Shown: positions 1 through 64,000 of the stretch, in pieces
Position numbering within the stretch: position 1 is the stretch's first letter
Layout: each line of letters starts with the position of its first letter
Source: Selenobaculum gibii
Lineage (GTDB): Bacteria > Bacillota > Negativicutes > ICN-92133
Direction of reading: 5' to 3'
DNA: 64,000 nt
Assembly: GCF_030273445.1 (NCBI RefSeq)
Contig: NZ_CP120678.1
Coordinates: forward strand, 2,395,501 to 2,459,500
Translations under genes and position numbers: made by a program
The notes under the pieces: generated by a model
Told to the model about the DNA's origin: nothing
The model's database searches: none
Seen by the model: the letters and a program-made list of their open reading frames with translations, nothing else

Positions 1-1453
1 TCTTACCAAACTCCGTTTGCATCGCCTGACGCTCTTCGATCACTTTATCTAGCGTAAGCTGCAATTGTTGAACCAAATTCTTAGCTCGGCTGATTTCTTT
101 TTGCACTTTGCTTAATTGCTGGTGCTTATCTACCGCCTTACTTAACGCATCCACCTGCATTTTATAACTATCGACTTTAGCCGTTTCGACAAGATAGCTC
201 TGTTCTAGTTCGAGCATTTTTTGTAAATCTGCTTCTAAATTTGCCAGCTTTTCCTCAACTGTATTTTTTTCTATAAGTGCTTTTTTCGCTACAGCTTCTT
301 TGTCCTGCCAAGCTTTTTTCGTTTCTGTCAGTGCACTCGTCTGCTTTACATACTCTTGAAGTTTAAGTATTTGATTGTCTAACGATTGGCGCTCTGCTTC
401 TTTTTCCCGTTCCACTTGAAATGCTGTCTGAGCATCTTTCACTTTTTGCTGCGTCATTTCCACCGCTTGTTTCTGTTTTACCTCAGCTTCTTGATACTGC
501 TTGCTATCTTGTTGAAGTTTCCGCACGATTTTCTCTGCTTCTGCTAATTTTTCTGCCCGTTCCAGCATCGCTAGTTCACTGCGCTTTGCCTCCATCTCGC
601 CTAAAAGTAAATTTACCTGTCCAAATGCTTCCTCTGCACTTTCGTATTCTTTAAACTTTTGCTCAACTAAATTTGCTTCGTTTAACTGCTCTTGCGCTTG
701 TTGGTATTCAATTTGAACTGTTTGTAATTTTTTATTTGCAGTTTCTGTTTCTATTTTTAACTGTGCGATTGTTTCCTCTAAACTAGCTAAAGAATCTGTA
801 CTTGCTTCGGCAAGCAACCATTCTTTTTTCTCATATATCGCTTTTATTGCATCAGCCTTTTCTTTCGCCTTCTTCTTCAAATGCTCTTCAATTCGTTGAT
901 AAAGTTCCGTCTTAAACAGCGTTTTCATAATTTGCTGGCGTTCCTCTGATTTTGCTACCAACAATTTGCGAAATTCACCTTGTGGTAGTAGTACAACCTG
1001 ACGAAATTGGCTGCATTGGAAGCCAAGTAAATCTGTAATTTTCCGCGTCACATTTTCATATTTAGCTTCAAGCAAAGTCTCTTTTTCACCATCAATTTTG
1101 TAAAGCTCTGCTTCCGGCTGTTGCTCAGTTATGCCATCGCCTTTCTTTTTCGGCCGTTCCTGCCGTGGACTGCGCCGAACTCGATAAACTTCATTGCCAA
1201 TCGCAAAAGTAAAGCTAACTTCCGTCAATACCAAAGGATCGGCATGGTCGCTTCGCAGCGCCTTTGCTTCCCTTAAGTCACTCGTCGCACTCCCGTATAG
1301 TGCATAACAAATTGCGTCGAGAATCGTCGTCTTGCCAGCGCCAGTTGCCCCGTGAATTAAAAAGAACTTCCGCCCTTTTAAATCAGCAAAATCTAAGCTC
1401 TGCTCACTTGCATAAGGACCAAATGCACTCATTGCCAATTGCAAAGGCTTCAT
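1..1453 (-). CDS. sbcC: Exonuclease subunit SbcC, N-terminal part (runs off window)
   Basis: SbcC is the SMC/Rad50-like ATPase of the SbcCD nuclease, which opens hairpins and trims DNA ends during repair. The start is ATG at 1453 and the frame stays open to position 1, so about 484 N-terminal residues are present and the second half with Walker B is outside the window. Seen in the translation: the Rad50-type beginning MKPLQLAMSAFGPYASEQSL, Walker A GATGAGKTT near residue 35, and the RQVVLLPQGEF stretch near residue 150, followed by a long coiled coil rich in Glu, Lys and Gln. The ATG overlaps the sbcD stop by 4 bp (ATGA), so the two are translationally coupled in the order sbcD-sbcC, as is usual for this pair. 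Confidence 0.95.
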   Translation of the reverse strand, partial: MKPLQLAMSAFGPYASEQSLDFADLKGRKFFLIHGATGAGKTTILDAICYALYGSATSDLREAKALRSDHADPLVLTEVSFTFAIGNEVYRVRRSPRQERPKKKGDGITEQQPEAELYKIDGEKETLLEAKYENVTRKITDLLGFQCSQFRQVVLLPQGEFRKLLVAKSEERQQIMKTLFKTELYQRIEEHLKKKAKEKADAIKAIYEKKEWLLAEASTDSLASLEETIAQLKIETETANKKLQTVQIEYQQAQEQLNEANLVEQKFKEYESAEEAFGQVNLLLGEMEAKRSELAMLERAEKLAEAEKIVRKLQQDSKQYQEAEVKQKQAVEMTQQKVKDAQTAFQVEREKEAERQSLDNQILKLQEYVKQTSALTETKKAWQDKEAVAKKALIEKNTVEEKLANLEADLQKMLELEQSYLVETAKVDSYKMQVDALSKAVDKHQQLSKVQKEISRAKNLVQQLQLTLDKVIEERQAMQTEFGK

Positions 1454-2604
1454 AGCTTCACCTCCCGCTCAACCAGCATGAGTTCTTCTAAATTATCAGC
1501 AAATACCTTGCTTTCTTCCTTCGTGATTGATTCACCTGTTACTTGCTCATAAAATAAAGCGAATAAATCATTTTCGCTCATTTTGCGATGGTCAATCTTT
1601 TTCTCGCTGAATGCACCATCCATCATGAGCGTTGGTCGCTCAACTTGCATCAGATTTGGATAAATCTCACTCAATTGACCAAATACATCTAAAATAGGCT
1701 CACGGTTGCTAAGCTTGACACTAATATAGTCATTACTGGAAGGATGTAGATTGCGATTCTGCAATATCGTATAAAAATCCCCCTCAATAATTTTGACATC
1801 GTGTTTCGGTGTAAGCTGAATCGTTTCCACCGAAACTTGTCCATCTTTGTCCATATCGACAATCTGAATTCCCTTTTTCTGTGTTGCTTCATCAAAAGAG
1901 TATTTTAATAATGACCCGCTATAGCGAATATTTTCTCCACCTGCCAACTGTGCATTATGTAAATGACCCAACGCAGTATAATGAAATGGCTGAAATAATC
2001 TGTTTTCAACATAAGAGCTTCCTCCAACCGATAAGGTCCGTTCCGATTCACTTACCATTCCACCGGCAATAAAGGCATGCGCAATCGCTACCTTACGACT
2101 TTGCGCCGATAAAAATCGTTGACTGCGCGCAATCAAAAATTCCATCGCTGCATTCGCATCACTTAAATTTTCTTCACCAAACACCGCTCTTACTAATGCC
2201 GGTTCGGCATAAGGAAATGGCATAAACTCAACTTCCCCATAACGATCTTCAAGACAAATCGGCAGAATTTCCTTTGTTAAATTGCCAATCACATATAACC
2301 CCTGTTTCGCTAACAATTGACTGCCAAAATTAATCCGTTCAGGACTGTCGTGATTCCCAGCAATTAAAATCACTGGAACCTTTGCTTTTAGCACCAGTTT
2401 CGCTAATGTATCATCCAAGAGTTCTACCGCATCCGTTGGCGGTACTGCTCGATCATAAATATCCCCGGCAATAACGACTGCCTGCGCTTTACTCTCTTCA
2501 ACCAAGTCGCAAAATTGCGTTAAAACATAAGCTTGATCATTGGTTAAATGCTGCCCATGAAACAGCCTGCCAAGATGCCAATCCGATGTATGTATAAATC
2601 GCAT
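1450..2604 (-). CDS. sbcD: Exonuclease subunit SbcD
   Basis: This is the Mre11-like metallophosphoesterase subunit of SbcCD, a Mn-dependent nuclease on double-strand ends and hairpins. The 384-aa protein has the full set of metal-binding motifs in order: HTSDWHLGR near residue 5, GDIYDRAVP near 47, GNHDSPERI near 82, and GHLHNAQ near 211. Length is normal for the family. The start ATG at 2604 is preceded by a GGGG-containing ribosome site. It ends with a 4-bp overlap into sbcC. No regulator is visible nearby. The upstream 300 bp hold an unexplained multi-frame open segment. Confidence 0.95.
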   Translation of the reverse strand: MRFIHTSDWHLGRLFHGQHLTNDQAYVLTQFCDLVEESKAQAVVIAGDIYDRAVPPTDAVELLDDTLAKLVLKAKVPVILIAGNHDSPERINFGSQLLAKQGLYVIGNLTKEILPICLEDRYGEVEFMPFPYAEPALVRAVFGEENLSDANAAMEFLIARSQRFLSAQSRKVAIAHAFIAGGMVSESERTLSVGGSSYVENRLFQPFHYTALGHLHNAQLAGGENIRYSGSLLKYSFDEATQKKGIQIVDMDKDGQVSVETIQLTPKHDVKIIEGDFYTILQNRNLHPSSNDYISVKLSNREPILDVFGQLSEIYPNLMQVERPTLMMDGAFSEKKIDHRKMSENDLFALFYEQVTGESITKEESKVFADNLEELMLVEREVKL

Positions 2605-2907
2605 GTAGCCAACCCCTTCAATATAATTTGTTTATTTTTAATCATCTCGCCCAATATAATCTTTTTTATAAATTAAAAATTGATTCAAAGAGAAGTTTAT
2701 CTCCACCTGGACCCGCTGTATCCAAATTTATCCGCTCGCCTATGGTCTCTTATTGAGAGTTGGAATCTGTAAGGAACCTAACAAAATCTTTGATTTTGTA
2801 TGAAGCGCTAATTCTATCAAATGATCGAAGCGGGCTTCGAATAAAATGACAAAAGAGCTTATTTATCAGTTATCATCTAATAAATAAGCTCTTTTTATTA
2901 TACTACA
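2605..2907. other. Intergenic stretch upstream of sbcD
   Basis: About 300 bp lie between sbcD and the next minus-strand gene. It holds a transcription terminator (2851-2895) and a segment at about 2690-2830 that is open in several frames. That segment carries, on the minus strand, the string AGGCGAGCGG followed by AAAT and GGATA, which is also found in the repeat copy at 33633. I see no gene that I can support. Confidence 0.4.
2851..2895 (-). terminator. Terminator after the 80-aa gene
   Basis: A perfect 15-bp stem AAAAGAGCTTATTTA (2851-2865) pairs with 2881-2895 around a 15-nt loop. It lies 12 bp past the stop of the gene at 2908-3150 and has T-rich flanks on both strands. Confidence 0.8.
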
Positions 2908-3150
2908 TTATTCCCTGTTATTTTCACAGAAGTTTAGAAGATATGTTTTGGCTTCTTCTCTAGATTCAAAGATGTTCCAGCATCCTGTTATATAATTAAC
3001 AGCTTCATTCCACTCATATAAAGAATGCTCGTAAAGATATATTTTATTAATAATATTTTTACTTAACTTATGTTGCGCCTGCTTACGCAGATCCGATAGA
3101 TAAACAGAATCCGTATATTGAGTAAATAAATCTAATAAGCTGTTTTGCAA
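2908..3150 (-). CDS. Hypothetical protein, 80 aa, next to recombinase
   Basis: I do not recognise this protein. It is 80 aa, mostly helical by composition, rich in Tyr and Leu, with no membrane segment or Cys pair motif. The start is TTG at 3150 behind GGGGG with a 7-nt spacer, which supports real translation. It sits downstream of a serine recombinase on the same strand, separated by 145 bp that contain two perfect palindromes, and it ends at its own terminator. The context suggests accessory or mobile DNA. It could be a small partner or cargo of the recombinase, but nothing in the sequence shows its role. Confidence 0.6.
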   Translation of the reverse strand: MQNSLLDLFTQYTDSVYLSDLRKQAQHKLSKNIINKIYLYEHSLYEWNEAVNYITGCWNIFESREEAKTYLLNFCENNRE

Positions 3151-3170
3151 TCTAAATCCCCCATTTCATT

Positions 3171-3200
3171 AAATTCCAAAAAGTATACTTTTTGGAATTT
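3171..3200. repeat. Perfect 30-bp palindrome, copy 1
   Basis: The 30 bases at 3171-3200 are their own reverse complement. The core is AAAAAGTATACTTTTT. The same core recurs at 3271-3290, with centres 95 bp apart. Placement beside a serine recombinase gene suggests a crossover site or a regulator operator. Confidence 0.75.
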
Positions 3201-3270
3201 GCTGAAATAAAGTGAATTTATTGTTACAATGCATCAGATATGTTAGTATAATATGTATATAAGTGACAAA

Positions 3271-3290
3271 TCAAAAAGTATACTTTTTGA
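3271..3290. repeat. Perfect 20-bp palindrome, copy 2
   Basis: TCAAAAAGTATACTTTTTGA is a perfect palindrome and shares its inner 16 bp with copy 1. It ends 5 bp before the recombinase stop codon. Between the copies lies an AT-rich stretch with a TATAAT-like box at 3247-3252 on the plus strand. Confidence 0.75.
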
Positions 3291-3295
3291 ACTAA

Positions 3296-3904
3296 TTATT
3301 GAGCACAATTTGCATATTTTTTTGCTTTACGATAAAAAGTACTACGTGACATGTCTAATAAATCAAGTGCTTCTGGAAGCGTTATCAGCGCATTTTTCCA
3401 AGATTGACAAATCGTCGGGAAATTACTTGGAATTTCTTTTTCTGGCCTGCCAAATCGAACTCCCCGCTTTTTCGCTGCTAAAATCCCTTCCGCTTGCCGC
3501 GCCCGAATCATTTCTCGCTCATTCTCAGCGACAAAGGATAGTAATTGTAAAACCAAATCCGAAATAAACGTTCCTAATAAGTCTTTTGAAATTGTCGTAT
3601 CCAGCAATGGCATATCAATTACTCGTATATCCACCTTTTTATTTTTTGTAATATATCTCCATTGAATCAAAATTTCTTCATAATTTCGCCCCAGTCTATC
3701 TATACTTTTAACAATAAATAAATCTCCCTTTCGCAGTTTACGTAAAAGTCTTTTATACTGCTTTCTCTCAAAATCTTTTCCACTTTGTTTGTCAATAAAA
3801 ATATTTTGTATTTCAATTCCCAAATCCAAAAAGGAAAGCATTTGTCGCTGCACATTTTGATCTCTACTTGATACTCTAATATATCCATATACCTGCTTCG
3901 TCAT
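3296..3904 (-). CDS. Serine recombinase, resolvase/invertase family
   Basis: This is a small serine recombinase that breaks and rejoins DNA at short dyad sites. The catalytic domain starts YGYIRVSSRDQN, with the nucleophile Ser in RVSS near residue 9. SIDRLGRNYEEI near residue 70 and ENEREMIRARQAEG near residue 130 are the expected conserved segments. The end (about 165-200) is a helix-turn-helix with LPEALDLLDMSRSTFYRK. I chose ATG 3904 rather than the longer start at 3934 because AGGAGG lies 6 nt upstream. The resulting 202 aa is the usual length for Hin/Tn3-type enzymes. No transposase is next to it. The two palindromes just past its stop are candidate target sites. Confidence 0.9.
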   Translation of the reverse strand: MTKQVYGYIRVSSRDQNVQRQMLSFLDLGIEIQNIFIDKQSGKDFERKQYKRLLRKLRKGDLFIVKSIDRLGRNYEEILIQWRYITKNKKVDIRVIDMPLLDTTISKDLLGTFISDLVLQLLSFVAENEREMIRARQAEGILAAKKRGVRFGRPEKEIPSNFPTICQSWKNALITLPEALDLLDMSRSTFYRKAKKYANCAQ

Positions 3905-3990
3905 TTTTATCCTCCTACATCTAAACTTCATCATACAGCTCTAACTTATTGTAAATGTAAGCTCAAATGAAAAACAGTAATATAAAGGAA

Positions 3991-4012
3991 GGGTGTTGCA
4001 ATCGCAACACCC
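3991..4012 (-). terminator. Terminator after the 45-aa gene
   Basis: GGGTGTTGC and GCAACACCC form a perfect 9-bp stem around AATC, 15 bp downstream of the minus-strand stop at 4028. Confidence 0.8.
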
Positions 4013-4027
4013 TTTGTCTTGAGGAGA

Positions 4028-4165
4028 CTAGTCCATAACTTCTCGTATTACATATTTTGCAGCCTGATAAGCAATAAATCCTGCTGCTGCAACCTTCATC
4101 ACATCAGTCATATCGTTTGCGTGACTTAATTGGCGAAGCGTACGACGATATTTATTACCAAACAT
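4028..4165 (-). CDS. Small basic/amphipathic protein, 45 aa, unknown
   Basis: The likely protein starts at ATG 4165, not at the longer open frame start at 4276, because a strong GAGGAGG site lies 7 nt upstream of 4165. It begins MFGNKYRRTLRQLSH with a basic head. It continues with a short Ala-rich segment VMKVAAAGFIAYQAAKYV that could be an amphipathic or membrane-touching helix. I do not recognise a family. It follows the PaaK-like gene by 68 bp on the same strand and is followed by a terminator, so it may be the last gene of that transcript. Confidence 0.6.
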   Translation of the reverse strand: MFGNKYRRTLRQLSHANDMTDVMKVAAAGFIAYQAAKYVIREVMD

Positions 4166-4233
4166 AATAACACCTCCTCGATTGATAATATAACCAATCA
4201 AGAAGAAAAAAAACGAGCTTTTATTTGGAAAAT

Positions 4234-5190
4234 TTATGGAACATGTATTCTTGCTAATGTTCTTCCGCAAGAGCATTTCTCATGGTCTAAAGTAACTAAA
4301 ACACCTGTACGATACCGAATGATTGGCATCGCTTCTGAAATAAGGGAGGTTAATACAAGTTCTCCCATTCTTCCATCTCGAATCACTTGCCCATCAGCTA
4401 AACTCACAACTTCTGGATAAAAATAATCTTCCTGAATATGATATCCCTTCTTAGCGTTACACGCACAAGCGATTCCAGGAGTAAAAAGCTCCGGTATTGA
4501 ATATAAGTTAAATACTCTTCCGCCGATGCGACTGGCGATATGAGCTGCCATATTACTCTTGATCCCATTATGACTTAAAAAAATTGTTTTAACCGACATC
4601 GACTGCAAATCATAGTCAAGCGCTTGCGCAGCGACCACCAATTGTAAAATGTGTTGTGGATCACTAATTAATGTCGACACATGTAATTTATTAATAACAT
4701 CCAATTGTTCTTCTAATTTTCCTGTAGGGACTGATACCACCGTTGCACCCAATACCTCAGCAGCATGCTGTAATCCTAACACATCAGCTGTTAAATGTCC
4801 GCTACAAATCTGAATTATCGAAGATATATCTACACCACCAGCAACCAATGCCCGTGTAGTCATCTCCGTGGCTCTCTCAAGATCTCCAGCAGTATATGCC
4901 CTAGCAATTGTTTTTTTACCTTCACCGATCATATGCAACCGAACAATTTCACTCATTGGCATAGCAAGCATTCCAAATGGTGCATTGGCAATTAAATCGT
5001 CCTTTGTTGTAAAGGGAAGTTTTTTTATATCATCTAAAGATTGAATATCTTCCACATTTATATTTTTCCATTGAGCACGATAGAAAGAACTTTTTTCATG
5101 TGCCCACTTCACTATCTTTTGCAATCTCTCCTTTTGCAACTGACGCATTGCAGCACGTGACATCGTTTCTATTCCTATATTGCAATACAT
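4234..5190 (-). CDS. PaaK-like protein, truncated and lacking the ATP-binding loop
   Basis: The protein aligns by eye with phenylacetate-CoA ligases (about 430 aa): the start NIGIETMSRAAMRQLQKERL, LPFTTKDDL near residue 58, MPIIRYRTG near residue 288, and CSCGRTLARI at the end. It is only 318 aa and stops just after CGRT, so the mobile C-terminal domain is absent. The usual SSGTTGK phosphate loop is replaced by MIGEGKKT, and the Asp after YRTG is Val. It should therefore not make an acyl-adenylate. Translation still looks maintained, with GGAGGAG 6 nt before ATG 5190. It could be a decaying paralog or a pseudoenzyme with a binding or regulatory role. Confidence 0.75.
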   Translation of the reverse strand: MYCNIGIETMSRAAMRQLQKERLQKIVKWAHEKSSFYRAQWKNINVEDIQSLDDIKKLPFTTKDDLIANAPFGMLAMPMSEIVRLHMIGEGKKTIARAYTAGDLERATEMTTRALVAGGVDISSIIQICSGHLTADVLGLQHAAEVLGATVVSVPTGKLEEQLDVINKLHVSTLISDPQHILQLVVAAQALDYDLQSMSVKTIFLSHNGIKSNMAAHIASRIGGRVFNLYSIPELFTPGIACACNAKKGYHIQEDYFYPEVVSLADGQVIRDGRMGELVLTSLISEAMPIIRYRTGVLVTLDHEKCSCGRTLARIHVP

Positions 5191-5429
5191 GAATACTCCT
5201 CCATCAATGGCATAACTGAAGCTATTTCAGCAAAAACCTATTTATTACTGCAAAAAATTCTAATCCATAAGCTACCCTGGCTTTTTCCTTATCCCAATGG
5301 ATAAAATAATAAGCAGTAAATAAAGTCGTAAGATAGTTAAATAAAAATTTATAAAAGTAATCTTTGCCAACCAACTATTAATTATATTTTAACACATTTT
5401 AGAACATAATAGTTGTGGAGGTGTTTATT

Positions 5430-5819
5430 TTGTCCGAATTTATTTGTAATCATTGCTCAAATTACATAAACACAGAAGAAAAAATTTGTCCTTATTGTCA
5501 ATCAAAATTTATTTTTTCCGGGGAAAATAAAAATATAACGGACGAATTTATTCCAAATTGTTTAGTCCATCGTTATGATGGCTCTGATTTGCTCGAAAAA
5601 GGAAGAATTTTAAAAGAAGGAAAAGTAAATAATAAAATTGCCTTAAAATTAAAGGATTTCAATCACCCAATTACAGTTTCTAAACATAAAATTTATGATT
5701 TAAATCCTGAAATTCTTGCTTCTATTGAAGCACTACGTCAAGAACGTAAAGAAGTGATGGAACATTACGATTTTTTAATCGGTGAATACTGGCATCAATT
5801 AGACCCTTTTACCCATTAA
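5430..5819 (+). CDS. Zinc-ribbon protein, 129 aa, unknown function
   Basis: The start is taken as TTG at 5430, 6 nt after GGAGGTG. An earlier GTG at 5415 would put the ribosome site inside the gene. The N-terminus has a four-Cys zinc ribbon, CNHC at residues 5-8 and CPYC at about 20-23. The rest is polar with Lys and Glu and ends in a helical stretch (ILASIEALRQERKEVMEHY). No membrane segment or enzyme motif is visible. It stands alone on the plus strand and its end overlaps the convergent polysaccharide deacetylase gene. The role is unknown. Confidence 0.75.
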   Translation: MSEFICNHCSNYINTEEKICPYCQSKFIFSGENKNITDEFIPNCLVHRYDGSDLLEKGRILKEGKVNNKIALKLKDFNHPITVSKHKIYDLNPEILASIEALRQERKEVMEHYDFLIGEYWHQLDPFTH

Positions 5820-6528
5820 AAAATCCCGTTGTTTTCACTTCTTCATGTCTGAGCAATTCATCTATGGTCACAAAGGAATATCCTTGCGCCCTTAAATCGT
5901 CAATAATTGTTCCTAACGCTTTGGGTGTTGGCAAGTTAGGCTGCCCATCATGCATCAAGACAATCCCGCCTGGTTTAACATTATCCTCCACGCGTTTAAT
6001 CATTTCCGACACACTTGGCGATTGCCAGTCATGAGGATCTACCGACCAAAGAATCGTGGTATACCCATGCCGTTTTGCTTCCTCAAGGACATTATCATTG
6101 AATAATCCTCCCGGTGGTCTAAAATATCTAGGTTTTGAAGCACATTGACTAATAATAGATTCTGCTTTTGCAAGCTCATCAGCGCAATCTTTAGGGCTCA
6201 TTTTAGATAAATGGCGATGCGTATAAGAATGGCTGGCAATTTCATGGCCTTCACTCGCTGCTTGTTTTACAATCTCAGGATGCTCTACTGCATTTTCACC
6301 CAAAATAAAAAACGTAGCTTTTACATTTTTTTCTTTTAAAACTTCCAAAACTTTTGGAGTTGTTTTAACATTGGGTCCATCATCAAATGTGAGTGCTACA
6401 ACTTTATCATTCGTATCAATATGCCTTACAATATGTACTTCTTCTACAGCGATACTTTGCCCTATTTTCGCTCCGACCAAAATAATAAAAGCTGTTATTG
6501 AAAAAAAATACTGCCACTTTCGTTTCAC
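5809..6528 (-). CDS. Polysaccharide deacetylase (NodB domain)
   Basis: This is an extracytoplasmic NodB-type deacetylase likely acting on peptidoglycan amino sugars. The true start is probably GTG 6528, behind a run of G with a 5-nt spacer. The longer open frame up to 7026 runs antisense through dacF and is not credible. The product is 239 aa: an N-terminal signal anchor (residues 5-27), then the catalytic motifs TFDDGPN near residue 49, HSYTHRHL near 103, RPPGG near 136, DPHDW near 162 and IVLMHDG near 188. All metal and base residues appear present. It is divergent from dacF, which is also a cell-wall enzyme. Confidence 0.9.
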   Translation of the reverse strand: MKRKWQYFFSITAFIILVGAKIGQSIAVEEVHIVRHIDTNDKVVALTFDDGPNVKTTPKVLEVLKEKNVKATFFILGENAVEHPEIVKQAASEGHEIASHSYTHRHLSKMSPKDCADELAKAESIISQCASKPRYFRPPGGLFNDNVLEEAKRHGYTTILWSVDPHDWQSPSVSEMIKRVEDNVKPGGIVLMHDGQPNLPTPKALGTIIDDLRAQGYSFVTIDELLRHEEVKTTGFFNG

Positions 6529-6661
6529 ACGTTCCCCCCCTAATCTATCCAGTATTTTAAATACTACGCAATAGAAATGAGAGTTATGATATTCTTTCGT
6601 ATGAAATTGACTTACCATCCATATAATCTGTTGAAAAGATTTTAGAGGAGGACTACCGATT

Positions 6662-7828
6662 ATGCACTTTTGGATAAAATTATTCTTGATCTTAACTTTA
6701 TTACTTCCTATTCCAACTGAAGTAATCGCCAAGCCTGTCCAACTTGAAATTAACGCAGCCGGCGCTATATTAATTGACGCGAAAACAGGGCAGGTATTAT
6801 ATGAAAAAAATTCAAACAAGCAGCTTGCTCCCGCCAGCACAACAAAAATTATGACTGCTATCCTCGCAATTGAAAGCGATAGGTTAGACGAAAAAACGAC
6901 AATTAGTAAAAATGCCGCATCCGTACAAGGCTCAACTATGCATTTACAAGAGGGAGAGTTAATCAGTTTGCGGGAATTAGTGACAGGTCTCATGATGCGC
7001 TCGGGGAATGATGCTGCTGTTGCCATTGCCGAATTTCTTTCCGGTTCCGTAGATAAATTCGTCGTCGAAATGAATAAAAAAGCACGGGAAATAGGTGCTA
7101 TTCATACGAAATTTCAAAATCCGCATGGTCTGCCAACGAAAGATCATTACTCCACGGCCTATGATTTAGCTTGGATAGCTCGTTATGCGATGAATAACCC
7201 AACTTTTGCGGAAGTCGTAAGTACGCGCAACACAAGTATTGATTGGGAGGACAGTGCTGGTAATGAGCATGAGCAAAATCTTAAAAACACCAACAAGTTA
7301 TTATGGATGCTAGATGAAGCGGATGGGGTTAAAACCGGTACAACAAATGAAGCCGGACCTTGTTTGGTTTCCAGTGCAACAAAAGACGACCAGCGATTAA
7401 TTGCAGTAACATTAAATGACAAAAACCGTTGGGAAGATTCACAGGAACTTTTAAATTGGGGCTTTGAGACTTTTGATTTATATGAATATCCAATCGAAGA
7501 AGAATTATCGAATGAAATAAATCGCATAGCCGTAGAATATGGAATTGATACAACGGTAAAGTTGCAAACTAGCGAAGAACCTTTTGTCGTAATTCCTAAA
7601 GGTAAAAGTGACAACCTCATTGCAAAAACCAACGTGCCGAAAAAAATAAATGCCCCTGTTTATCAGGGACAAAAAATCGGCGAAGTACATTTTATCATGA
7701 ATGATAAAACACTTCGCACGATTGATTTAGTTGCAGCCAACAACGTAGAAGAAAAAACATTGGCAAATTTTCTTCTCAATTATCTCACAACAATTTTTAA
7801 ATTGTTTTCCAGTTGGGGAATCGTCTAA
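6662..7828 (+). CDS. dacF: D-alanyl-D-alanine carboxypeptidase, DacF type
   Basis: This low-molecular-weight penicillin-binding protein trims the terminal D-Ala from peptidoglycan stem peptides. The 388 aa include a signal peptide (residues 1-24), then the active-site SxxK as PASTTKIMT near residue 57, SxN as MRSGNDAAV near 118, and KTG as GVKTGTTNEAG near 222. A C-terminal beta domain and a final amphipathic helix for membrane attachment follow. The ATG at 6662 follows AGAGGAGG with a suitable spacer. The gene ends 3 bp inside the convergent cheR. Members of this family often work in sporulation, which fits the spore-protein-like gene at 60342, but the sequence does not show its timing. Confidence 0.93.
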   Translation: MHFWIKLFLILTLLLPIPTEVIAKPVQLEINAAGAILIDAKTGQVLYEKNSNKQLAPASTTKIMTAILAIESDRLDEKTTISKNAASVQGSTMHLQEGELISLRELVTGLMMRSGNDAAVAIAEFLSGSVDKFVVEMNKKAREIGAIHTKFQNPHGLPTKDHYSTAYDLAWIARYAMNNPTFAEVVSTRNTSIDWEDSAGNEHEQNLKNTNKLLWMLDEADGVKTGTTNEAGPCLVSSATKDDQRLIAVTLNDKNRWEDSQELLNWGFETFDLYEYPIEEELSNEINRIAVEYGIDTTVKLQTSEEPFVVIPKGKSDNLIAKTNVPKKINAPVYQGQKIGEVHFIMNDKTLRTIDLVAANNVEEKTLANFLLNYLTTIFKLFSSWGIV

Positions 7829-8607
7829 AAGGGTTTGCGATAGAAAAACGGTAGATAACTAACGTAACCCATATCGCGGAAATTTAGAATCGCTTCTGTA
7901 CCACCAACGAATAATACGCCGCCTGGTTTAAGCGCCTCAAAGAAGCGTCGATACAATTTATCTTTTGCCTCTTCTGTAAAATAAATAACAACATTGCGAC
8001 ATAAAATCAAATCAAAACCTGTTTCAAATTTATCTAATAGTAAATTATGTCTTTTAAATTCAATACGCGATTTAATATCTTCTGAAACAATATATTTATC
8101 ATTTTCCAGCTTAAAGTGCCCTTTTTCTCTCGACTGAGAAATATTTTTCACTTCATTTGTCGTATAAACACCTTTTTTTGCTTTTTCCAAAATTTCAATA
8201 TCTAAATCAGTAGCCAAAATACGATGACGCGTATGAGGGGTTAAATCATTTAGTATCATTGCTAAAGAATAAGGTTCCGCTCCAATGGAGCACCCGGCAC
8301 TCCATATGTTTAGTTTTGAGTTTTTCTTTAACAATTCCGGAATTACTTTTGCCTCTAATTCCGAGAATTTTTCCGGTGTACGGAAAAACTCGCTCACGTT
8401 AATTGTTAAGTATTCTACAAAATCACTAAATCGTTTGGAATCATTTTCAATCAGTTTAAAAAATTCCATATAAGTTTTCGCATTATTTCGTGTCATAAGA
8501 TTTGTAATTCTACGCTGCATTTGATTTGCTTTATATTGGTTTAAATCTATTTGGGATTTTGCCTTGAATTTTTCTTTAAATAATTCCCAGTCTCTTTCAT
8601 CAGCCAT
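7825..8607 (-). CDS. cheR: CheR-type protein-glutamate methyltransferase
   Basis: CheR uses S-adenosylmethionine to methylate glutamates of chemoreceptors. The 260-aa protein has the N-terminal all-helical CheR domain (residues 1-70, with QYKANQMQRRITNLM), TINVSEFFRTPEKF near 90, the SAM-binding loop IWSAGCSIGAEPYSLA near 115, and LILCRNVVIYF near 200. I chose ATG 8607 because AGGAGATG lies just upstream. A GTG at 8625 would place that site inside the gene. No receptor, CheA or CheB gene is adjacent, so it is an orphan here. The stop overlaps that of dacF by 3 bp. Confidence 0.92.
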   Translation of the reverse strand: MADERDWELFKEKFKAKSQIDLNQYKANQMQRRITNLMTRNNAKTYMEFFKLIENDSKRFSDFVEYLTINVSEFFRTPEKFSELEAKVIPELLKKNSKLNIWSAGCSIGAEPYSLAMILNDLTPHTRHRILATDLDIEILEKAKKGVYTTNEVKNISQSREKGHFKLENDKYIVSEDIKSRIEFKRHNLLLDKFETGFDLILCRNVVIYFTEEAKDKLYRRFFEALKPGGVLFVGGTEAILNFRDMGYVSYLPFFYRKPF

Positions 8608-8737
8608 ATTTTCATCTCCTATCACCTTAAAAAACTAAGATTTAATAATATATTAATTCAACATTTTCGAACAAACTCCTACTTGTTTTTATAATATACA
8701 AGATAATCTCCATTTGTACCATATTTAAATGTATCAA

Positions 8738-8779
8738 AACTAAAAGGGTTTAGACTTTATTGTCTAAACCCTTTTAGTT
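8738..8779. terminator. Bidirectional-looking terminator
   Basis: A perfect 18-bp stem (8738-8755 with 8762-8779) surrounds a 6-nt loop and has T-rich flanks on the minus strand. It ends the XRE gene transcript. Confidence 0.85.
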
Positions 8780-8803
8780 TATATTCCTATTTCTTTAATT
8801 TCG

Positions 8804-9142
8804 CTACTTGATCTTCTTTTTTGTTTCAAGATAATCTAAATACTGTTCCACTTCAGCAATCGTATCCGGATCCGCAGAAATAATTTTATACAAAAGCTTT
8901 TCCTTTCTATCTAAAGGATTTTTCTTATTTTTTACGCGCTCAAACTCATCGCGTCCTAGTAAATAATCTATTGTTACATTAAAAAAATCTGCTAAAGCTT
9001 TTAATGTTTGTGTATCTGGATCTCTTTTATCATTCTCATAAAAATTATATGACTGTCGGCTAATATTTAAAGCTTTTGCAATATCAGCCTGGCTCAAATT
9101 CCTCGCCTCACGTAATTCTCTTAGTCGATGCAATAAAATCAC
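8804..9142 (-). CDS. XRE-family transcriptional regulator
   Basis: This 112-aa protein has a classic lambda-repressor-like helix-turn-helix at residues 5-60 (LRELREARNLSQADIAKALN, then SRQSYNFYENDKRDPDTQTL) and a short C-terminal helical tail that may dimerise. It lacks a peptidase or metabolite domain, so it is of the small Xre/SinR-like type. It is followed by a strong terminator. The upstream 217 bp contain a promoter facing the other way for the 51-aa gene at 9360, which could be a target, but I see no clear shared operator. Confidence 0.88.
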   Translation of the reverse strand: MILLHRLRELREARNLSQADIAKALNISRQSYNFYENDKRDPDTQTLKALADFFNVTIDYLLGRDEFERVKNKKNPLDRKEKLLYKIISADPDTIAEVEQYLDYLETKKKIK

Positions 9143-9230
9143 CTCTTAGTGATTAATTATAACAATTAAACCCCATGACAAGTTCTATTAGCAACTTAAA
9201 GTAGCTTATTTCCGAACAAGCTACATTTTG

Positions 9231-9259
9231 TTGACATAAATTCTTGAATAAGATATGAT
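9231..9259 (+). promoter_or_regulatory. Sigma-70-type promoter for the 51-aa gene
   Basis: TTGACA at 9231-9236 and TATGAT at 9254-9259 are 17 bp apart. A small inverted repeat, GTAGCTT and AAGCTAC, sits about 10 bp upstream of the -35 box. Confidence 0.75.
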
Positions 9260-9359
9260 TAAACTTAATATAAGATAATGCCAGCTTATATAAACTTTAT
9301 ATTATAAATAATATATGAAAAAAATATAATTTTATTCTAGCCTTAGAAAGGGGAATATA

Positions 9360-9515
9360 ATGCAAAAAGAAATTACTTTATCTTTAACAGATGAGCTTGA
9401 TTTAATCACAAAATATGAAGCCGCCGATCTCGGTCTATCGCAAGATGAACTTATCGTTATTTGTATAATGCTAGGATTAAAAGAATATTTATTAACACTT
9501 TCCCCACAAAAATAA
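9360..9515 (+). CDS. Small ribbon-helix-helix-like protein, 51 aa
   Basis: A 51-codon gene starts at ATG 9360 behind AAAGGGG with an 8-nt spacer. The product begins MQKEITLSLTDELDLITK and continues with EAADLGLSQDELIVICIMLG. That is a beta strand, a helix, a turn at GLSQDE and a second helix, which is the Arc/MetJ/CopG fold layout. It may be a small DNA-binding repressor. It has its own near-consensus promoter (9231-9259) and is followed by a strong terminator, so it is a complete transcription unit. No toxin partner gene is next to it. Confidence 0.65.
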   Translation: MQKEITLSLTDELDLITKYEAADLGLSQDELIVICIMLGLKEYLLTLSPQK

Positions 9516-9530
9516 TTTATGCATATACAT

Positions 9531-9584
9531 AAAATAAGAGGTGATTACAAAATCGTAAACAATTTTGTAATCACCTCTTATTTT
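9531..9584. terminator. Bidirectional terminator
   Basis: A perfect 23-bp stem, AAAATAAGAGGTGATTACAA and on to 9553, pairs with 9562-9584 around an 8-nt loop. It separates the plus-strand 51-aa gene from the minus-strand nadC. Confidence 0.88.
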
Positions 9585-9631
9585 ATTTCATCAATGACTA
9601 AGTTACTGATGAAAATCATCTTAATCAAATT

Positions 9632-10477
9632 TTACTTTATCGCACCAATATCCAAGCTGATATCTAGTGCTTTCACCGAATGAGTAAGCGCCCCAGAAGA
9701 GATAATATCTACTCCTGTTTTAGCTATATCAGCAATTGTAGATTCTGTAATACCGCCCGACGCTTCAACAATTGCCGCCCCATCGATTCTTTCCACAGCC
9801 TCTTTCATCTGCATTAAGCTCATATTATCCAACATAATAATATCAGCCTTTGCTTTTAATGCCGCTTCCAACTGCTGCATACTTTCAACTTCAACTTCAA
9901 CTTTTACCGTATGTCCAATTTTTGCCCGCACGCGTTCAATGGCTTCTTTAATTCCGCCCGCAACTTTAATATGATTATCTTTAATCATCACCGCATCATA
10001 CAACCCTAATCGATGATTTGCTCCACCACCGACGGTAACTGCATACTTTTCCAACATCCGAAGTCCTGGCGTAGTTTTGCGAGTATCAACAATTCGCGCT
10101 TTTGTACCTGCGATCAAAACAGCAAACTGCGCTGTTTTCGTTGCTACACCGCTCATACGTTGTAAAAGATTTAGCGCTAATCGTTCGCCTGTTAGAATCG
10201 CCCGCGCGTCTCCTTCAATCTCGGCAATAATTGTCCCTTTTGTTAATTTTGTTCCATCTTCAACGCAAGCATGAAAAGAAATCGAATCTGATAACGATTG
10301 AAAAACAAGTTTTGCTATATCGACTCCGGCTAAAATCCCCTCTTGCTTTGCATGAATAATTGCTTTCGTTTTTGCTCCTTTGGGTACGATATTATTGGTT
10401 GTAATATCTCCACCACCAATATCCTCTAAGAGCCACTCTTCAATTTGATGCTTTACTTGTATTTGAGAAAACTCCAT
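9632..10477 (-). CDS. nadC: Nicotinate-nucleotide pyrophosphorylase (quinolinate phosphoribosyltransferase)
   Basis: NadC converts quinolinate and PRPP to nicotinate mononucleotide in de novo NAD synthesis. The start ATG 10477 is chosen because AGGAGG lies 8 nt upstream, giving 281 aa, the usual length. Motifs visible are LLEDIGGGDITT near residue 14, RMSGVATKT near 100, DTRKTTPGLR near 125 (substrate-binding Arg and Lys), and HRLGLYDAVMIKDNH near 155. It is the last gene of nadA-nadB-nadC, starting 11 bp after the nadB stop. Confidence 0.95.
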   Translation of the reverse strand: MEFSQIQVKHQIEEWLLEDIGGGDITTNNIVPKGAKTKAIIHAKQEGILAGVDIAKLVFQSLSDSISFHACVEDGTKLTKGTIIAEIEGDARAILTGERLALNLLQRMSGVATKTAQFAVLIAGTKARIVDTRKTTPGLRMLEKYAVTVGGGANHRLGLYDAVMIKDNHIKVAGGIKEAIERVRAKIGHTVKVEVEVESMQQLEAALKAKADIIMLDNMSLMQMKEAVERIDGAAIVEASGGITESTIADIAKTGVDIISSGALTHSVKALDISLDIGAIK

Positions 10478-10488
10478 CTTCTTTCCTC

Positions 10489-12066
10489 CTATTTGCGCTG
10501 AATAATATGCTTGCGCCATAACCCTAAACGTTCTGGATAATCACTACGATAATGTCCGCCACGACTCTCCGTACGCATATTCGCGGCAGAGCAAATCAAA
10601 GCACTCGTCATTAACATATTTAAGTATTCAATTTGCTCTATATCCGCAGTCTCACGATTAAACCAGAATTCGCGTTTTGCATTGAAGAATGCTTCCGCTT
10701 GCATTAACCCATCCTGACAGCGAATTAATCCGATGTAATTCGTCATCACTTGTTTTAACTCTTGCAGCTTCGCTTGAATATCCGTTAATTCAGCCGCTTT
10801 TCTCAGCTCATTATATTCCCACTCGCTATGCTTTATCTCAACATTTCCTTTAGCAAGTATCCGATCAATAATTCTTTTCCCATATGCCAAGCCTTCTAAT
10901 AATGAATTGCTTGCCAAACGATTTGCCCCATGAAGCCCTGTACAGGAAACTTCACCAGAACAGTATAATCGCTCAATTGAACTTTCTCCCCAACGATCAA
11001 CTTTCACTCCACCCATCATATAATGTGCCGCTGGAGCAACGGGTATAAAATCTTTCATAACATTTATACCATAATCAAGGCATGTTGCTGTAATCGTTGG
11101 AAAATGCCGATCAATATTTTCAATACCACTGACATCAAGGTACACGTAATCTGATTCATCTGCTTGCATCTCATTAAAAATAGCCCTTGCAACAACATCA
11201 CGTGGTGCCAAATCAGCTAATTCATGATAACGTGGCATAAAGCGTTCGCCCTTCGCATTTCTAAGCACACCACCAGCACCACGTACCGCTTCGGAAATTA
11301 AAAAATTTGGTATATTCGGAGCAGCAAGTGAAGTTGGATGGAATTGAACAAATTCCATATCCATTACCTCTGCACCAGCACGATATGCTATCGCAACACC
11401 ACTACCTGTCGCACCATCGGGATTCGTTGTATGGCAATACAGTTGTCCTAACCCCCCGCTCGCTAAAATCACAGAGTTTGCCCGAATAACTTCTAAATCT
11501 TTATGTTTATGTAAAATAAGTGCACCTTCGCAAATATTGTCTTCCACTAATAAATCTACAACAAAATGATGTTCCAACAATTTTATATTTGGTAGCGCTT
11601 TTACCGCTGCGAGTAATGCACGAACTACTTCAGCTCCCGTTGCATCCCCTTTGGCATGAATTACACGATTTCGACAGTGACAACCCTCACGCCCCAAACA
11701 TATCCCATTTTCATCGTAGTCAAAAACGGCGCCTAAATTCATCAATTCCTTGACTTCCTTGCGTCCCTCTTTCACTACAATTTTAACTGTTTCTTCATCA
11801 CACAGACCTGCACCTGCAACCAAAGTATCTGCAAGGTGTAAATCCAATGAATCATCTGCACCTAAAGCTACAGCAATCCCACCTTGCGCTTTGTTTGTAT
11901 TGCTGTCAAGCAGCGTATCCTTTACAGCGATAACGACAGAAAGCCCTGCGTGAGCAGCATTCCAAGCAGCCATTAATCCAGCCACCCCGCTGCCAATTAC
12001 AAGGCAATCCGTTCGCATCTGTCTAAGCTCTTTCGTATTAAAATTTAACGCATATCGACGCTCCAT
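10489..12066 (-). CDS. nadB: L-aspartate oxidase
   Basis: NadB is the FAD enzyme that oxidises aspartate to iminoaspartate, the first step to quinolinate. The 525 aa show the FAD-binding GSGVAGLMAAWNAA near residue 25, the NKAQGGIAVALG segment near 57, EFVQFHPTS near 235, GAGGVLRN near 265, ARAIFNEM near 290 and HGANRLASNSLLEGL near 375. This is the expected succinate dehydrogenase/fumarate reductase flavoprotein order. The start ATG 12066 follows AGGAG. It lies between nadA and nadC, with 12 and 11 bp gaps, in one operon. Confidence 0.95.
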   Translation of the reverse strand: MERRYALNFNTKELRQMRTDCLVIGSGVAGLMAAWNAAHAGLSVVIAVKDTLLDSNTNKAQGGIAVALGADDSLDLHLADTLVAGAGLCDEETVKIVVKEGRKEVKELMNLGAVFDYDENGICLGREGCHCRNRVIHAKGDATGAEVVRALLAAVKALPNIKLLEHHFVVDLLVEDNICEGALILHKHKDLEVIRANSVILASGGLGQLYCHTTNPDGATGSGVAIAYRAGAEVMDMEFVQFHPTSLAAPNIPNFLISEAVRGAGGVLRNAKGERFMPRYHELADLAPRDVVARAIFNEMQADESDYVYLDVSGIENIDRHFPTITATCLDYGINVMKDFIPVAPAAHYMMGGVKVDRWGESSIERLYCSGEVSCTGLHGANRLASNSLLEGLAYGKRIIDRILAKGNVEIKHSEWEYNELRKAAELTDIQAKLQELKQVMTNYIGLIRCQDGLMQAEAFFNAKREFWFNRETADIEQIEYLNMLMTSALICSAANMRTESRGGHYRSDYPERLGLWRKHIIQRK

Positions 12067-12078
12067 GACGTCACACTC

Positions 12079-12987
12079 CTAACGACAAACCTCTAGCATC
12101 TTAGTCAAACTTCCGACAGCTTTTTCTCTCATTTCAGCCGGAACAATTACCCGCGGCTCTAATGTTTCTAATGATTTCTTTATCTTTTCCAAACTGATTT
12201 TTTTCATATTTGGACAAACCATAGAATCACTTGCTAAGTAAAACTTCTTCTTTGGATTGTCCTTTTCTAGCTGATGAAAAACACCACATTCCGTAGCAAT
12301 GATAAATTCATCATGAGCACTTGCTTTTGCATAATTGATAATTTCCGTTGTGCTTCCAATATAATCAGCTTTCGCAAGAACATCCGCAGGACATTCAGGA
12401 TGGGCAAGGACTTTTGCATTTGGATGCTCCTCGCGCATATCTTCCACTTCTTCCACAAATAATCCATGGTGAACAGGACAAAAACCAGGCCAAAACTCCA
12501 TTTTTCTATTTGTTTTTTCACTTACGTATGCACCAAGATTTTTATCCGGGACAAACAAAATGTCCTTATCTTTTGGAATAGAATTTACTATTTTAATTGC
12601 ATTTGCTGATGTACAACAAATATCACTTAATGATTTTACTTCCGCAGTCGTATTTACATAAGCTACAACTACAGCATTCGGCATTTCAGCTTTCTTTTTC
12701 GCCAATGCAGCGCCTGAAATCATTTCTGCCATACGACAACCAGCATCTGCTGCTGGTAATAATACAATTTTATCCGGTGATAAAATATTTGCAGTCTCTG
12801 CCATGAAATGCACACCACAAAACACGATTACGTCCGCATTTGTATTTGCCGCTTTACGTGATAAATCCAAAGAGTCACCAACAAAATCAGCAATTTCTTG
12901 AATTTCTCCGGGTTGATACAAATGCGCTAAAATTACCGCATTTCGTTCTTTTTTTAACTTCATTATATCTGCAATTAAATCGCTCAT
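12079..12987 (-). CDS. nadA: Quinolinate synthase
   Basis: NadA is the [4Fe-4S] enzyme that joins iminoaspartate and dihydroxyacetone phosphate to give quinolinate. The 302-aa protein has AHLYQPGEIQEIADFVGDSL near residue 20, FCGVHFMAETA near 56, the cluster Cys in DAGCRMAE near 82, FCPVHHG near 168, HPECPADV near 196 and DSMVCPNM near 254. It is first in the nad operon and starts at ATG 12987 behind AGGAGAG. The promoter is at 13086-13114, with an inverted repeat over the probable start of transcription. Confidence 0.95.
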   Translation of the reverse strand: MSDLIADIMKLKKERNAVILAHLYQPGEIQEIADFVGDSLDLSRKAANTNADVIVFCGVHFMAETANILSPDKIVLLPAADAGCRMAEMISGAALAKKKAEMPNAVVVAYVNTTAEVKSLSDICCTSANAIKIVNSIPKDKDILFVPDKNLGAYVSEKTNRKMEFWPGFCPVHHGLFVEEVEDMREEHPNAKVLAHPECPADVLAKADYIGSTTEIINYAKASAHDEFIIATECGVFHQLEKDNPKKKFYLASDSMVCPNMKKISLEKIKKSLETLEPRVIVPAEMREKAVGSLTKMLEVCR

Positions 12988-13062
12988 GAAAATACTCTCC
13001 TACAAAAAATCTATCTAAAAACCTATGCAAAGCAGAATAAACCAAGTTTTTCTCTATGCTTT

Positions 13063-13080
13063 ACATGTGAACATTCATGT
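13063..13080. promoter_or_regulatory. Operator-like inverted repeat at the nadA transcription start
   Basis: ACATG-8 bp-CATGT at 13063-13080 lies immediately downstream of the nadA -10 box, where a repressor would block transcription. It could be the site of an NAD/niacin-responsive repressor, but no regulator gene is next to it. The assignment is inference. Confidence 0.45.
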
Positions 13081-13085
13081 TTGAA

Positions 13086-13114
13086 ATTATAATACTATTT
13101 CAATCTTATCGCAA
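13086..13114 (-). promoter_or_regulatory. nadA promoter
   Basis: On the minus strand, TTGCGA (13114-13109) and TATAAT (13091-13086) are separated by 17 bp. Confidence 0.75.
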
Positions 13115-13136
13115 GTATGTATACATAAAACAAAAA

Positions 13137-13173
13137 TACCGACAATTTGACAAAAATATCAAAACTATCGGTA
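13137..13173 (-). terminator. Terminator after the flavodoxin gene
   Basis: TACCGA at 13137 pairs with TCGGTA ending at 13173, with further inner pairing. On the minus strand it is followed by TTTTTGTTTT. Confidence 0.7.
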
Positions 13174-13210
13174 AATGAAATCAAAAATTTATTTTATAAA
13201 GGGGAACAGG

Positions 13211-13639
13211 TTAACAAATTGCAAAGTTAAATCCAAATCGCTCACATTTTTTCTCATCTTCCGAATCGGGCACTTCATTAATGATAAGACCTTCTTCAAA
13301 TAAATCCGCACCGAACGATATTACACGATCCTGCCAGTTCCTCATCCATTCTCCATCACCCCAGCCATAAGACCCAAATAACGCGACTTTTTTCCCCTTT
13401 AACAGTTCTTCAATACTTGTAAAAAGAGGTTCAAATTCACTTTCTTCCAAAACTTCACATCCCATAGACGGACATCCAAAAGCAAATCGATCAAAACTTT
13501 CCATATCAGCTATATTAAATTCACTGACATGAAAAAGAGTGCCAACATTGCCGCTATTTTCAACTCCTTTACTCATCGCTTTCGCCATTTTTTCTGTATT
13601 TCCAGATCCACTCCAATAAATTACTGCAACCTTTTTCAT
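13211..13639 (-). CDS. Flavodoxin
   Basis: This is a 142-aa short-chain flavodoxin, an FMN electron carrier used in place of ferredoxin. The phosphate-binding loop YWSGSGNTEKMA is at residues 8-19, FGCPSMGCEVLEE near 53 and LFGSYGWGDGEW near 87 form the two isoalloxazine-stacking loops. It is preceded by the DUF3793 gene with a 10-bp gap, a common pairing in anaerobic Bacillota. The start ATG 13639 has a purine-rich GGAGAGAT site. A terminator follows at 13137-13173. Confidence 0.93.
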   Translation of the reverse strand: MKKVAVIYWSGSGNTEKMAKAMSKGVENSGNVGTLFHVSEFNIADMESFDRFAFGCPSMGCEVLEESEFEPLFTSIEELLKGKKVALFGSYGWGDGEWMRNWQDRVISFGADLFEEGLIINEVPDSEDEKKCERFGFNFAIC

Positions 13640-13649
13640 CTTATCTCTC

Positions 13650-14213
13650 CTATCCTACTTTTAATAAATTCAACAAACTTTCACCTTTTTGTAATCTTCT
13701 GCAAAAAATCTCACTACAGCGTGTATATTTATGAAAAATTTGTTCCGCATTATATACATTGGTATAAACTTTCCAATATCCATTCATCTTGAAATTTTTC
13801 CCATTATACTTTAAAAATCCAACAACATCATCATAAGGGAATCCTAAAAACAAACCAATTTCATGCGGAAAATCTTTTTTTATTCGCATTCTTAACTTCA
13901 AATGTTCAATTTTATCTTTTAGAGAATCTTCAATATCATAGCCTAGTCTTTGTAAGAATAATGCGATTCTATCTTCCTTCAAAGTTTTTGCTAAATCTTT
14001 TTCTTGATAAATAAATAAGAGGATATAACGCTCAGTTTCTACTAACGTCGTAATCTCTATTCCTTTGCAATTTAAACATTGATTATATTCTTCCATTAAA
14101 GATTTCCACTCAGAAAAATTCTTTTTCTGTAAAGAAATTACGGTGCCGTCTTTTATCCCTGCTAATGTCGGGGCACCATAGAATGCTAACATTTTTTCAA
14201 ATTTCTCACACAA
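13650..14213 (-). CDS. DUF3793 family protein
   Basis: The protein matches the DUF3793 pattern: an opening with GAPTLAGIKDG, a central LFIYQEKDLAKTLKEDRIA, and the conserved FPHEIGLFLGFPYDDVVGF near residue 120 followed by NGYWKVYTN. The function of the family is not known. It is repeatedly found beside flavodoxin genes, as here (10 bp apart). I prefer TTG 14213 as the start because AGGAGG is 6-7 nt upstream. The ATG at 14219 abuts that site. The gene overlaps the end of the HD-GYP gene by 8 bp, so the three genes form one operon. Confidence 0.85.
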   Translation of the reverse strand: MCEKFEKMLAFYGAPTLAGIKDGTVISLQKKNFSEWKSLMEEYNQCLNCKGIEITTLVETERYILLFIYQEKDLAKTLKEDRIALFLQRLGYDIEDSLKDKIEHLKLRMRIKKDFPHEIGLFLGFPYDDVVGFLKYNGKNFKMNGYWKVYTNVYNAEQIFHKYTRCSEIFCRRLQKGESLLNLLKVG

Positions 14214-14844
14214 AATCATCCCTCCTTGCTTTTTTATTATAATTTATTTGATAATGATTTTCAATATCAAATAAATTATAATTTTTACATAACTGTACAA
14301 TACATGAATCGAATTGCGTTCCCGAGCAGCGGATGAGCTCTTTTACCGCTTCATCGGTACGCAAAGCCGTTCGATATGCTCTAGCACTCGTCATCGCATC
14401 AAAAGCATCTGCAATTGATACAATTCTTGCACCGATTGATATTTCATTTCCCCTCAATCCATCAGGGTATCCATTCCCATCTATACGCTCATGATGATGG
14501 CGAACAATATCAATAATAGAATCTAACACACTAATTTTTCCAACAATTTCAGCACCTATACAAGTATGATTTTTCATTACCGCAAATTCTTCGCCTGTCA
14601 ATTTTCCTATTTTATTTAAAATTGCATCAGGTATGCCTATCTTACCTATATCATGTAAATGAGCACCAATATGAATGCGAAGCTGTTCCTTTTTAGTAAA
14701 ATTCATCTGTTTCGCTATTTTTAAAGATAACTCCGCAACTCTTTCGGAATGACCACAAGTATATGGATTCTTTGCATCTAATGCAGTTCCTAGCACTTCA
14801 ACAATTTCGTGCAAAAATTCATCAAAAAATAAATGTTTCTCCAT
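14206..14844 (-). CDS. HD-GYP domain protein (putative c-di-GMP phosphodiesterase)
   Basis: HD-GYP proteins hydrolyse cyclic di-GMP to GMP. The 212 aa are almost all one domain: YTCGHSERVAELSLKIAK near residue 27, the HD pair in HLHDIGKIGIPD near 62, HHERIDGNGYPDGL near 115 giving the GYP motif, and ARIVSIADAFDAMTS near 140. Key residues look intact. No receiver or membrane sensor is fused, so input must come from elsewhere. It is the first gene of the three-gene unit with DUF3793 and flavodoxin. Other c-di-GMP genes lie at 26696 and 28513. Confidence 0.88.
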   Translation of the reverse strand: MEKHLFFDEFLHEIVEVLGTALDAKNPYTCGHSERVAELSLKIAKQMNFTKKEQLRIHIGAHLHDIGKIGIPDAILNKIGKLTGEEFAVMKNHTCIGAEIVGKISVLDSIIDIVRHHHERIDGNGYPDGLRGNEISIGARIVSIADAFDAMTSARAYRTALRTDEAVKELIRCSGTQFDSCIVQLCKNYNLFDIENHYQINYNKKARRDDFV

Positions 14845-15199
14845 GAAAAGTTTTCTCCTAAAATACTTTTTTAGAAAATCTTATCTACGTTTATTACATT
14901 CTATATTGCTTATAATCAAAGAGCTGCCCAATATCGTTAGAATATTGAGCAGCCTTTGAATTTATATATTTGAGAGTCGATATTGATAATATAACATAAA
15001 TGATATTGAATATCAATATCATTTATGTTATATTTTTTATTTTTTTAAAATTTATATTTTATTGAGGTTTTTTTTAAAGCATGATAGAATTCAAAAAGGA
15101 TAACTCTTCCTTTTTTATTAATCATCTCCTATAAAATTATATTAATTTCTAAAGTAATCTGATATTTTCACGCTAAGATCTTCCACGGAGGTATATCCA
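14845..15199. other. Divergent intergenic region between HD-GYP and hybrid sensor genes
   Basis: This 355-bp AT-rich stretch contains two hairpins and no open frame that I can support. The first is an imperfect terminator-like stem at 14919-14957, with GCTGCCCAATAT and ATATTGAGCAGC. The second is a perfect 22-bp hairpin at 14988-15034. The ribosome site GGAGG for the sensor gene lies at about 15188. Confidence 0.5.
14988..15034. repeat. Perfect 22-bp inverted repeat with 3-nt loop
   Basis: AATATAACATAAATGATATT and on to 15009 is exactly complementary to 15013-15034 around ATA, then TTTTATTTTTTT follows. It could be a plus-strand terminator, although no plus-strand gene precedes it, or a binding site for a regulator of the sensor gene. 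Confidence 0.7.
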
Positions 15200-17539
15200 A
15201 TGCTCAGAAAACCAATTTTATTTTATATTATCTTTCTTTATCTATTTGCAATTTTCTTTTCATTCGGTGAAGTGTTTGCCAAAGAGAAAAAAATAATTAA
15301 AGTCGGATATACCAATTATGCAAACCTAATTGAGAAAAAGTCTGATGGCAACTTTGATGGCTATGGAGTTAACTATTTAGCTGAAATTGCTAAATATACA
15401 GGTTGGGAATACGAATTTATTAATAACACTTGGGGAAATAGCTTGGATAGCTTAAAAAAAGGTGATATTGATTTAATGTTACCTGTTAAATATACAGATG
15501 AACGTAATGAATATTTTGATTATTCAAAGTATCCCATTGGCTTTGAATCGAGCGTTATCTACACAAATCAAGCAGATGCTTATTATAACGATGCCAAGTT
15601 TCTTGAAGGGAAACGAATTGGGATAGTAAAAAAAAGTTTTGAATCTGACACGTTAACACATTATGCAAAAGAATATGATTTTAGTTATATACCTATAGAA
15701 TATGAATCTACTGGACAAATGCTTACTGCTTTAGAGCAACAAAATGTAGATGCTATATTAAGCGGGAGTTTATTCCACCCAATAAATTTAAAGGTGATTG
15801 CGAAATTTTATCCAGAACCGCTTTATTTCATTACTCGAAAAGATGACATTGATGTTATGCGTTCACTTAATGATGCATTAACGCAGATTAAAACCCATTC
15901 ACCTTATTTTGATACAGCCTTGTACCAAAAATACTATGGAAATAGCGATTATAGTATTCAGCCTTTTTTTACACGCGAGGAAGCTGAACTCGTTCAAAAT
16001 ATGCCACCCATTAAAATAGGTCTCATTTCTAATCGTCATCCCATCGCTTTCAAAGATGCTTCCACTGGCGAAATGGCTGGAATTTCTAAAGACATTTTGA
16101 CCTTAGTCAGTGAAATTACTGGTCTAAAATTTGAATTTGTTCCTATTCCCTCTGGAGTAAATCCACTTTATTACCTTCAAACAAACGACATTTCTTTTGT
16201 TGTCTATCCTAGTATAGATACCCCAACTCTAATAAATAATGATTTTATCATTCCAAGTTCTCTCCTTACAACCTCTTTAATGATTGTCGGTAGATCTGGC
16301 GAAAGTTATAGTGCGTCAGATAAGCCTACAGTCGCAATTTTATCTGGTCTAGATGTCTATGATGAGATTGTAAAAAAGAACTTTCCCAATTGCAAGATAA
16401 CCCATTTAGAAAGTGTTGAAGAATGTTTAAATGCCGTAAAAAATCATAAAGCCGATTTAATGATTCAAAATTCTTATGTTCTTGATTATCAGCTGCAAAA
16501 CCCACAATTTGAAGACCTTGCTATTCATCCCACTGCCCTTTCCTATGAACAAATATCTATAGCATGTTTAAAAAGTATCGATCCTCGACTTATCACCCTA
16601 CTAAATAAAACTATCAATTCTTTACCCAAAGCTGAAATCGACCAATGTATTATTAAAAACACCGTAGCTAAGCCATACAAATTTACAATCAAAGATTTAA
16701 TTTATAAATATGAATATCCGTTAATATGTATCTCTATATTAGCATCATTTTGTATTTTTCTTATTTTATATACCTTAAAACAACGTCACCAACACATCAA
16801 AATCTTACAAGCAAAAAACAAAGAATTATCTAAAGCCATTTTACAGGTCAAAACAGTAAATGAAGCTAAAAGCCGTTTCTTATCTAACATTTCACAAGAA
16901 CTAAGAGCACCGATGAACGCAATTATTGGAATAACGGAGTTGGCAAAACAAAATATAAGTAACATCCCCAAAATGAAATTTTATTTAACGAAAATATCTT
17001 TTGCTTCAAAGATACTACAGAACATTGTAAATGATGTTTTGGATATGTCAGCAATTGAAACTTCTAAATTGAAAATTTCTCATACAATTTTCGATTTAAC
17101 ACAAACTTTATCTACTTTAAATTCTATGTATTATGCACAATGCAAAGAAAAAAATATAGAGTTTGATTTAATCATAAGGGGTATGACGGAGGAAATCGTT
17201 CGAGGCGACCAAATGCGCTTAAATCAAATTTTATTAAACCTTCTATTTAATGCATTAAAACGCACAAAACAAAATGGTAAAATCCAGCTTATTGTTACCC
17301 AAGAAGACATTAAGGAAAATAAAGTTTATCTACAATTTACAATTTTTGATACTGGAATTGGAATTCCAAGCGAAATAAAAAAAGAAATATTCCACACCCT
17401 TGAACAAGCGTTCATTTCTGATCCTATAAAATTTAAAGGTTCAGGGCTTGAGTTATCTATTGTAAAAAACTTGGTAGATTGCATGGATGGTACCATTTCT
17501 CTTAAAAACGTTGAAAAAAAAGGAAACTTTTTACAGTAA
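15200..17539 (+). CDS. Hybrid sensor kinase, N-terminal part (kinase half, lacks phospho-His)
   Basis: The order is signal peptide (1-27), two tandem SBP_bac_3 solute-binding domains (about 35-260 and 265-490), one membrane helix (about 508-528), a short coiled coil, a HisKA-like domain (about 557-625) and an HATPase domain (about 665-779). This is the BvgS/EvgS layout. The HisKA motif reads NISQELRAPMNAI, so the accepting His is Gln 566 (CAA at 16895). In the ATPase, DTGIGIP is present, but G2 is GSGLELS rather than GTGLGLS. The frame ends at 17537-17539, while the -1 frame continues with FTVTLPFGLVEKK into two receiver domains. The start is ATG 15200 behind GGAGG. Confidence 0.85.
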   Translation: MLRKPILFYIIFLYLFAIFFSFGEVFAKEKKIIKVGYTNYANLIEKKSDGNFDGYGVNYLAEIAKYTGWEYEFINNTWGNSLDSLKKGDIDLMLPVKYTDERNEYFDYSKYPIGFESSVIYTNQADAYYNDAKFLEGKRIGIVKKSFESDTLTHYAKEYDFSYIPIEYESTGQMLTALEQQNVDAILSGSLFHPINLKVIAKFYPEPLYFITRKDDIDVMRSLNDALTQIKTHSPYFDTALYQKYYGNSDYSIQPFFTREEAELVQNMPPIKIGLISNRHPIAFKDASTGEMAGISKDILTLVSEITGLKFEFVPIPSGVNPLYYLQTNDISFVVYPSIDTPTLINNDFIIPSSLLTTSLMIVGRSGESYSASDKPTVAILSGLDVYDEIVKKNFPNCKITHLESVEECLNAVKNHKADLMIQNSYVLDYQLQNPQFEDLAIHPTALSYEQISIACLKSIDPRLITLLNKTINSLPKAEIDQCIIKNTVAKPYKFTIKDLIYKYEYPLICISILASFCIFLILYTLKQRHQHIKILQAKNKELSKAILQVKTVNEAKSRFLSNISQELRAPMNAIIGITELAKQNISNIPKMKFYLTKISFASKILQNIVNDVLDMSAIETSKLKISHTIFDLTQTLSTLNSMYYAQCKEKNIEFDLIIRGMTEEIVRGDQMRLNQILLNLLFNALKRTKQNGKIQLIVTQEDIKENKVYLQFTIFDTGIGIPSEIKKEIFHTLEQAFISDPIKFKGSGLELSIVKNLVDCMDGTISLKNVEKKGNFLQ
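17514..17532 (+). other. -1 frameshift site joining kinase and receiver frames
   Basis: Eight A (17514-17521) are read GAA AAA AAA, followed by GGAAAC and five T (17528-17532). Shifting by -1 here joins the ATPase end to FTVTLPFG, the usual last strand of HATPase domains, and on to the receivers. A AAA AAA is a classical slippery heptamer, but a one-base loss in either run would look the same. Confidence 0.75.
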
Positions 17540-17577
17540 CACTTCCATTTGGTTTAGTTGAAAAAAAATCATCCAAA

Positions 17578-18366
17578 GTGCCACCTTTATATAAAAATAT
17601 TCGCATTCTATTCATCGATGATAATGTTAACAGCGTAGAATATGCCTCATTTATTTTAAACCAAATGAATCTCACCTACGATTATGCAAAATCTGGGGAA
17701 AGTGCATTAGATTTTATTAAGGCGGAGTACTATGAACTATGCTTTATTAATTATGATTTGATTAATAAAGATCCTACACTTCTTAAGAAACTTCGCGAAA
17801 CATCTCTTCAAAATATATTTATTACGATTTTTTCAGCATATTATTTACTTCATACTATTGAATCAATACAAGCCGATGGAGCAAATTTAGTTTTAACTAA
17901 ACCATTTTTCAAATCTACTCTTTTTGATGCTTTTATCGCATTATCCACAGAAAATCACTTAAACGAATCTACACCCCACCATTCTTTTAACTTTTCCGGA
18001 CATTGTGTATTGCTATTAGAGTCTAACGACACGAATTTAAAAATTCTTTATGAACTTTTGAACATTACAGGCATTAAAATTATTACAGCCAATAACGGGC
18101 AAAAAATTGTCGATAAATTTTTAACGGCATCCAAAAACGAATTTGATTTAATTTTTATTGATATAGATAATTTATCATTAGGCGGTTATCAGGCGATTGA
18201 GAGGATTAGAAACTGCACACATGATTGCGCAAAAACAATCCCAATTATCGCAATAAAATCAGATTTATCTATTACAGGTGAAGATTCGAGTGAAATAACC
18301 GATAGAATCATCAAACCTATTGATGCCCGTAAATTATATCCATTATTAAAAAAATATATCAAATAA
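17578..18366 (+). CDS. Receiver-domain half of the split hybrid sensor kinase
   Basis: The 262 codons encode two receiver domains and no output domain. The first (about 5-125) keeps the acidic pair FIDDN and the Lys in LTKPF, but the phospho-acceptor position reads LCFINYDL, so Asp is Asn. The second (about 135-262) has the acidic pair changed to LLESND but keeps LIFIDIDNLSLGGYQ with the Asp. The nominal GTG at 17578 has no ribosome site. The coding sense extends upstream to join the kinase half after a -1 shift, so I read it as the C-terminal part of one protein. Together with the missing His, it suggests a degenerate or non-phosphorylating relay. Confidence 0.75.
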   Translation: MPPLYKNIRILFIDDNVNSVEYASFILNQMNLTYDYAKSGESALDFIKAEYYELCFINYDLINKDPTLLKKLRETSLQNIFITIFSAYYLLHTIESIQADGANLVLTKPFFKSTLFDAFIALSTENHLNESTPHHSFNFSGHCVLLLESNDTNLKILYELLNITGIKIITANNGQKIVDKFLTASKNEFDLIFIDIDNLSLGGYQAIERIRNCTHDCAKTIPIIAIKSDLSITGEDSSEITDRIIKPIDARKLYPLLKKYIK

Positions 18367-18670
18367 ACCTTTTATTCTTTTTTAAATTTCCATGTAATAT
18401 ATTAACTATAGGATAAAAATTTTTAATAAGCGAAAAATAACATAAGACTTGCTTCATAGGAAGTGTATCTTCTTAAAAAATCCCATAAAAAGGCAGATTA
18501 TTTCTGTCTTTTTATTTTTACAATAACTTTTTTAGAATTAAAGATTGTCATCCTCTTACAAGAACGCTATGATAGAAACAAGACTTTTTCAGTGACCGAC
18601 CTATTGGCGTAGCGATTCACCCATGGTCTCAACTTGGTCACCCCATTTTATATAAATCGGAGGGACTCCC
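18367..18670. other. Intergenic region upstream of the DedA-like gene
   Basis: About 300 bp hold a terminator at 18487-18513 and a possible structured leader near 18590-18650. There, GTGACC at about 18591 can pair with GGTCAC at about 18635, enclosing CCCATGGTCTC. I see no gene. Confidence 0.4.
18487..18513 (+). terminator. Terminator after the hybrid sensor gene
   Basis: AAAAAGGCAGA (18487-18497) pairs with TCTGTCTTTTT (18503-18513), one mismatch, followed by ATTTTT. Confidence 0.7.
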
Positions 18671-19360
18671 TTGCAATCAATAAAAACTGAAACGTATTTA
18701 AAAATCTTTGTGCTTGCTCTGCTGATTTTTGTTATTGTTGCCATATATTTATTTAACCCTAACTTTTTCCCTTTATTATGGGCAATTACAACGAGCGGCG
18801 ACATTGATAAAATCGCTGAGTATCTACGCTCTTTTGGAGTTTGGGCAATGTTGCTTAGTTTTATCATAGATGTACTAATCAACGCGCTTGGCTTTTTACC
18901 ATCAATTTTTATTTCAACCGCAAACGGTGTTGTTTTTGGTATTGGCTGGGGAGTTGTCATTTCCTGGCTTGCAGAAACAGTAGGTGTTGTCATTAGTTTT
19001 ATTTTGATGCGTAGTATTTTACGCTCTTCCGCGGAGCGATTAATTGCTAAGAGCAATTATCTGCAAAAAATTGATGAGTTCAGTGGTGAAAATGGCTTTA
19101 AAATGATGCTAATCGCTCGGACATTACCTTATTTTCCCTCGGGAATTATTACGGCCATCGGAGCACTCAGCCAAATCAGTCTACGAGATTACATTATTGC
19201 CAACCTAATCGGCAAATTCCCCTCAACTGCACTAGAAGTCATCATTGGGCATGATGCTGTCAACTATGACAAAAATATCGATCGATTAGCAATTATAGTA
19301 ATCGTTGCCGTCCTTGTATACGGCGTTATTCTCTGGTATCAAAGAAAGTTTAAAAAATAA
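18671..19360 (+). CDS. TVP38/TMEM64 (DedA superfamily) membrane protein
   Basis: This is a 229-aa polytopic membrane protein of the VTT/SNARE-associated group, which includes lipid scramblase-like transporters. Membrane segments are visible at about 12-33, 52-75, 78-118 and 197-222. The conserved re-entrant regions are NALGFLPSIFISTANGVVFG near residue 75 and IARTLPYFPSGIITAIGAL near 147. The start is TTG 18671, 7 nt after GGAGGG. It stands alone and shares a bidirectional terminator (19354-19385) with the convergent NERD gene. The substrate cannot be read from sequence. Confidence 0.87.
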   Translation: MQSIKTETYLKIFVLALLIFVIVAIYLFNPNFFPLLWAITTSGDIDKIAEYLRSFGVWAMLLSFIIDVLINALGFLPSIFISTANGVVFGIGWGVVISWLAETVGVVISFILMRSILRSSAERLIAKSNYLQKIDEFSGENGFKMMLIARTLPYFPSGIITAIGALSQISLRDYIIANLIGKFPSTALEVIIGHDAVNYDKNIDRLAIIVIVAVLVYGVILWYQRKFKK

Positions 19361-19385
19361 AGCTGCCCATAGGCAGCTTTATTTT
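19354..19385. terminator. Bidirectional terminator
   Basis: A 14-bp stem AAAATAAAGCTGCC pairs with GGCAGCTTTATTTT around CATA. It overlaps the end of the DedA-like gene and ends 1 bp before the NERD gene. Confidence 0.88.
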
Positions 19386-19386
19386 T

Positions 19387-20115
19387 TTAGCAAAGCATTC
19401 TCAACCGCTTAATCGTTCGTTTAAAATCATCACGACTGAATTCAGTGCTCGGTTCATAGTTTAATATATAGTTTTCAACATCTTCACTCGAAGTAAACAC
19501 TTTTGTTTTCGTCGTTTTTACAAAAACACTTGCATTAGGGTTGCTAAAAACCAAAATTCCCTCCACCCATTGACGGCGTATTCCCTGACTACGCAGATAT
19601 TGTGCAATATTACGGGCATGACGTTTTGTCTGCCTGATTGGATTTTTCATTTTATTACAATAAGTTTTTCCGTGCTTACCTATTTTTTCTTGCTTCCACT
19701 CATCCTCTTCTTCTGACCCACGAATAAATCCATTGTGATTCTTTACCTCTATTGCAAAAATCCCATTTTCACCAACAACTAGAATATCTATTTCATCTGC
19801 ACAATTTTTTTCATTCAATCGACAATTGGTAAAAATTCGATATTGATTTGGCAAATATTTTTTTAAATGTTTTAGTATCTGTTTTTCCCCTTTTGCACCA
19901 ACACGAAATATTTTTGCCCTGCGCCAATAATAATACGCCATAAAAAAGAAAATACATGGCAAATAGTTATATATATTACCAAAACTACTCCAATCACTAA
20001 ACTTAAAAAGATAGATCCAGTATGCGATTGGCAATAAAAACAAAATTATACTCCATAAAAAGTATTTACTTGCTTTTACGTTTAAACTTCTGCTTCCTTT
20101 ATGCAAGATTGCCAT
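19387..20115 (-). CDS. NERD domain membrane protein
   Basis: The 242-aa protein has two N-terminal membrane helices (about 18-37 and 46-63) and a cytoplasmic NERD domain from about 70 to 190. NERD signatures are GAKGEKQILKHLKKYLP, EIDILVVGENGIFAIEVKN near residue 115 with the D and E-x-K nuclease-like residues, and a Trp-containing EEDEWKQ. The family is related to restriction-type nucleases, but its biological role is mostly unknown. The start ATG 20115 lies 6 bp after the stop of the LtaS-like gene, so the two are probably cotranscribed. Confidence 0.85.
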   Translation of the reverse strand: MAILHKGSRSLNVKASKYFLWSIILFLLPIAYWIYLFKFSDWSSFGNIYNYLPCIFFFMAYYYWRRAKIFRVGAKGEKQILKHLKKYLPNQYRIFTNCRLNEKNCADEIDILVVGENGIFAIEVKNHNGFIRGSEEEDEWKQEKIGKHGKTYCNKMKNPIRQTKRHARNIAQYLRSQGIRRQWVEGILVFSNPNASVFVKTTKTKVFTSSEDVENYILNYEPSTEFSRDDFKRTIKRLRMLC

Positions 20116-20121
20116 AACAAA

Positions 20122-22125
20122 TTACCCTTTCTTCTCTACCAACTGATTCCCATATTTGCTACGCCACCAAGAAATACTGCGAATCATTTCTACATTTTCA
20201 TTGATTTTCTTCATATCTGGCTCTCCCTGTGCATTTACGTTAAAGCGATATGGCTGTGGGCCAATTTCTGTTATTCCAATATCATCTGGCGTAATCCAAA
20301 AACCATAATTTATCCCCATTACATTGCCTCTCGTCAAGCTTTCTCCCAATGCATAATATTCAAAGCCTTTTGGTGCGATTAACTCCATTAGTGTTGCCGT
20401 GATATTAATATGACTGCCTGCCGCTCTTTCTGGCAGGCTATTTTTATCAATCCCCACACCACTAACAATAAGCGGAATTGCATAACGCTCGTATCTATTT
20501 GGAGTCTTATCTATATTCAATCTGTCCGCATGATCACCAACGATGATAAAAATACTGTCCGGATAAATTTCTCGAGCCTTACTTACAAAATGGGCCAGCT
20601 GCTTATCTGCATACCAAAAATGCCCCAATTTTTTTAATAAGTCTTCATCATTTTTCATTTCTTCTGGCAAGGCATTTCGAACTAACTCTTTATCAAATCC
20701 AGCTTTCTCTAAGTCAACAGTAAACGGCGAGTGGTTGGATACATTAAGTACCAAGTTAAAGCTCATCTTATCATTCTTACTACCATCTAACACTGCGTTG
20801 TACAAATATTCATCATCACAGCCCCATACATTACCTTCTGTTTCTCCATAATCACCGCGTCCATAAAACTTATCAAATCCCTGTGCCAACGCAAAATCAT
20901 GAATCCGCTCCCACGAATTTGGTCCTGCATACCAAAAACACGTCTCATAGCCAAGTTTTTTCATATTCACTGCAATTGCCGTTGGATACGCTTCACGGTA
21001 CGCTTCTGGTAAATGTGTCAAATATAAATTTGCATCAGCAAAACCTGTCAAAATTCCCATGACTCCAGAAATTGTGCTCATCCCATTAGGCAACATTGAT
21101 CCAAGATAATCACTATCGGAGCGATTGATTATCTCTTTGACTCCATCTGTAATATGCAAATTCTCATATTTAGAAAGTAACGGCCAGTTTGCATAACTTT
21201 CCGAAACAATAAGAAAAACATGTTGCGGCGGTTTCTCACGCAAGCCAACAGCATGATGCTTTAAATAATCATCCAAATTATTTGAATTTAGCTTTTTTCC
21301 CGACAAAGCTTCAGCGTAATGTTGAATTTGCTCTGGCTCAAACGCTAGTCCTGTAGAATTCTCTAATCGGCTATCCATTTCGTAAGAGCGATATAACGCT
21401 TGCACATCATCGAGAATTGCTTCATTGAGTAATTGATCCTTCGTTACCCCAGCATTTTCCCAATCAATATCCCCAACATAGCTCAGGCTGCCACCAAAGC
21501 GAATCCATAAAATCGCCTGATAAAGTAAACAAATAAAAACCACGCGCAAACAAATCGTATAGTTCACTTTAGACATGCGTGGCAACCGCCATACATGACC
21601 CCAATTCTGCCACCACAAGAAAATACGACAAATAAAAAATCCAGCAATTCCAACCCCCAAAAGACGAACTGGCAGTTGAAACTCTTCTATTAAAGAAATG
21701 AACAATGCATAGGTATCATCTTTAAACGTATTAAAAATCAATTGATTAAATCCTGAATGAAACTGCTCATAATATGGAATTCGCGCAAAAAATAGCAGCG
21801 TTAATAGAACTATCCATATACAGCCTGTTATCTGCAAAAATTGCGTTCCTTTGTATGGACGATATAAATATCCAATACAACCGACCAAGAAACCGATTGC
21901 TGTTAAAAGTCCCATGCTTTTCATACTAAGCCTTAATCCATAGAAAAGAGCAGTAACTATGTCCACCCCTTCTGTTGCTAAACCCAAATATGTATACATC
22001 AAACCGATGAATAAAATTCTATATCCGCAAACTAAAAACAATAAAAAAAGAAATAACTTCCCAGCCTGCCATAATAACTCATAAAAGTTATCCCAATTCA
22101 GTACTTGTCGCCAATAATTCGCCAA
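20122..22125 (-). CDS. LtaS/MdoB-type membrane sulfatase (phosphoglycerol transferase family)
   Basis: The 667-aa protein has five N-terminal membrane helices within about the first 220 residues and a large extracellular alkaline-phosphatase-fold domain. Seen there are VFLIVSESYANWPL near residue 302, a Thr in NGMSTISGVMG near 345 that could be the nucleophile, WYAGPNSWERIHDF near 412 and IFIIVGDHADRLN near 543 with metal-binding D and H. The family transfers phosphoglycerol or similar groups to polymers or lipids outside the cell. It starts with TTG 22125 behind GAGGGGG. The target polymer is not deducible. It lies upstream of the NERD gene. Confidence 0.87.
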   Translation of the reverse strand: MANYWRQVLNWDNFYELLWQAGKLFLFLLFLVCGYRILFIGLMYTYLGLATEGVDIVTALFYGLRLSMKSMGLLTAIGFLVGCIGYLYRPYKGTQFLQITGCIWIVLLTLLFFARIPYYEQFHSGFNQLIFNTFKDDTYALFISLIEEFQLPVRLLGVGIAGFFICRIFLWWQNWGHVWRLPRMSKVNYTICLRVVFICLLYQAILWIRFGGSLSYVGDIDWENAGVTKDQLLNEAILDDVQALYRSYEMDSRLENSTGLAFEPEQIQHYAEALSGKKLNSNNLDDYLKHHAVGLREKPPQHVFLIVSESYANWPLLSKYENLHITDGVKEIINRSDSDYLGSMLPNGMSTISGVMGILTGFADANLYLTHLPEAYREAYPTAIAVNMKKLGYETCFWYAGPNSWERIHDFALAQGFDKFYGRGDYGETEGNVWGCDDEYLYNAVLDGSKNDKMSFNLVLNVSNHSPFTVDLEKAGFDKELVRNALPEEMKNDEDLLKKLGHFWYADKQLAHFVSKAREIYPDSIFIIVGDHADRLNIDKTPNRYERYAIPLIVSGVGIDKNSLPERAAGSHINITATLMELIAPKGFEYYALGESLTRGNVMGINYGFWITPDDIGITEIGPQPYRFNVNAQGEPDMKKINENVEMIRSISWWRSKYGNQLVEKKG

Positions 22126-22202
22126 AATTATAGCCCCCTCTCCTAAGAAAGTAAAACACTAGACAGTTTCTACTTAATTAGACAAAATCTTTTTACCAAT
22201 AT

Positions 22203-22230
22203 AAAAACAGCCTCGCAAAAGGCTGTTTTT
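22203..22230 (-). terminator. Terminator after the deoR-type gene
   Basis: AAAAACAGCC pairs with GGCTGTTTTT around an 8-nt loop, 29 bp past the stop of the regulator gene. Confidence 0.85.
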
Positions 22231-22258
22231 ATGAGGTATCCCACACTATCCTTTAATT

Positions 22259-23017
22259 TTAGATTAGCTCTATACTATATTGTGTTACTTTATTCTTCAC
22301 TACATCACTTAATCCCATATCTGTAATCATACCATCAAAATCTGTGATAGCAGCATATTTATAATTTCCATCATGGCTGAATTTATTTACTTCTGCCAAT
22401 AAATAGGTCCGCCGACTTGTCTTTAATGCCGCATCTTTCGTCAAGCCGTCATCTACGCCATACGTCGTAACCTCATTATCATAGACATTAATTCCTGCTG
22501 CCCCCAAAAAAGCAATATCGAATTTAAATTGCAATAATATCTGTATCGTCATTGCGCCGAAAAAACCATCTCGCTCATCATTTAATTCGCCGCCGACAAA
22601 AATTACGCGTTGGGTCGCTTCTTTTAAAACGAGCAATACTTCAAGCATATTTGTAATAACCGTAATTTTTTTATTAGAAACTGCAATCAACTTTGCAACT
22701 TCAATATTTGTCGTAGAAAGATCGAGAAATACTACATCGCCCTCTTGTATCAGTTCTACCGCCTTACTAGCAATTATTTTTTTCCCTTCGAGATTCTGAC
22801 ATTTCCTTGCACTCACTTCAATCGCATGCGGATTAGAGCGAATACTAACCGCACCACCATAAGCGCGTTTTAATAAATTTCTTTTTTCTAATGATGCCAA
22901 ATCTTTGCGAATACAATCTTCCGTAACATCAAAGCGTTCACTTAGTTCTTTGACCTTTACTTTTCCAAATTTACGCACCATCTCTAAAATTTGCTCTTTG
23001 CGTTCCTCAACAAACAT
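22259..23017 (-). CDS. DeoR-family transcriptional regulator
   Basis: The 252-aa protein has the N-terminal DeoR winged helix (ERKEQILEMVRKFGKVKVKE, then DVTEDCIRKDLASLEKRNLL and RAYGGAV) and a C-terminal sugar-isomerase-like sensor domain with VFLDLSTTN near residue 95, ITVITNMLEVL near 120 and FVGGELNDERDGFFG near 140. Such regulators usually respond to sugar phosphates. The start ATG 23017 is chosen for the GGAG site 7 nt upstream; a start at 23038 has none. No sugar kinase or PTS gene lies next to it. galE upstream is the only sugar gene near. Confidence 0.88.
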   Translation of the reverse strand: MFVEERKEQILEMVRKFGKVKVKELSERFDVTEDCIRKDLASLEKRNLLKRAYGGAVSIRSNPHAIEVSARKCQNLEGKKIIASKAVELIQEGDVVFLDLSTTNIEVAKLIAVSNKKITVITNMLEVLLVLKEATQRVIFVGGELNDERDGFFGAMTIQILLQFKFDIAFLGAAGINVYDNEVTTYGVDDGLTKDAALKTSRRTYLLAEVNKFSHDGNYKYAAITDFDGMITDMGLSDVVKNKVTQYSIELI

Positions 23018-23099
23018 CTTCTCACTCCAATAAAACAAGACTTAATTCAGGAAGATTTTAGCTTCGTCTGAATTTTAGTCGCAATCGAGAATATTTCCA

Positions 23100-24821
23100 T
23101 CAAATCATACTAAACTGCCAATTTCCATCACCAGATAAATGCAATTGTTGCTTATGATATTGATGTAATGTCGAACGATGTCCAATACTTAAAATTGCAG
23201 CGTTCGGCAAATTTTCTTTTAATAATTTATACATCACAGCTTCCGTTTTTTCGTCAAGTGCTGATGTAGATTCATCTAAAAATACAATATCAGGTTTCGC
23301 TAACAAAACCCTGGCAAAAGCCACCCGCTGCTGCTCACCCAATGATAAGATTCTCGACCAATCATCCACTTCATTTACTCTATCAAAAAAATGTATAAGT
23401 TCACATTTTTCCATTACATTTTTTATTTCCTGCTGCGAAACCAAACTGTTCTCCTGTGGATACAGCAAGGCATCACGCAAACTTCCCAAAGGCAAATATG
23501 GACGCTGTGGTAAAAAGAAGCACTGATGACCATCTGGAATCTGCACCTCACCTTCTCCAAAAGGCCAAATCCCAGAAATCGCTCGTAACAATGTACTTTT
23601 TCCACATCCAGAATCTCCTGTAATTAAGATAGTTTCGCCAGGTGCAATATTAAAATTCAAATTGTTTAATAGCACACGCCCTGTTGGCAAAGTAACATCT
23701 AAAGATTTCACCTGGAAATTATTATCTTGAACAGGTTTGATTTGTGTTTCTCCTTGGATCTGTTCAACCTTTTCCATATTATTCGTAAAGTTCACTAAAC
23801 GATTAACGACCGACTGCCACTGTGCAATCGTCGCATAGCTCTCAACAAAGAACGATAACGCCGTTTGTACTTTATCAAAAGCAGTCAAAGTCTGCATAAT
23901 CCCGCCCCATTGGATCTGTTTGGCAAAATAAGCTGGTACAATCAAAAAGATTGGTACAATAATTGCAGTCTGCCCATAGATATTTACAAACCAGGACAAT
24001 CTTTTTTGATATTTCATTAATGAAAAATAGTTTTTTACTACAGATCTAAAGCGCCCCTCAACATTTTTATTTTCCGCTTTTTCACCACCATAAAAAGCTA
24101 TGCTTTCACCATTTTCACGATAGCGAATTAACCCAAAACGAAAATCCGCTTCCAAGCGCTGTTGATCAAAATTGAGTCTAACGAGCGGGTTCCCAATTTT
24201 TGTTGTTAAGTAGGTTCCACCAATTGCATAAATTAAGCATATCCATACCATATAGCCATGAATTTCAAGACTCATACTTCCAAGCGGCAAGGCAATGACA
24301 CCTGACAACTGCCATAAAATAACGATAAAAGCAACTAGCGTTGTAATCTGCCGTAAAAAACCTAATAATAAAGTTAACGTTAATTCCACAAAATCGCGAA
24401 TATCTTCCGTCATACGTTGATCAGGATTATCCGTTTGATTTTCAATCACCTGCATTTTATAATAATTGCGCGCCTGTGACCACTTGTCTAAATAGGACTT
24501 CGTCATCCACTTTCGCCAATTAATCTGTAACATTTGCCTTAAATAAATTGAATAAACCGATAGTGCAACATACGTAAATGCCACTACAGAAAAATATCCA
24601 ATAAGCGGCAAAAAACTATCTTTATCATAATTTTGCAAAGATGTATAAAATTCGTTATACCATTGATTAAGTAAGACAAGCGCATAGACAATTGCAAAGT
24701 TCATTGCAATAACGATGCCAAAAAGCCCTCTCGCTTTCCACTTTTCTTCACTATTCCAATAACCTTTTGTTAACTTCCATACGCCTCGAAAAAAATCTCG
24801 ATTCATATTTAATTTTTCCAT
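23100..24821 (-). CDS. SbmA/YddA-type ABC transporter, fused permease and ATPase
   Basis: The 573-aa protein has a six-helix membrane half of the ABC_membrane_2/SbmA-BacA type (residues 1-340), with QMLQINWRKWMTKSYLDKW near 90 and NPDQRMTEDIRDFVE near 130 as family marks. An ATPase half follows with Walker A TGDSGCGKSTLLRA near 405, ILSLGEQQRVAFARVLL near 495, Walker B PDIVFLDESTSALDE near 515 and SIGHRSTLHQYH near 545. Known relatives move peptides or cobalamin. It begins 3 bp after the galE stop, so it is in a galE operon. The substrate is unknown. Confidence 0.88.
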   Translation of the reverse strand: MEKLNMNRDFFRGVWKLTKGYWNSEEKWKARGLFGIVIAMNFAIVYALVLLNQWYNEFYTSLQNYDKDSFLPLIGYFSVVAFTYVALSVYSIYLRQMLQINWRKWMTKSYLDKWSQARNYYKMQVIENQTDNPDQRMTEDIRDFVELTLTLLLGFLRQITTLVAFIVILWQLSGVIALPLGSMSLEIHGYMVWICLIYAIGGTYLTTKIGNPLVRLNFDQQRLEADFRFGLIRYRENGESIAFYGGEKAENKNVEGRFRSVVKNYFSLMKYQKRLSWFVNIYGQTAIIVPIFLIVPAYFAKQIQWGGIMQTLTAFDKVQTALSFFVESYATIAQWQSVVNRLVNFTNNMEKVEQIQGETQIKPVQDNNFQVKSLDVTLPTGRVLLNNLNFNIAPGETILITGDSGCGKSTLLRAISGIWPFGEGEVQIPDGHQCFFLPQRPYLPLGSLRDALLYPQENSLVSQQEIKNVMEKCELIHFFDRVNEVDDWSRILSLGEQQRVAFARVLLAKPDIVFLDESTSALDEKTEAVMYKLLKENLPNAAILSIGHRSTLHQYHKQQLHLSGDGNWQFSMI

Positions 24822-24824
24822 ATA

Positions 24825-25814
24825 CTACCCCTCTACAAAACCATTTGGATGATTTTGATGCCATTTCCAAGCAGATGCAATTACTTTTTCTACATCTGTA
24901 TATTCAGGCTGCCACCCTAGCTCTTTTTTAATCTTCTCAGAACTAGCAATCAATATCGCAGGATCCCCTGCTCTTCTTGGCGTTATTTCTTTTTTTATCG
25001 TTATTCCCGTGACTTTCTCAGCCGTCTCAATAATTTCTTTTACCGAAAAACCATTGCCATTACCAAGATTATATACCGCAGACTCAGCGCCTTTAAATAA
25101 GGCTTTTAATGATAAAATATGCGCCTTTGCTAAATCATTCACATGAATGTAATCGCGAATGCAAGTCCCATCTTCCGTTGGATAATCATCACCGAAAATT
25201 TTAATCGCATCCCGCTTGCCTAAACAAGTTTGCAACACCAATGGAATCAAATGACTTTCTGGAGTATGATCTTCGCCAATATCTCCATGCTCATCCGCAC
25301 CGCAGGCATTAAAATAACGCAATGCAATATACTTTAATCCATAAGCCTTTGCATAATCAGCCATCGCATTTTCCATAATTAATTTTGTTCTGCCGTAAAC
25401 ATTCGTTGGCTCTTTGCGTGCTGATTCGTCGATTGGAATCAGTTCTGGCTCTCCATAAACAGCGGCAGTTGACGAAAAAACCAGCTTATTTATTCCACAC
25501 TCTTGCATTACATTCAGTAAATTCAAAGTCCCGTTCACATTATTATGATAATATAACTGCGGATTTTCCATCGATTCGCCTACTAAACTATATGCTGCAA
25601 AATGAACAACTGCTTCTATTTTATATTGCTCCATCGTTTCTTTTAAAAGCTTTGTATCGAATAAATCACCTTCAACGAAACAACTATTTTTTACAGATTC
25701 ATGATGCCCTTTTATTAAATTATCATAAACGATGACCCTATGGTCTTCTTTTTCCAGCATTCGAACAGTATGTGAACCTATATATCCAGCTCCACCCGTA
25801 ACTAGTATACGCAA
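24825..25814 (-). CDS. galE: UDP-glucose 4-epimerase
   Basis: GalE interconverts UDP-glucose and UDP-galactose using bound NAD. The 329-aa protein has the Rossmann loop VTGGAGYIGSH near residue 5, HFAAYSLVGES near 80, the catalytic SSTAAVYGE (near 120) and YGRTK (near 145), ALRYFNACGAD near 170 and GDDYPTEDGTCIRDYIHV near 225. I choose TTG 25814 over 25829 because GGAGG is 8 nt upstream, and it gives the standard RILVTGG opening. It is first in a two-gene unit with the SbmA-type exporter. Confidence 0.94.
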   Translation of the reverse strand: MRILVTGGAGYIGSHTVRMLEKEDHRVIVYDNLIKGHHESVKNSCFVEGDLFDTKLLKETMEQYKIEAVVHFAAYSLVGESMENPQLYYHNNVNGTLNLLNVMQECGINKLVFSSTAAVYGEPELIPIDESARKEPTNVYGRTKLIMENAMADYAKAYGLKYIALRYFNACGADEHGDIGEDHTPESHLIPLVLQTCLGKRDAIKIFGDDYPTEDGTCIRDYIHVNDLAKAHILSLKALFKGAESAVYNLGNGNGFSVKEIIETAEKVTGITIKKEITPRRAGDPAILIASSEKIKKELGWQPEYTDVEKVIASAWKWHQNHPNGFVEG

Positions 25815-25973
25815 AACATCCGCCTCCAATTAACATATTAATCTTCAGTATAAATTGATTTTTTTTACACTGCAACTATTTTAGGAAAATAATTGTGATT
25901 CATTCCCCTTGCAGGAAATCAACGAAACATGTAGAATGAGCTTTGAATAGCTGAAAAGAATGGAGGTATTTCC

Positions 25974-26639
25974 ATGCCCGACTTAAACCCATTTCCAATA
26001 CAATTAGCTTTATTCATTTTACTTTTTGCTAGCCTTGAAATTGCATTGATTATAAAAGACAAACATAAGCTTGCTGTCATTTTAGCCTGCTCTTTTACCT
26101 TAGTCTTTCCTCTTATGTTGCCTAAACCAATCGATACTGATTCAACGGTGCGTTTAACCATCGCTGAGCAGGAAGAGCTTGTCAAGGAACATGAAATATT
26201 TTCTGAATGGTATACCGACTACAACAAAACAATAGATCGATTGGATTCACTTTGGCAAAAATATCATCGAATTACTAGACTTGTCCAAGATGATGAAATT
26301 CAAATCATTAACGCTTCTATTCGGATGGACCAAATAAATGAAGATTCCCAAGCTATAAACGAAGAAATTGAAAAATTAAAAGTTCCCGAGCAATTATCGC
26401 CAGAAATACGCATGCAAATACAACAAATCATCACAAAAACACAAGAATATTCAAAACTTCAACACTTAATTGTTGAGAAAAGTGCACATGCATTAGATAG
26501 CCAAAATAGCAAGAATAAAAACCGGGAATTAATCGTTAGAGAATTACAATCAATATTAATTCTTAACAATCAACCAAATTTAGATGTTTTGCCCCATATT
26601 GCAAACATAAAAGATTACTTTTCCTCAAAAAAAATCTAA
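25974..26639 (+). CDS. Membrane-anchored coiled-coil protein, 221 aa, unknown
   Basis: I do not recognise a family. Residues 8-22 and 32-48 are two short hydrophobic helices, so the protein is probably anchored at its N-terminus. Residues 60-180 are highly charged and helical with heptad-like spacing (EEIEKLKVPEQLSPEIRMQI), suggesting a coiled coil, and the tail is polar. No Cys, catalytic motif or repeat is visible. The start ATG 25974 has a clear GGAGGT site. It is a single gene followed by a terminator shared with the convergent GGDEF gene. Confidence 0.75.
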   Translation: MPDLNPFPIQLALFILLFASLEIALIIKDKHKLAVILACSFTLVFPLMLPKPIDTDSTVRLTIAEQEELVKEHEIFSEWYTDYNKTIDRLDSLWQKYHRITRLVQDDEIQIINASIRMDQINEDSQAINEEIEKLKVPEQLSPEIRMQIQQIITKTQEYSKLQHLIVEKSAHALDSQNSKNKNRELIVRELQSILILNNQPNLDVLPHIANIKDYFSSKKI

Positions 26640-26662
26640 TTTATACTTTCACCAGATTCAAA

Positions 26663-26697
26663 AAAAGGATTGACCGCTTAACGCTGTCAATCCTTTT
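26663..26697. terminator. Bidirectional terminator
   Basis: AAAAGGATTGAC (26663-26674) pairs with GTCAATCCTTTT (26686-26697). It just overlaps the stop of the GGDEF gene at 26696. Confidence 0.85.
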
Positions 26698-27373
26698 ACG
26701 CTTCCATAACCATCGTGGTAACTGAATTTTTCATTTTCTTTGCATGGTATAACATGTGGTCCATTTCCTGTATTAAGGCGGTTGTTCTAGCAGCTTCCCC
26801 AACCTCAATTACCCCAACACTTACTGTTACATATTCACATTCTTCTGCCACGGTTTTACGAATACGCTCGGCAATCAGTTTTGCACAAGCTAAATCTGTA
26901 TATGGAAAAATAATAACAAATTCATCTCCACCTATACGGACAATTGAATCTGTAGCTCTTATATTTGCCTTTAATACATCAGCAACTTTTCTTATCGCTT
27001 TATCACCAAAATCATGACCATAACAATCATTGATCTTTTTAAAGTCATCCATATCAATTAAAGCTAAACATAAATCATTTCCGTTCTTCTCTTTACCTTT
27101 TAGTTCGGCTTTAATTCGAGTCGAAAAATATTTACGGTTCCAAGTATCCGTCAAGAAATCACGATATGCCCAATGATGGAGAATACTTATAATTCTTCCG
27201 ATTAACAATCCCAAGGAAGCTAATATCACAGTAAAAAACAGCCACATTGTACTCATCGTAATATCGACAGCCTCTAACTCTATAGCTAGGCTGATTCCAT
27301 ACATAATCAAACCCACGAAAAGGCCGCCTATCCCCAAAACATATTTAGCGTTTTGAAATAATTGATGTTTCAC
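26696..27373 (-). CDS. Membrane diguanylate cyclase (GGDEF)
   Basis: This 225-aa protein should make cyclic di-GMP. Two N-terminal helices (about 9-30 and 37-60) anchor it, leaving almost no sensor domain. The GGDEF domain runs from about 68, with DFLTDTWNRKYFS, LALIDMDDFKKINDCYGHDF near 105 and RIGGDEFVIIF near 145. The active site is intact, and RATD five residues before GGDEF is the RxxD inhibitory site for product feedback. The start is GTG 27373 behind GGGGATAGAGAA. It lies close to a PHP phosphatase and a GGDEF-EAL gene on the same strand, but with gaps of over 100 bp. Confidence 0.9.
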   Translation of the reverse strand: MKHQLFQNAKYVLGIGGLFVGLIMYGISLAIELEAVDITMSTMWLFFTVILASLGLLIGRIISILHHWAYRDFLTDTWNRKYFSTRIKAELKGKEKNGNDLCLALIDMDDFKKINDCYGHDFGDKAIRKVADVLKANIRATDSIVRIGGDEFVIIFPYTDLACAKLIAERIRKTVAEECEYVTVSVGVIEVGEAARTTALIQEMDHMLYHAKKMKNSVTTMVMEA

Positions 27374-27611
27374 TTCTCTATCCCCTCGTCAAACATACTG
27401 CAAAATCCATTTTACTGAGGAACCCATATGCAAATTAATTTCCTTACAATCTCTTTGCTGAGAAAATAAGAAAAGCTATCTATCTGCGCTTATAAGAAAA
27501 ATATAATAAATGAAACAGTAGTAATTATTTTGTTTATCATAGCATAACCACCATATTTTGTCTATGAAAATTCTGACATAAGGTAAACAAAAAAATTCGA
27601 CTACAAAGCAC

Positions 27612-28385
27612 TCATTCCGCCATAATTATAGGTTTTCTCGAACTAAAATATACTGGTTGAAGTCCACATTCTTTAGCAAATGAATTCGCCGTTGTAAAAT
27701 AATTCCCTACTGCTTGTGGCGTATGAGCATCAGACCCAAAAGTGACAAATTCCCCACCACTCGCTTTAAATTGTTTATAAATAGGCATTAAAGCATCTAT
27801 CACTTTTTTATCACCAAAACGCCTTGTATTAATCTCCATCGCTAGCCCTTTATCGGCCGCAATTTGAAGAATTAAGTCAATCTGCTCTTTAAATTCATGA
27901 TAGTGAATTTCTGGATCGACATACTTCCCATAACGAGCAATATAATCTATGTGCCCTAACGAATCAATAAAATCATACATCTCCAGACATTTCAGCATAG
28001 CATTAAAGTATTCATTATAAACTTTTGCTTTTTCCCTGCCTTGATAGAAAATATCATAGTAGATATCAATATTTCCAACCATGTGGATTGAACCAATCAC
28101 ATAATCAAAAGGGTACTGTATAATGACTTTTTTCAATGCATCTAAGCATTCTGGGCGCATTCCTATTTCAATTCCCAACTTAACATCATTGCCACGATAT
28201 TTTTTATACTTTTTAAAATACTCATCAAAATCAAAAGTAAAATCGGCTAAATCAGGATAATTATAATCCAAATGCTCCGTTGTAATGATTCCAATTTTCT
28301 GTTTGTCAGCTTCTCGTTTTGCCTCTTCAAATAACATTGTAGAATCGGCTGAAAAATCTGTATGTAAATGTGAATCAAAAATCAT
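27612..28385 (-). CDS. PHP-domain phosphatase (histidinol-phosphatase-like)
   Basis: The 257-aa protein begins with DSHLHTDFSADS, the metal-binding HxH of PHP phosphoesterases, followed by TTEHLDY near residue 38, EIGMRPE near 74, the GSIHMV motif near 97, SLGHIDYIARYG near 145, EINTRR near 185 and TFGSDAHTP near 215. These match the histidinol phosphatase HisJ/HisK family, which dephosphorylates histidinol phosphate in histidine synthesis. No his genes are nearby, so another small phosphate ester substrate is possible. The start ATG 28385 is preceded by GGAGGATTTG. Confidence 0.85.
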   Translation of the reverse strand: MIFDSHLHTDFSADSTMLFEEAKREADKQKIGIITTEHLDYNYPDLADFTFDFDEYFKKYKKYRGNDVKLGIEIGMRPECLDALKKVIIQYPFDYVIGSIHMVGNIDIYYDIFYQGREKAKVYNEYFNAMLKCLEMYDFIDSLGHIDYIARYGKYVDPEIHYHEFKEQIDLILQIAADKGLAMEINTRRFGDKKVIDALMPIYKQFKASGGEFVTFGSDAHTPQAVGNYFTTANSFAKECGLQPVYFSSRKPIIMAE

Positions 28386-28512
28386 AAAACAAATCCTCCA
28401 AACAAAACATCATTGCGACTTACCCATGTTATCCTTTTCTAAATCTTAAGCTTTATCTAAAAAATGAAATGTTACTAGCATTCATTTTAATAACATGCCA
28501 ATACTTCTAAAG

Positions 28513-29952
28513 TTAACTTTTGCTTAATTGCTGTTTTACCTTTTGATTATTCAAGTAATGCTTTAAATCTTCTAACGGCATTGGCTTTGCATAAAAATAT
28601 CCCTGCGCCATGTCACATCCAATCCCAAGCAAAAACTCTGCTTGCTCTTTTGTTTCGACACCCTCACATACTATATTTAAATCAATATTCTTTGCCAAAA
28701 CAACCACTTGTTTTATAATTTCACGCTGCTTTGCCGATACTTCGCTTGGCTTCAAAAAACCTTTATCTAATTTTAATATATTCACTGGAATTTCGTATAG
28801 TGCATTTAAAAAAGAATATCCGGCGCCAAAGTCGTCCATAGAAATATTAAACCCATATTCTCTAAATTTCGTTAAAACTTCAATTAAATATTGTGCATTA
28901 TGCGTAAATGCACTTTCTGTAATTTCAAATTCAATATATTTCGGTGCAATATTATACTTTTTTGTTAATCCCATAATTTCATCATACAAATTTTTATTTT
29001 CAGCATGACATCTTGATAAGTTTATTGATACGGGTACAATATCCAGCCCCAATTCAACCCAATTACGAATTTGTTTTAGCACTTCCTCATAAACATAGAA
29101 ATCAAGTTTTATGATTGCACCCGTTTGTTCAAACTGTGGAATAAAATCATTTGGTGGAATAATTTTTCCATCCTTTTTTTGCCAGCGCACGAGTGCTTCC
29201 ACTCCTACTACATCTCCACTAGATAGAGTGACCTTAGGCTGATAATACACAATAAATTCCCGATTCGCTAGTGCAGAAGAAAACGACCGCATCATTTCTG
29301 CACTTTGCCAAAATCTAAGTTTCATATTTTGATTATAAATATTATGTTTTGCCCCTAGTTCATTCACATCTTTCTGCGCTAGTCTTGCATTATCAATCGC
29401 ATGTAACACATTGATTGTTTTATCTTCAATAATATATACCCCGACTTTAGCGGAAATATTGCTTCCGGGATATTTTTTATTTTCGCGCTCACTAAAATAA
29501 CCACTATAATAGTTAATCTTATCTTTTATCATATTTTCATCAGCCTGATAATCTGACATCTCTGAAAACAAAATAAATTTGTCAGCTGACTCTCGACAGC
29601 CACATAAAATCATTTTATTATGAAAAGTTAGATCCTTAGCAAAGTCACAAAGGACATCATCACCCGCTTCATAGCCATATTTATCATTAAAGTACTTAAA
29701 ATTCACCAAATTAATGTAGATAATCAAAAATTTTTGTGTTGCATTGCTTTGCAATAAAATATCTGAAACTGTTTTTTTAAAGTAATTAAAATTCATTAGC
29801 CCAGTCAATTCATCGTAACTTATTGCAATGTCCAATAATTGCTCAATTGTAATTGTTCCTTTAGCTAATGCATCTTTTAACTTCTCTATACAAACTTGTT
29901 TCCGATGATCATGCTGCATATATCTCTTAGTTATTTCAACTATAGATTCCAC
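28513..29952 (-). CDS. GGDEF-EAL protein, probable c-di-GMP phosphodiesterase
   Basis: The 479-aa protein has a GGDEF-like domain (about 45-185) and an EAL domain (about 215-465). The first is degenerate: the signature position reads RESADKFILF, so cyclase activity is unlikely. The EAL domain keeps GVEALVRW, SINLSR, EITESAF, SMDDFGAGYSF, LKLDKGFL, VCEGVET and QGYFYAKP, which supply the metal ligands and catalytic Glu/Lys, so it likely hydrolyses c-di-GMP. No membrane segment is visible, so it should be cytosolic. The start is GTG 29952 with GGGG upstream. It opposes the nearby cyclase at 26696. Confidence 0.9.
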   Translation of the reverse strand: MESIVEITKRYMQHDHRKQVCIEKLKDALAKGTITIEQLLDIAISYDELTGLMNFNYFKKTVSDILLQSNATQKFLIIYINLVNFKYFNDKYGYEAGDDVLCDFAKDLTFHNKMILCGCRESADKFILFSEMSDYQADENMIKDKINYYSGYFSERENKKYPGSNISAKVGVYIIEDKTINVLHAIDNARLAQKDVNELGAKHNIYNQNMKLRFWQSAEMMRSFSSALANREFIVYYQPKVTLSSGDVVGVEALVRWQKKDGKIIPPNDFIPQFEQTGAIIKLDFYVYEEVLKQIRNWVELGLDIVPVSINLSRCHAENKNLYDEIMGLTKKYNIAPKYIEFEITESAFTHNAQYLIEVLTKFREYGFNISMDDFGAGYSFLNALYEIPVNILKLDKGFLKPSEVSAKQREIIKQVVVLAKNIDLNIVCEGVETKEQAEFLLGIGCDMAQGYFYAKPMPLEDLKHYLNNQKVKQQLSKS

Positions 29953-30136
29953 TTATATAGCCCCACTTTCACAACGTACCCTTGACATCTTTTAGATATA
30001 TTCTGGAGTAATTTTTCTACAACTTATCTACTTTAAACATATTGAATATCATGGAATTTTTAGTCTATTTATCATTCTTATTTATATCGCTATTTCTTAC
30101 GGTATTTCCCCCTCAGCCCTTTGCACCGACCTAAAA

Positions 30137-30172
30137 AACCTTGCATTGCATTCATAAATGCAGCGCAAGGTT
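30137..30172 (-). terminator. Terminator of the feo operon
   Basis: AACCTTGC (30137-30144) pairs with GCAAGGTT (30165-30172), with inner CATT/AATG pairing. On the minus strand TTTTTTAGG follows. It starts 1 bp after the stop of the Cys-rich gene. Confidence 0.85.
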
Positions 30173-30173
30173 A

Positions 30174-30350
30174 TCAATCTATGCTGCGCACTTCTTTCGG
30201 ATACGAAAGCTCTTTACTTTTACTACATTTCCTGCAATTTCCGTTACATTTCAAAATTAGCAAAGCATTGCACCTCATGCATCTTAACTCATTTACATTT
30301 ACATTTTCATACCCACATTGAGGACAGACGATATTAATACAATGCTTCAT
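30174..30350 (-). CDS. Small Cys-rich zinc-ribbon protein coupled to feoB, 58 aa
   Basis: A 58-codon gene starts with ATG 30350 overlapping the feoB stop (ATGA) and ends directly at the operon terminator. The protein begins MKHCINIVCPQCGYENV. CPQCG (Cys 9 and 12) with CMRC (Cys 24 and 27) forms a zinc-ribbon pattern, and a second cluster follows as KCNGNCRKC (Cys 35, 39, 42). Many feo operons end with a small third protein (FeoC or a Cys-rich FeoB-associated protein), so this is a candidate for that role. The soluble ribbon type here lacks a membrane helix. Function is inferred from position only. Confidence 0.75.
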   Translation of the reverse strand: MKHCINIVCPQCGYENVNVNELRCMRCNALLILKCNGNCRKCSKSKELSYPKEVRSID

Positions 30351-32194
30351 TTAATAATCACCTGCGCTACAATGCCACCGATGGCAAATGCAGCTACCCA
30401 GGACCCTAACCAAATTAACGCCCCTTCAAGTTTACCACGTTCCTTAAACATCACGATAACCGAGGCAATACAAGGTACAAATAAGGTAATCGTAATCAAT
30501 GCAACAATCATCTGCGCCGGTTCTAACATCATATTTGCCAATCCCGCCGCACCAAAATCACGGCGAATTAGCCCCATAATAAATACATTTGCTGTCTCTT
30601 TTGGCAACTTTAATATTCCTGTGGTCAATGGTGCTAAAGCATCTTGGATTATGACTAATACATTGGTTACTTCAAGCGTTGTCACGATTGCTGCACCAAG
30701 TGCAAAAATCGGTGCAGCTTCTTTTATAAAAGCTACCGATTTCGTCATCATTTTTGTCAATACATTATCTAAGCGTGGTAACCGAATCGGCGGTAAATCA
30801 ATAAGTAAATCCGTTGGCTTTCCCGGTAAAATCATATGAAGTGCTTTACCAACAATCCCTAGAGTCAATAACATCACCAATATGTAGACTACTATATATT
30901 TTGCTCCAATACCAGCCAGCAGACCTGCGATAACACCAAGCTGAGCTGAACATGGAATTGCCAAACCCAGAAGCGCTACCGCAATCGTTCGTTCGCGTTC
31001 CGATCCCATTAATCGTGTAGAGATTGTTGCCATCGTTACACAGCCAAACCCGAGGATCATCGGAATAACTGCCCGCCCATTTAACCCTACCATATTCATG
31101 ATGCGGTCAATCAACGTAGCTAAACGCGGTAAATACCCTGAATCCTCCATAATGGACATAATAAAGTAAAAGCCTAAGACCAAAGGTAACAAAAGACCAA
31201 ACACATACGTTACCGTCATCGTCAATATGCCAAATTCACCAATTAAATATGCACCTAGAATTGAATATTCTGGAATAAATAAACCTACAACATTTCTGAC
31301 TATTGGTTCATAATAGCCCCGCATAATAAGATCTTCTGTAATATCAACGATATCTTGTGCAACAAAAACACCAATTAAGTAGTACATCAACGTAACTGCC
31401 ACAGCTAAAATAATGCTACCGCTTATTGGTCTAAGCATCATTCTTCCTATTTTGGTAGAAAGCGATGATCCTTCGTGAGTTATCGAAACAATACGATCAA
31501 CAATTTCATTGACCCGTTCACGACGTGCTTGATAGATTGTTTCACGGTGCTCTCGAGGCATCGTTTTATGCCTAGCCGAAACGTGAATATCGCCCTCCGC
31601 AATTAGTAAGGCATCAGCTTGACTGCAAGTATCATCAACGATACCATGGATTGCTTTTCTTACATAATTAGGTTGTTTCCCAACTTGCGCTGCATAAAGC
31701 TTTTCCTTTACCTCTTTTATCCCAACACCTTTTACCGCTACAGCTGGTATAATTGGTACACCTAGTTCACTTTCTAATTTCTTCAAATCGATACGGATTC
31801 CTTGTTTACGTACGTCATCCATCATATTTAATACAATAACCATTGGAATTCCCGTATCAATCACCTGCAACGTTAGAAACAAATCACGTTCCAAATGAAC
31901 TGCATCAACAACATTAACAATAATATCTGCCGATAAAATAACATCTCTTGCTACTTTTTCTTCATCATTAAAAGAAGATATCCCATAGACACCTGGCGTA
32001 TCCATCACAATATCTCCACCAAATTTCCCATGCGAAATATCTACCGTTGTCCCAGGGAAATTTGATACGTCAACATAAATCCCCGTTAATGCATTAAAAA
32101 AAACTGATTTCCCAACATTCGGATTCCCAACCAAAACAATTTTTTTCGCTCCATGGGGAATTTCTATATGAGAAAGTTCATCATGACATCCCAC
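30347..32194 (-). CDS. feoB: Ferrous iron transport protein B
   Basis: FeoB is the GTPase-coupled membrane transporter for Fe(II). The 615-aa protein has the N-terminal G domain: G1 GNPNVGKS near residue 24, G2 Thr in FPGTTV near 47, G3 DTPGVYG near 65 and G4 NMMD near 122. A helical stretch with the cytosolic GDI region follows, then membrane helices from about 270 with GFGCVTMATISTR near 395 and IPCSAQLG near 425, the conserved Cys-bearing gates. The start is GTG 32194 behind GAGGTGG. It follows feoA by 43 bp and overlaps the small Cys-rich gene by 4 bp. Confidence 0.95.
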   Translation of the reverse strand: MGCHDELSHIEIPHGAKKIVLVGNPNVGKSVFFNALTGIYVDVSNFPGTTVDISHGKFGGDIVMDTPGVYGISSFNDEEKVARDVILSADIIVNVVDAVHLERDLFLTLQVIDTGIPMVIVLNMMDDVRKQGIRIDLKKLESELGVPIIPAVAVKGVGIKEVKEKLYAAQVGKQPNYVRKAIHGIVDDTCSQADALLIAEGDIHVSARHKTMPREHRETIYQARRERVNEIVDRIVSITHEGSSLSTKIGRMMLRPISGSIILAVAVTLMYYLIGVFVAQDIVDITEDLIMRGYYEPIVRNVVGLFIPEYSILGAYLIGEFGILTMTVTYVFGLLLPLVLGFYFIMSIMEDSGYLPRLATLIDRIMNMVGLNGRAVIPMILGFGCVTMATISTRLMGSERERTIAVALLGLAIPCSAQLGVIAGLLAGIGAKYIVVYILVMLLTLGIVGKALHMILPGKPTDLLIDLPPIRLPRLDNVLTKMMTKSVAFIKEAAPIFALGAAIVTTLEVTNVLVIIQDALAPLTTGILKLPKETANVFIMGLIRRDFGAAGLANMMLEPAQMIVALITITLFVPCIASVIVMFKERGKLEGALIWLGSWVAAFAIGGIVAQVIIK

Positions 32195-32237
32195 AAAACC
32201 ACCTCAAACTTTCCTAACACCTAAATCAAGTCTTACT

Positions 32238-32456
32238 TTATATCAATTCCACTTGAATTCGCTTTGCCAATTGCCGTCCGATTGCAATCTCCTGTTTCGA
32301 CCGCGATAGTACAATTGGGCCTGCAAAAATTTTTTCTATACAAACAACCTCAGAGCCAACGGAAATGCCAAAACGAATCGCTTGCGCACGTGCTTGTTGA
32401 TCAGGAATATCCAATATTCTAATTCTAGCGCCTCGCACAACTTCATCTAAGGTCAT
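32238..32456 (-). CDS. feoA: Ferrous iron transport protein A
   Basis: FeoA is a small SH3-like cytosolic partner required for FeoB activity. The 72 aa show the fold signature: a beta-rich start TLDEVVRGARIRILDIPD, then RAQAIRFGISVGSEVVCIEK and a final GRQLAKRIQVEL. It is the first gene of the feo operon, with ATG 32456 behind GGGGGG. The promoter at 32511-32539 is near-consensus. Confidence 0.93.
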   Translation of the reverse strand: MTLDEVVRGARIRILDIPDQQARAQAIRFGISVGSEVVCIEKIFAGPIVLSRSKQEIAIGRQLAKRIQVELI

Positions 32457-32510
32457 CTTTTAGCCCCCTTATATTTAAAGATTAACATTTTATTATACAA
32501 TACAGGATTC

Positions 32511-32539
32511 ATTGTATTAATATTGATTATTAATGTCAA
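32511..32539 (-). promoter_or_regulatory. feoA promoter with AT-rich dyad in the spacer
   Basis: On the minus strand TTGACA (32539-32534) and TACAAT (32516-32511) are 17 bp apart. The spacer and flanks contain ATTAATA-5 bp-TATTAAT, an inverted repeat where an iron-responsive repressor such as Fur could bind. The repressor identity is inference. Confidence 0.7.
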
Positions 32540-32695
32540 TACTACTGTAATAAAAGTATGCACGAAAAGCACGCCTATTCTTAATCATATAAAAACTGTA
32601 AAATTCGACAAAAAATCTTTATTTTTTGCAAAACCCCATTGACTGGGTAGTTATACTACATCTATAATTAAATTAGTTATATTTACTAAAAGGAC

Positions 32696-33577
32696 GTGAG
32701 TAAAATTAATACATCAGAATCTTATGAGGCTATCATAAAAAATAATTACAATACCTTACGATCCTCAGAAAAAAAAGTAGCAGATTATATCTTATTACAT
32801 AGCAATTCTATTCATACAATGTCGCTCTCACAATTATCACTTAGCGCAGGAGTAAGCGAACCAACGGTGATGAGATTCGTAAAGAACCTCGGGTTTTCAG
32901 GCTACAGCCATTTTAAATTAAAACTGGCAAGTGATTTAGGCCGTGAAGCCGCATTAGATCACAATAATGATTTACTGATCGATCTTCACATTAGCCGCGA
33001 GGATAATACCAAAGATGTTCCCGCAAAACTTATCGCAATGACAACCAAAGCACTAGAAGATACCCTAAAACTTGTCGACATAAGAAATTATCAAAAAGCA
33101 ATCGACATGGTTGTTAATGCCAGATTAATTGATGTATACGGCGTTGGAAATTCTGGCAGCATTGCAAATGACCTTACGAATAAATTTCTTCGCATTGGCT
33201 TAACCTGCCGTTCGTATACCGATAACCATTTACAACAAATTTGTGCTACACATCTAACAAGAGATGATGTTGCAATCGCCATCTCACATTCTGGTAGCAC
33301 AATGGACATTGTCGATACCTTAAAACTAGCAAAACAATCTGGAGCAAAAACAATTGCAATTACCAATTTCAAAGCATCTACAATCACACAATACGCGGAT
33401 TTATGTTTCTTCACCGGCGACTTAGAAACATCCTTTTATAGCGAAACGATGTGTTCGCGTATTTCCCAACTCGCCTGTGTAGATATGCTCTATATGGGGG
33501 TTCTTCTCAGCGACTATGATAAATATACACAAAGAATCAATAAAACAAACCTTGTTGTCAGTGCACGCAATTATTAA
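32696..33577 (+). CDS. RpiR/MurR-family transcriptional regulator
   Basis: The 293-aa protein has an N-terminal HTH_6 domain (LRSSEKKVADYILLHSNSIH, then SLSQLSLSAGVSEPTVMRFV) and a C-terminal SIS sugar-phosphate-binding domain with DVYGVGNSGSIANDL near residue 150 and AIAISHSGSTMDIVDTLKL near 200. Such proteins sense phosphosugars. The start is taken as GTG 32696. Its ribosome site AAAGGA is rather close, but the N-terminus matches family length. No sugar genes are adjacent, and the gene is bounded by its own terminator, so its targets are not visible here. Confidence 0.88.
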   Translation: MSKINTSESYEAIIKNNYNTLRSSEKKVADYILLHSNSIHTMSLSQLSLSAGVSEPTVMRFVKNLGFSGYSHFKLKLASDLGREAALDHNNDLLIDLHISREDNTKDVPAKLIAMTTKALEDTLKLVDIRNYQKAIDMVVNARLIDVYGVGNSGSIANDLTNKFLRIGLTCRSYTDNHLQQICATHLTRDDVAIAISHSGSTMDIVDTLKLAKQSGAKTIAITNFKASTITQYADLCFFTGDLETSFYSETMCSRISQLACVDMLYMGVLLSDYDKYTQRINKTNLVVSARNY

Positions 33578-33580
33578 GCA

Positions 33581-33622
33581 AAACAGCCTTCTGATATAAT
33601 TTTTCATATCAAAAGGCTGTTT
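33581..33622 (+). terminator. Terminator after the rpiR-type gene
   Basis: AAACAGCCTT with TGATAT pairs with ATATCA and AAGGCTGTTT, followed by TTTT. Confidence 0.85.
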
Positions 33623-33632
33623 TTTACTTATT

Positions 33633-33820
33633 TTATCCGATGATTAACCCTCTCGTCTATCGAAATAATTGATTCACACAAACTCAAAGATTTTGGTTCT
33701 CTTCTTGTAAGACTCCCGTCTTCTACAAGCGGGAGTTATACCAAGAGGGCACAGGCGAGCGGCCAAATCCCTGGATAACGATTTTTGAAATTCAGCTGGA
33801 GTGAAAACTCCAGCTGAATT
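33633..33820 (+). repeat. Two-hairpin dispersed repeat, longest copy
   Basis: This non-coding element starts TTATCCGATGATTAACC. It has a first hairpin ACTCCCG/CGGGAGT at 33712-33736, a linker containing GGCGAGCGG and CCCTGGATAACG, and a last perfect 14-bp hairpin AATTCAGCTGGAGT/ACTCCAGCTGAATT at 33789-33820. The same order of blocks occurs at 51932-52045 and, decayed, at 36401-36577, and with the middle missing at 60657-60711. It lies between convergent genes. The last hairpin could also end the TSCPD gene transcript. Confidence 0.75.
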
Positions 33821-33831
33821 AAGAACTCTGT

Positions 33832-34089
33832 TTATTTTTGACTTTCTTCGTAAGCCTCTTTTAACGCAATCGCCAACTGATCTGGGCAAGATGTCGAACG
33901 CGGACCACATTTTGTACCAGCAAAGCGTTCTATTACATGCTCTATCGGCATTCCTTTGACTATACTGGATATCCCAGATAAATTCCCATTACACCCACCG
34001 ACAAACGAAACGTTTTTTACAATATTTCCATCAAGCTCTACAGAAATTTCTCTTGAGCAAGTCCCTTTTGTTTTATATACATATGCCAT
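33832..34089 (-). CDS. TSCPD domain protein (TIGR03905 type)
   Basis: This 85-aa protein is a stand-alone TSCPD domain, a module related to the C-terminal region of some B12-dependent ribonucleotide reductases. It begins YVYKTKGTCSREISVEL and has FVGGCNGNLSGISSIVKGM in the middle and KCGPRSTSCPDQLAIAL at the end, with Cys 11, 33, 62 and 69 suited to bind metal. The function of the small version is not established. The start ATG 34089 has GAGAGG upstream. It is the gene next downstream of the DUF255 protein on the same strand, 103 bp away. Confidence 0.87.
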   Translation of the reverse strand: MAYVYKTKGTCSREISVELDGNIVKNVSFVGGCNGNLSGISSIVKGMPIEHVIERFAGTKCGPRSTSCPDQLAIALKEAYEESQK

Positions 34090-34192
34090 AGATTATACCT
34101 CTCTTACAAAATCTAATAGTCGAATTCCTATTACAATGAATTTCTTTCCATATTATACTTCATCCGGCCTACAATGCCAAGTCAAACCTATA

Positions 34193-36151
34193 CTATACAC
34201 GCAATACTTCATCTAATTGATTTGATGGCGCCAAGCAACTAAAATTTTTACATAGGTAAAAGGTTGCTTTTCCATTCAATAATTTATATTCCGAAGACTC
34301 TTTCTCTAGCACGATAAGATTTGTCCCTAATGGAATCCGCCCTTTTAGATACTCTTTATCCACTGAACTGCTTAGCACACATACCAGATGCGCCGGTGGA
34401 TAAATATAGTTACTTAATGCAGATAAATAAAAGCTATGACTAGCCGGATAGTCTTCTGCCGCCCCAGCCATAAATTCAAGTTGGTCTTTCACTAACTTTG
34501 TCAACCTCTCATTTTCTGTCATCTGCATTAATTTTACAAGATTGTATGCCATAACAGAATTTCCACTTGGTATCGCACCGTCATACGTGTCCTTTGGCTT
34601 CATAATTAATTGTTCATTTTGTTTTCCATACAAGAAAAATCCACTGTTCTCCACATCATAAAAATCATCCACAGCCTTCTTGCAAAACTGTATAGCCCTT
34701 TTTAAATACTGCTTATCAAGTGTTGCTTCATATAACTGCATAAGCGCAAAGCCATACCAGGCATAATCATCTAGAAAGCCTTCATTTGAACGCTTGCCAT
34801 TTCGATAACTAACAAAAACTTTATCTTTTTCGCAAAGGCTACGCTCTATAAATCTACACGCTTTTTCCGCAATTTCTAAATAAGTACTATCTCCAAATAC
34901 CCGATACATCATTGCAAATGCAGCAATCATCATCGAATTCCATGAAGTGAGTATCTTATCATCTAAATGAAGTTTAGTTCGTGTTTGACGATATTCAAAT
35001 ACTTTATCGCGTTCTTTCTCATATTTTTCTTCTAACTTATCATGGTGTAATAAATTTGGGATATTGGCTCCCTCAAAATTTCCTTGTGCAGTAATCCCAT
35101 AATACTCGTTAAAAGCCTCGCCTTTTTCTTTGCCAAGCAATTCAAGCAGTTCTTTATCAGAGAACACATAGTATTTTCCTTCAATTCCATCGCTATCAGC
35201 ATCTTGCGCAGAATAAAAAGCTCCTGAAACATCTGTAAGTTCACGTATCACATACTGTGCAATCTGTTTTGCAACTTTTTGATAAAAGTCTCTCTTTGTT
35301 ACCATAAATGCTTTCGTATAAGCCATTATTAATAGCGCATTATCATAAAGCATTTTTTCAAAATGCGGCACGAGATAATATGCATCTGTAGAGTACCGCG
35401 AAAACCCAAACCCGATATGATCGAAAATTCCGCCCTTATACATTTGCGTTAATGTCTTTTCTACCATAGATAAAGCCTGCTCATCCTTAAACCTTTCATA
35501 GTAATCAAGTAAGAACATTAAATTGTGTGGGGTCGGAAATTTGGGGGCTTTACCAAATCCGCCAAATCTCTCATCATACATTACATCAAACTGTGCAAAC
35601 GCTGCGGAAAGAATAGATTCTGATAGATCCATTTTGTACTTCTGCGCCCCATCTAAATGTTTCACTACCGCTTCTGCGGATTCTATTAATTCAGCCTTAT
35701 TCGTCGTCCACTTTTCAGCAATCGTCTTTAAAAGATCAATAAATCCCACTCTGCCGTACTGGGAATGTTTCGGGAAATACGTTCCCGCATAAAAAGGCTT
35801 TTGCATAGGCGTCATAAAAATGCTCGTCGGCCATCCACCACTTCCCGTAAAAGCCTGACAAACCGACATATAAATGCTGTCGATATCCGGCCGTTCCTCC
35901 TTGTCCACCTTAATCGCTACAAAATGTCTATTCAAAATCTCCGCAACTTCCTCATCCTCAAAACTCTCATGCGCCATCACATGACACCAATGACAAGTCG
36001 AATAGCCAATACTCAAAAATACTGGCTTGTCTTCCGATTTCGCTTTTGCAAACGCTTCTTCCCCCCACGGATACCAATTTACAGGATTATCCGCATGTTG
36101 CAATAAATAAGGCGACGTTTCATTTATTAATTGATTTGGCTTTTGGTTCAT
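34193..36151 (-). CDS. DUF255 thioredoxin-like protein (YyaL/SSP411 family)
   Basis: The 652-aa protein has an N-terminal thioredoxin-fold DUF255 domain with [13 protein letters not shown] near residue 22, the CxxC motif [18 protein letters not shown] near 47 and DKEERPDID near 82, followed by a long all-helical six-hairpin-like region ([15 protein letters not shown] near 197, [11 protein letters not shown] near 268, [11 protein letters not shown] near 412). The length and order match bacterial YyaL proteins. Function is not firmly known; cellobiose-epimerase-like helical barrels suggest a carbohydrate or redox role. The start ATG 36151 has GAGGTG upstream. Confidence 0.9.
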
Positions 36152-36601
36152 AAGCTCACCTCTAAAATATCATTTAGATTGTAAATATTATATTAGTCTG
36201 CACAAAAATAATAATTACACTCATGCTTAATTTAAAATGTAATCACCTTTATCCGATTTTCAACTAAAAAAATTAATTTTCCTTTATCACATAAAAACAG
36301 ATAGGTTATTCTGTAATAGACTGTTATTTTGGATTTGTTAAAGGTTTCTCAGCTAATCATATTGAAGTTTAAGTATGAAACTCTCAGCTAATACTATTTA
36401 TGCGATGATTAACAGAATCATTTAGGGAAATAAGAAAATTACACAACAGCAAAAATTTTGACCGTTTATTTATATACCCCCTTCTTCTAACGGAAGTAAC
36501 GACATGGTAAATCCCTAAATTATTCATCTGCTTTCAATGGGGTTTGGTCCCTACTAAAACAGCTGTATTTATAATATATAACATCAAAGAAGGTAATCAT
36601 A
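36152..36601. other. 450-bp intergenic region with a decayed two-hairpin repeat
   Basis: There is no gene I can support. From about 36401 to 36577 the sequence follows the same blocks as the repeat at 51932: GATGATTAACAG, then ACCCCCTTCTTCTAACGGAA, GTAAATCCCTAAATTATT, and GCTTTCAATGGGGTTTGGTC ending in ACAGC. Many stem positions no longer pair, so the copy looks old. A TATAAT box near 36571 may serve the merR gene. Confidence 0.55.
36401..36577 (+). repeat. Two-hairpin dispersed repeat, decayed copy
   Basis: Block order agrees with the copies at 33633 and 51932, but both hairpins carry mismatches and the leading TTATCC is lost. It lies just upstream of the MerR gene. Confidence 0.6.
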
Positions 36602-37414
36602 ATGAACAAAAGCTGGTCAATTGGAGAAATAGCTAATCTATTCGATATATCTCCTGAAACATTGCGCTATTATGAAAGAGCAGGCATAATTTCAATCAAT
36701 AAAAATAAAAAGAATGGTTATAGAAATTATTCTTACGAAGATATTGTAATACTTATGGATATATTATTTTTTCGTAAATTGGACGTTCCATTGAAGGATA
36801 TCGACGAAATTATCAAAACTAAAAATTTAAAAGAAATCATAATGCTTTTAAATGCAAAACAGCGATTATTATCACGTAAAATAGACGAAATTCAACACCA
36901 ACAAGAAATACTCGCCAAAGTAATAGAACAATATGAGGCTAGCGTCAATCATATTGGCCAATTCAAACTAGTTTCTACCCCAAACTTTAAATTTAAAATT
37001 ATGGGGGTACATGATGATGATCTTTTTACTCTAATAAATAACTTAAAGAAAATAGATGAGCATTCTATACATACGATTGAATATTTGCTACTAATAACCG
37101 AAGAAGATCTACAACAAAATACTAATTTCAACTCAATTAAATTTGGCATATTTATTGATAATGATGATTATAGACTAGTTGATCGCTTGAAAAGTCTTGG
37201 ACTTAGCAACATGGATGAAGGCGAGTATTTGTATACCATCCTAGCAACAAATTATAATGTTGATGTCAATGATACTTTGGCTGAAGCGAAAGTTTGGCTA
37301 AATAACAACCAATACCACATCGCTGGCCCGTTATATGGTCACTATATGGCAAGCTGTCATAGCGAACAGTTAGATTTTTATGAAGTATGGATAAAAGCCG
37401 AAAAAAACATTTGA
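36602..37414 (+). CDS. MerR-family regulator with effector-binding domain
   Basis: The 270-aa protein has an N-terminal MerR winged helix (SIGEIANLFDISPETLRYYE, GYRNYSYEDI), a dimerisation coiled coil (residues 85-118) and a C-terminal domain of about 150 aa of the BmrR/GyrI-like ligand-binding kind, ending DFYEVWIKAEKN. BmrR-like regulators sense hydrophobic drugs and activate efflux genes. The MATE efflux gene starts 46 bp downstream on the same strand, which fits a sensor-pump pair. The start ATG 36602 has AAGGT upstream. Confidence 0.87.
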   Translation: MNKSWSIGEIANLFDISPETLRYYERAGIISINKNKKNGYRNYSYEDIVILMDILFFRKLDVPLKDIDEIIKTKNLKEIIMLLNAKQRLLSRKIDEIQHQQEILAKVIEQYEASVNHIGQFKLVSTPNFKFKIMGVHDDDLFTLINNLKKIDEHSIHTIEYLLLITEEDLQQNTNFNSIKFGIFIDNDDYRLVDRLKSLGLSNMDEGEYLYTILATNYNVDVNDTLAEAKVWLNNNQYHIAGPLYGHYMASCHSEQLDFYEVWIKAEKNI

Positions 37415-37460
37415 CCTTGTAGTTACTTCATGGTTTAAACTCTCCAATGAGGTGAGTAAC

Positions 37461-38789
37461 ATGAATACAAATGTTTTAGGTCAGGAAAAAATTTGGAAGC
37501 TTTTTATTAAATATAGCGTGCCTGCAATTATAGGTATGTTAGTTTTAGGAATGGATGCTATCATAGATGGATACTTTGTTGGTAACTATATTGGTGCAAA
37601 TGGTCTAGCTAGCACAAATATTGCGATGCCCTTTAATAGTATAATACTTACTATCGGCATTATAGTTGGCATCGGAGTACAAAGTATCATTGGAAGATCA
37701 CTTGGCCAACAAAATCATACAAATGCTAAAAATGCTTTTAAAACTGCTATAATTATGATTACAGCTATTTGTATTTTGACAACATTGGGTTCAATACTTT
37801 TTGCAGAACATATTGCTATGTTCTTAGGTGCAAATGCTGAAATTATTGAAGACACCGTCACTTACATTAGATATTCTAGCATATTCTTGCCATTTATCGG
37901 ATTGATGTTGGTTCTCGACTATGTTTTAAAAGTTATAGGCAAACCTACTTATGCCATGGTAACGCTAGTAGTCTCAATCGTACTCAACATACTACTTAGT
38001 TATATAATGATTCTACAACTAAACATCGGTATTAAGGGAGCAGCATTAGCCTCGGGATTTGCTTATTGCTTCGCTGTTATTTTAGCTGTAATTCCATTTG
38101 CAATAACCAATAAAACAGTCTTATCAGACGGCAGTTTTGATAAAAAAATAGCGTATAATATTATTTATAATGGTTCATCCGAAGGGCTTGGAGAACTTGG
38201 AACGGCTATAACTACCTTTTTATTTAATATTACACTAATTCGTTATACAGGAGAACTAGGCGTAGCGGCATTCACGGCAATAAGTTACCTAACATTTATT
38301 GGTACTAATATCCTGCTCGGCTTATCTGATGGAATAGGTTCTATCGTTAGCTATAACTATGGTAGCGGTCAAATTAAGCGGATTAAGAAAGTATTAGGAT
38401 TAACAGCAATAACTGCAACGATCATCGGTATAACGATCTTTTTTGCGATATTTAGTTTTGGAAGCAATCTAATTTATATTTTTCTTAATGTAGAAAATAG
38501 TGAAATTCTAAACTTTGCTGTAACTGGTGCTAAAATATATGCTTTTGCTTTCCTTATTAGTGGTCTTAATATTATCGCGTCAGGTTTCTTTACCGCTATC
38601 GGTAGCCCAGGAAAATCAGCCATTATTGCTTTAAATAAGGGGTTAATCTGGATATCTATTGGCATTATCATTTACCCCCAATTATTTGGTATTCAAGGTA
38701 TATGGCTTGCAGTCCCGATTGCAGAACTCATAACATTGAGTCTATCAATGATACTATTTTATAATCAATTTAAAACAAATCAATTATAA
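37461..38789 (+). CDS. MATE-family efflux transporter
   Basis: The 442-aa protein is a twelve-helix Na+/H+-drug antiporter of the MATE/MepA group. Family features are the duplicated six-helix halves with PAIIGMLVLGMDAIIDGYFV near residue 22 and GTAITTFLFNITLIRYTGEL near 245. I choose ATG 37461 because GAGGTG lies 6 nt upstream. A GTG at 37452 is part of that site. It follows the MerR gene and probably exports the compound that MerR senses. Confidence 0.9.
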   Translation: MNTNVLGQEKIWKLFIKYSVPAIIGMLVLGMDAIIDGYFVGNYIGANGLASTNIAMPFNSIILTIGIIVGIGVQSIIGRSLGQQNHTNAKNAFKTAIIMITAICILTTLGSILFAEHIAMFLGANAEIIEDTVTYIRYSSIFLPFIGLMLVLDYVLKVIGKPTYAMVTLVVSIVLNILLSYIMILQLNIGIKGAALASGFAYCFAVILAVIPFAITNKTVLSDGSFDKKIAYNIIYNGSSEGLGELGTAITTFLFNITLIRYTGELGVAAFTAISYLTFIGTNILLGLSDGIGSIVSYNYGSGQIKRIKKVLGLTAITATIIGITIFFAIFSFGSNLIYIFLNVENSEILNFAVTGAKIYAFAFLISGLNIIASGFFTAIGSPGKSAIIALNKGLIWISIGIIIYPQLFGIQGIWLAVPIAELITLSLSMILFYNQFKTNQL

Positions 38790-38802
38790 TAACTTTTGAT
38801 AT

Positions 38803-38833
38803 AAAAAAGCGCTGAAATAAATAGCGCACTTTA
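38803..38833 (+). terminator. Weak terminator after the MATE gene
   Basis: GCGCT and AGCGC form a short stem flanked by AAAAAA upstream and ACTTTATT downstream. Confidence 0.45.
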
Positions 38834-38929
38834 TTCTAGATGACTTTCATCAAATAATCGAATAATATATTTCTATACATGCAATTTTAACATATAGCAC
38901 TATGAAATAACCTTTAGGAGACTATAATA

Positions 38930-39057
38930 ATGTATGATATAGAACAGATTGCCCTGTAGAATCCATATCAAATATATTGGGCAAAAAATGGGTTGCCATC
39001 ATCCTATGGCAATTACAAGATAATAAAACGAAGTTTGGCGAATTCAAGGAGATTTTT
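38930..39057 (+). pseudogene. HxlR-family regulator remnant (N-terminal fragment)
   Basis: ATG 38930 has an AGGAG site and opens as MYDIEQ, then after a frameshift near 38948 the reading continues CPVESISNILGKKWVAIIL and WQLQDNKTKFGEFKEIF. This is the beginning of an HxlR regulator (compare the intact one at 55690: CPVEVTLSLIGNRWK and RFGELKK). Only about 42 of roughly 110 codons remain. The fragment then runs straight into the CcdA fusion gene, whose ribosome site AAGGAG lies inside the FKEI codons. It is broken both by frameshift and by truncation. Confidence 0.7.
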
Positions 39058-40239
39058 ATGGAGAATTTAAATTTAAGTATCGTCTTTTTTGAAGGATTGA
39101 TTTCTTTTTTATCACCGTGTATATTACCAATCTTGCCCGTATATTTAAGTATGCTGTCAAACAGTAATCTAGATAATATTACAAGTAACGGGATTGCAAA
39201 AAATTCATTATTTAGAAATACGTTATTTTTCACCTTAGGAATTTCAACAACCTTCTTTTTATTAGGTTCGTCATTAAATGTTCTAACCTCATTTTTTAAT
39301 GCAAATAAAGATATCATGATGATTATTGGTGGAATTTTTATTGTATTCATGGGATTATTCTATATGGATATTATAAAATCAAATTTTTTAAATCAAGAAA
39401 AAAGATTACAGCTAAAAGCAAAAAAGATGAATCCATTTACAGCATTTTTATTGGGATTTACCTTTAGTTTTGGCTGGACCCCATGTATAGGCCCTATACT
39501 TGCTTCAGTATTAATATTATCTTCAAGTGCGGATAGCTTAACAATATCGTATTTACTGATTGGATTATATACGCTAGGTTTTATCTTGCCCTTTCTTTTG
39601 TTTTCATTATTCTATAACAAGTTAGTTCATCGTGTGGATAAAATCAAACTTCATATGAGTAAAATAAAAAAAATTGGTGGCATAGTTCTAATGCTCTCAG
39701 GTTTAATGATTTTATTCAATGGAGTTAGTGACATGCTAGAAGTTCATAGGATGAATAACGAAATTCCAGTAGAAACCAAACAAAAGAATACAAATAAAGA
39801 ACAACCCGAAAAAATAGCAGCTTTAAATTTTACTTTATATGATCAATATGGGAAAGAACATAGACTAAGCGAATATAAAGGTAAAACAGTATTTTTAAAT
39901 TTTTGGGCAACGTGGTGCCCTCCATGCAGAGCAGAAATGCCCGATATAGAAGCATTATACAAAGACTATAATGAAAATAATCATGATGTAGTGATTATTG
40001 GCGTAGCCTCGCCAAATCTAGGGAGAGAAGGCGATCAAAAATATATAGAGGAATTCTTAAAAAAGGAAGGGCATACTTTCCCTGTAGTTTTTGATCATAA
40101 AGGGAGTTTAGTTTATCAGTATGGAATTAATGCATTTCCATCAACCTTTATTATTGATAAAGATGGTTATGTCGTAAAATATGTTCCAGGTGCAATGAAT
40201 AAAAGCACCATGAAAACCCTAATAGAAAGTGCAAAATAA
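39058..40239 (+). CDS. CcdA-thioredoxin fusion (membrane thiol reductase with TlpA-like domain)
   Basis: The true start is ATG 39058 behind AAGGAG. The open frame upstream is an HxlR remnant. The 393 aa contain a six-helix CcdA/DsbD-type domain (1-235) with FLSPCILPILPVYL near residue 18 and SFGWTPCIGPI near 138, whose Cys pair carries electrons across the membrane. A linker follows, then an extracellular TlpA/ResA-like thioredoxin domain (250-393) with the active site FWATWCPPCRAEMPD near 285. The fused form passes reductant from cytosolic thioredoxin to exported proteins. Confidence 0.92.
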   Translation: MENLNLSIVFFEGLISFLSPCILPILPVYLSMLSNSNLDNITSNGIAKNSLFRNTLFFTLGISTTFFLLGSSLNVLTSFFNANKDIMMIIGGIFIVFMGLFYMDIIKSNFLNQEKRLQLKAKKMNPFTAFLLGFTFSFGWTPCIGPILASVLILSSSADSLTISYLLIGLYTLGFILPFLLFSLFYNKLVHRVDKIKLHMSKIKKIGGIVLMLSGLMILFNGVSDMLEVHRMNNEIPVETKQKNTNKEQPEKIAALNFTLYDQYGKEHRLSEYKGKTVFLNFWATWCPPCRAEMPDIEALYKDYNENNHDVVIIGVASPNLGREGDQKYIEEFLKKEGHTFPVVFDHKGSLVYQYGINAFPSTFIIDKDGYVVKYVPGAMNKSTMKTLIESAK

Positions 40240-40275
40240 ATATCATTTAGATTATAGCTACGGTATTAATATATA

Positions 40276-40305
40276 AAAAAGCATCAGCCTTGGCTGATGC
40301 TTTTT
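40276..40305. terminator. Terminator between ccdA-type and SMR genes
   Basis: A 14-bp stem AAAAAGCATCAGCC pairs with GGCTGATGCTTTTT around TT. It has T runs on both strands and serves both convergent genes. Confidence 0.9.
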
Positions 40306-40356
40306 ACACGGAGAAAAAGACTTATTCCTTATTATATTTTCTTACTTCTCTCCACG

Positions 40357-40683
40357 TTAATGCCCGGATCCCTTTAAATTTAATATTGCCACTCCAGCAA
40401 TAATGAGTACAATTCCAATAACCGTATATAGATTTAATTGTTCTTTCCAAATCAAAACGGCTATTACAGCTGTTAATGCAGTCCCTACTCCAGACCAAAT
40501 TGCATAAGCAATTCCTAACGGAATACTTGCCAACGCTTGCGATAGAGAATAGAAGGAAATTCCCATTCCAATAATAAAAATCACTGATGGCAGCATTTTA
40601 GTAAAACCTTCTGAGGCTTTCATCATAGAAGTCGAAAAAATTTCTAAAATGATTGCGATTCCCAAAAAAATATACCCATTCAT
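40357..40683 (-). CDS. Small multidrug resistance (EmrE-type) transporter
   Basis: The 108-aa protein has the four helices of the SMR family. The proton/drug-binding Glu is in FLGIAIILEIFSTSMM (Glu 14), and YAIWSGVGTALTAVIAVLIW near residue 60 with the conserved Trp and Gly is diagnostic. The subtype looks like QacC/EmrE rather than guanidine exporter Gdx, but I would not insist. The start ATG 40683 overlaps the stop of a 25-codon upstream ORF. A dyad TCTTGA-6 bp-TCAAGA at 40814-40831 in the upstream region may be an operator. Confidence 0.9.
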   Translation of the reverse strand: MNGYIFLGIAIILEIFSTSMMKASEGFTKMLPSVIFIIGMGISFYSLSQALASIPLGIAYAIWSGVGTALTAVIAVLIWKEQLNLYTVIGIVLIIAGVAILNLKGSGH

Positions 40684-40757
40684 GTTTTATTCCCCTTAAA
40701 AATATCATTATTCGCATCATACAAAATGCTCTCTTGCGCCTTTTCTTTTTTTGGCAT
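40680..40757 (-). CDS. Possible 25-aa leader ORF overlapping the SMR gene
   Basis: ATG 40757 has AAAGGA upstream and the frame of 25 codons (MPKKEKAQESILYDANNDIF, five more residues) ends TGA within the SMR start, as ATGA. Such overlap usually means translational coupling. It may be a leader peptide or the remnant of a TetR-type N-terminus. There is no independent evidence for the product. Confidence 0.4.
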   Translation of the reverse strand: MPKKEKAQESILYDANNDIFKGNKT

Positions 40758-40813
40758 AACGAATCCTTTCTTTACTAAGCTATTGTTGATTATTCTAACC
40801 ATAATCCTCTATA

Positions 40814-40831
40814 TCTTGATTCAATTCAAGA
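40814..40831. promoter_or_regulatory. Operator-like dyad upstream of the SMR gene
   Basis: TCTTGATTCAATTCAAGA is an inverted repeat (6-bp arms) in the control region of the SMR transporter and its leader ORF. Confidence 0.35.
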
Positions 40832-40956
40832 ATTAAACAGACTTTTTGCATTTGCTTCCTATCGCATATATTACAATTATCTTTTATTTCCAATTGTTCT
40901 TCCCGATATCATAAATAGTATACAAAATAAAATGGGACCTATAGACAAAACACTTT

Positions 40957-41856
40957 TTACCTTACGACTGCTATTGTTGATCTTTCTTTAAAATCTCCTA
41001 GAGCTATAACCACCTTTTTCTCTCCCGGAGTGGTAAATGCGTAGTTTTCATACATTTGCACCCCATTTGCAGTTATATCCAGTTGATCTCCTGAATAATC
41101 CTTCACCGTCCCATCTTGAAAATAACATCTGACTGTATATTCGCAGGTATGAAAGCTCTCCCCAACTTCATAGATGCTTTGCTCAGGTCGGCTGATGAGT
41201 TCATAACGCAGAACCGATTTATTAAATGTAGGAGTAACCGTGAGTGTCTGCTCGATATCGCTGTTCCCCAATCTGATCACAAACTTTTTCTGACCAGCTT
41301 CTTTAAATCTATACCCCTTCGTTATCCTATTGCCGTTTGCAAAGAATTCTAAATCCGAACTCCTAAAGTTCCGCGAAGTCCCATCCGTAAAAACACAATG
41401 AACTACAATATCCGCAGGATTAAATTTATCTAGGTTTTGCCTGTAGGTACGATTTAAATTCCCACTGCTTACATAGCATTCCCTGATGTTGCTTTTAAAA
41501 TCAGCAGGGAAAACCTGTATTTCATAGTTTGCTTGCTTGTCCTTGTATTTTACCGTGATATTCTTTTTACCCGGTTCTTTAAATCTGTAGCCATCTGAAA
41601 TCGGTACACCATTTGCCCAATATCTTAATTGTTTGTGACCATAGTATTTGTAACGTCCTCTATCGCCATAGACAAATATCCCTATGTTTTCTGTCTGAAA
41701 AGCCTCACCAACTTTATAAATCCTATTAGTTGCCAACACCTCAATCGTTCCTGAGTCTGGGATCAGTGGACATTTTGCCTCTACAACGCTCGTCTGCTGA
41801 GGCATAACAACCATAATTGTCAGGGTCATTGCTAGCATAATAAATAATCTTTTCAT
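40957..41856 (-). CDS. Secreted protein with three Ig-like repeats
   Basis: The 299-aa product has a signal peptide (1-29, ending in VVEAKC) and three repeats of about 85 aa. Each ends in a similar strand pattern: FANG or WANG, then GYRFKEPGKKN, GYRFKEAGQKK or NYAFTTPGEKK. These are beta-sandwich (bacterial Ig-like) domains common on surface proteins. No anchor or enzyme domain is present, so the protein is either released or bound through partners. The start ATG 41856 is chosen over 41871 because GGGGGGAG lies 5-6 nt upstream. It is a lone gene. Confidence 0.8.
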   Translation of the reverse strand: MKRLFIMLAMTLTIMVVMPQQTSVVEAKCPLIPDSGTIEVLATNRIYKVGEAFQTENIGIFVYGDRGRYKYYGHKQLRYWANGVPISDGYRFKEPGKKNITVKYKDKQANYEIQVFPADFKSNIRECYVSSGNLNRTYRQNLDKFNPADIVVHCVFTDGTSRNFRSSDLEFFANGNRITKGYRFKEAGQKKFVIRLGNSDIEQTLTVTPTFNKSVLRYELISRPEQSIYEVGESFHTCEYTVRCYFQDGTVKDYSGDQLDITANGVQMYENYAFTTPGEKKVVIALGDFKERSTIAVVR

Positions 41857-41947
41857 ATAATCTCCCCCCAAAATTTTGATTAGAATCTAGAACAAGTCAA
41901 TAAATGTTTGAAAATAATGACTTTCCTAGAAAACATAATGAGTTCTT

Positions 41948-42460
41948 TTATTCCTCTATAGGCTTCTTCGGTCCTTTTAATTCTAACTGATAAAAAGCTA
42001 AATCTAGCCATTGATTAAATTTGAAACCTGCTTTTTTTATTGTACCTGAAAATTCAAAGCCGAGCTTTTTATGTAATTTTATACTACTTTCATTTGCTGC
42101 ATCAATCCCAGCTACAAGTGTTGCGTATTCTCTTCCAGTCGCTATTTTTATAATTTCCTGCATCATTTGCGTTGCAATCCCTGCCCCACGATAATCTTGA
42201 TGTACATATACAGAATGTTCTATGGTGTACTTATATGCTGGCCATGCTCGAAAAGGTCCAAAGGTAGCATAGGCAACAACTTTGGCATCCTTTTCAAAAA
42301 CAAGTAGTGGATATCCATCCCGTTTTTTATTCTCATACCACAAAACTCTATCCTCAAGCGTATGTGCTTGATAGTCATAAACTGCCGTTGTATTTAATAT
42401 CGCATCATTATAAATTTCTAATATGTCTGATAAATCATTTTTCGTTGCTTCTCGAATCAT
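41948..42460 (-). CDS. GNAT acetyltransferase, phosphinothricin acetyltransferase-like
   Basis: The 170-aa protein matches the Pat/Bar-like GNAT subgroup: IREATKNDLSDILEIYNDAI at the start, VYVHQDYRGAGIATQMMQEI near residue 83 forming the acetyl-CoA loop, and LVAGIDAANESSIKLHKKLG near 115, then FNQWLDLAFYQ. Relatives acetylate amino groups of amino acids such as methionine sulfone or phosphinothricin. The start ATG 42460 has AAAGGA upstream. It lies 39 bp after another GNAT gene and is probably cotranscribed with it. Confidence 0.87.
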   Translation of the reverse strand: MIREATKNDLSDILEIYNDAILNTTAVYDYQAHTLEDRVLWYENKKRDGYPLLVFEKDAKVVAYATFGPFRAWPAYKYTIEHSVYVHQDYRGAGIATQMMQEIIKIATGREYATLVAGIDAANESSIKLHKKLGFEFSGTIKKAGFKFNQWLDLAFYQLELKGPKKPIEE

Positions 42461-42499
42461 TTTTTCAATCCTTTCCCCATACATTTACACTTCTATATT

Positions 42500-42910
42500 T
42501 TAATCCTTATTGTTAAAGTTACAAATCTGCATAGCAACACCCTCTGGACTTCTATGAAATCCATGTTTTTTATAGAAATTTGTATTACTTTCTTCGGGAG
42601 AAAGTTCGAGATAAAGATATTCTTTATATTTTTCTTTGATTACCTCTACCATCTGCCCCGCAATGCCTTGCCCTTGATAGTCTGGATGCACCAATACGTA
42701 ATGCATATAAGCCAGCATTTCACTATCATCCAGCACCCGAATCAAACCTACAAGTTTTCTACCATCCCAGGCAGTTAATACTGTGGATGAATGTAATAAT
42801 GCTTTAAAAAGCCGATTCGGATATCGACCAGACTCCCAGTTCACTGACAAAAACAATCCTTCTATATCTTCCCTCGTAAACTTCTTTTCTTCTGTAAATA
42901 CTACTGCCAT
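42500..42910 (-). CDS. GNAT acetyltransferase, 136 aa
   Basis: This is a single GNAT domain. The acetyl-CoA motif is VLVHPDYQGQGIAGQMVEV near residue 72, followed by LELSPEESNTNFYKKHGF near 103. The acceptor substrate cannot be told from sequence. ATG 42910 is preferred to 42931 because GGAGG is 8 nt upstream. It is the first gene of a two-gene acetyltransferase unit. Confidence 0.87.
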   Translation of the reverse strand: MAVVFTEEKKFTREDIEGLFLSVNWESGRYPNRLFKALLHSSTVLTAWDGRKLVGLIRVLDDSEMLAYMHYVLVHPDYQGQGIAGQMVEVIKEKYKEYLYLELSPEESNTNFYKKHGFHRSPEGVAMQICNFNNKD

Positions 42911-43054
42911 TTGACCGTTCCTCCATTTCATAATTTAATTATATTTTCAAGTGATTAAAATACACTATATCCACAACTGTATAACCGACTTATTTATTCT
43001 GCATAATAATATCAAATAATTTTGTATGCTGATATTAAGGGAGATGGGTTACCT

Positions 43055-44131
43055 TTGCAAAAAAATAAAGTAACGACAGGAGATATCATTGAAATCTTAA
43101 AGAAAATGATGATAAAAGATCAAAATTCTAGCTTCATGATGCGCGCCGCCCATACGAAAAGTCTTGGACTAGTTAAAGGATACTTTACGATATGCCCTGA
43201 CCTCCCTAAAAACCTACGCATAGGGTTATTCCGGGAATCCAAAAGATATCCCGCATTTATACGTTTTTCAAACTCTAACCCTAAATTCACTAGTGATAAA
43301 CTAAAAGATATCCGTGGAGTTGCGATAAAGTTAATTGATGATACCCAAACAAACTTCTCTCAGGATTTTATTTTAGCAAGCTGCCCTACTCTGCCCTTTG
43401 GAACATTAAATGAATTTAATGAAGTTCTCTACTGGGGATTAAAAAACCCTTTCTACTTATTCCTCAATACGTTATTTCAAGGAAAATTAACTAAGTTCAT
43501 ACAAGTTTATAAAATGACGAAACATGATACAAGCCCTTTAGATATTAAATATTGGAGCATAACTCCCTATGCGTTTGGAAACTATGCAGTAAAATACCTT
43601 CTGCGCCCAACGTCTACTTATCATAGCACCCTACCCAAAGACTTAACTGACGCATACCTATCAACAAATATGCAACGTCACTTACTTACCAACGATGCAA
43701 CTTTTGATTTTTGCATACAACTTCAAAAAGATAAAACAAAAATGCCAATAGATGATGTCAGCATTCAATGGAGTGAAACAGAATCTAAGCCTATCAAAAT
43801 AGCTGAAATCCGCATTCTCGCTCAAAACTTTAATACGAAAGAGCGTGCCTATTTTTCTGAAATCTTAACCTACTCTCCAGCAAACAGTCTTATCGAACAT
43901 AAACCTCTCGGTGCAATAAATCAAGCAAGAGTAGAAATTTATAACGAATTATCCGCATCTCGTTGCGCAAAAAATCAAATCCCCAAGCTTATTCCAACGG
44001 AAAACAATTTTACTTCTAAAAAATCCGATTCTTGCTTGTATTCCAATAAAAAAGTAAAACTCCTGCCAATGCAATGCATGAATCAGCAGGCGTTTTACTT
44101 TATTTGTACAAAAATTCATTCTAATAATTAA
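43055..44131 (+). CDS. Catalase-like heme protein (small catalase-related family)
   Basis: The 358-aa protein resembles catalase-related proteins rather than classical catalases. SFMMRAAHTKSLGLVKGYF near residue 28 holds the distal His, PAFIRFSNSNPKF near 65 and DIRGVAIKLID near 82 correspond to conserved heme-site segments, and LIEHKPLGAINQARVEIYNE near 287 is typical of the small family. It may be a peroxidase or a lipid-hydroperoxide enzyme. The start is TTG 43055 with GGGAGATG upstream. The last 80 bases contain a terminator-like stem (44051-44101) inside the coding region, and the stop overlaps the convergent SDR gene. Confidence 0.8.
   Translation: MQKNKVTTGDIIEILKKMMIKDQNSSFMMRAAHTKSLGLVKGYFTICPDLPKNLRIGLFRESKRYPAFIRFSNSNPKFTSDKLKDIRGVAIKLIDDTQTNFSQDFILASCPTLPFGTLNEFNEVLYWGLKNPFYLFLNTLFQGKLTKFIQVYKMTKHDTSPLDIKYWSITPYAFGNYAVKYLLRPTSTYHSTLPKDLTDAYLSTNMQRHLLTNDATFDFCIQLQKDKTKMPIDDVSIQWSETESKPIKIAEIRILAQNFNTKERAYFSEILTYSPANSLIEHKPLGAINQARVEIYNELSASRCAKNQIPKLIPTENNFTSKKSDSCLYSNKKVKLLPMQCMNQQAFYFICTKIHSNN
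44051..44101. terminator. Terminator-like hairpin inside the end of the catalase-like gene
   Basis: AAAGTAAAACTCCTGC (44051-44066) pairs with GCAGGCGTTTTACTTT (44086-44101) with one mismatch. It lies about 30 bp before the coding end and just past the convergent SDR stop. Confidence 0.6.
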
Positions 44132-44913
44132 GCCATATGCTCAAACATTTTTCCTAATTTCTCAATTACTTCATTTCTATCTAAACTTCTATTTTTTTGC
44201 ATGTTTTCTCTATTTATCTCACCAGCTAAATAACTATAGGTTTTGCCTAGCTGATCAAAGCCATCTTTAACAACATCTTCGGGGTACATAGCCGCGGCTA
44301 CGGCTTTAGGGTCAGCTGGCTTATTTTTAAGCCAAGTAGGTGTAATTGTTGAGCCTGCAGTTAATAAGAGCACATCGACATTTGTATTTTTACATTCATA
44401 GGCTACACCTTCAGTAACTAACATCATGTAAGATTTTTGTGCGGCATATTCAGCACAAAATGGCAGCGAAGTCCATCCTGATAAAGAACCTATCGTAATG
44501 AATGCCCCGCGATTTCGCTCTTTAAATTTTCCAATAAAATAATGTAATAGTCTTGAAAATGTCCTTATATTTACCCTATACATTTGTTCATATGTTTCAT
44601 AATTAATTTTATTGTATTCTCCCATCGCATGTAGACACGCAACATAATTCACCGCCCCCATATCTAAGTCTTTGGTTGCAGAAATTAATTTTTCCGCCGC
44701 ATCATATTCGGACAAATCTTGTGGCAATACTTTTATTTCCTTCCCCGTTTCCACATGAATTTCCTTTGCCAAAGCTTCTAAAGCTTCTTTTCTTCGACCG
44801 ACTAAAATGACATCCATCCCTCTTCTAGCAAACTCAAATGCAGCCGCTTTCCCAATCCCTTCAGTAGCACCTAATACAATTGCCCATTGCCCATACTTTT
44901 CGCGAAAGTCCAT
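44128..44913 (-). CDS. Short-chain dehydrogenase/reductase
   Basis: The 261-aa protein is a classical SDR. The cofactor loop is VLGATEGIGKAAAFEFARRG near residue 13, the active-site Ser is in ITIGSLSGWTSLP near 140, and the YxxxK pair is in EYAAQKSYMM near 155. The Arg-rich VGRRKEAL after strand 2 suggests NADPH. The substrate is not readable. The start ATG 44913 is used because GGAGG is 8 nt upstream; 44943 has none. Confidence 0.9.
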   Translation of the reverse strand: MDFREKYGQWAIVLGATEGIGKAAAFEFARRGMDVILVGRRKEALEALAKEIHVETGKEIKVLPQDLSEYDAAEKLISATKDLDMGAVNYVACLHAMGEYNKINYETYEQMYRVNIRTFSRLLHYFIGKFKERNRGAFITIGSLSGWTSLPFCAEYAAQKSYMMLVTEGVAYECKNTNVDVLLLTAGSTITPTWLKNKPADPKAVAAAMYPEDVVKDGFDQLGKTYSYLAGEINRENMQKNRSLDRNEVIEKLGKMFEHMA

Positions 44914-45021
44914 TTTTAGCTTCCTCCATTTATTTAACTTCAAAATTTAATTACAATAATCAAAATTAGCGTTTCTTATATCTTAAGCAAAAAATGGAGA
45001 TTTATTAAAAATTCATATAAA

Positions 45022-45076
45022 AATACCGAAACACATGACTGTACTCTACTTTGCAGTCCACTTGTATTTCGGCATT
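45022..45076 (-). terminator. Terminator after pepT
   Basis: AATACCGAAA pairs with TTTCGGCATT and inner GACTG pairs with CAGTC. On the minus strand a T run follows. Confidence 0.7.
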
Positions 45077-45101
45077 TCTATTTATTCACTGTCTATATTT
45101 T

Positions 45102-46355
45102 TTATTTTCCTTCGTAAATAAGTTGAATGATTGTCATTGTCATCTGATAAGATTTTTCAAAGGATGGTACAGGTAGAAATTCAAATCGCGAATGGAAGTT
45201 ATGTGCACCGGTAAAATAATTCGGCGTTAAAATCCCCTTCGTAGAAATAAATGAACCATCCGTACCGCCACGCATAGCAATGGTTTTTGGTGCAATCGCC
45301 AAATTATCCATAGCTGTATAGATATAATCAATTGCCTTTCTATTTTCCGCGGTAACTGCATCTGCAATATTGCCATATATATCTGCAATTTCACATTCAA
45401 CTTTTGCTCGTGGATATAAACGACGCAATTTTTCTACATTTTCATTTATCATTTGTTTCCGCGCTTCATATTTCTCTTTAGAATGGTCACGAATATTTAG
45501 CTCCACGACTGCTGTCGATTGATTCGAAGTAACACCCTGGCACCAAATATACCCTTCTTTACCTTCGGTACATTCCGGAGTTTCTTGCCGATTAAACATA
45601 TTGATAAAATCCACTGCCGCTAATGTCGGATTTACTAATACGCCCTTTGCACTCATCGGATGTGCACTAACACCATGAATGGTAACTTTTCCACATCCAG
45701 CATTAAATGTTTCATATACAACTTCGCCAAGTTCACACGAATCAATCGTATAGGCAAAATCGACAGGGAACTTACTGAAATCCATATTTTTTGAACCATA
45801 TAATCCACATTCTTCATCAGGAACAAAAGCAATATAAATATCACCATGATAAATTGTTTTATCTTTAGCTAACGTTGATAACGCTGTCATTACATTTGTA
45901 ATTGCGGCTTTGTTATCTGCCCCCAAAACGCTAGTACCATCAGTAACAATAATATCCTGCCCTTTATATTTTAAAATCTCCGGATGCTCGGCCGTCGTAA
46001 GTACAATGTTTTGTTCTTTATTCAAAACAATATCTTTTCCATCATAATCTTTTACTATTTGCGGATGAATTTCAGGTTTTAAACAAACATCCACTGTATC
46101 TAAATGTGCTACAAACCCAACGGAAGGAATCTTGCAGCTGCAATCTGCCGGCAAGTTGGCTGGCAAACGACCTGTCAAAATACATTTACTGCTTAACTCT
46201 AACTCTACTAAACCAAGCTCTTCGCACTCTTTATGTAAAAGTTTAGCTAAATCCCATTGTCCAGCACTACTAGGAACTTCAATTCCTCCATTTTGTATAC
46301 TTTGGCTTTCTACTGCAACATAACGATAAAACCGATTTACAAGTTGTTCTTGCAT
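45102..46355 (-). CDS. pepT: Peptidase T (tripeptide aminopeptidase)
   Basis: PepT is a zinc M20 peptidase that removes the N-terminal residue of tripeptides. The 417-aa protein has GFVAHLDTVDVC near residue 77 (first zinc ligands), TDGTSVLGADNKAAITN near 135, AFVPDEECGLYGS near 170 with the catalytic Glu pair, IDSCELGEVVYETFNAG near 195, and MRGGTDGSFISTKGI near 357. It is about the usual length. ATG 46355 is chosen as the start because GGAGG is 8 nt upstream. It follows abgT on the same strand with an inverted repeat in the 87-bp gap. Confidence 0.94.
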   Translation of the reverse strand: MQEQLVNRFYRYVAVESQSIQNGGIEVPSSAGQWDLAKLLHKECEELGLVELELSSKCILTGRLPANLPADCSCKIPSVGFVAHLDTVDVCLKPEIHPQIVKDYDGKDIVLNKEQNIVLTTAEHPEILKYKGQDIIVTDGTSVLGADNKAAITNVMTALSTLAKDKTIYHGDIYIAFVPDEECGLYGSKNMDFSKFPVDFAYTIDSCELGEVVYETFNAGCGKVTIHGVSAHPMSAKGVLVNPTLAAVDFINMFNRQETPECTEGKEGYIWCQGVTSNQSTAVVELNIRDHSKEKYEARKQMINENVEKLRRLYPRAKVECEIADIYGNIADAVTAENRKAIDYIYTAMDNLAIAPKTIAMRGGTDGSFISTKGILTPNYFTGAHNFHSRFEFLPVPSFEKSYQMTMTIIQLIYEGK

Positions 46356-46390
46356 TTTCATTGCCTCCCTCAAAAATTCTTTATCATATC

Positions 46391-46426
46391 ATGTAGTGAT
46401 TAGTTTTTTAAAACTAATCACTACAT
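46391..46426. repeat. Inverted repeat between abgT and pepT
   Basis: The 36 bp ATGTAGTGATTAGTTT and on to ACTACAT form a 16-bp stem with almost no loop. There is no T run, so it may be an operator or RNA-processing hairpin rather than a terminator. Confidence 0.6.
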
Positions 46427-46442
46427 AGAGCAAAATATAGAA

Positions 46443-48020
46443 TTAAAACATACTTCTTGGATAAACGTAATCAGCTTGGAAACCAAGCGGAATATTAAAC
46501 CACCAGAATAAGTACAACATAATTGTTAAGCTAATTAAAAGTGCTATCGTATATGGAATCATCAAGGAACTTAATGTTCCAACCCCAGTATTTTTATAGT
46601 ACTTTTGACAGTAAATAATAATTAATGGATAAAACGCAAACATCGGCGTAGACACATTCACTGCAGAATCACTGATACGGAATGCTACTTGCGTTAATTC
46701 AGGCGCAATTCCTACAGCCATCAACATTGGTACGAAAATCGGTGCTAGAATTGCCCATTTTGCCGAAGCCGAAGTGATAATAAGATTTAAAAATGCTACG
46801 AAGATGATAATTCCAAATATAGTGATTTGCGGAGGCAATGCTAAAGATTTTAAGAACTCCGCACCAGCAACGGCAATTAATGCACCAATATTGGATGCAC
46901 CGAAAACATACATGAATTGCGCTGCAAAAAAATAGAATACAATCAGCTGAATCAATGTTTTTGTTATGTCTTCCATAGATTTCGTGAAATCTTGTGAACT
47001 TCTAAATTTGCCACTGCAAATCCCATAAACAATACCAGTGATAGCTGAAATCAAAAAGATTACTGCGACAATAGATTGCATAATCGGCGCTTTAAAACTA
47101 GCAATATTTCCTTGTGGGTCACGCAAAATAGAATCTGCTGGTAATAAAGCGAATACAAGACCAACTAATATTGCAATTAATACACCTGTAGCTATATAAA
47201 AAGAACGATTTTCTCTAGGTGTAATACTTGTAATATCTTCTGTAGGAATATTAATATCTTTATCTATTGGGCAAGCTTTTCTTAGCCAAGGTTCAGAAAC
47301 CTTTTCCGTCACCCACCAGCAACTTACAATGACAATAAAAGTAGAAGCAAAAGAATAAAAATAGTTACATAAAACATTTACTTCATACGTTGGATCAATA
47401 ATTTGTGCAGCTGTCTGCGTAAAGCCTTGAATAACTGGATCAATCGCAGATGGTGTATAGTTTGCAGCAAACGCGCCAGCTATCCCAGCAAAAGATGCCC
47501 CAATCCCCGCCAACGGATGTTTACCAGAGGCATAAAACATATAGGCAGCAATTGGAATGATAATCATATAGCCAGAATCCGGCGCCAAATGACTAAGCAT
47601 ACCTACCAAAATAACAATTGGCGTAATTAGTATTTTCGGTGTAACTGATAAGATTTTTTTCAATGCTGTATTAATATAACCAGAGCCATCTGCAATCCCA
47701 ATCCCTAAAGTCGCTACAATTACCATAGCAAGCGGAGGGAATCCAGAGTAATTCGTAACCATTTTCGTCATTAACGTCACTAGCTCTTCTGCACTAAGCA
47801 TATTTGTCACAGTAATTGCTTCACCTGTCGCTGGATGCACATACCCAAAAGTCATTTGCGATAAAAATGCTGAAATAATACAGGTAATAAAAAATGCTGT
47901 AATAAATAGCATGGTGATATCAGGAATTTTGTTCCCAACCTTCTCAACCCATCCTAAAAACCCGCCTACTCCATGACTTGAAGTAGAAATACTTTGTGTT
48001 GTTTCCTTCTCTTTTCCCAT
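46443..48020 (-). CDS. AbgT-family transporter
   Basis: The 525-aa membrane protein belongs to the AbgT family (p-aminobenzoyl-glutamate importers, also sulfonamide exporters). Visible marks are GGFLGWVEKVGNKIPDIT at the start, HLAPDSGYMIIIPIAAYMFY near residue 150, FAANYTPSAIDPVIQGF near 185 and SASAKWAILAPIFVPMLM near 425. About 11-13 helices are evident. The downstream pepT suggests uptake of a peptide-like compound followed by cleavage. The start ATG 48020 has AGGAG upstream. Confidence 0.92.
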   Translation of the reverse strand: MGKEKETTQSISTSSHGVGGFLGWVEKVGNKIPDITMLFITAFFITCIISAFLSQMTFGYVHPATGEAITVTNMLSAEELVTLMTKMVTNYSGFPPLAMVIVATLGIGIADGSGYINTALKKILSVTPKILITPIVILVGMLSHLAPDSGYMIIIPIAAYMFYASGKHPLAGIGASFAGIAGAFAANYTPSAIDPVIQGFTQTAAQIIDPTYEVNVLCNYFYSFASTFIVIVSCWWVTEKVSEPWLRKACPIDKDINIPTEDITSITPRENRSFYIATGVLIAILVGLVFALLPADSILRDPQGNIASFKAPIMQSIVAVIFLISAITGIVYGICSGKFRSSQDFTKSMEDITKTLIQLIVFYFFAAQFMYVFGASNIGALIAVAGAEFLKSLALPPQITIFGIIIFVAFLNLIITSASAKWAILAPIFVPMLMAVGIAPELTQVAFRISDSAVNVSTPMFAFYPLIIIYCQKYYKNTGVGTLSSLMIPYTIALLISLTIMLYLFWWFNIPLGFQADYVYPRSMF

Positions 48021-48116
48021 TTGAGGTCTCCTTTGGAATAAATGTTAATTATTATTTTATTATTTAAATTAATGTAAAATGGTAATAAAAAATAGACCTT
48101 TGCAAATAGAAGTTTT

Positions 48117-48222
48117 TTATCCGATGACCAATGGTGTATTTTACCTAATTAAAGTTATTCATACGAGAGTCCTTATTCTGCATAATAGCTTCCACTAGAT
48201 AACACCGTCAGCCATCGGATAA
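48117..48222. repeat. Inverted pair of TTATCCGATG boxes
   Basis: TTATCCGATGACCAATGGTG at 48117 and its inverted partner ending ATCGGATAA at 48222 match at 16 of 22 positions and flank 62 bp without a gene. The boxes match the opening of the repeat family at 33633, 51932 and 60657, but here they form a MITE-like inverted pair. It lies between dynA and abgT. Confidence 0.65.
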
Positions 48223-48245
48223 GTCGTCTATTACAAGTGAATCAT

Positions 48246-51200
48246 TTAGATAATTGTTGTTAAGTTCATTTTAATTTCATCTAAACGCGCCGCTGGCACT
48301 CCACCATCTAGCGCGGAAATTAAGCTTAGATAGAAATCATCTACCTGCGCATACATTTGCGCAATAAGCTTTTCAAATGCACTGTTCATTACATTATCAT
48401 AAAATAACTGTATACGCGCTTGTTCTTTTTGCAAATAGTCGTCCGCTACAATATTTAGCACACGGTATATTTCATCACCCATTAATTTACTTTCATTATT
48501 TTCAAAAAACGCTTTTGGATTTTTAAAGTATCCCATTGCTTTCGCAAACAAGTCTTTTGAAAGCTCTTGGAAAGCTACATCAAAATCAATTTCTGCTTTG
48601 TATTCAAATTCAAAGACTGAAAAAGATACATCTTGGTTTACCTCAGCAGTCGTTTCCATTAGCACGATTTGATAATCAGCCATGATCTTTTCAGCAAAGC
48701 GATCTAGTCTTACCGTCGTTGCCCGCATTTCCTGTGCAAAGTCAAAGCCGATTTGCTCTAGCAATTCACTAAGCGAGTTTTGTAAAACCTTTTTTAAATT
48801 GCGTCCATCGTCACGTAAGACCGTCGGATTAAACGACTCTTTGAAGAAATCGTTAAAACGTAAAAACACTCTTTGCTTTGTATAATAAATCAATTCTTCT
48901 ACTTCTTGATGAAGACGATGTCTTAAATTTTCTGCTGTTTGCTGGGCAAAAATATCATGAATCGCTAATTTCTCCGCTTTCATATTTTCGCGTTTCTGCT
49001 GCTTTACTCCAGCATCCTCTTTGGTGCTATCTATCAGCTTTTCCACTAAATGATACACGCGTTTCAATTCATTTTCAGATGCTTTCACTGCCATATTGGC
49101 TAAATCATTCGTAATAAAGCGATAAAACGCTTCTTCAAAATGCTGCATTCCTGAAACAGGCAGGTTGCTTTGCGTTTGTTTTTCCTTCAGCGCAATCAAA
49201 CTCGACAATGCATACAAATGAGGCTTCCTAACCCCATATTTCATCAACTGTTCATATACATAACAAGTAACCGCATCTTTTTCTTCATCATTTTCTGCCA
49301 AGTCAATCGCATTAATCATAAAGAACATTTTATCAAGCTGGAAAGAATCTTTTACACGACCAAGCTGAATCAAAAACTCGCGGTCTGCTTTTGAAAATGC
49401 ATGATTATAATACGTCACAAATAAGATTGCATCAGAATTTTTGATAAAATCAAAGGCTACGCCGGTATGACGGGCATTAATAGAATCCGCCCCCGGGGTA
49501 TCAACCAACGTGATATTTTTTCGCGTCAATGGACAATCATAGTAAAGGTCAATCCATTCCACAAAACAGGATTTTTCTTCTTTCGCAACATAATCGCCAA
49601 AATCCGCAATGACCGTTTCAATTACCTTCCCCAATTGTCCACAAAACGTATGATAGCCATGTTTAAACGCTTGTAAAAAAATATAATTTGTCTTTTCAAC
49701 CGCCCCTTGTGCCGTTAAATCACCACTAAGTTTTTCAACCAGTTCTACTGCATCCGCAAGCGTTTGTGCATGACAATCGAATAAGTGCAGTGCATGATTT
49801 ACATCTTCTAACATAACACTTTCTGCTTTTACTTGAATGACGACTGTCCCATGCGAATGCTCTTTACTTACCGGTTTAATTTTATTAATCGCCGCCGTCA
49901 TCGGATTTGGCGAAACAGGCAATACACTTTCGCCGATAAGCGCATTGGCAAACGAAGATTTCCCGGCACTAAATGCACCAAATAATGCAACAGTAAAGCC
50001 TTTGTTTTCTAGCCTTGCCGCTTTTTCACCAAGCTGGTCGGCAAGTTTTTTAAACCCAGGTAAATCCTGCACCAATTCTACTGTTTTCTTTAGCTTTTGT
50101 GCCATCTCTTTCATTCGATCAGCAGATGGATTTGCCAAAACTACTGGCTTTTCTTCAAGCATCTGCTTTGTTGGTAAACTCACTTTTTCTTGTATTTCTT
50201 CCAGCTTACCAGTTTGCCCATCAATGACTTCAACATCTTCTAGCAATATCTGAAATAAACTGCAATTTGTATCATGCATCGCTTCGGCTTGATCTATTAA
50301 TCTTTCAAGCATTTCGCCTTTGTTCTTACTCATCTGCTTAGCATTCTCTACCGCTTCAAAGGCAGTAATATATCGCTGAAAACCTTCTAACTTCTTAGCG
50401 ATTCTCGCTTCTAACTCGGTATTTCTTTCTTGAATCGCCGTAAGAATCTCTGCTTTTTGTACTGCTAAACAGCTTTTCGCCAATCGTTTAATTTGATTGG
50501 CTACGTCAGCAGTATAATTGATAACCATCGTATCAGATAAACGTGCACCTGGTTTTACTGCCGCCGTTAATAGCTCTGGCTGAAAATTCACCGTAAAGCT
50601 CTGACTTTGTGAAAGCAATTCTTTATTTTCAACTTTGTTTTCCTTTAAGAAAGTTACTAAAAAATTCCGCAGATGCCATTCTAATTGCGATTTTGCTTTT
50701 TCAGTAATTGCTTCATAAAAAATATCTAGTCTTTTTTGTCTTTCGGCTAAAGTTTTTTGTTTGGTAAATAAAAATCCGACTTTAAATTCACTTTGACACG
50801 ATTCAAGATAAGTTTCTGCCAAAGCTCTCGTTTCAAATGGCATTAAATAAGCATTATCAAGAATTCTTTTCACTTCTGCTTCAAATGCTTTATCGGCTTT
50901 TTCTACCCCACCGCACAAAGCACCCTTTTCTTCAGATAAATCGTGATAACTCTCTGATAACTTTTCATATTCTTCAGTTGATAATTCACTTAAAACATCC
51001 TTATATGGTTGAAGATCTTGGTCATCTTTTTTCTCTGTGAAATCAACGTGATCTTTGAGAATTTTCTGTAAGGAATAAAGGATGGATTGCAGAAGCAACG
51101 TATCTTTTTTCCCTAAGCGATCTGCTAGAAAGCTTTGCAATGCGGGGAATTCATTATGTGCATGTTCGTCTTCCTTTAAAGACGTATAGAAAATACGTGC

Positions 51201-51902
51201 TGGTTTTACACCCCAAGAAGCAAAGGATTCCACAACACTTGATTGAAAGTTCGCAAAGGAAAGTTCGTTTTCCGAATGTTTATCTATTTGGTTAATCACA
51301 AGATAAACTTCTTTTCCAGCTTCCGCTAGCTCTTTGGTGAACATAAAATTCAATTCTGATTGCACATGGTTATAATCCATGACATAAAAGATTAAATCAG
51401 CAAGATGAATTGCCGATTCCGTCGCTATGCGATGTGCATCATCCGCTGAATCAATCCCCGGCGTATCCATTATCACCGTCTTTAAAGGCAAATCAATATC
51501 TGCATGACTGATTTCAATCTCTTGAATTTGATCGCCATCTTTGCAGTAGTTTTTCACCATTTTATAATCATAAGGCGCACGGTATAGCCGAGGTTTTTCA
51601 TTTTTAAAAAATACCTTTGCATATTCTTCACCCGCTTTTACTTTTACGAGATTGGCACTCGTGGGAATCGGACTTGATGGCAGTAAGTTCTCGCCCACCA
51701 ACCGATTAATCATTCGCGATTTTCCCGCTGAAAAATGTCCACAAAACGCAATCGCAAATTCTTCATTGACTAATTTTTTTGCTAATTGTTTCACTTTTTC
51801 GGCACTTTCGAGGTCTCCATGGTTCAATAAATATTCATAAGCAGCAAACAGCTTGCCTTTTAATCGTTGAATTGTCTTTTGACGATCCGTCGTTTGAAGC
51901 AT
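48246..51902 (-). CDS. Dynamin-like protein with two GTPase domains (DynA type)
   Basis: The 1218-aa protein carries two complete dynamin-like halves in one chain, as in Bacillus DynA. The first G domain has FCGHFSAGKSRMINRLVG near residue 55, MDTPGIDSADD near 145 and LVINQIDK near 205. The second has LFGAFSAGKSSFANALIG near 637, LVDTPGADSINARHTG near 805 and FMINAIDLAE near 863. Long coiled-coil stalks follow each. DynA tethers and fuses membranes and aids survival of membrane stress or phage attack. ATG 51902 follows AAGGGG. It is monocistronic. Confidence 0.93.
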   Translation of the reverse strand: MLQTTDRQKTIQRLKGKLFAAYEYLLNHGDLESAEKVKQLAKKLVNEEFAIAFCGHFSAGKSRMINRLVGENLLPSSPIPTSANLVKVKAGEEYAKVFFKNEKPRLYRAPYDYKMVKNYCKDGDQIQEIEISHADIDLPLKTVIMDTPGIDSADDAHRIATESAIHLADLIFYVMDYNHVQSELNFMFTKELAEAGKEVYLVINQIDKHSENELSFANFQSSVVESFASWGVKPARIFYTSLKEDEHAHNEFPALQSFLADRLGKKDTLLLQSILYSLQKILKDHVDFTEKKDDQDLQPYKDVLSELSTEEYEKLSESYHDLSEEKGALCGGVEKADKAFEAEVKRILDNAYLMPFETRALAETYLESCQSEFKVGFLFTKQKTLAERQKRLDIFYEAITEKAKSQLEWHLRNFLVTFLKENKVENKELLSQSQSFTVNFQPELLTAAVKPGARLSDTMVINYTADVANQIKRLAKSCLAVQKAEILTAIQERNTELEARIAKKLEGFQRYITAFEAVENAKQMSKNKGEMLERLIDQAEAMHDTNCSLFQILLEDVEVIDGQTGKLEEIQEKVSLPTKQMLEEKPVVLANPSADRMKEMAQKLKKTVELVQDLPGFKKLADQLGEKAARLENKGFTVALFGAFSAGKSSFANALIGESVLPVSPNPMTAAINKIKPVSKEHSHGTVVIQVKAESVMLEDVNHALHLFDCHAQTLADAVELVEKLSGDLTAQGAVEKTNYIFLQAFKHGYHTFCGQLGKVIETVIADFGDYVAKEEKSCFVEWIDLYYDCPLTRKNITLVDTPGADSINARHTGVAFDFIKNSDAILFVTYYNHAFSKADREFLIQLGRVKDSFQLDKMFFMINAIDLAENDEEKDAVTCYVYEQLMKYGVRKPHLYALSSLIALKEKQTQSNLPVSGMQHFEEAFYRFITNDLANMAVKASENELKRVYHLVEKLIDSTKEDAGVKQQKRENMKAEKLAIHDIFAQQTAENLRHRLHQEVEELIYYTKQRVFLRFNDFFKESFNPTVLRDDGRNLKKVLQNSLSELLEQIGFDFAQEMRATTVRLDRFAEKIMADYQIVLMETTAEVNQDVSFSVFEFEYKAEIDFDVAFQELSKDLFAKAMGYFKNPKAFFENNESKLMGDEIYRVLNIVADDYLQKEQARIQLFYDNVMNSAFEKLIAQMYAQVDDFYLSLISALDGGVPAARLDEIKMNLTTII

Positions 51903-51931
51903 AAACTAAATTCCCCTTACAACAAACTTAT

Positions 51932-52052
51932 TTATCCGATGGCTAACAGGGTCTAATACCCCCGCCTCTTCAGGCGGAAGTAAAGACACTGTAAGCCCCT
52001 GGATTACTTGTCTATTTTCAGCAGGAGTTAAAACTCCTACTGAAACAGCCGC
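51932..52052 (+). repeat. Two-hairpin dispersed repeat, intact short copy
   Basis: Blocks in order are TTATCCGATGGCTAACAGGG, hairpin CCGCCT-CTTC-AGGCGG (51962-51977), the linker GACACTGTAAGCCCCTGGAT, and hairpin TTTCAGCAGGAGTT/ACTCCTACTGAAA (52016-52045) followed by CAGC. Both stems are well formed. It lies just upstream of dynA, in antisense to it. Confidence 0.75.
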
Positions 52053-52220
52053 GTTTTATATAAAAATACAACCCTGTATTTACATTCTAGTTCTCTTTAG
52101 TATCACCTAAAAAATGAAATCTTTCGACACGATCAGTCATTAGGCAATATGTTTATTGTATACTAAACAGTTATAATGGGCAATATTTGAGAACAGTAAG
52201 ATAATCCCTAAAAATACAAA

Positions 52221-52248
52221 AGCGAAAGTCTTCATCCTGACTTTCGCT
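52221..52248 (-). terminator. Terminator after the GNAT gene at 52255
   Basis: AGCGAAAGTC and GACTTTCGCT form a perfect 10-bp stem around an 8-nt loop. Confidence 0.75.
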
Positions 52249-52254
52249 ATCCGT

Positions 52255-52842
52255 CTATATCGGTTTCACCCAAACAGATACAACATTTTCCTCCTCTCTA
52301 ATCCCAGATTTTCGTTTTACAGGCCAATGATAAATAATCTCATTTTTTAATCGTTTGAAACCAGTTCCTTCTCTTAGCCCATTTTTATAATGATATCCCT
52401 CGGGTCTATCAGGATCATCTAAACTTCGCTCAACTGTAATGACCAAGGCATATTTATAATCTTTCTTTATTGTATCAACTAACATCTTTTCTAACTGCTT
52501 CCCTATTCCTCGGTTTCTGTATTTCTCAATTAATATTACTTCACCAATATAATATATCTCATCCATCGCAATTCCCATTGTTGCAAGCTCAGCTTCAACT
52601 TCAGCAGATTTTCCTTGATTCCATTGATAAGGATAGCCTGAAATTACCCCTATATCCTCTCCAGCCACACTACAAGTAATCAGAATGGCTCCTGGAACTT
52701 GATATTCCTTCGCATATTCTTTTTCCTCTGCCATTGAACCTTGATAAAGATACGGAAATTTTACAAACTCTTCTAGCCGTATTTGCGCTAGAAATTGAAA
52801 CTTTTCAATCGTATTTTCATCTCTATACACTTTATATTCCAT
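52255..52842 (-). CDS. GNAT acetyltransferase, 195 aa
   Basis: The protein has a GNAT fold with the acetyl-CoA loop EVILIEKYRNRGIGKQLEKM near residue 108. The N-terminal half (EYKVYRDENTIEKFQFLAQI) and the DPDRPEGYHYKNGLREGTGF segment resemble uncharacterised GNATs that act on small molecules. The start is set at ATG 52842, although the GAGGGG site is 12 nt away and an upstream TTG is possible. It is a single gene with its own terminator. Confidence 0.8.
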   Translation of the reverse strand: MEYKVYRDENTIEKFQFLAQIRLEEFVKFPYLYQGSMAEEKEYAKEYQVPGAILITCSVAGEDIGVISGYPYQWNQGKSAEVEAELATMGIAMDEIYYIGEVILIEKYRNRGIGKQLEKMLVDTIKKDYKYALVITVERSLDDPDRPEGYHYKNGLREGTGFKRLKNEIIYHWPVKRKSGIREEENVVSVWVKPI

Positions 52843-53126
52843 AACATACAACTTCCCCTCTATCTTGCTTAAACTTTGCAATAATTACTCCATCATAATC
52901 CTAATAATTTTGTGAATTTCCCTAAGATAAATTTTAACTGTTCAAAGGAAAACCTTCAAGAACAAGTGCCCCCTCGGCAACAGTCAAATTAAAAGGCTCT
53001 ATACCAATTCATAAAGACCACCTGAACGTTTTAATAAAAAATCAAATAAATTGCATAATCTATATGTTTTACTTATAAAATAAATTTATTGTATTTCTTC
53101 CATTCATAAACCAATCGTTATATTAT

Positions 53127-53699
53127 TTGTATAAAACAATTTTTAAAATAACAAGTCATACTCCACCAGAATTAGATATAGCATTAGAAAAATCTAGGTA
53201 TACTTTAGTGAAAACAGTCAATCTTATGACATGCAAAATCAACGATACAGGATTTCAGATTTCAAAGGATATAAAATTGTCCTATACAATGGATGATGAG
53301 TGGCTAAATAGTTCTTTGCAGCTAAGTGGCATTAGTGACAAGAAACTGCAAGAAATTCAATATAATATATTTAAAAATATTTCTTTGCAAACCGTATATA
53401 TTAAAGCGAAAAGAAGCGATAAAGTAGTCGGCTGTGGATTAGGCGTTATTGATGATGGATTTGTCGGTCTCTATGATATTCACGTAGATGAAAATTTTAG
53501 ATGCCAAGGAATAGGTTCAGAAATCTGTCAAGCGATTCTACAAACCGGTCTAAATAAAGATGTAACACATGCATATTTACAAGTACATAGCTTAAATGAA
53601 AAAGCAATACGCTTATATAAAAAACCAGGGTTTTCCAGCTTGTATACCTATTGGTTCAGAGAAAAAACTGCCCCAAATTGTAGATCTATTATAGATTAG
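53127..53699 (+). CDS. GNAT acetyltransferase, probably N-terminally truncated
   Basis: The 190 codons contain the middle and C-terminal parts of a two-part GNAT: KTIFKITSHTPPELDIALEK at the start matches the middle region of longer (about 250-aa) family members, and VDENFRCQGIGSEICQAIL near residue 130 with VHSLNEKAIRLYKKPGF near 155 is the catalytic acetyl-CoA domain. The nominal TTG at 53127 has no ribosome site, and the frame upstream closes at 53076 without an ATG. About 60 N-terminal residues therefore seem lost. It may be a pseudogene. Confidence 0.6.
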   Translation: MYKTIFKITSHTPPELDIALEKSRYTLVKTVNLMTCKINDTGFQISKDIKLSYTMDDEWLNSSLQLSGISDKKLQEIQYNIFKNISLQTVYIKAKRSDKVVGCGLGVIDDGFVGLYDIHVDENFRCQGIGSEICQAILQTGLNKDVTHAYLQVHSLNEKAIRLYKKPGFSSLYTYWFREKTAPNCRSIID

Positions 53700-53706
53700 A
53701 AAGTAA

Positions 53707-53750
53707 AAAAACACCTAATGCAATCACTTCATTTCATTAGGTGTTTTTTT
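53707..53750. terminator. Bidirectional terminator
   Basis: AAAAAACACCTAATG (53707-53721) pairs perfectly with CATTAGGTGTTTTTT (53736-53750). It separates the GNAT and AraC genes. Confidence 0.88.
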
Positions 53751-53757
53751 GCGTATA

Positions 53758-54645
53758 TTATTTTTCTGTAACCGCTAACCAAACTTCACAATATGTACTG
53801 CCTGATTCATCCATATAATAAACCTCTTGTTGGTAATCCCCATGTTCGTATTTTGATGTAGGTAACCACTCTGTATAAATCTGTTTATTAATTTTTTGAA
53901 TTGCACCAGCAATCTCTTCCATTGAAACAGATTCAGAGGTAAATACCGCCCAAAGTCCTGCTTTTACTTCTAGCTGATTGTATTGTTCCAAAGCTTTATT
54001 CCCCTGCAGAGACGAAACTCCAATAATATAACGAAATTTTGTTCCATCACCTGTCATCATGCTACATGCCCTGACCGGATAAGCATTTCCCTTATGACAT
54101 TCCACATCTGCTAGACTAATCATTTTTTCAAATTCGCCACTATTACACAAATGTGACCAAAGTTTTGGTATCTCTTGATAACATTCTTCTTCGTGTGCTA
54201 AATCAAATTCACGATCTACCCCTTGAATAACAAAAGCATTACCTTTTTCAATACGATAATTCATCTCTACGTCCCCTTTAATTGAAATTTGAAAAGAGAT
54301 ACGCGGATATGCTTTCAATTTTGTTCCCGAAATCCGTGCCATTGTAGGTGTAACACTATGCATAGACTGAAACGTTCTTGAAAAAGCTTCTGGTGATTCA
54401 TATCCATATTTCAAGGCGATATCAATCACTTTCATTTCACTGTTTTGTAAATCAAACGCTGCTAAAGTCATGCGTCTACGCCTGATGTATTCAGACATTG
54501 GCATATCGACAACAAAAGAAAATATTCTCTGAAATTGATACAGACTTGAACAAGCTTTCTTTGCAATTACGCTATAATCAATTTCTCCGCTGAGATTTTC
54601 TTCAATGTAGTTAACTGCTGCATTCATTTTATCTAACCAGTTCAT
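53758..54645 (-). CDS. AraC-family regulator with GyrI-like domain
   Basis: The 295-aa protein has two AraC helix-turn-helix motifs at its N-terminus (IDYSVIAKKACSSLYQFQRI, then VIDIALKYGYESPEAFSRTF) followed by a GyrI/BmrR-like small-molecule-binding domain from about 125 (EMNYRIEKGNAFVIQGVDRE to YYMDESGSTYCEVWLAV). This is the Rob/SoxS-like fused type that senses hydrophobic compounds. ATG 54645 is used because GGGGGG is 7 nt upstream. No efflux gene is adjacent. Confidence 0.88.
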   Translation of the reverse strand: MNWLDKMNAAVNYIEENLSGEIDYSVIAKKACSSLYQFQRIFSFVVDMPMSEYIRRRRMTLAAFDLQNSEMKVIDIALKYGYESPEAFSRTFQSMHSVTPTMARISGTKLKAYPRISFQISIKGDVEMNYRIEKGNAFVIQGVDREFDLAHEEECYQEIPKLWSHLCNSGEFEKMISLADVECHKGNAYPVRACSMMTGDGTKFRYIIGVSSLQGNKALEQYNQLEVKAGLWAVFTSESVSMEEIAGAIQKINKQIYTEWLPTSKYEHGDYQQEVYYMDESGSTYCEVWLAVTEK

Positions 54646-54731
54646 CCGCAATCCCCCCTCATTGTTAATCTTATCTTAATTCCAAAAAAAGCACCTTGCA
54701 TTTATTGCCCGATTCTGCAAGCATAGAGGAT

Positions 54732-55004
54732 TCAACGATCTTTCCAGTTCCACCATTTCAATAAATCTTTATTACACTCTTCAGTGGATGCATAATAAAC
54801 TGCACATCTAAATACATAGAGCATACACAGATCAACTCTACACTCTTGATACTTACATAGGTCTTCATATAATCTTTCGGGCTTCCTCCCTTTTAAATCT
54901 GAAATTTTCCGAATTTCTAAATTCCACAAATCGTTAGCAATCGTTTTCCCCACCCTAGGAATCTGTTGTAATTCTTTTAATGCCAACAGCTTCTCACTTT
55001 GCAT
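54732..55004 (-). CDS. Cdd1-family helix-hairpin-helix protein
   Basis: The 90-aa protein fits the pathogenicity locus Cdd1 family: LQQIPRVGKTIANDLWNLEI with the helix-hairpin-helix GVGKT-like turn, SDLKGRKPERLYEDLCKYQ, then CRVDLCMLYVFRCAVYYAST, which is strongly conserved. The fold suggests nucleic-acid binding, but the role is unknown. The start ATG 55004 has GGTGAT upstream. It is a single gene between AraC and cupin genes. Confidence 0.88.
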   Translation of the reverse strand: MQSEKLLALKELQQIPRVGKTIANDLWNLEIRKISDLKGRKPERLYEDLCKYQECRVDLCMLYVFRCAVYYASTEECNKDLLKWWNWKDR

Positions 55005-55132
55005 TTATATCACCTATTTTAAATTATCCATAATACATATATTACTTCTAAATCTATCATCTACTTTTCTATGATTAGCATAAAAATCCTGCACTTTTAT
55101 AGCGCAGGATTTTCTCATATTATTATATATTT

Positions 55133-55546
55133 TTACATCCAAGATGCTTTTGTTTCTACGATTATTCCATCTTTCAGCGTTGCTTGTTCAAGGCTATTTG
55201 CCTGTGCTTGAATACAGATAAAGTAAAGATCTTGTTCACCAGCCTTTAAAGCACGCTGCCCATTTGGTGAAACTCGAATTAAGCTCCCTTCTTGTACAGG
55301 AAATTCTTCACCGTCAATAAAGAAAGTTCCACTTCCGCTTGTAATCATATAGAGTTCTTCATTTTTCTTATGCGCATGAACGAAAGGGACGCTTTGCTCT
55401 GCAGGTAAACAATTGATAGAAACTTCACATCCAGTAAGACCAATATCTTGCCCAATAAAATATTTTCCCTTACCCACATTAAAATCTTTTTCAAGTAAAT
55501 CTTTAAAATCTCCCATATTTACAGCTTGAAAATTTTTCTTTTCCAT
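55133..55546 (-). CDS. Cupin domain protein, 137 aa
   Basis: The protein is a single cupin beta-barrel with the two metal motifs: FVHAHKKNEELYMITSGSG near residue 55 (HxHx4E) and a second strand set GSLIRVSPNGQRAL near 87, in which the usual second His is replaced by Asn. Such proteins may bind a small ligand or act as isomerases. It is divergent from an HxlR regulator at 55690, with a dyad between them, so it is a likely target of that regulator. The start ATG 55546 has GGGGG upstream. Confidence 0.87.
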   Translation of the reverse strand: MEKKNFQAVNMGDFKDLLEKDFNVGKGKYFIGQDIGLTGCEVSINCLPAEQSVPFVHAHKKNEELYMITSGSGTFFIDGEEFPVQEGSLIRVSPNGQRALKAGEQDLYFICIQAQANSLEQATLKDGIIVETKASWM

Positions 55547-55632
55547 TCATAAATCCCCCAGAGTTTATTTTCAGACTTGTCTTCCGCTGTCTGTATCTTT
55601 ATAATAAGTTTATAAGTTTCCTATGTAAAGTA

Positions 55633-55648
55633 AGCACTTTAGAGTGCT
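55633..55648. promoter_or_regulatory. Operator-like palindrome between cupin and HxlR genes
   Basis: AGCACTTTAGAGTGCT is a perfect arm-matched inverted repeat (6-bp arms, 4-bp centre). It is further flanked by GTAA and TTAC. It lies in the shared control region of the divergent pair, as HxlR-family operators usually do. Confidence 0.55.
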
Positions 55649-55689
55649 ATAGTTACCCAAAAGATACTATTGTGATATATGGAGGAATC

Positions 55690-56016
55690 ATGACAATTAA
55701 GAATCTACCCCCTTGCCCCGTAGAAGTGACGCTAAGTTTAATCGGCAACCGCTGGAAGTGTCTAATTTTGCGAGATTTATTATCAGGAACAAAAAGATTT
55801 GGCGAATTAAAAAAATCGGTGGAAGGCATTACGCAAAAAGTTCTGACAAGCAACCTGCGCGAAATGGAAGCCAATAATCTTTTAGTACGCAGAGTCTATG
55901 CCGAGGTTCCGCCCCGTGTTGAGTATACCTTAACGAAAACCGGTATGAGTCTTAGGCCAATTCTGGAAGCAATGTTCGTCTGGGGAAGTGAATACAAAGA
56001 AAAAAATCAAGCATAG
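55690..56016 (+). CDS. HxlR-family transcriptional regulator
   Basis: The 108-aa protein is a complete HxlR (MarR-like winged helix) regulator: PPCPVEVTLSLIGNRWKCLI at the start with the conserved Cys near residue 9, LSGTKRFGELKKSVEGITQK, LTSNLREMEANNLLVRRVYA and PPRVEYTLTKTGMSL. Relatives such as YodB and HypR sense electrophiles or quinones through that Cys. ATG 55690 is chosen because GGAGG lies just upstream. The divergent cupin gene is the probable target. Confidence 0.9.
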   Translation: MTIKNLPPCPVEVTLSLIGNRWKCLILRDLLSGTKRFGELKKSVEGITQKVLTSNLREMEANNLLVRRVYAEVPPRVEYTLTKTGMSLRPILEAMFVWGSEYKEKNQA

Positions 56017-56105
56017 ATAAAGACTTAAACTATCTTTAGATTTAATCTAATTAAATATCTTTTCGCTCTATTTTTAATAGGTGATAGCTCCACTTATCTT
56101 TGTAC

Positions 56106-56165
56106 AAATCATCTTTTGTAAACTTTGACAGAATCTATCTCTTCAATTTTTACAAAAGATGATTT
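56106..56165 (+). terminator. Hairpin after the HxlR gene
   Basis: AAATCATCTTTTGTAAA (56106-56122) is complementary over 17 bp to 56149-56165, followed by TTT. It may end the HxlR transcript. It also lies 105-165 bp upstream of the sigma-54 promoter. Confidence 0.6.
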
Positions 56166-56166
56166 T

Positions 56167-56208
56167 TTAAGGGGATTTTTTCTCATTATCGGGTAAAAAT
56201 CCCCTTAA
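56167..56208. repeat. Second hairpin, TTAAGGGGATTTTT arms
   Basis: TTAAGGGGATTTTT (56167-56180) pairs with AAAAATCCCCTTAA (56195-56208). It lies 62-103 bp upstream of the sigma-54 promoter, where an activator-binding site would be expected. Confidence 0.55.
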
Positions 56209-56269
56209 ACACAGATAAATAAAAAACTCTTTACTGCGATAAATACTAGTTATTATTGTGATTTCTAAG

Positions 56270-56287
56270 TTGGCATGATTTTTGCAT
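56270..56287 (+). promoter_or_regulatory. Sigma-54 (RpoN) promoter
   Basis: TTGGCATGATTTTTGCAT has GG (56272-56273) and GC (56284-56285) with exactly 10 bp between, matching the -24/-12 consensus TGGCAY-N5-TTGCW. A sigma-54 activator gene lies 1.1 kb away at 57358. Confidence 0.75.
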
Positions 56288-56373
56288 TGTTAAATAAGTA
56301 ATACAATTTAAATCTTTGCAAACAGATTAGACCGCGATAAAAAATCGACTTACTCTAGTAAAAGGGGAATTGG

Positions 56374-56517
56374 ATTAACTGGTTATTTCGTCCACTAGAG
56401 ACGAATGCATTCATCAAATATTTTTTAGCATGTATATGTTCATTAACCGTTTGTTATTTTGCTTGCAAATATATTGTATTGAAAATTCCACCATTTAAAG
56501 TAGCACGAAAACAATAA
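56374..56517 (+). CDS. Candidate 47-aa membrane peptide under sigma-54 control, ATT start
   Basis: The frame from ATT 56374 to TAA 56517 lies 6 nt after AAAGGGG and ends 3 bp before the terminator. It has no ATG, GTG or TTG near its beginning, so translation would need the rare ATT start, or the start codon has been lost. The product has a basic/acidic head (RPLETNAF), one hydrophobic helix (IKYFLACICSLTVCYFACKY) and a basic tail (KIPPFKVARKQ), like small single-span membrane proteins. Its place between a sigma-54 promoter and a terminator supports a real unit. I recognise no family. Confidence 0.4.
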   Translation: MNWLFRPLETNAFIKYFLACICSLTVCYFACKYIVLKIPPFKVARKQ

Positions 56518-56520
56518 ATA

Positions 56521-56573
56521 AAAAAGGCTGCGTATATTCAGATGAAGCCCATCCAGTATTCGCATCCTTTTTT
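56521..56573. terminator. Terminator shared by glpF and the short sigma-54 unit
   Basis: AAAAAGG at 56521 pairs with CCTTTTT ending near 56572, with inner GCG/CGC pairing. It has T runs on both sides, so it can serve both convergent transcripts. Confidence 0.65.
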
Positions 56574-56641
56574 TATCCCACTTTCAACTTTCCCTTCTAA
56601 AACAGGAGTTAAAAGCTATTAACTTTATCAATAGTATTTCT

Positions 56642-57361
56642 CTAAAAACATACCTTAGCCATCAAAAAACCTACACTGCCACCAATTAATGGTCCAACAA
56701 TTGGAACCCATGCATAACTCCAATCAGATGTTCCCTTTCCCTTGATAGGAAGCAAAGCATGTGCTAACCTTGGGCCAAAATCACGTGCTGGATTTAAAGC
56801 ATAGCAGGTAGTGCCACCTAAGCTTAATCCAATAGCCCAAATTAAAAATCCGACAATACACGGAAGTAAGTACGCTGGAATCGACCATATTTTCCCTGAT
56901 GTTAATGCAAAAAACGGAAAAACTAGCATCGCCGTACCAATAATCTCCGAAATTAAGTTTGTCCAAACGTTACGAATCGCCGGCCCAGTTGTAAATACAG
57001 CTAAAATTAACTCACTCTCTTCAGTTTCCTTCCAATGCGGATAAAAATGTATCCATACAATGCACGCGCCAACAAAAGCACCTAAAATTTGACTAACAAT
57101 AACCCCAATCATTTCAAGTAGTGTATATCCGCCCATAAAACCTCTGATAATCGTTAAGACTGGATTAATATCTGCATACCAAGCTCCCGCTGCTATAGCG
57201 CAATAAACACCAAATACAACAGCCAATGCCCAACCTACTGTAATTACCAGCCAGCCTGCCCCTTCAGCTTTGCTACGCCACAAAATAACATTGGCAAGAA
57301 CGCCATTTCCTAAAATAATCAATATCATTGTTCCAATAAATTCACCTATATAAAGACTCAT
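56642..57361 (-). CDS. glpF: Glycerol facilitator / aquaglyceroporin
   Basis: The 239-aa membrane channel of the MIP family has six helices. The two pore boxes are ADINPVLTI near residue 65 (NPV in place of NPA) and ALNPARDFGPRLAHAL near 195. The Asp after NPAR and the overall length are marks of glycerol-conducting members. The start ATG 57361 overlaps the stop of the sigma-54 activator gene by 4 bp (ATGA), so the two are coupled. It ends at the terminator 56521-56573. Confidence 0.9.
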   Translation of the reverse strand: MSLYIGEFIGTMILIILGNGVLANVILWRSKAEGAGWLVITVGWALAVVFGVYCAIAAGAWYADINPVLTIIRGFMGGYTLLEMIGVIVSQILGAFVGACIVWIHFYPHWKETEESELILAVFTTGPAIRNVWTNLISEIIGTAMLVFPFFALTSGKIWSIPAYLLPCIVGFLIWAIGLSLGGTTCYALNPARDFGPRLAHALLPIKGKGTSDWSYAWVPIVGPLIGGSVGFLMAKVCF

Positions 57362-58425
57362 ACTCTAGCCTCCCGTTCAAAATTAATGCCATATTTCTGC
57401 GCTTTTGCTGCTACTGTTTTATGCGTAATACCAAGGGCTTTACCAGCAGCCGTATAACTGCCAAATCTATCTAACGCCGCTGTTATAATCTGCTTTTCAT
57501 ACTCTTCTAACGTTAATAACTCCCCTTGTACAATGCTTTGATAGATAGGATTTGGTTTACTTTTTTCAATCCGATTATAAGAATCAAATTCCAAATCAGA
57601 TGCTTCTATACGGGAATGATCTGTCAAGACAACTGCACGCTCTACAATATTTTGCAACTCCCTTACATTTCCCGGCCAATTGTATTGCAATAAAAGGCGC
57701 ATTGCTTCCTCACTAAATCCACTAAAGCTTTTATTAAAAACTTTTGCATATTTATGTAAAAAATGTTCAGCAAGCAAAAGAATATCTGTTTTGCGCTGCA
57801 CTAAACTAGGTAAATAAATGGGAATTACATTGAGTCTATAATACAAATCAGCTCTAAACTCACCTTTGGCAATAAGACTGACCATATCCTGATTCGTAGC
57901 CGCAATAATTCGGACATCAACACAGATACTGTTTTCTCCTCCAACCCTATCAAAGGTCTTGTTCTGCAAAACCCTCAATAATTTACACTGCATACGAATA
58001 TCCATTTCCCCAATTTCATCAAGAAAAATTGTCCCTTTATCCGCCAGCTCAAATTTACCTAATTTATTTTTTATGGCTCCGGTAAATGCACCTTTTTCAT
58101 GCCCAAATAATTCGCTTTCTAATAAAGTTTCTGGAATTGCTGAGCAATTCACTTTGATCATAGGACCTAATGCGCGTTCACCCGCCAAGTGAATTCCTTC
58201 AGCAATCACCTCTTTCCCAGTTCCACTTTCCCCACAAATCAACACTGTTGACTGTACTTGCGCCGCTTTTTCTGCTAGATTTAACACTCTTAAAATTTCA
58301 GGACTTTTGCCAATAAAACCTGTAAAAGCTGCATTGCTATATTCCTCACGCAAACGCCTGGTTTCCGATGATTCAATTTTCAGTTGAGATGCACTCCAAC
58401 TATTCCCATAACCATTTCTTAGCAT
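57358..58425 (-). CDS. Sigma-54-dependent activator without a sensor domain
   Basis: The 355-aa protein has the AAA+ activator domain from about residue 37: FIGKSPEILRVLNLAEKAAQ, Walker A ICGESGTGKEVIAE near 63, GHEKGAFTGAIK near 107 (the sigma-54-contacting GAFTGA loop), Walker B GTIFLDEIGEMD near 132 and YNWPGNVRELQNIVERAVVL near 257. The C-terminus is a Fis-type helix-turn-helix (DRFGSYTAAGKALGITHKTV). Only about 35 residues precede the AAA+ domain, so there is no receiver, PAS or GAF input. ATG 58425 has AGGGG upstream. It is cotranscribed with glpF. Its likely target promoter is at 56270. Confidence 0.92.
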   Translation of the reverse strand: MLRNGYGNSWSASQLKIESSETRRLREEYSNAAFTGFIGKSPEILRVLNLAEKAAQVQSTVLICGESGTGKEVIAEGIHLAGERALGPMIKVNCSAIPETLLESELFGHEKGAFTGAIKNKLGKFELADKGTIFLDEIGEMDIRMQCKLLRVLQNKTFDRVGGENSICVDVRIIAATNQDMVSLIAKGEFRADLYYRLNVIPIYLPSLVQRKTDILLLAEHFLHKYAKVFNKSFSGFSEEAMRLLLQYNWPGNVRELQNIVERAVVLTDHSRIEASDLEFDSYNRIEKSKPNPIYQSIVQGELLTLEEYEKQIITAALDRFGSYTAAGKALGITHKTVAAKAQKYGINFEREARV

Positions 58426-58426
58426 A

Positions 58427-58584
58427 TTAACCCCTACTCACCTTTGAATTTATAAACAAGGCCTCTTCAATAAGAGCTTTAACTTCACTGAAAGCAGACA
58501 CATTAAACCCCGAATAAAACCCATAAAATTTTACCGATATTTTGGATAATTACACATAACTTTCTTTTCATCCATATTCGTCAT
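58427..58584 (-). pseudogene. Possible broken small gene upstream of the sigma-54 activator
   Basis: ATG 58584 opens a 17-codon frame ending PKYR. One base of shift continues it as VKFYGFYSGFNVSAFSEVKA to a TAA at 58427, right before the activator gene. The two parts together would make a 52-aa protein. The C-terminal part has a coding-like composition. The ribosome site is weak. The call rests on reading frame only. Confidence 0.3.
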
Positions 58585-58691
58585 AAAAATATCAAATCCT
58601 GTATGAAGCTATGCAAAATAAATAAGAGGACAACCCTGTATCGATTATCCCCTTGAGCAGATATACGCTTAAAAATAGATTTATTTTTCTT

Positions 58692-59543
58692 TTAAAACTC
58701 AACTTCATCTGGATTTAAGCCTGAACCACCACAATACTTCATATCATTTATAATTTCCATATCTTCTGCAGAAAGGACAAAGTCAAACACCTCTGTATTT
58801 TCTTTTATTCTAGATGGCGTCACAGATTTAGGAAGCGGAAGGACCTCATTTTGTAGGCACCAACGAATGCAAAGCTGCGCTACAGATTTTTGATATTTTT
58901 CTGCGATTGCCATTAATGTAGAATTATTTAGCATTCGCCCTGTCCCTAATGGACTCCACGCTTCAACTAAAATCTGATTTCGTTTGCAAAACTCTACAGT
59001 ATCTAATTGCATTTGCCCCGGATGAAATTCAATCTGATTTATCATCGGTTCAATCTTCGCTGCCGCCAATAACGGCTCTAAATGATGCACAAGAAAATTG
59101 CTTACACCGATAGATTTAATTTTCCCCTCTAGATAAAGTGTTTCCATTGCTCGCCAAGTATCTTTGTTAATTTCTTGCCAATTTTCGAACTGCTTTTCAT
59201 TTGCCGGCCAATGTATTAAATATAAATTTAAATACTCTAGCCCTAAATCAGCCAAAGTTTTATCAAATGCAGCTAAGGTCTTTTCATATCCACGCTCTGT
59301 ATTCCATACTTTGCTTGTAACAAACAAATCTTCCCGGCAAACACCGCTTTTTCGAATACCTTCCCCGACACTTTTCTCATTCCCATAAATCGCTGCAGTA
59401 TCAATATGGCGATATCCACATTGCAATGCAGCTTTTACAGCCTGCGTTGCGGTTTCTCCATTGGGAGTCTGCCAAGTACCAAACCCAACTTGAGGGATTT
59501 CATAACCATTTGATAATTTAAAACACTTTGCAAGTTCTTTCAT
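58692..59543 (-). CDS. Aldo-keto reductase
   Basis: The 283-aa protein is a NADPH-dependent reductase of the AKR family that reduces aldehydes such as methylglyoxal. The catalytic tetrad is visible: Asp in HIDTAAIYGNE near residue 50, Tyr in the same motif, Lys in LFVTSKVWN near 82 and His in LYLIHWPANE near 112. GVSNFLVHHLEPLL near 147 and SVTPSRIKENTEVFDF near 242 are standard family segments. The start ATG 59543 has GGAGG upstream. Its promoter (59736-59766) has the 19-bp spacer of MerR-type activation. Confidence 0.93.
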   Translation of the reverse strand: MKELAKCFKLSNGYEIPQVGFGTWQTPNGETATQAVKAALQCGYRHIDTAAIYGNEKSVGEGIRKSGVCREDLFVTSKVWNTERGYEKTLAAFDKTLADLGLEYLNLYLIHWPANEKQFENWQEINKDTWRAMETLYLEGKIKSIGVSNFLVHHLEPLLAAAKIEPMINQIEFHPGQMQLDTVEFCKRNQILVEAWSPLGTGRMLNNSTLMAIAEKYQKSVAQLCIRWCLQNEVLPLPKSVTPSRIKENTEVFDFVLSAEDMEIINDMKYCGGSGLNPDEVEF

Positions 59544-59735
59544 TTCACGACCTCCGGCAGATTAAAATTTTTCATAATGTACTTTCATCTCATTATATCG
59601 ATCAATAAAATAGTTTGACTTTTCATCTAATGGATATCCTATACTAATTAAACAATAAGGTTGAATATGCTCTGACAACTCAAATAGCCTCCATCCCAAA
59701 TCCCCCTTAGATATTATTTTACTATCTATACTTTT

Positions 59736-59766
59736 ATATTAATCCTTCCAGTTAACTCTAGGTCAA
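59736..59766 (-). promoter_or_regulatory. MerR-type promoter of the aldo-keto reductase gene
   Basis: On the minus strand TTGACC (59766-59761) and TAATAT (59741-59736) are 19 bp apart. The spacer starts TAGAGTTAACT. Overlong 19-bp spacers with a dyad are the hallmark of MerR-activated promoters. Confidence 0.65.
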
Positions 59767-59783
59767 GATTTTTTTATTTACTA

Positions 59784-59814
59784 TTGACTTTACGTTAGCT
59801 CAAAGTTATAAAAT
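59784..59814 (+). promoter_or_regulatory. Promoter of the merR-type gene
   Basis: TTGACT (59784-59789) can pair with TATAAA at 59807 (17-bp spacer) or TAAAAT at 59809 (19-bp spacer). ACTTT and AAAGT form a dyad in between. Autoregulation is possible. Confidence 0.5.
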
Positions 59815-59845
59815 AAGGTAAAAAGAAATCCAAGGATGTGAAAAA

Positions 59846-60277
59846 ATGACATATACAATTACCCAAGTCGCCGCAAAAATGGGTCTTACAACATACACGG
59901 TTCGATATTATGATAAAGAAGGACTGTTGCCATTCGTTGATCGCACAAAGTCAGGAACCCGTATTTTTAAAGAAAGTGATTTTGAATGGCTAAGCTTAAT
60001 CATTTGTTTAAAACATAGCGGAATGGCAATAAAAGACATCAAAATATTTATCAACTGGTGTTTAGAAGGAGATTCTACATTAGAAAAACGTCTTAATATG
60101 TTCAATGAGCATAAAAAAAATGTTGCAGAAAAAATGGTTGAACTAAAAAAACATATGAATAAACTCGATGATAAAATTCAATATTATCAAATAGCAGTTG
60201 AAGCGGGAACTGAATCCATTCATGGCAAATGCGCCTGTATTCAATCGAAAATTCAACAAAAATTTTTCCAAGGATAA
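59846..60277 (+). CDS. MerR-family regulator (AdhR/NmlR-like)
   Basis: The 143-aa protein has the MerR winged helix (ITQVAAKMGLTTYTVRYYDK, SGTRIFKESDFEWLSLIICL), a long dimerisation helix (residues 80-120) and a short tail with KCACIQ. AdhR/NmlR proteins of this size sense aldehydes through Cys and activate alcohol dehydrogenase and reductase genes. The divergent aldo-keto reductase and the iron alcohol dehydrogenase 600 bp downstream both have 19-bp-spacer promoters with similar spacers, supporting such a role. The start ATG 59846 has AAGGATG upstream. Confidence 0.88.
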   Translation: MTYTITQVAAKMGLTTYTVRYYDKEGLLPFVDRTKSGTRIFKESDFEWLSLIICLKHSGMAIKDIKIFINWCLEGDSTLEKRLNMFNEHKKNVAEKMVELKKHMNKLDDKIQYYQIAVEAGTESIHGKCACIQSKIQQKFFQG

Positions 60278-60341
60278 CTTTTTTTATTCCTGCAAACACT
60301 ATATGCAGGCTTCCTAAAATTATCATTGGAGGTGGCTTTTT

Positions 60342-60542
60342 ATGGGCAAAGTAATGTCTGAGCAAATGAAAAAACAATTGGCACATGATCTTGGCTTCGG
60401 AGCAAAAGTTGAAGATGGTGATTGGAGCGATGTAACCACAGGTGAAATCGGCTCTATGATACGCGAAGCGATTAAACGTGGTGAGCAAGCAATGGCGGAA
60501 GAAGCAAGCTTAAATGGAAGCATTCATCAAAACGCCGAATAA
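60342..60542 (+). CDS. Small acid-soluble spore protein-like, alpha/beta type
   Basis: The 66-aa protein resembles alpha/beta-type SASPs, which coat spore DNA. EQMKKQLAHDLGF near residue 7 fits the N-terminal helix with its LG turn, and KVEDGDWSDVTTGEIGSMI near 22 matches the D/GW-x-T-x-E-x-G pattern of clostridial forms. The usual double GG after this motif is not kept, so it is a divergent member. It has an excellent GGAGGTGG site and a perfect terminator. If correct, the organism can form spores. Confidence 0.65.
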   Translation: MGKVMSEQMKKQLAHDLGFGAKVEDGDWSDVTTGEIGSMIREAIKRGEQAMAEEASLNGSIHQNAE

Positions 60543-60546
60543 TAGT

Positions 60547-60582
60547 AAAAGCGATTACAAGAAATTTCTTGTAATCGCTTTT
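60547..60582 (+). terminator. Terminator after the SASP-like gene
   Basis: AAAAGCGATTACAAGAAA is followed directly by its reverse complement and then TTATA. All 36 bp are a perfect palindrome. Confidence 0.88.
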
Positions 60583-60656
60583 TATATATTTATCCAATAG
60601 CTCATCCGCTTAAACTTCAGATATAGTAAAAACTCTGTCTAAATCACGTTTTTATT

Positions 60657-60716
60657 TTATCCGATGACTAACGGGTTCTGCTTTCAGTGGGAGTTAAAAC
60701 GCCTACTGAAACAGCG
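60657..60716 (+). repeat. Two-hairpin dispersed repeat, internally deleted copy
   Basis: TTATCCGATGACTAACGGGT runs directly into the last hairpin TTTCAGTGGGAGTT/ACGCCTACTGAAA (60682-60711) and CAGCG. The first hairpin and linker seen at 51932 are missing. It abuts the stop of the alcohol dehydrogenase gene and may end that transcript. Confidence 0.7.
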
Positions 60717-60719
60717 TAC

Positions 60720-61889
60720 TTATCGATAAGATTCTGTAAGAATATCTATACAATCTTCCTCAGTTAGATTTACTGGGTCAAGATCAAATAATCCGCCCAT
60801 CGTTCTACGTGCATTAACTGCATATTTACGTAAATTATCTTTTTCTATACTATAATCACTCATTTTTAAATTGGCAACATGACAATCCTCTTGAAGTTTT
60901 GCAAGCGCTGCTACAAAGTCCATTGGAGCTGTTGCCTCACTTTTACCAAGCGCTTTTGCCATAGCAATAAACCGATCTGGACATGCACCTTTGTCAATCA
61001 ATTTTTTGTAATATGCCAAGCTAATCATAATGAGCCCTGCACCATGTGGTAATTGATGATGATACGCACTTAATGCATGTTCAAGTGAATGTTCAGAAAT
61101 ACAACACGACGTAGATTCTACCATACCTGATAAAGTATTCGCTAAAGCCACATCCGCTCTAGCATTTTCATTTCTCCCATCCGCTACGGCTTTCACTAAA
61201 CTTTTCCCAATAAGCTCAATCGCTTTTAAAGAATAAAGTTCACTTATTGGATTTGCAACTTTTGCGATATAACCTTCAGTGCTATGAAATAATGCATCAA
61301 ATCCTTGATATGCAGTTAAAGTCGGCGGAACTGTCAACATTAAATCCGGATCTACAACAGCAATCACAGGAAATAGTGCATCATAACCAAATCCTATTTT
61401 TTCACTATTTTCTTCATGTGTAGTTACCGTCCATGGGTCAATTTCCGTTCCTGTCCCTGCGGTTGTCGTAACCGCTATAATTGGCAATGGTTGATTGGGA
61501 ACTGTCTTTCCTTTAGCAGTACCGCCACTCACATAATCCCAGTAATCACCTTCATTTGTTGCCATAACAGCAATTGCTTTTGCAGCATCAATACTACTTC
61601 CACCACCAAGTCCAATAACAAAATCACATTGGTTATCCCGAGCAAAAGAAGCCCCTTCCATTACATGTTTTTTTATCGGATTCGGTAAAATTTTATCAAA
61701 TACACAATGTTTAATCCCAGCTAAATCAAGTTGTTCTTCTACTCGTGCTAAATACCCATTTTCTCTAGTCGATTTACCAGATGAAATTACAATTAAAGCT
61801 TTTTCCCCTGGCAATGATTGTTGATGTAATTCATTCAACTTACCTTTGCCAAATAACAGTCTTGTTGGAATATAGTAATTAAAATTCAT
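60720..61889 (-). CDS. Iron-containing alcohol dehydrogenase
   Basis: The 389-aa protein belongs to the group III iron-dependent dehydrogenases. The NAD(P)-binding loop is VIGLGGGSSIDAAKAIA near residue 93, TTTAGTGTEIDPW near 140 follows, and the metal ligands sit in GFDALFHSTEGY near 195 (Asp and His) and SLEHALSAYHHQLPHGAGL near 268 (two His). It probably reduces an aldehyde to an alcohol or the reverse; the closest type looks butanol/1,3-propanediol-like. ATG 61889 has AAGGGG upstream. The promoter at 61932-61962 has a 19-bp spacer. Confidence 0.93.
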   Translation of the reverse strand: MNFNYYIPTRLLFGKGKLNELHQQSLPGEKALIVISSGKSTRENGYLARVEEQLDLAGIKHCVFDKILPNPIKKHVMEGASFARDNQCDFVIGLGGGSSIDAAKAIAVMATNEGDYWDYVSGGTAKGKTVPNQPLPIIAVTTTAGTGTEIDPWTVTTHEENSEKIGFGYDALFPVIAVVDPDLMLTVPPTLTAYQGFDALFHSTEGYIAKVANPISELYSLKAIELIGKSLVKAVADGRNENARADVALANTLSGMVESTSCCISEHSLEHALSAYHHQLPHGAGLIMISLAYYKKLIDKGACPDRFIAMAKALGKSEATAPMDFVAALAKLQEDCHVANLKMSDYSIEKDNLRKYAVNARRTMGGLFDLDPVNLTEEDCIDILTESYR

Positions 61890-61931
61890 TTTTAAAACCC
61901 CTTTATCTCAATTCTTCCTTGCTATAGATTT

Positions 61932-61962
61932 ACCTTAGCACTTTGAGTGAACTCTATGTCAA
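61932..61962 (-). promoter_or_regulatory. MerR-type promoter of the alcohol dehydrogenase gene
   Basis: On the minus strand TTGACA (61962-61957) and TAAGGT (61937-61932) are 19 bp apart. The spacer TAGAGTTCACTC contains an inverted AGTTCACT-like dyad and matches the opening of the reductase promoter spacer (TAGAGTTAACT). Confidence 0.65.
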
Positions 61963-62059
61963 GTTTTATTTTTCTTTTCATCCTAATATTATTGAAAAGC
62001 ATTACACTAATATCAGTATATTCCCATCAAGTCTGATTGCTATTATTTCACAAAAACAA

Positions 62060-62085
62060 AGGAGTTTACCTAAAGGTAAACTCCT
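62060..62085 (-). terminator. Terminator after serS
   Basis: AGGAGTTTACCT pairs with AGGTAAACTCCT around AA, 10 bp past the serS stop. Confidence 0.85.
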
Positions 62086-62094
62086 ATTTTATAC

Positions 62095-63438
<1,344 letters not shown>

Positions 63439-63449
63439 TTATCTAATTA

Positions 63450-63478
63450 ATTATATATACTATATAAAAACCTGTCAA
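63450..63478 (-). promoter_or_regulatory. serS promoter
   Basis: On the minus strand TTGACA (63478-63473) and TATAAT (63455-63450) are both perfect and are 17 bp apart. Confidence 0.85.
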
Positions 63479-63588
63479 ACATGCCTTTTGTAGCATATTT
63501 TTGTTCTTCAATCATAAAAATATGCATAGATTTTAAAAGATTCAGCTTTCCCCTTATACTTCATTATCATCATGTATCGGAGGTATTT

Positions 63589-64000
63589 ATGCCTAAACCA
63601 ATATCCACTATTTTTAAAACTGCATTTTTATTTGCGGGGACTATGCTTGGTGCAGGATTTGCCTCCGGTCAGGAGCTATTATACTTTTTTATTGCATATG
63701 GTAGTATGGGGATTTATGGCATCGTTACCGCTGGCATCTTTTTTTCCTTATTAGGCTATCGCCTGCTAAAAATCAGCAATCAATTTGAAACTACAGATTA
63801 TACGCTTTTTATCAATAAACTTTGTGGCAAGAGATTTGGATTCATTCTTAATTTACTACTCGGATTTTTCCTTTTTACTATTTTACAATTGATGTTAATT
63901 GCTGCGGGAACAATTTGCCGTAATTATTTCTATTTACCCTTTGCTCTTGGGTATACCTCGTTAAGTCTTCTCATCTTAGTCCTTGCACTTTTCGGAGTTC
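63589..64000 (+). CDS. YkvI-like membrane protein, N-terminal part (runs off window)
   Basis: ATG 63589 has GGAGG with a 5-nt spacer, and the frame stays open to the window end (137 codons). The translation has FKTAFLFAGTMLGAGFASGQ near residue 9, followed by ELLYFFIAYGSMGIYG, and four hydrophobic helices in the part seen. The GAGFASGQE motif is characteristic of the YkvI family, related to LeuT-fold/APC-type transporters. The substrate is unknown. It is divergent from serS. Confidence 0.8.
   Translation, partial: MPKPISTIFKTAFLFAGTMLGAGFASGQELLYFFIAYGSMGIYGIVTAGIFFSLLGYRLLKISNQFETTDYTLFINKLCGKRFGFILNLLLGFFLFTILQLMLIAAGTICRNYFYLPFALGYTSLSLLILVLALFGV

Follow-up and report, generated by a model that had tools for sequence, protein, structure and literature searches.

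The locus is located in a window of 64,000 nt (G000:C1:2395501-2459500), which is the whole stretch of DNA analysed and which was taken from a single-contig genome of 2.68 Mb. On the forward strand, a sigma-54 promoter of the -24/-12 type (TGGCATGATTTTTGCA, 56271-56286) with an expected transcript start at 56297 precedes a frame of 47 codons, which extends from an ATT codon at 56374-56376 to the stop codon TAA at 56515-56517 and is followed by a hairpin terminator (56520-56573). On the reverse strand, and convergent to this frame, are a gene for a glpF-type MIP channel of 239 aa (56642-57361, PF00230) and a gene for a sigma-54 activator, or EBP, of 355 aa with AAA+ and HTH regions (57358-58425; PF00158, PF25601, PF18024). 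The EBP stop and the glpF start overlap by 4 nt.

The promoter, the ribosome site and the terminator

The -24/-12 element reads TTGGCATGATTTTTGCAT at 56270-56287 on the forward strand, with 10 nt between the GG and the GC, and the promoter at 56271 has no mismatches to the pattern TGGCAYGN4TTGCW. This pattern occurs once in the window, as compared to 0.07 expected from shuffled sequences, and only 6 perfect sites were identified in the entire 2.68-Mb genome, in which the same pattern read backward, used as a control, gave none. Four of the five other perfect sites precede PTS, dhaK or DUF6905 genes, and the fifth is intragenic and probably a chance match. The genome contains rpoN (G000:C1:584101-584574) and, in addition to the EBP gene at 57358-58425, six further EBP matches. 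With a consensus of correct GG-GC spacing and with both rpoN and EBP genes in the genome, the element is, as judged from its sequence, a real sigma-54 promoter, in agreement with the full -24/-12 element and the start at 56297 proposed in a previous sequence-only reading of this DNA. The promoter may still be firing.

At L048, a perfect site (3105-3120, forward strand) lies directly before two small membrane genes of the DUF6905 family (PF21846), and no activator gene is present in the 6 kb of sequence read there. At L047, a perfect match (3755-3770, reverse strand) lies upstream of an isochorismatase-like gene, inside an ORF for a membrane protein of 172 aa, and is possibly due to chance. Between the HxlR regulator and the promoter in the window, two long inverted repeats are placed back to back (56106-56209), with arms of 23 nt and 15 nt and a fold z of -10; these may be terminators or activator sites, and similar stems are found elsewhere in the genome, for example at G000:C1:1314105.

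The ribosome site (AAAAGGGG, 56360-56367) lies 64 nt after the expected +1, rather than about 75 nt as suggested previously, and is separated by the gap AATTGG from the ATT, which is located 77 nt after the expected +1; otherwise, the order of ribosome site, 6-nt gap, ATT, 47 codons and terminator was as described. A near-cognate codon is found 4-8 nt after 40 of the 82 SD-like motifs in the window, which is not above chance, and the ATT start is thus without independent support. The terminator was also recovered where it had been placed, just past the stop codon, with a folding energy of -18.2 kcal/mol on the forward strand (z -5.2). The hairpin is of about equal strength on the reverse strand (z -4.4), so that it could also terminate glpF, and it is regarded here as common to the two convergent units.

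Similarity of the 47-codon frame to AT3 acyltransferases

The region had been described as empty, apart from a short frame for a peptide with one helix. We found that the frame (56374-56517, forward strand) corresponds to the C-terminal end of acyltransferase-3 (AT3) membrane proteins, as seen in protein and DNA alignments to a paralogue in the same genome and to homologues in the class, and that the helix is the last AT3 transmembrane helix, here followed by the tail. The paralogue has 377 aa and matches PF01757 at 2.5e-22; the frame is 51% identical to its C-terminus (E = 2.6e-14), in a gapless alignment to residues 327-373 with 49-51% identity and E-values from 2.6e-14 to 8e-12. When the paralogue was compared to positions 56000-56700, the counterpart of residues 327-373 at 56374-56514 was the sole significant segment. 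A profile of AT3 homologues matched the frame with an E-value of 7e-12, and the 47 residues by themselves gave no Pfam match. The similarity is thus to the C-terminus of full-length members and runs in one frame through to the stop codon.

The similarity begins exactly at the ATT in protein and DNA alignments alike, and this codon, which corresponds to Met-327 of the paralogue, is preceded just upstream by the in-frame stop codons TAG and TAA. No other AT3 pieces were detected above noise in 56000-56640, and residues 1-326 of the paralogue have no counterpart there. The segment 56297-56373, in which AT3 similarity is absent, would be the 5' leader of the lost gene. In total, 20 of the 381 genomes of the class, the source genome included, matched the frame at an E-value of 1e-3 or better. 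All matches outside the 56374 locus are in ORFs of 336-438 aa, and those in the 19 other genomes are weaker than the match to the paralogue. A search of relatives for the 47-aa frame with an ATG start had been suggested previously; no stand-alone short version was found in any of the 381 genomes, and the relatives instead carry a complete AT3 gene of 370-400 aa.

AT3 enzymes have some 10 transmembrane helices, and conserved residues on TMH1/3, an Arg and a His, are needed for activity; His, Arg and Tyr residues have been reported as essential (PMC9833829). These residues map upstream of the retained part. The remnant represents the C-terminal end alone and lacks about 326 N-terminal residues, including the essential ones, and is not a functional member of the family; the nearest NCBIfam model, NF003014 (MdoC), was matched far below its cut-off. 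The frame is open and has kept the invariant Lys-Tyr of the family. Over 42 codons, the remnant differs from the paralogue by 16, 7 and 22 substitutions at codon positions 1, 2 and 3, respectively, a pattern that resembles the one between intact homologues. Relative-rate counts were mixed, being even for most outgroups and nominally significant against the G009/G027 outgroup only. An open frame with no clear rate acceleration indicates either a recent deletion or a constrained tail. The intact paralogue (L045 4908-6774) is located behind a gene for a TetR-type regulator on the same strand and has no sigma-54 site, and the two AT3 copies would thus differ in their control.

The locus in other genomes of the class

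The relatives compared share only the class with the source genome, and a GlpF search of genome contigs identified no genome nearer than these. Named hits such as Megasphaera and Schwartzia, together with the gene content, point to Negativicutes as this class. In G009 and G027, which belong to one genus, a complete AT3 gene is found at the same place, convergent to glpF and with an EBP gene behind, and about 47 nt separate the AT3 end from the glpF end. In G009, the sequence TGGCACAAATATTGCT is followed after 40 nt by the start codon of AT3, and in G013, which represents another lineage, TGGCATGAAAATTGCA precedes the AT3 gene. The sigma-54 sites before intact AT3 genes lie at L181 2984-2999 and L178 3678-3693, and sites with scores like those in G009 and G013 occur at no more than about 0.0007 per 300 nt in controls read backward. 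No recognisable sigma-54 site was found before AT3 in G027 and most other AT3 homologues.

The AT3 protein of G013 is 53% identical to the paralogue and among the closest AT3 homologues. Those of G009 and G027 come from a different branch, with 36% identity to the paralogue and 7 identities over the 47 residues of the remnant, and may not be strict orthologues of the lost gene. The gene order differs in G016, the AT3 protein of which is distant (23%). AT3 genes are located near glpF in four of six loci with an adjoining EBP gene, as compared to none of 25 loci without (Fisher p = 0.0005; p = 0.002 when the congeners G009 and G027 are counted once). The DNA of 56230-56620 is not conserved in 40 relatives, in which only chance-like matches of 20-31 nt were obtained.

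The glpF product is 60-65% identical to its homologs in G016, G051, G009 and G027, each of which is adjoined by an EBP gene. A sigma-54 activator and a GlpF-type channel form a conserved pair in the class (L178, L179, L177, L180, L183), and at L183 a sigma-54-like site, TGGCATATAACTTGCA (5381-5396, reverse strand), is situated between the activator and channel genes. The EBP in the window has 355 aa, as compared to 485-618 aa in relatives, and lacks the N-terminal sensor region. Its AAA+ and HTH regions are 57-64% identical to those of DhaR/PrdR-like EBPs with HPr and PAS sensors, but neither an HPr nor a PAS domain is present in the window EBP; the relative in G051 carries PTS-HPr and PAS domains. 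The score is under the cut-offs of the listed NCBIfam equivalog models. We also considered whether the missing N-terminus of the EBP is still encoded, in another frame, at about 58426-58540, but the HPr-type similarity was not significant (equalled by 214 of 1000 shuffles, for the best of three comparisons). The first residues of the protein fall within the linker that precedes the AAA+ domain, a start also seen in PspF-like activators.

The EBP at 57358-58425 likely regulates the promoter at 56271, since the same EBP-GlpF pair flanks the AT3 gene preceded by a sigma-54 site in G009. The activator had been named previously as the natural regulator, and the comparison to G009 speaks for this assignment. 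The EBP may be unregulated or decaying and, given the missing sensor region, the whole regulatory unit looks reduced.

Origin and fate of the transcription unit

We suggest, with a probability of about 0.87, that the unit is what remains of a gene that encoded a membrane acyltransferase of the AT3 family (PF01757, MdoC-like) and depended on sigma-54, with its first seven-eighths now missing. This interpretation is based on the promoter, the homology, the C-terminal position of the match, the synteny and the absence of the gene's other parts. The ancestral locus would have consisted of the sigma-54 promoter, the leader, the AT3 gene and the shared terminator, convergent to an EBP-glpF operon, the EBP of which presumably activated the AT3 promoter. 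An internal, in-place deletion of about 326 codons would then have fused the leader, with its ribosome site, to the final 47 codons of the gene, with a junction at or just before 56374, and would have spared the promoter, the leader, the C-terminal helix and the terminator that this gene has in common with glpF. A transcript of about 280 nt, if the promoter fires, would be a vestige, and any peptide translated from it would be devoid of the essential His, Arg and Tyr. A decaying gene is thus the most likely explanation, rather than a new small protein or a regulatory RNA.

The previous proposal of an independent small gene that starts with ATT is not borne out: the frame is the tail of AT3, and the ATT at 56374 is an internal codon, not a demonstrated start. 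It could still be that the cell has retained the truncated tail as a functional one-helix membrane peptide of 47 aa, with an AUU start and under sigma-54 control. The intact frame behind a good SD sequence, the terminator directly 3' of it, the substitutions to the paralogue, most of which affect codon positions 1 and 3, and the lack of a clear rate acceleration are all consistent with such a peptide. However, intact homologues show a similar substitution pattern, and the differences may therefore all predate the deletion. Together with the internal position of the ATT, the near-cognate codons behind about half of the SD-like motifs and the absence of the short version from the 381 genomes of the class, this makes a retained peptide very unlikely. 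That such a peptide modulates the full-length paralogue by mimicry of the last helix is slightly less probable still.

Likewise, we consider it highly improbable that the product of the unit is a sigma-54-controlled regulatory RNA of about 280 nt, which was the second product suggested by the sequence-only reading. The promoter and the terminator do bracket a transcript of 279 nt, but it folds no better than shuffled sequences (z -1.05) and has no Rfam match, its DNA is not conserved in the 40 relatives, and coding homology accounts for the sequence. It is equally doubtful that the 3' end of an AT3 gene was duplicated on its own and happened to land behind a sigma-54 promoter unrelated to it. 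Such a partial duplication would fit the presence of an AT3 paralogue in the same genome and of AT3 genes from another branch convergent to glpF in G009 and G027, but these two genomes share the gene order and have the AT3 gene in full, a sigma-54 site precedes AT3 in two lineages, and an identity of about 50% to the paralogue shows that the remnant is not a recent copy. An antisense function against glpF was ruled out, as the terminator comes before the glpF end.

The AT3 enzymes and the sigma-54 promoters are of known kinds, and the process described here is ordinary gene decay. As in the sigma-54 promoters with an adjacent EBP gene that were reconstructed for the Clostridiales (PMC6615313), we observed a full consensus, rpoN, an adjoining EBP and, in relatives, a site before an intact AT3 gene; in contrast to those systems, the target gene is gutted here and the EBP has no sensor region. 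The main texts of the sigma-54 surveys searched contain no mention of acyltransferases or glycerol, the EBP-GlpF-AT3 association was not found in these surveys, and a limited search for literature on Negativicutes, sigma54 and acyltransferase together retrieved no paper.

A promoter, a ribosome site, a frame and a terminator in tidy order may simply be what a gutted gene has left behind, and such an order alone is no proof of a small-protein gene. In this class, presumably the Negativicutes, the association of an EBP, a channel of the glycerol type and an AT3 acyltransferase is apparently undescribed and represents a more useful by-product of this analysis than the 47-codon frame. The target promoter of this association is testable in relatives with a complete AT3 gene.
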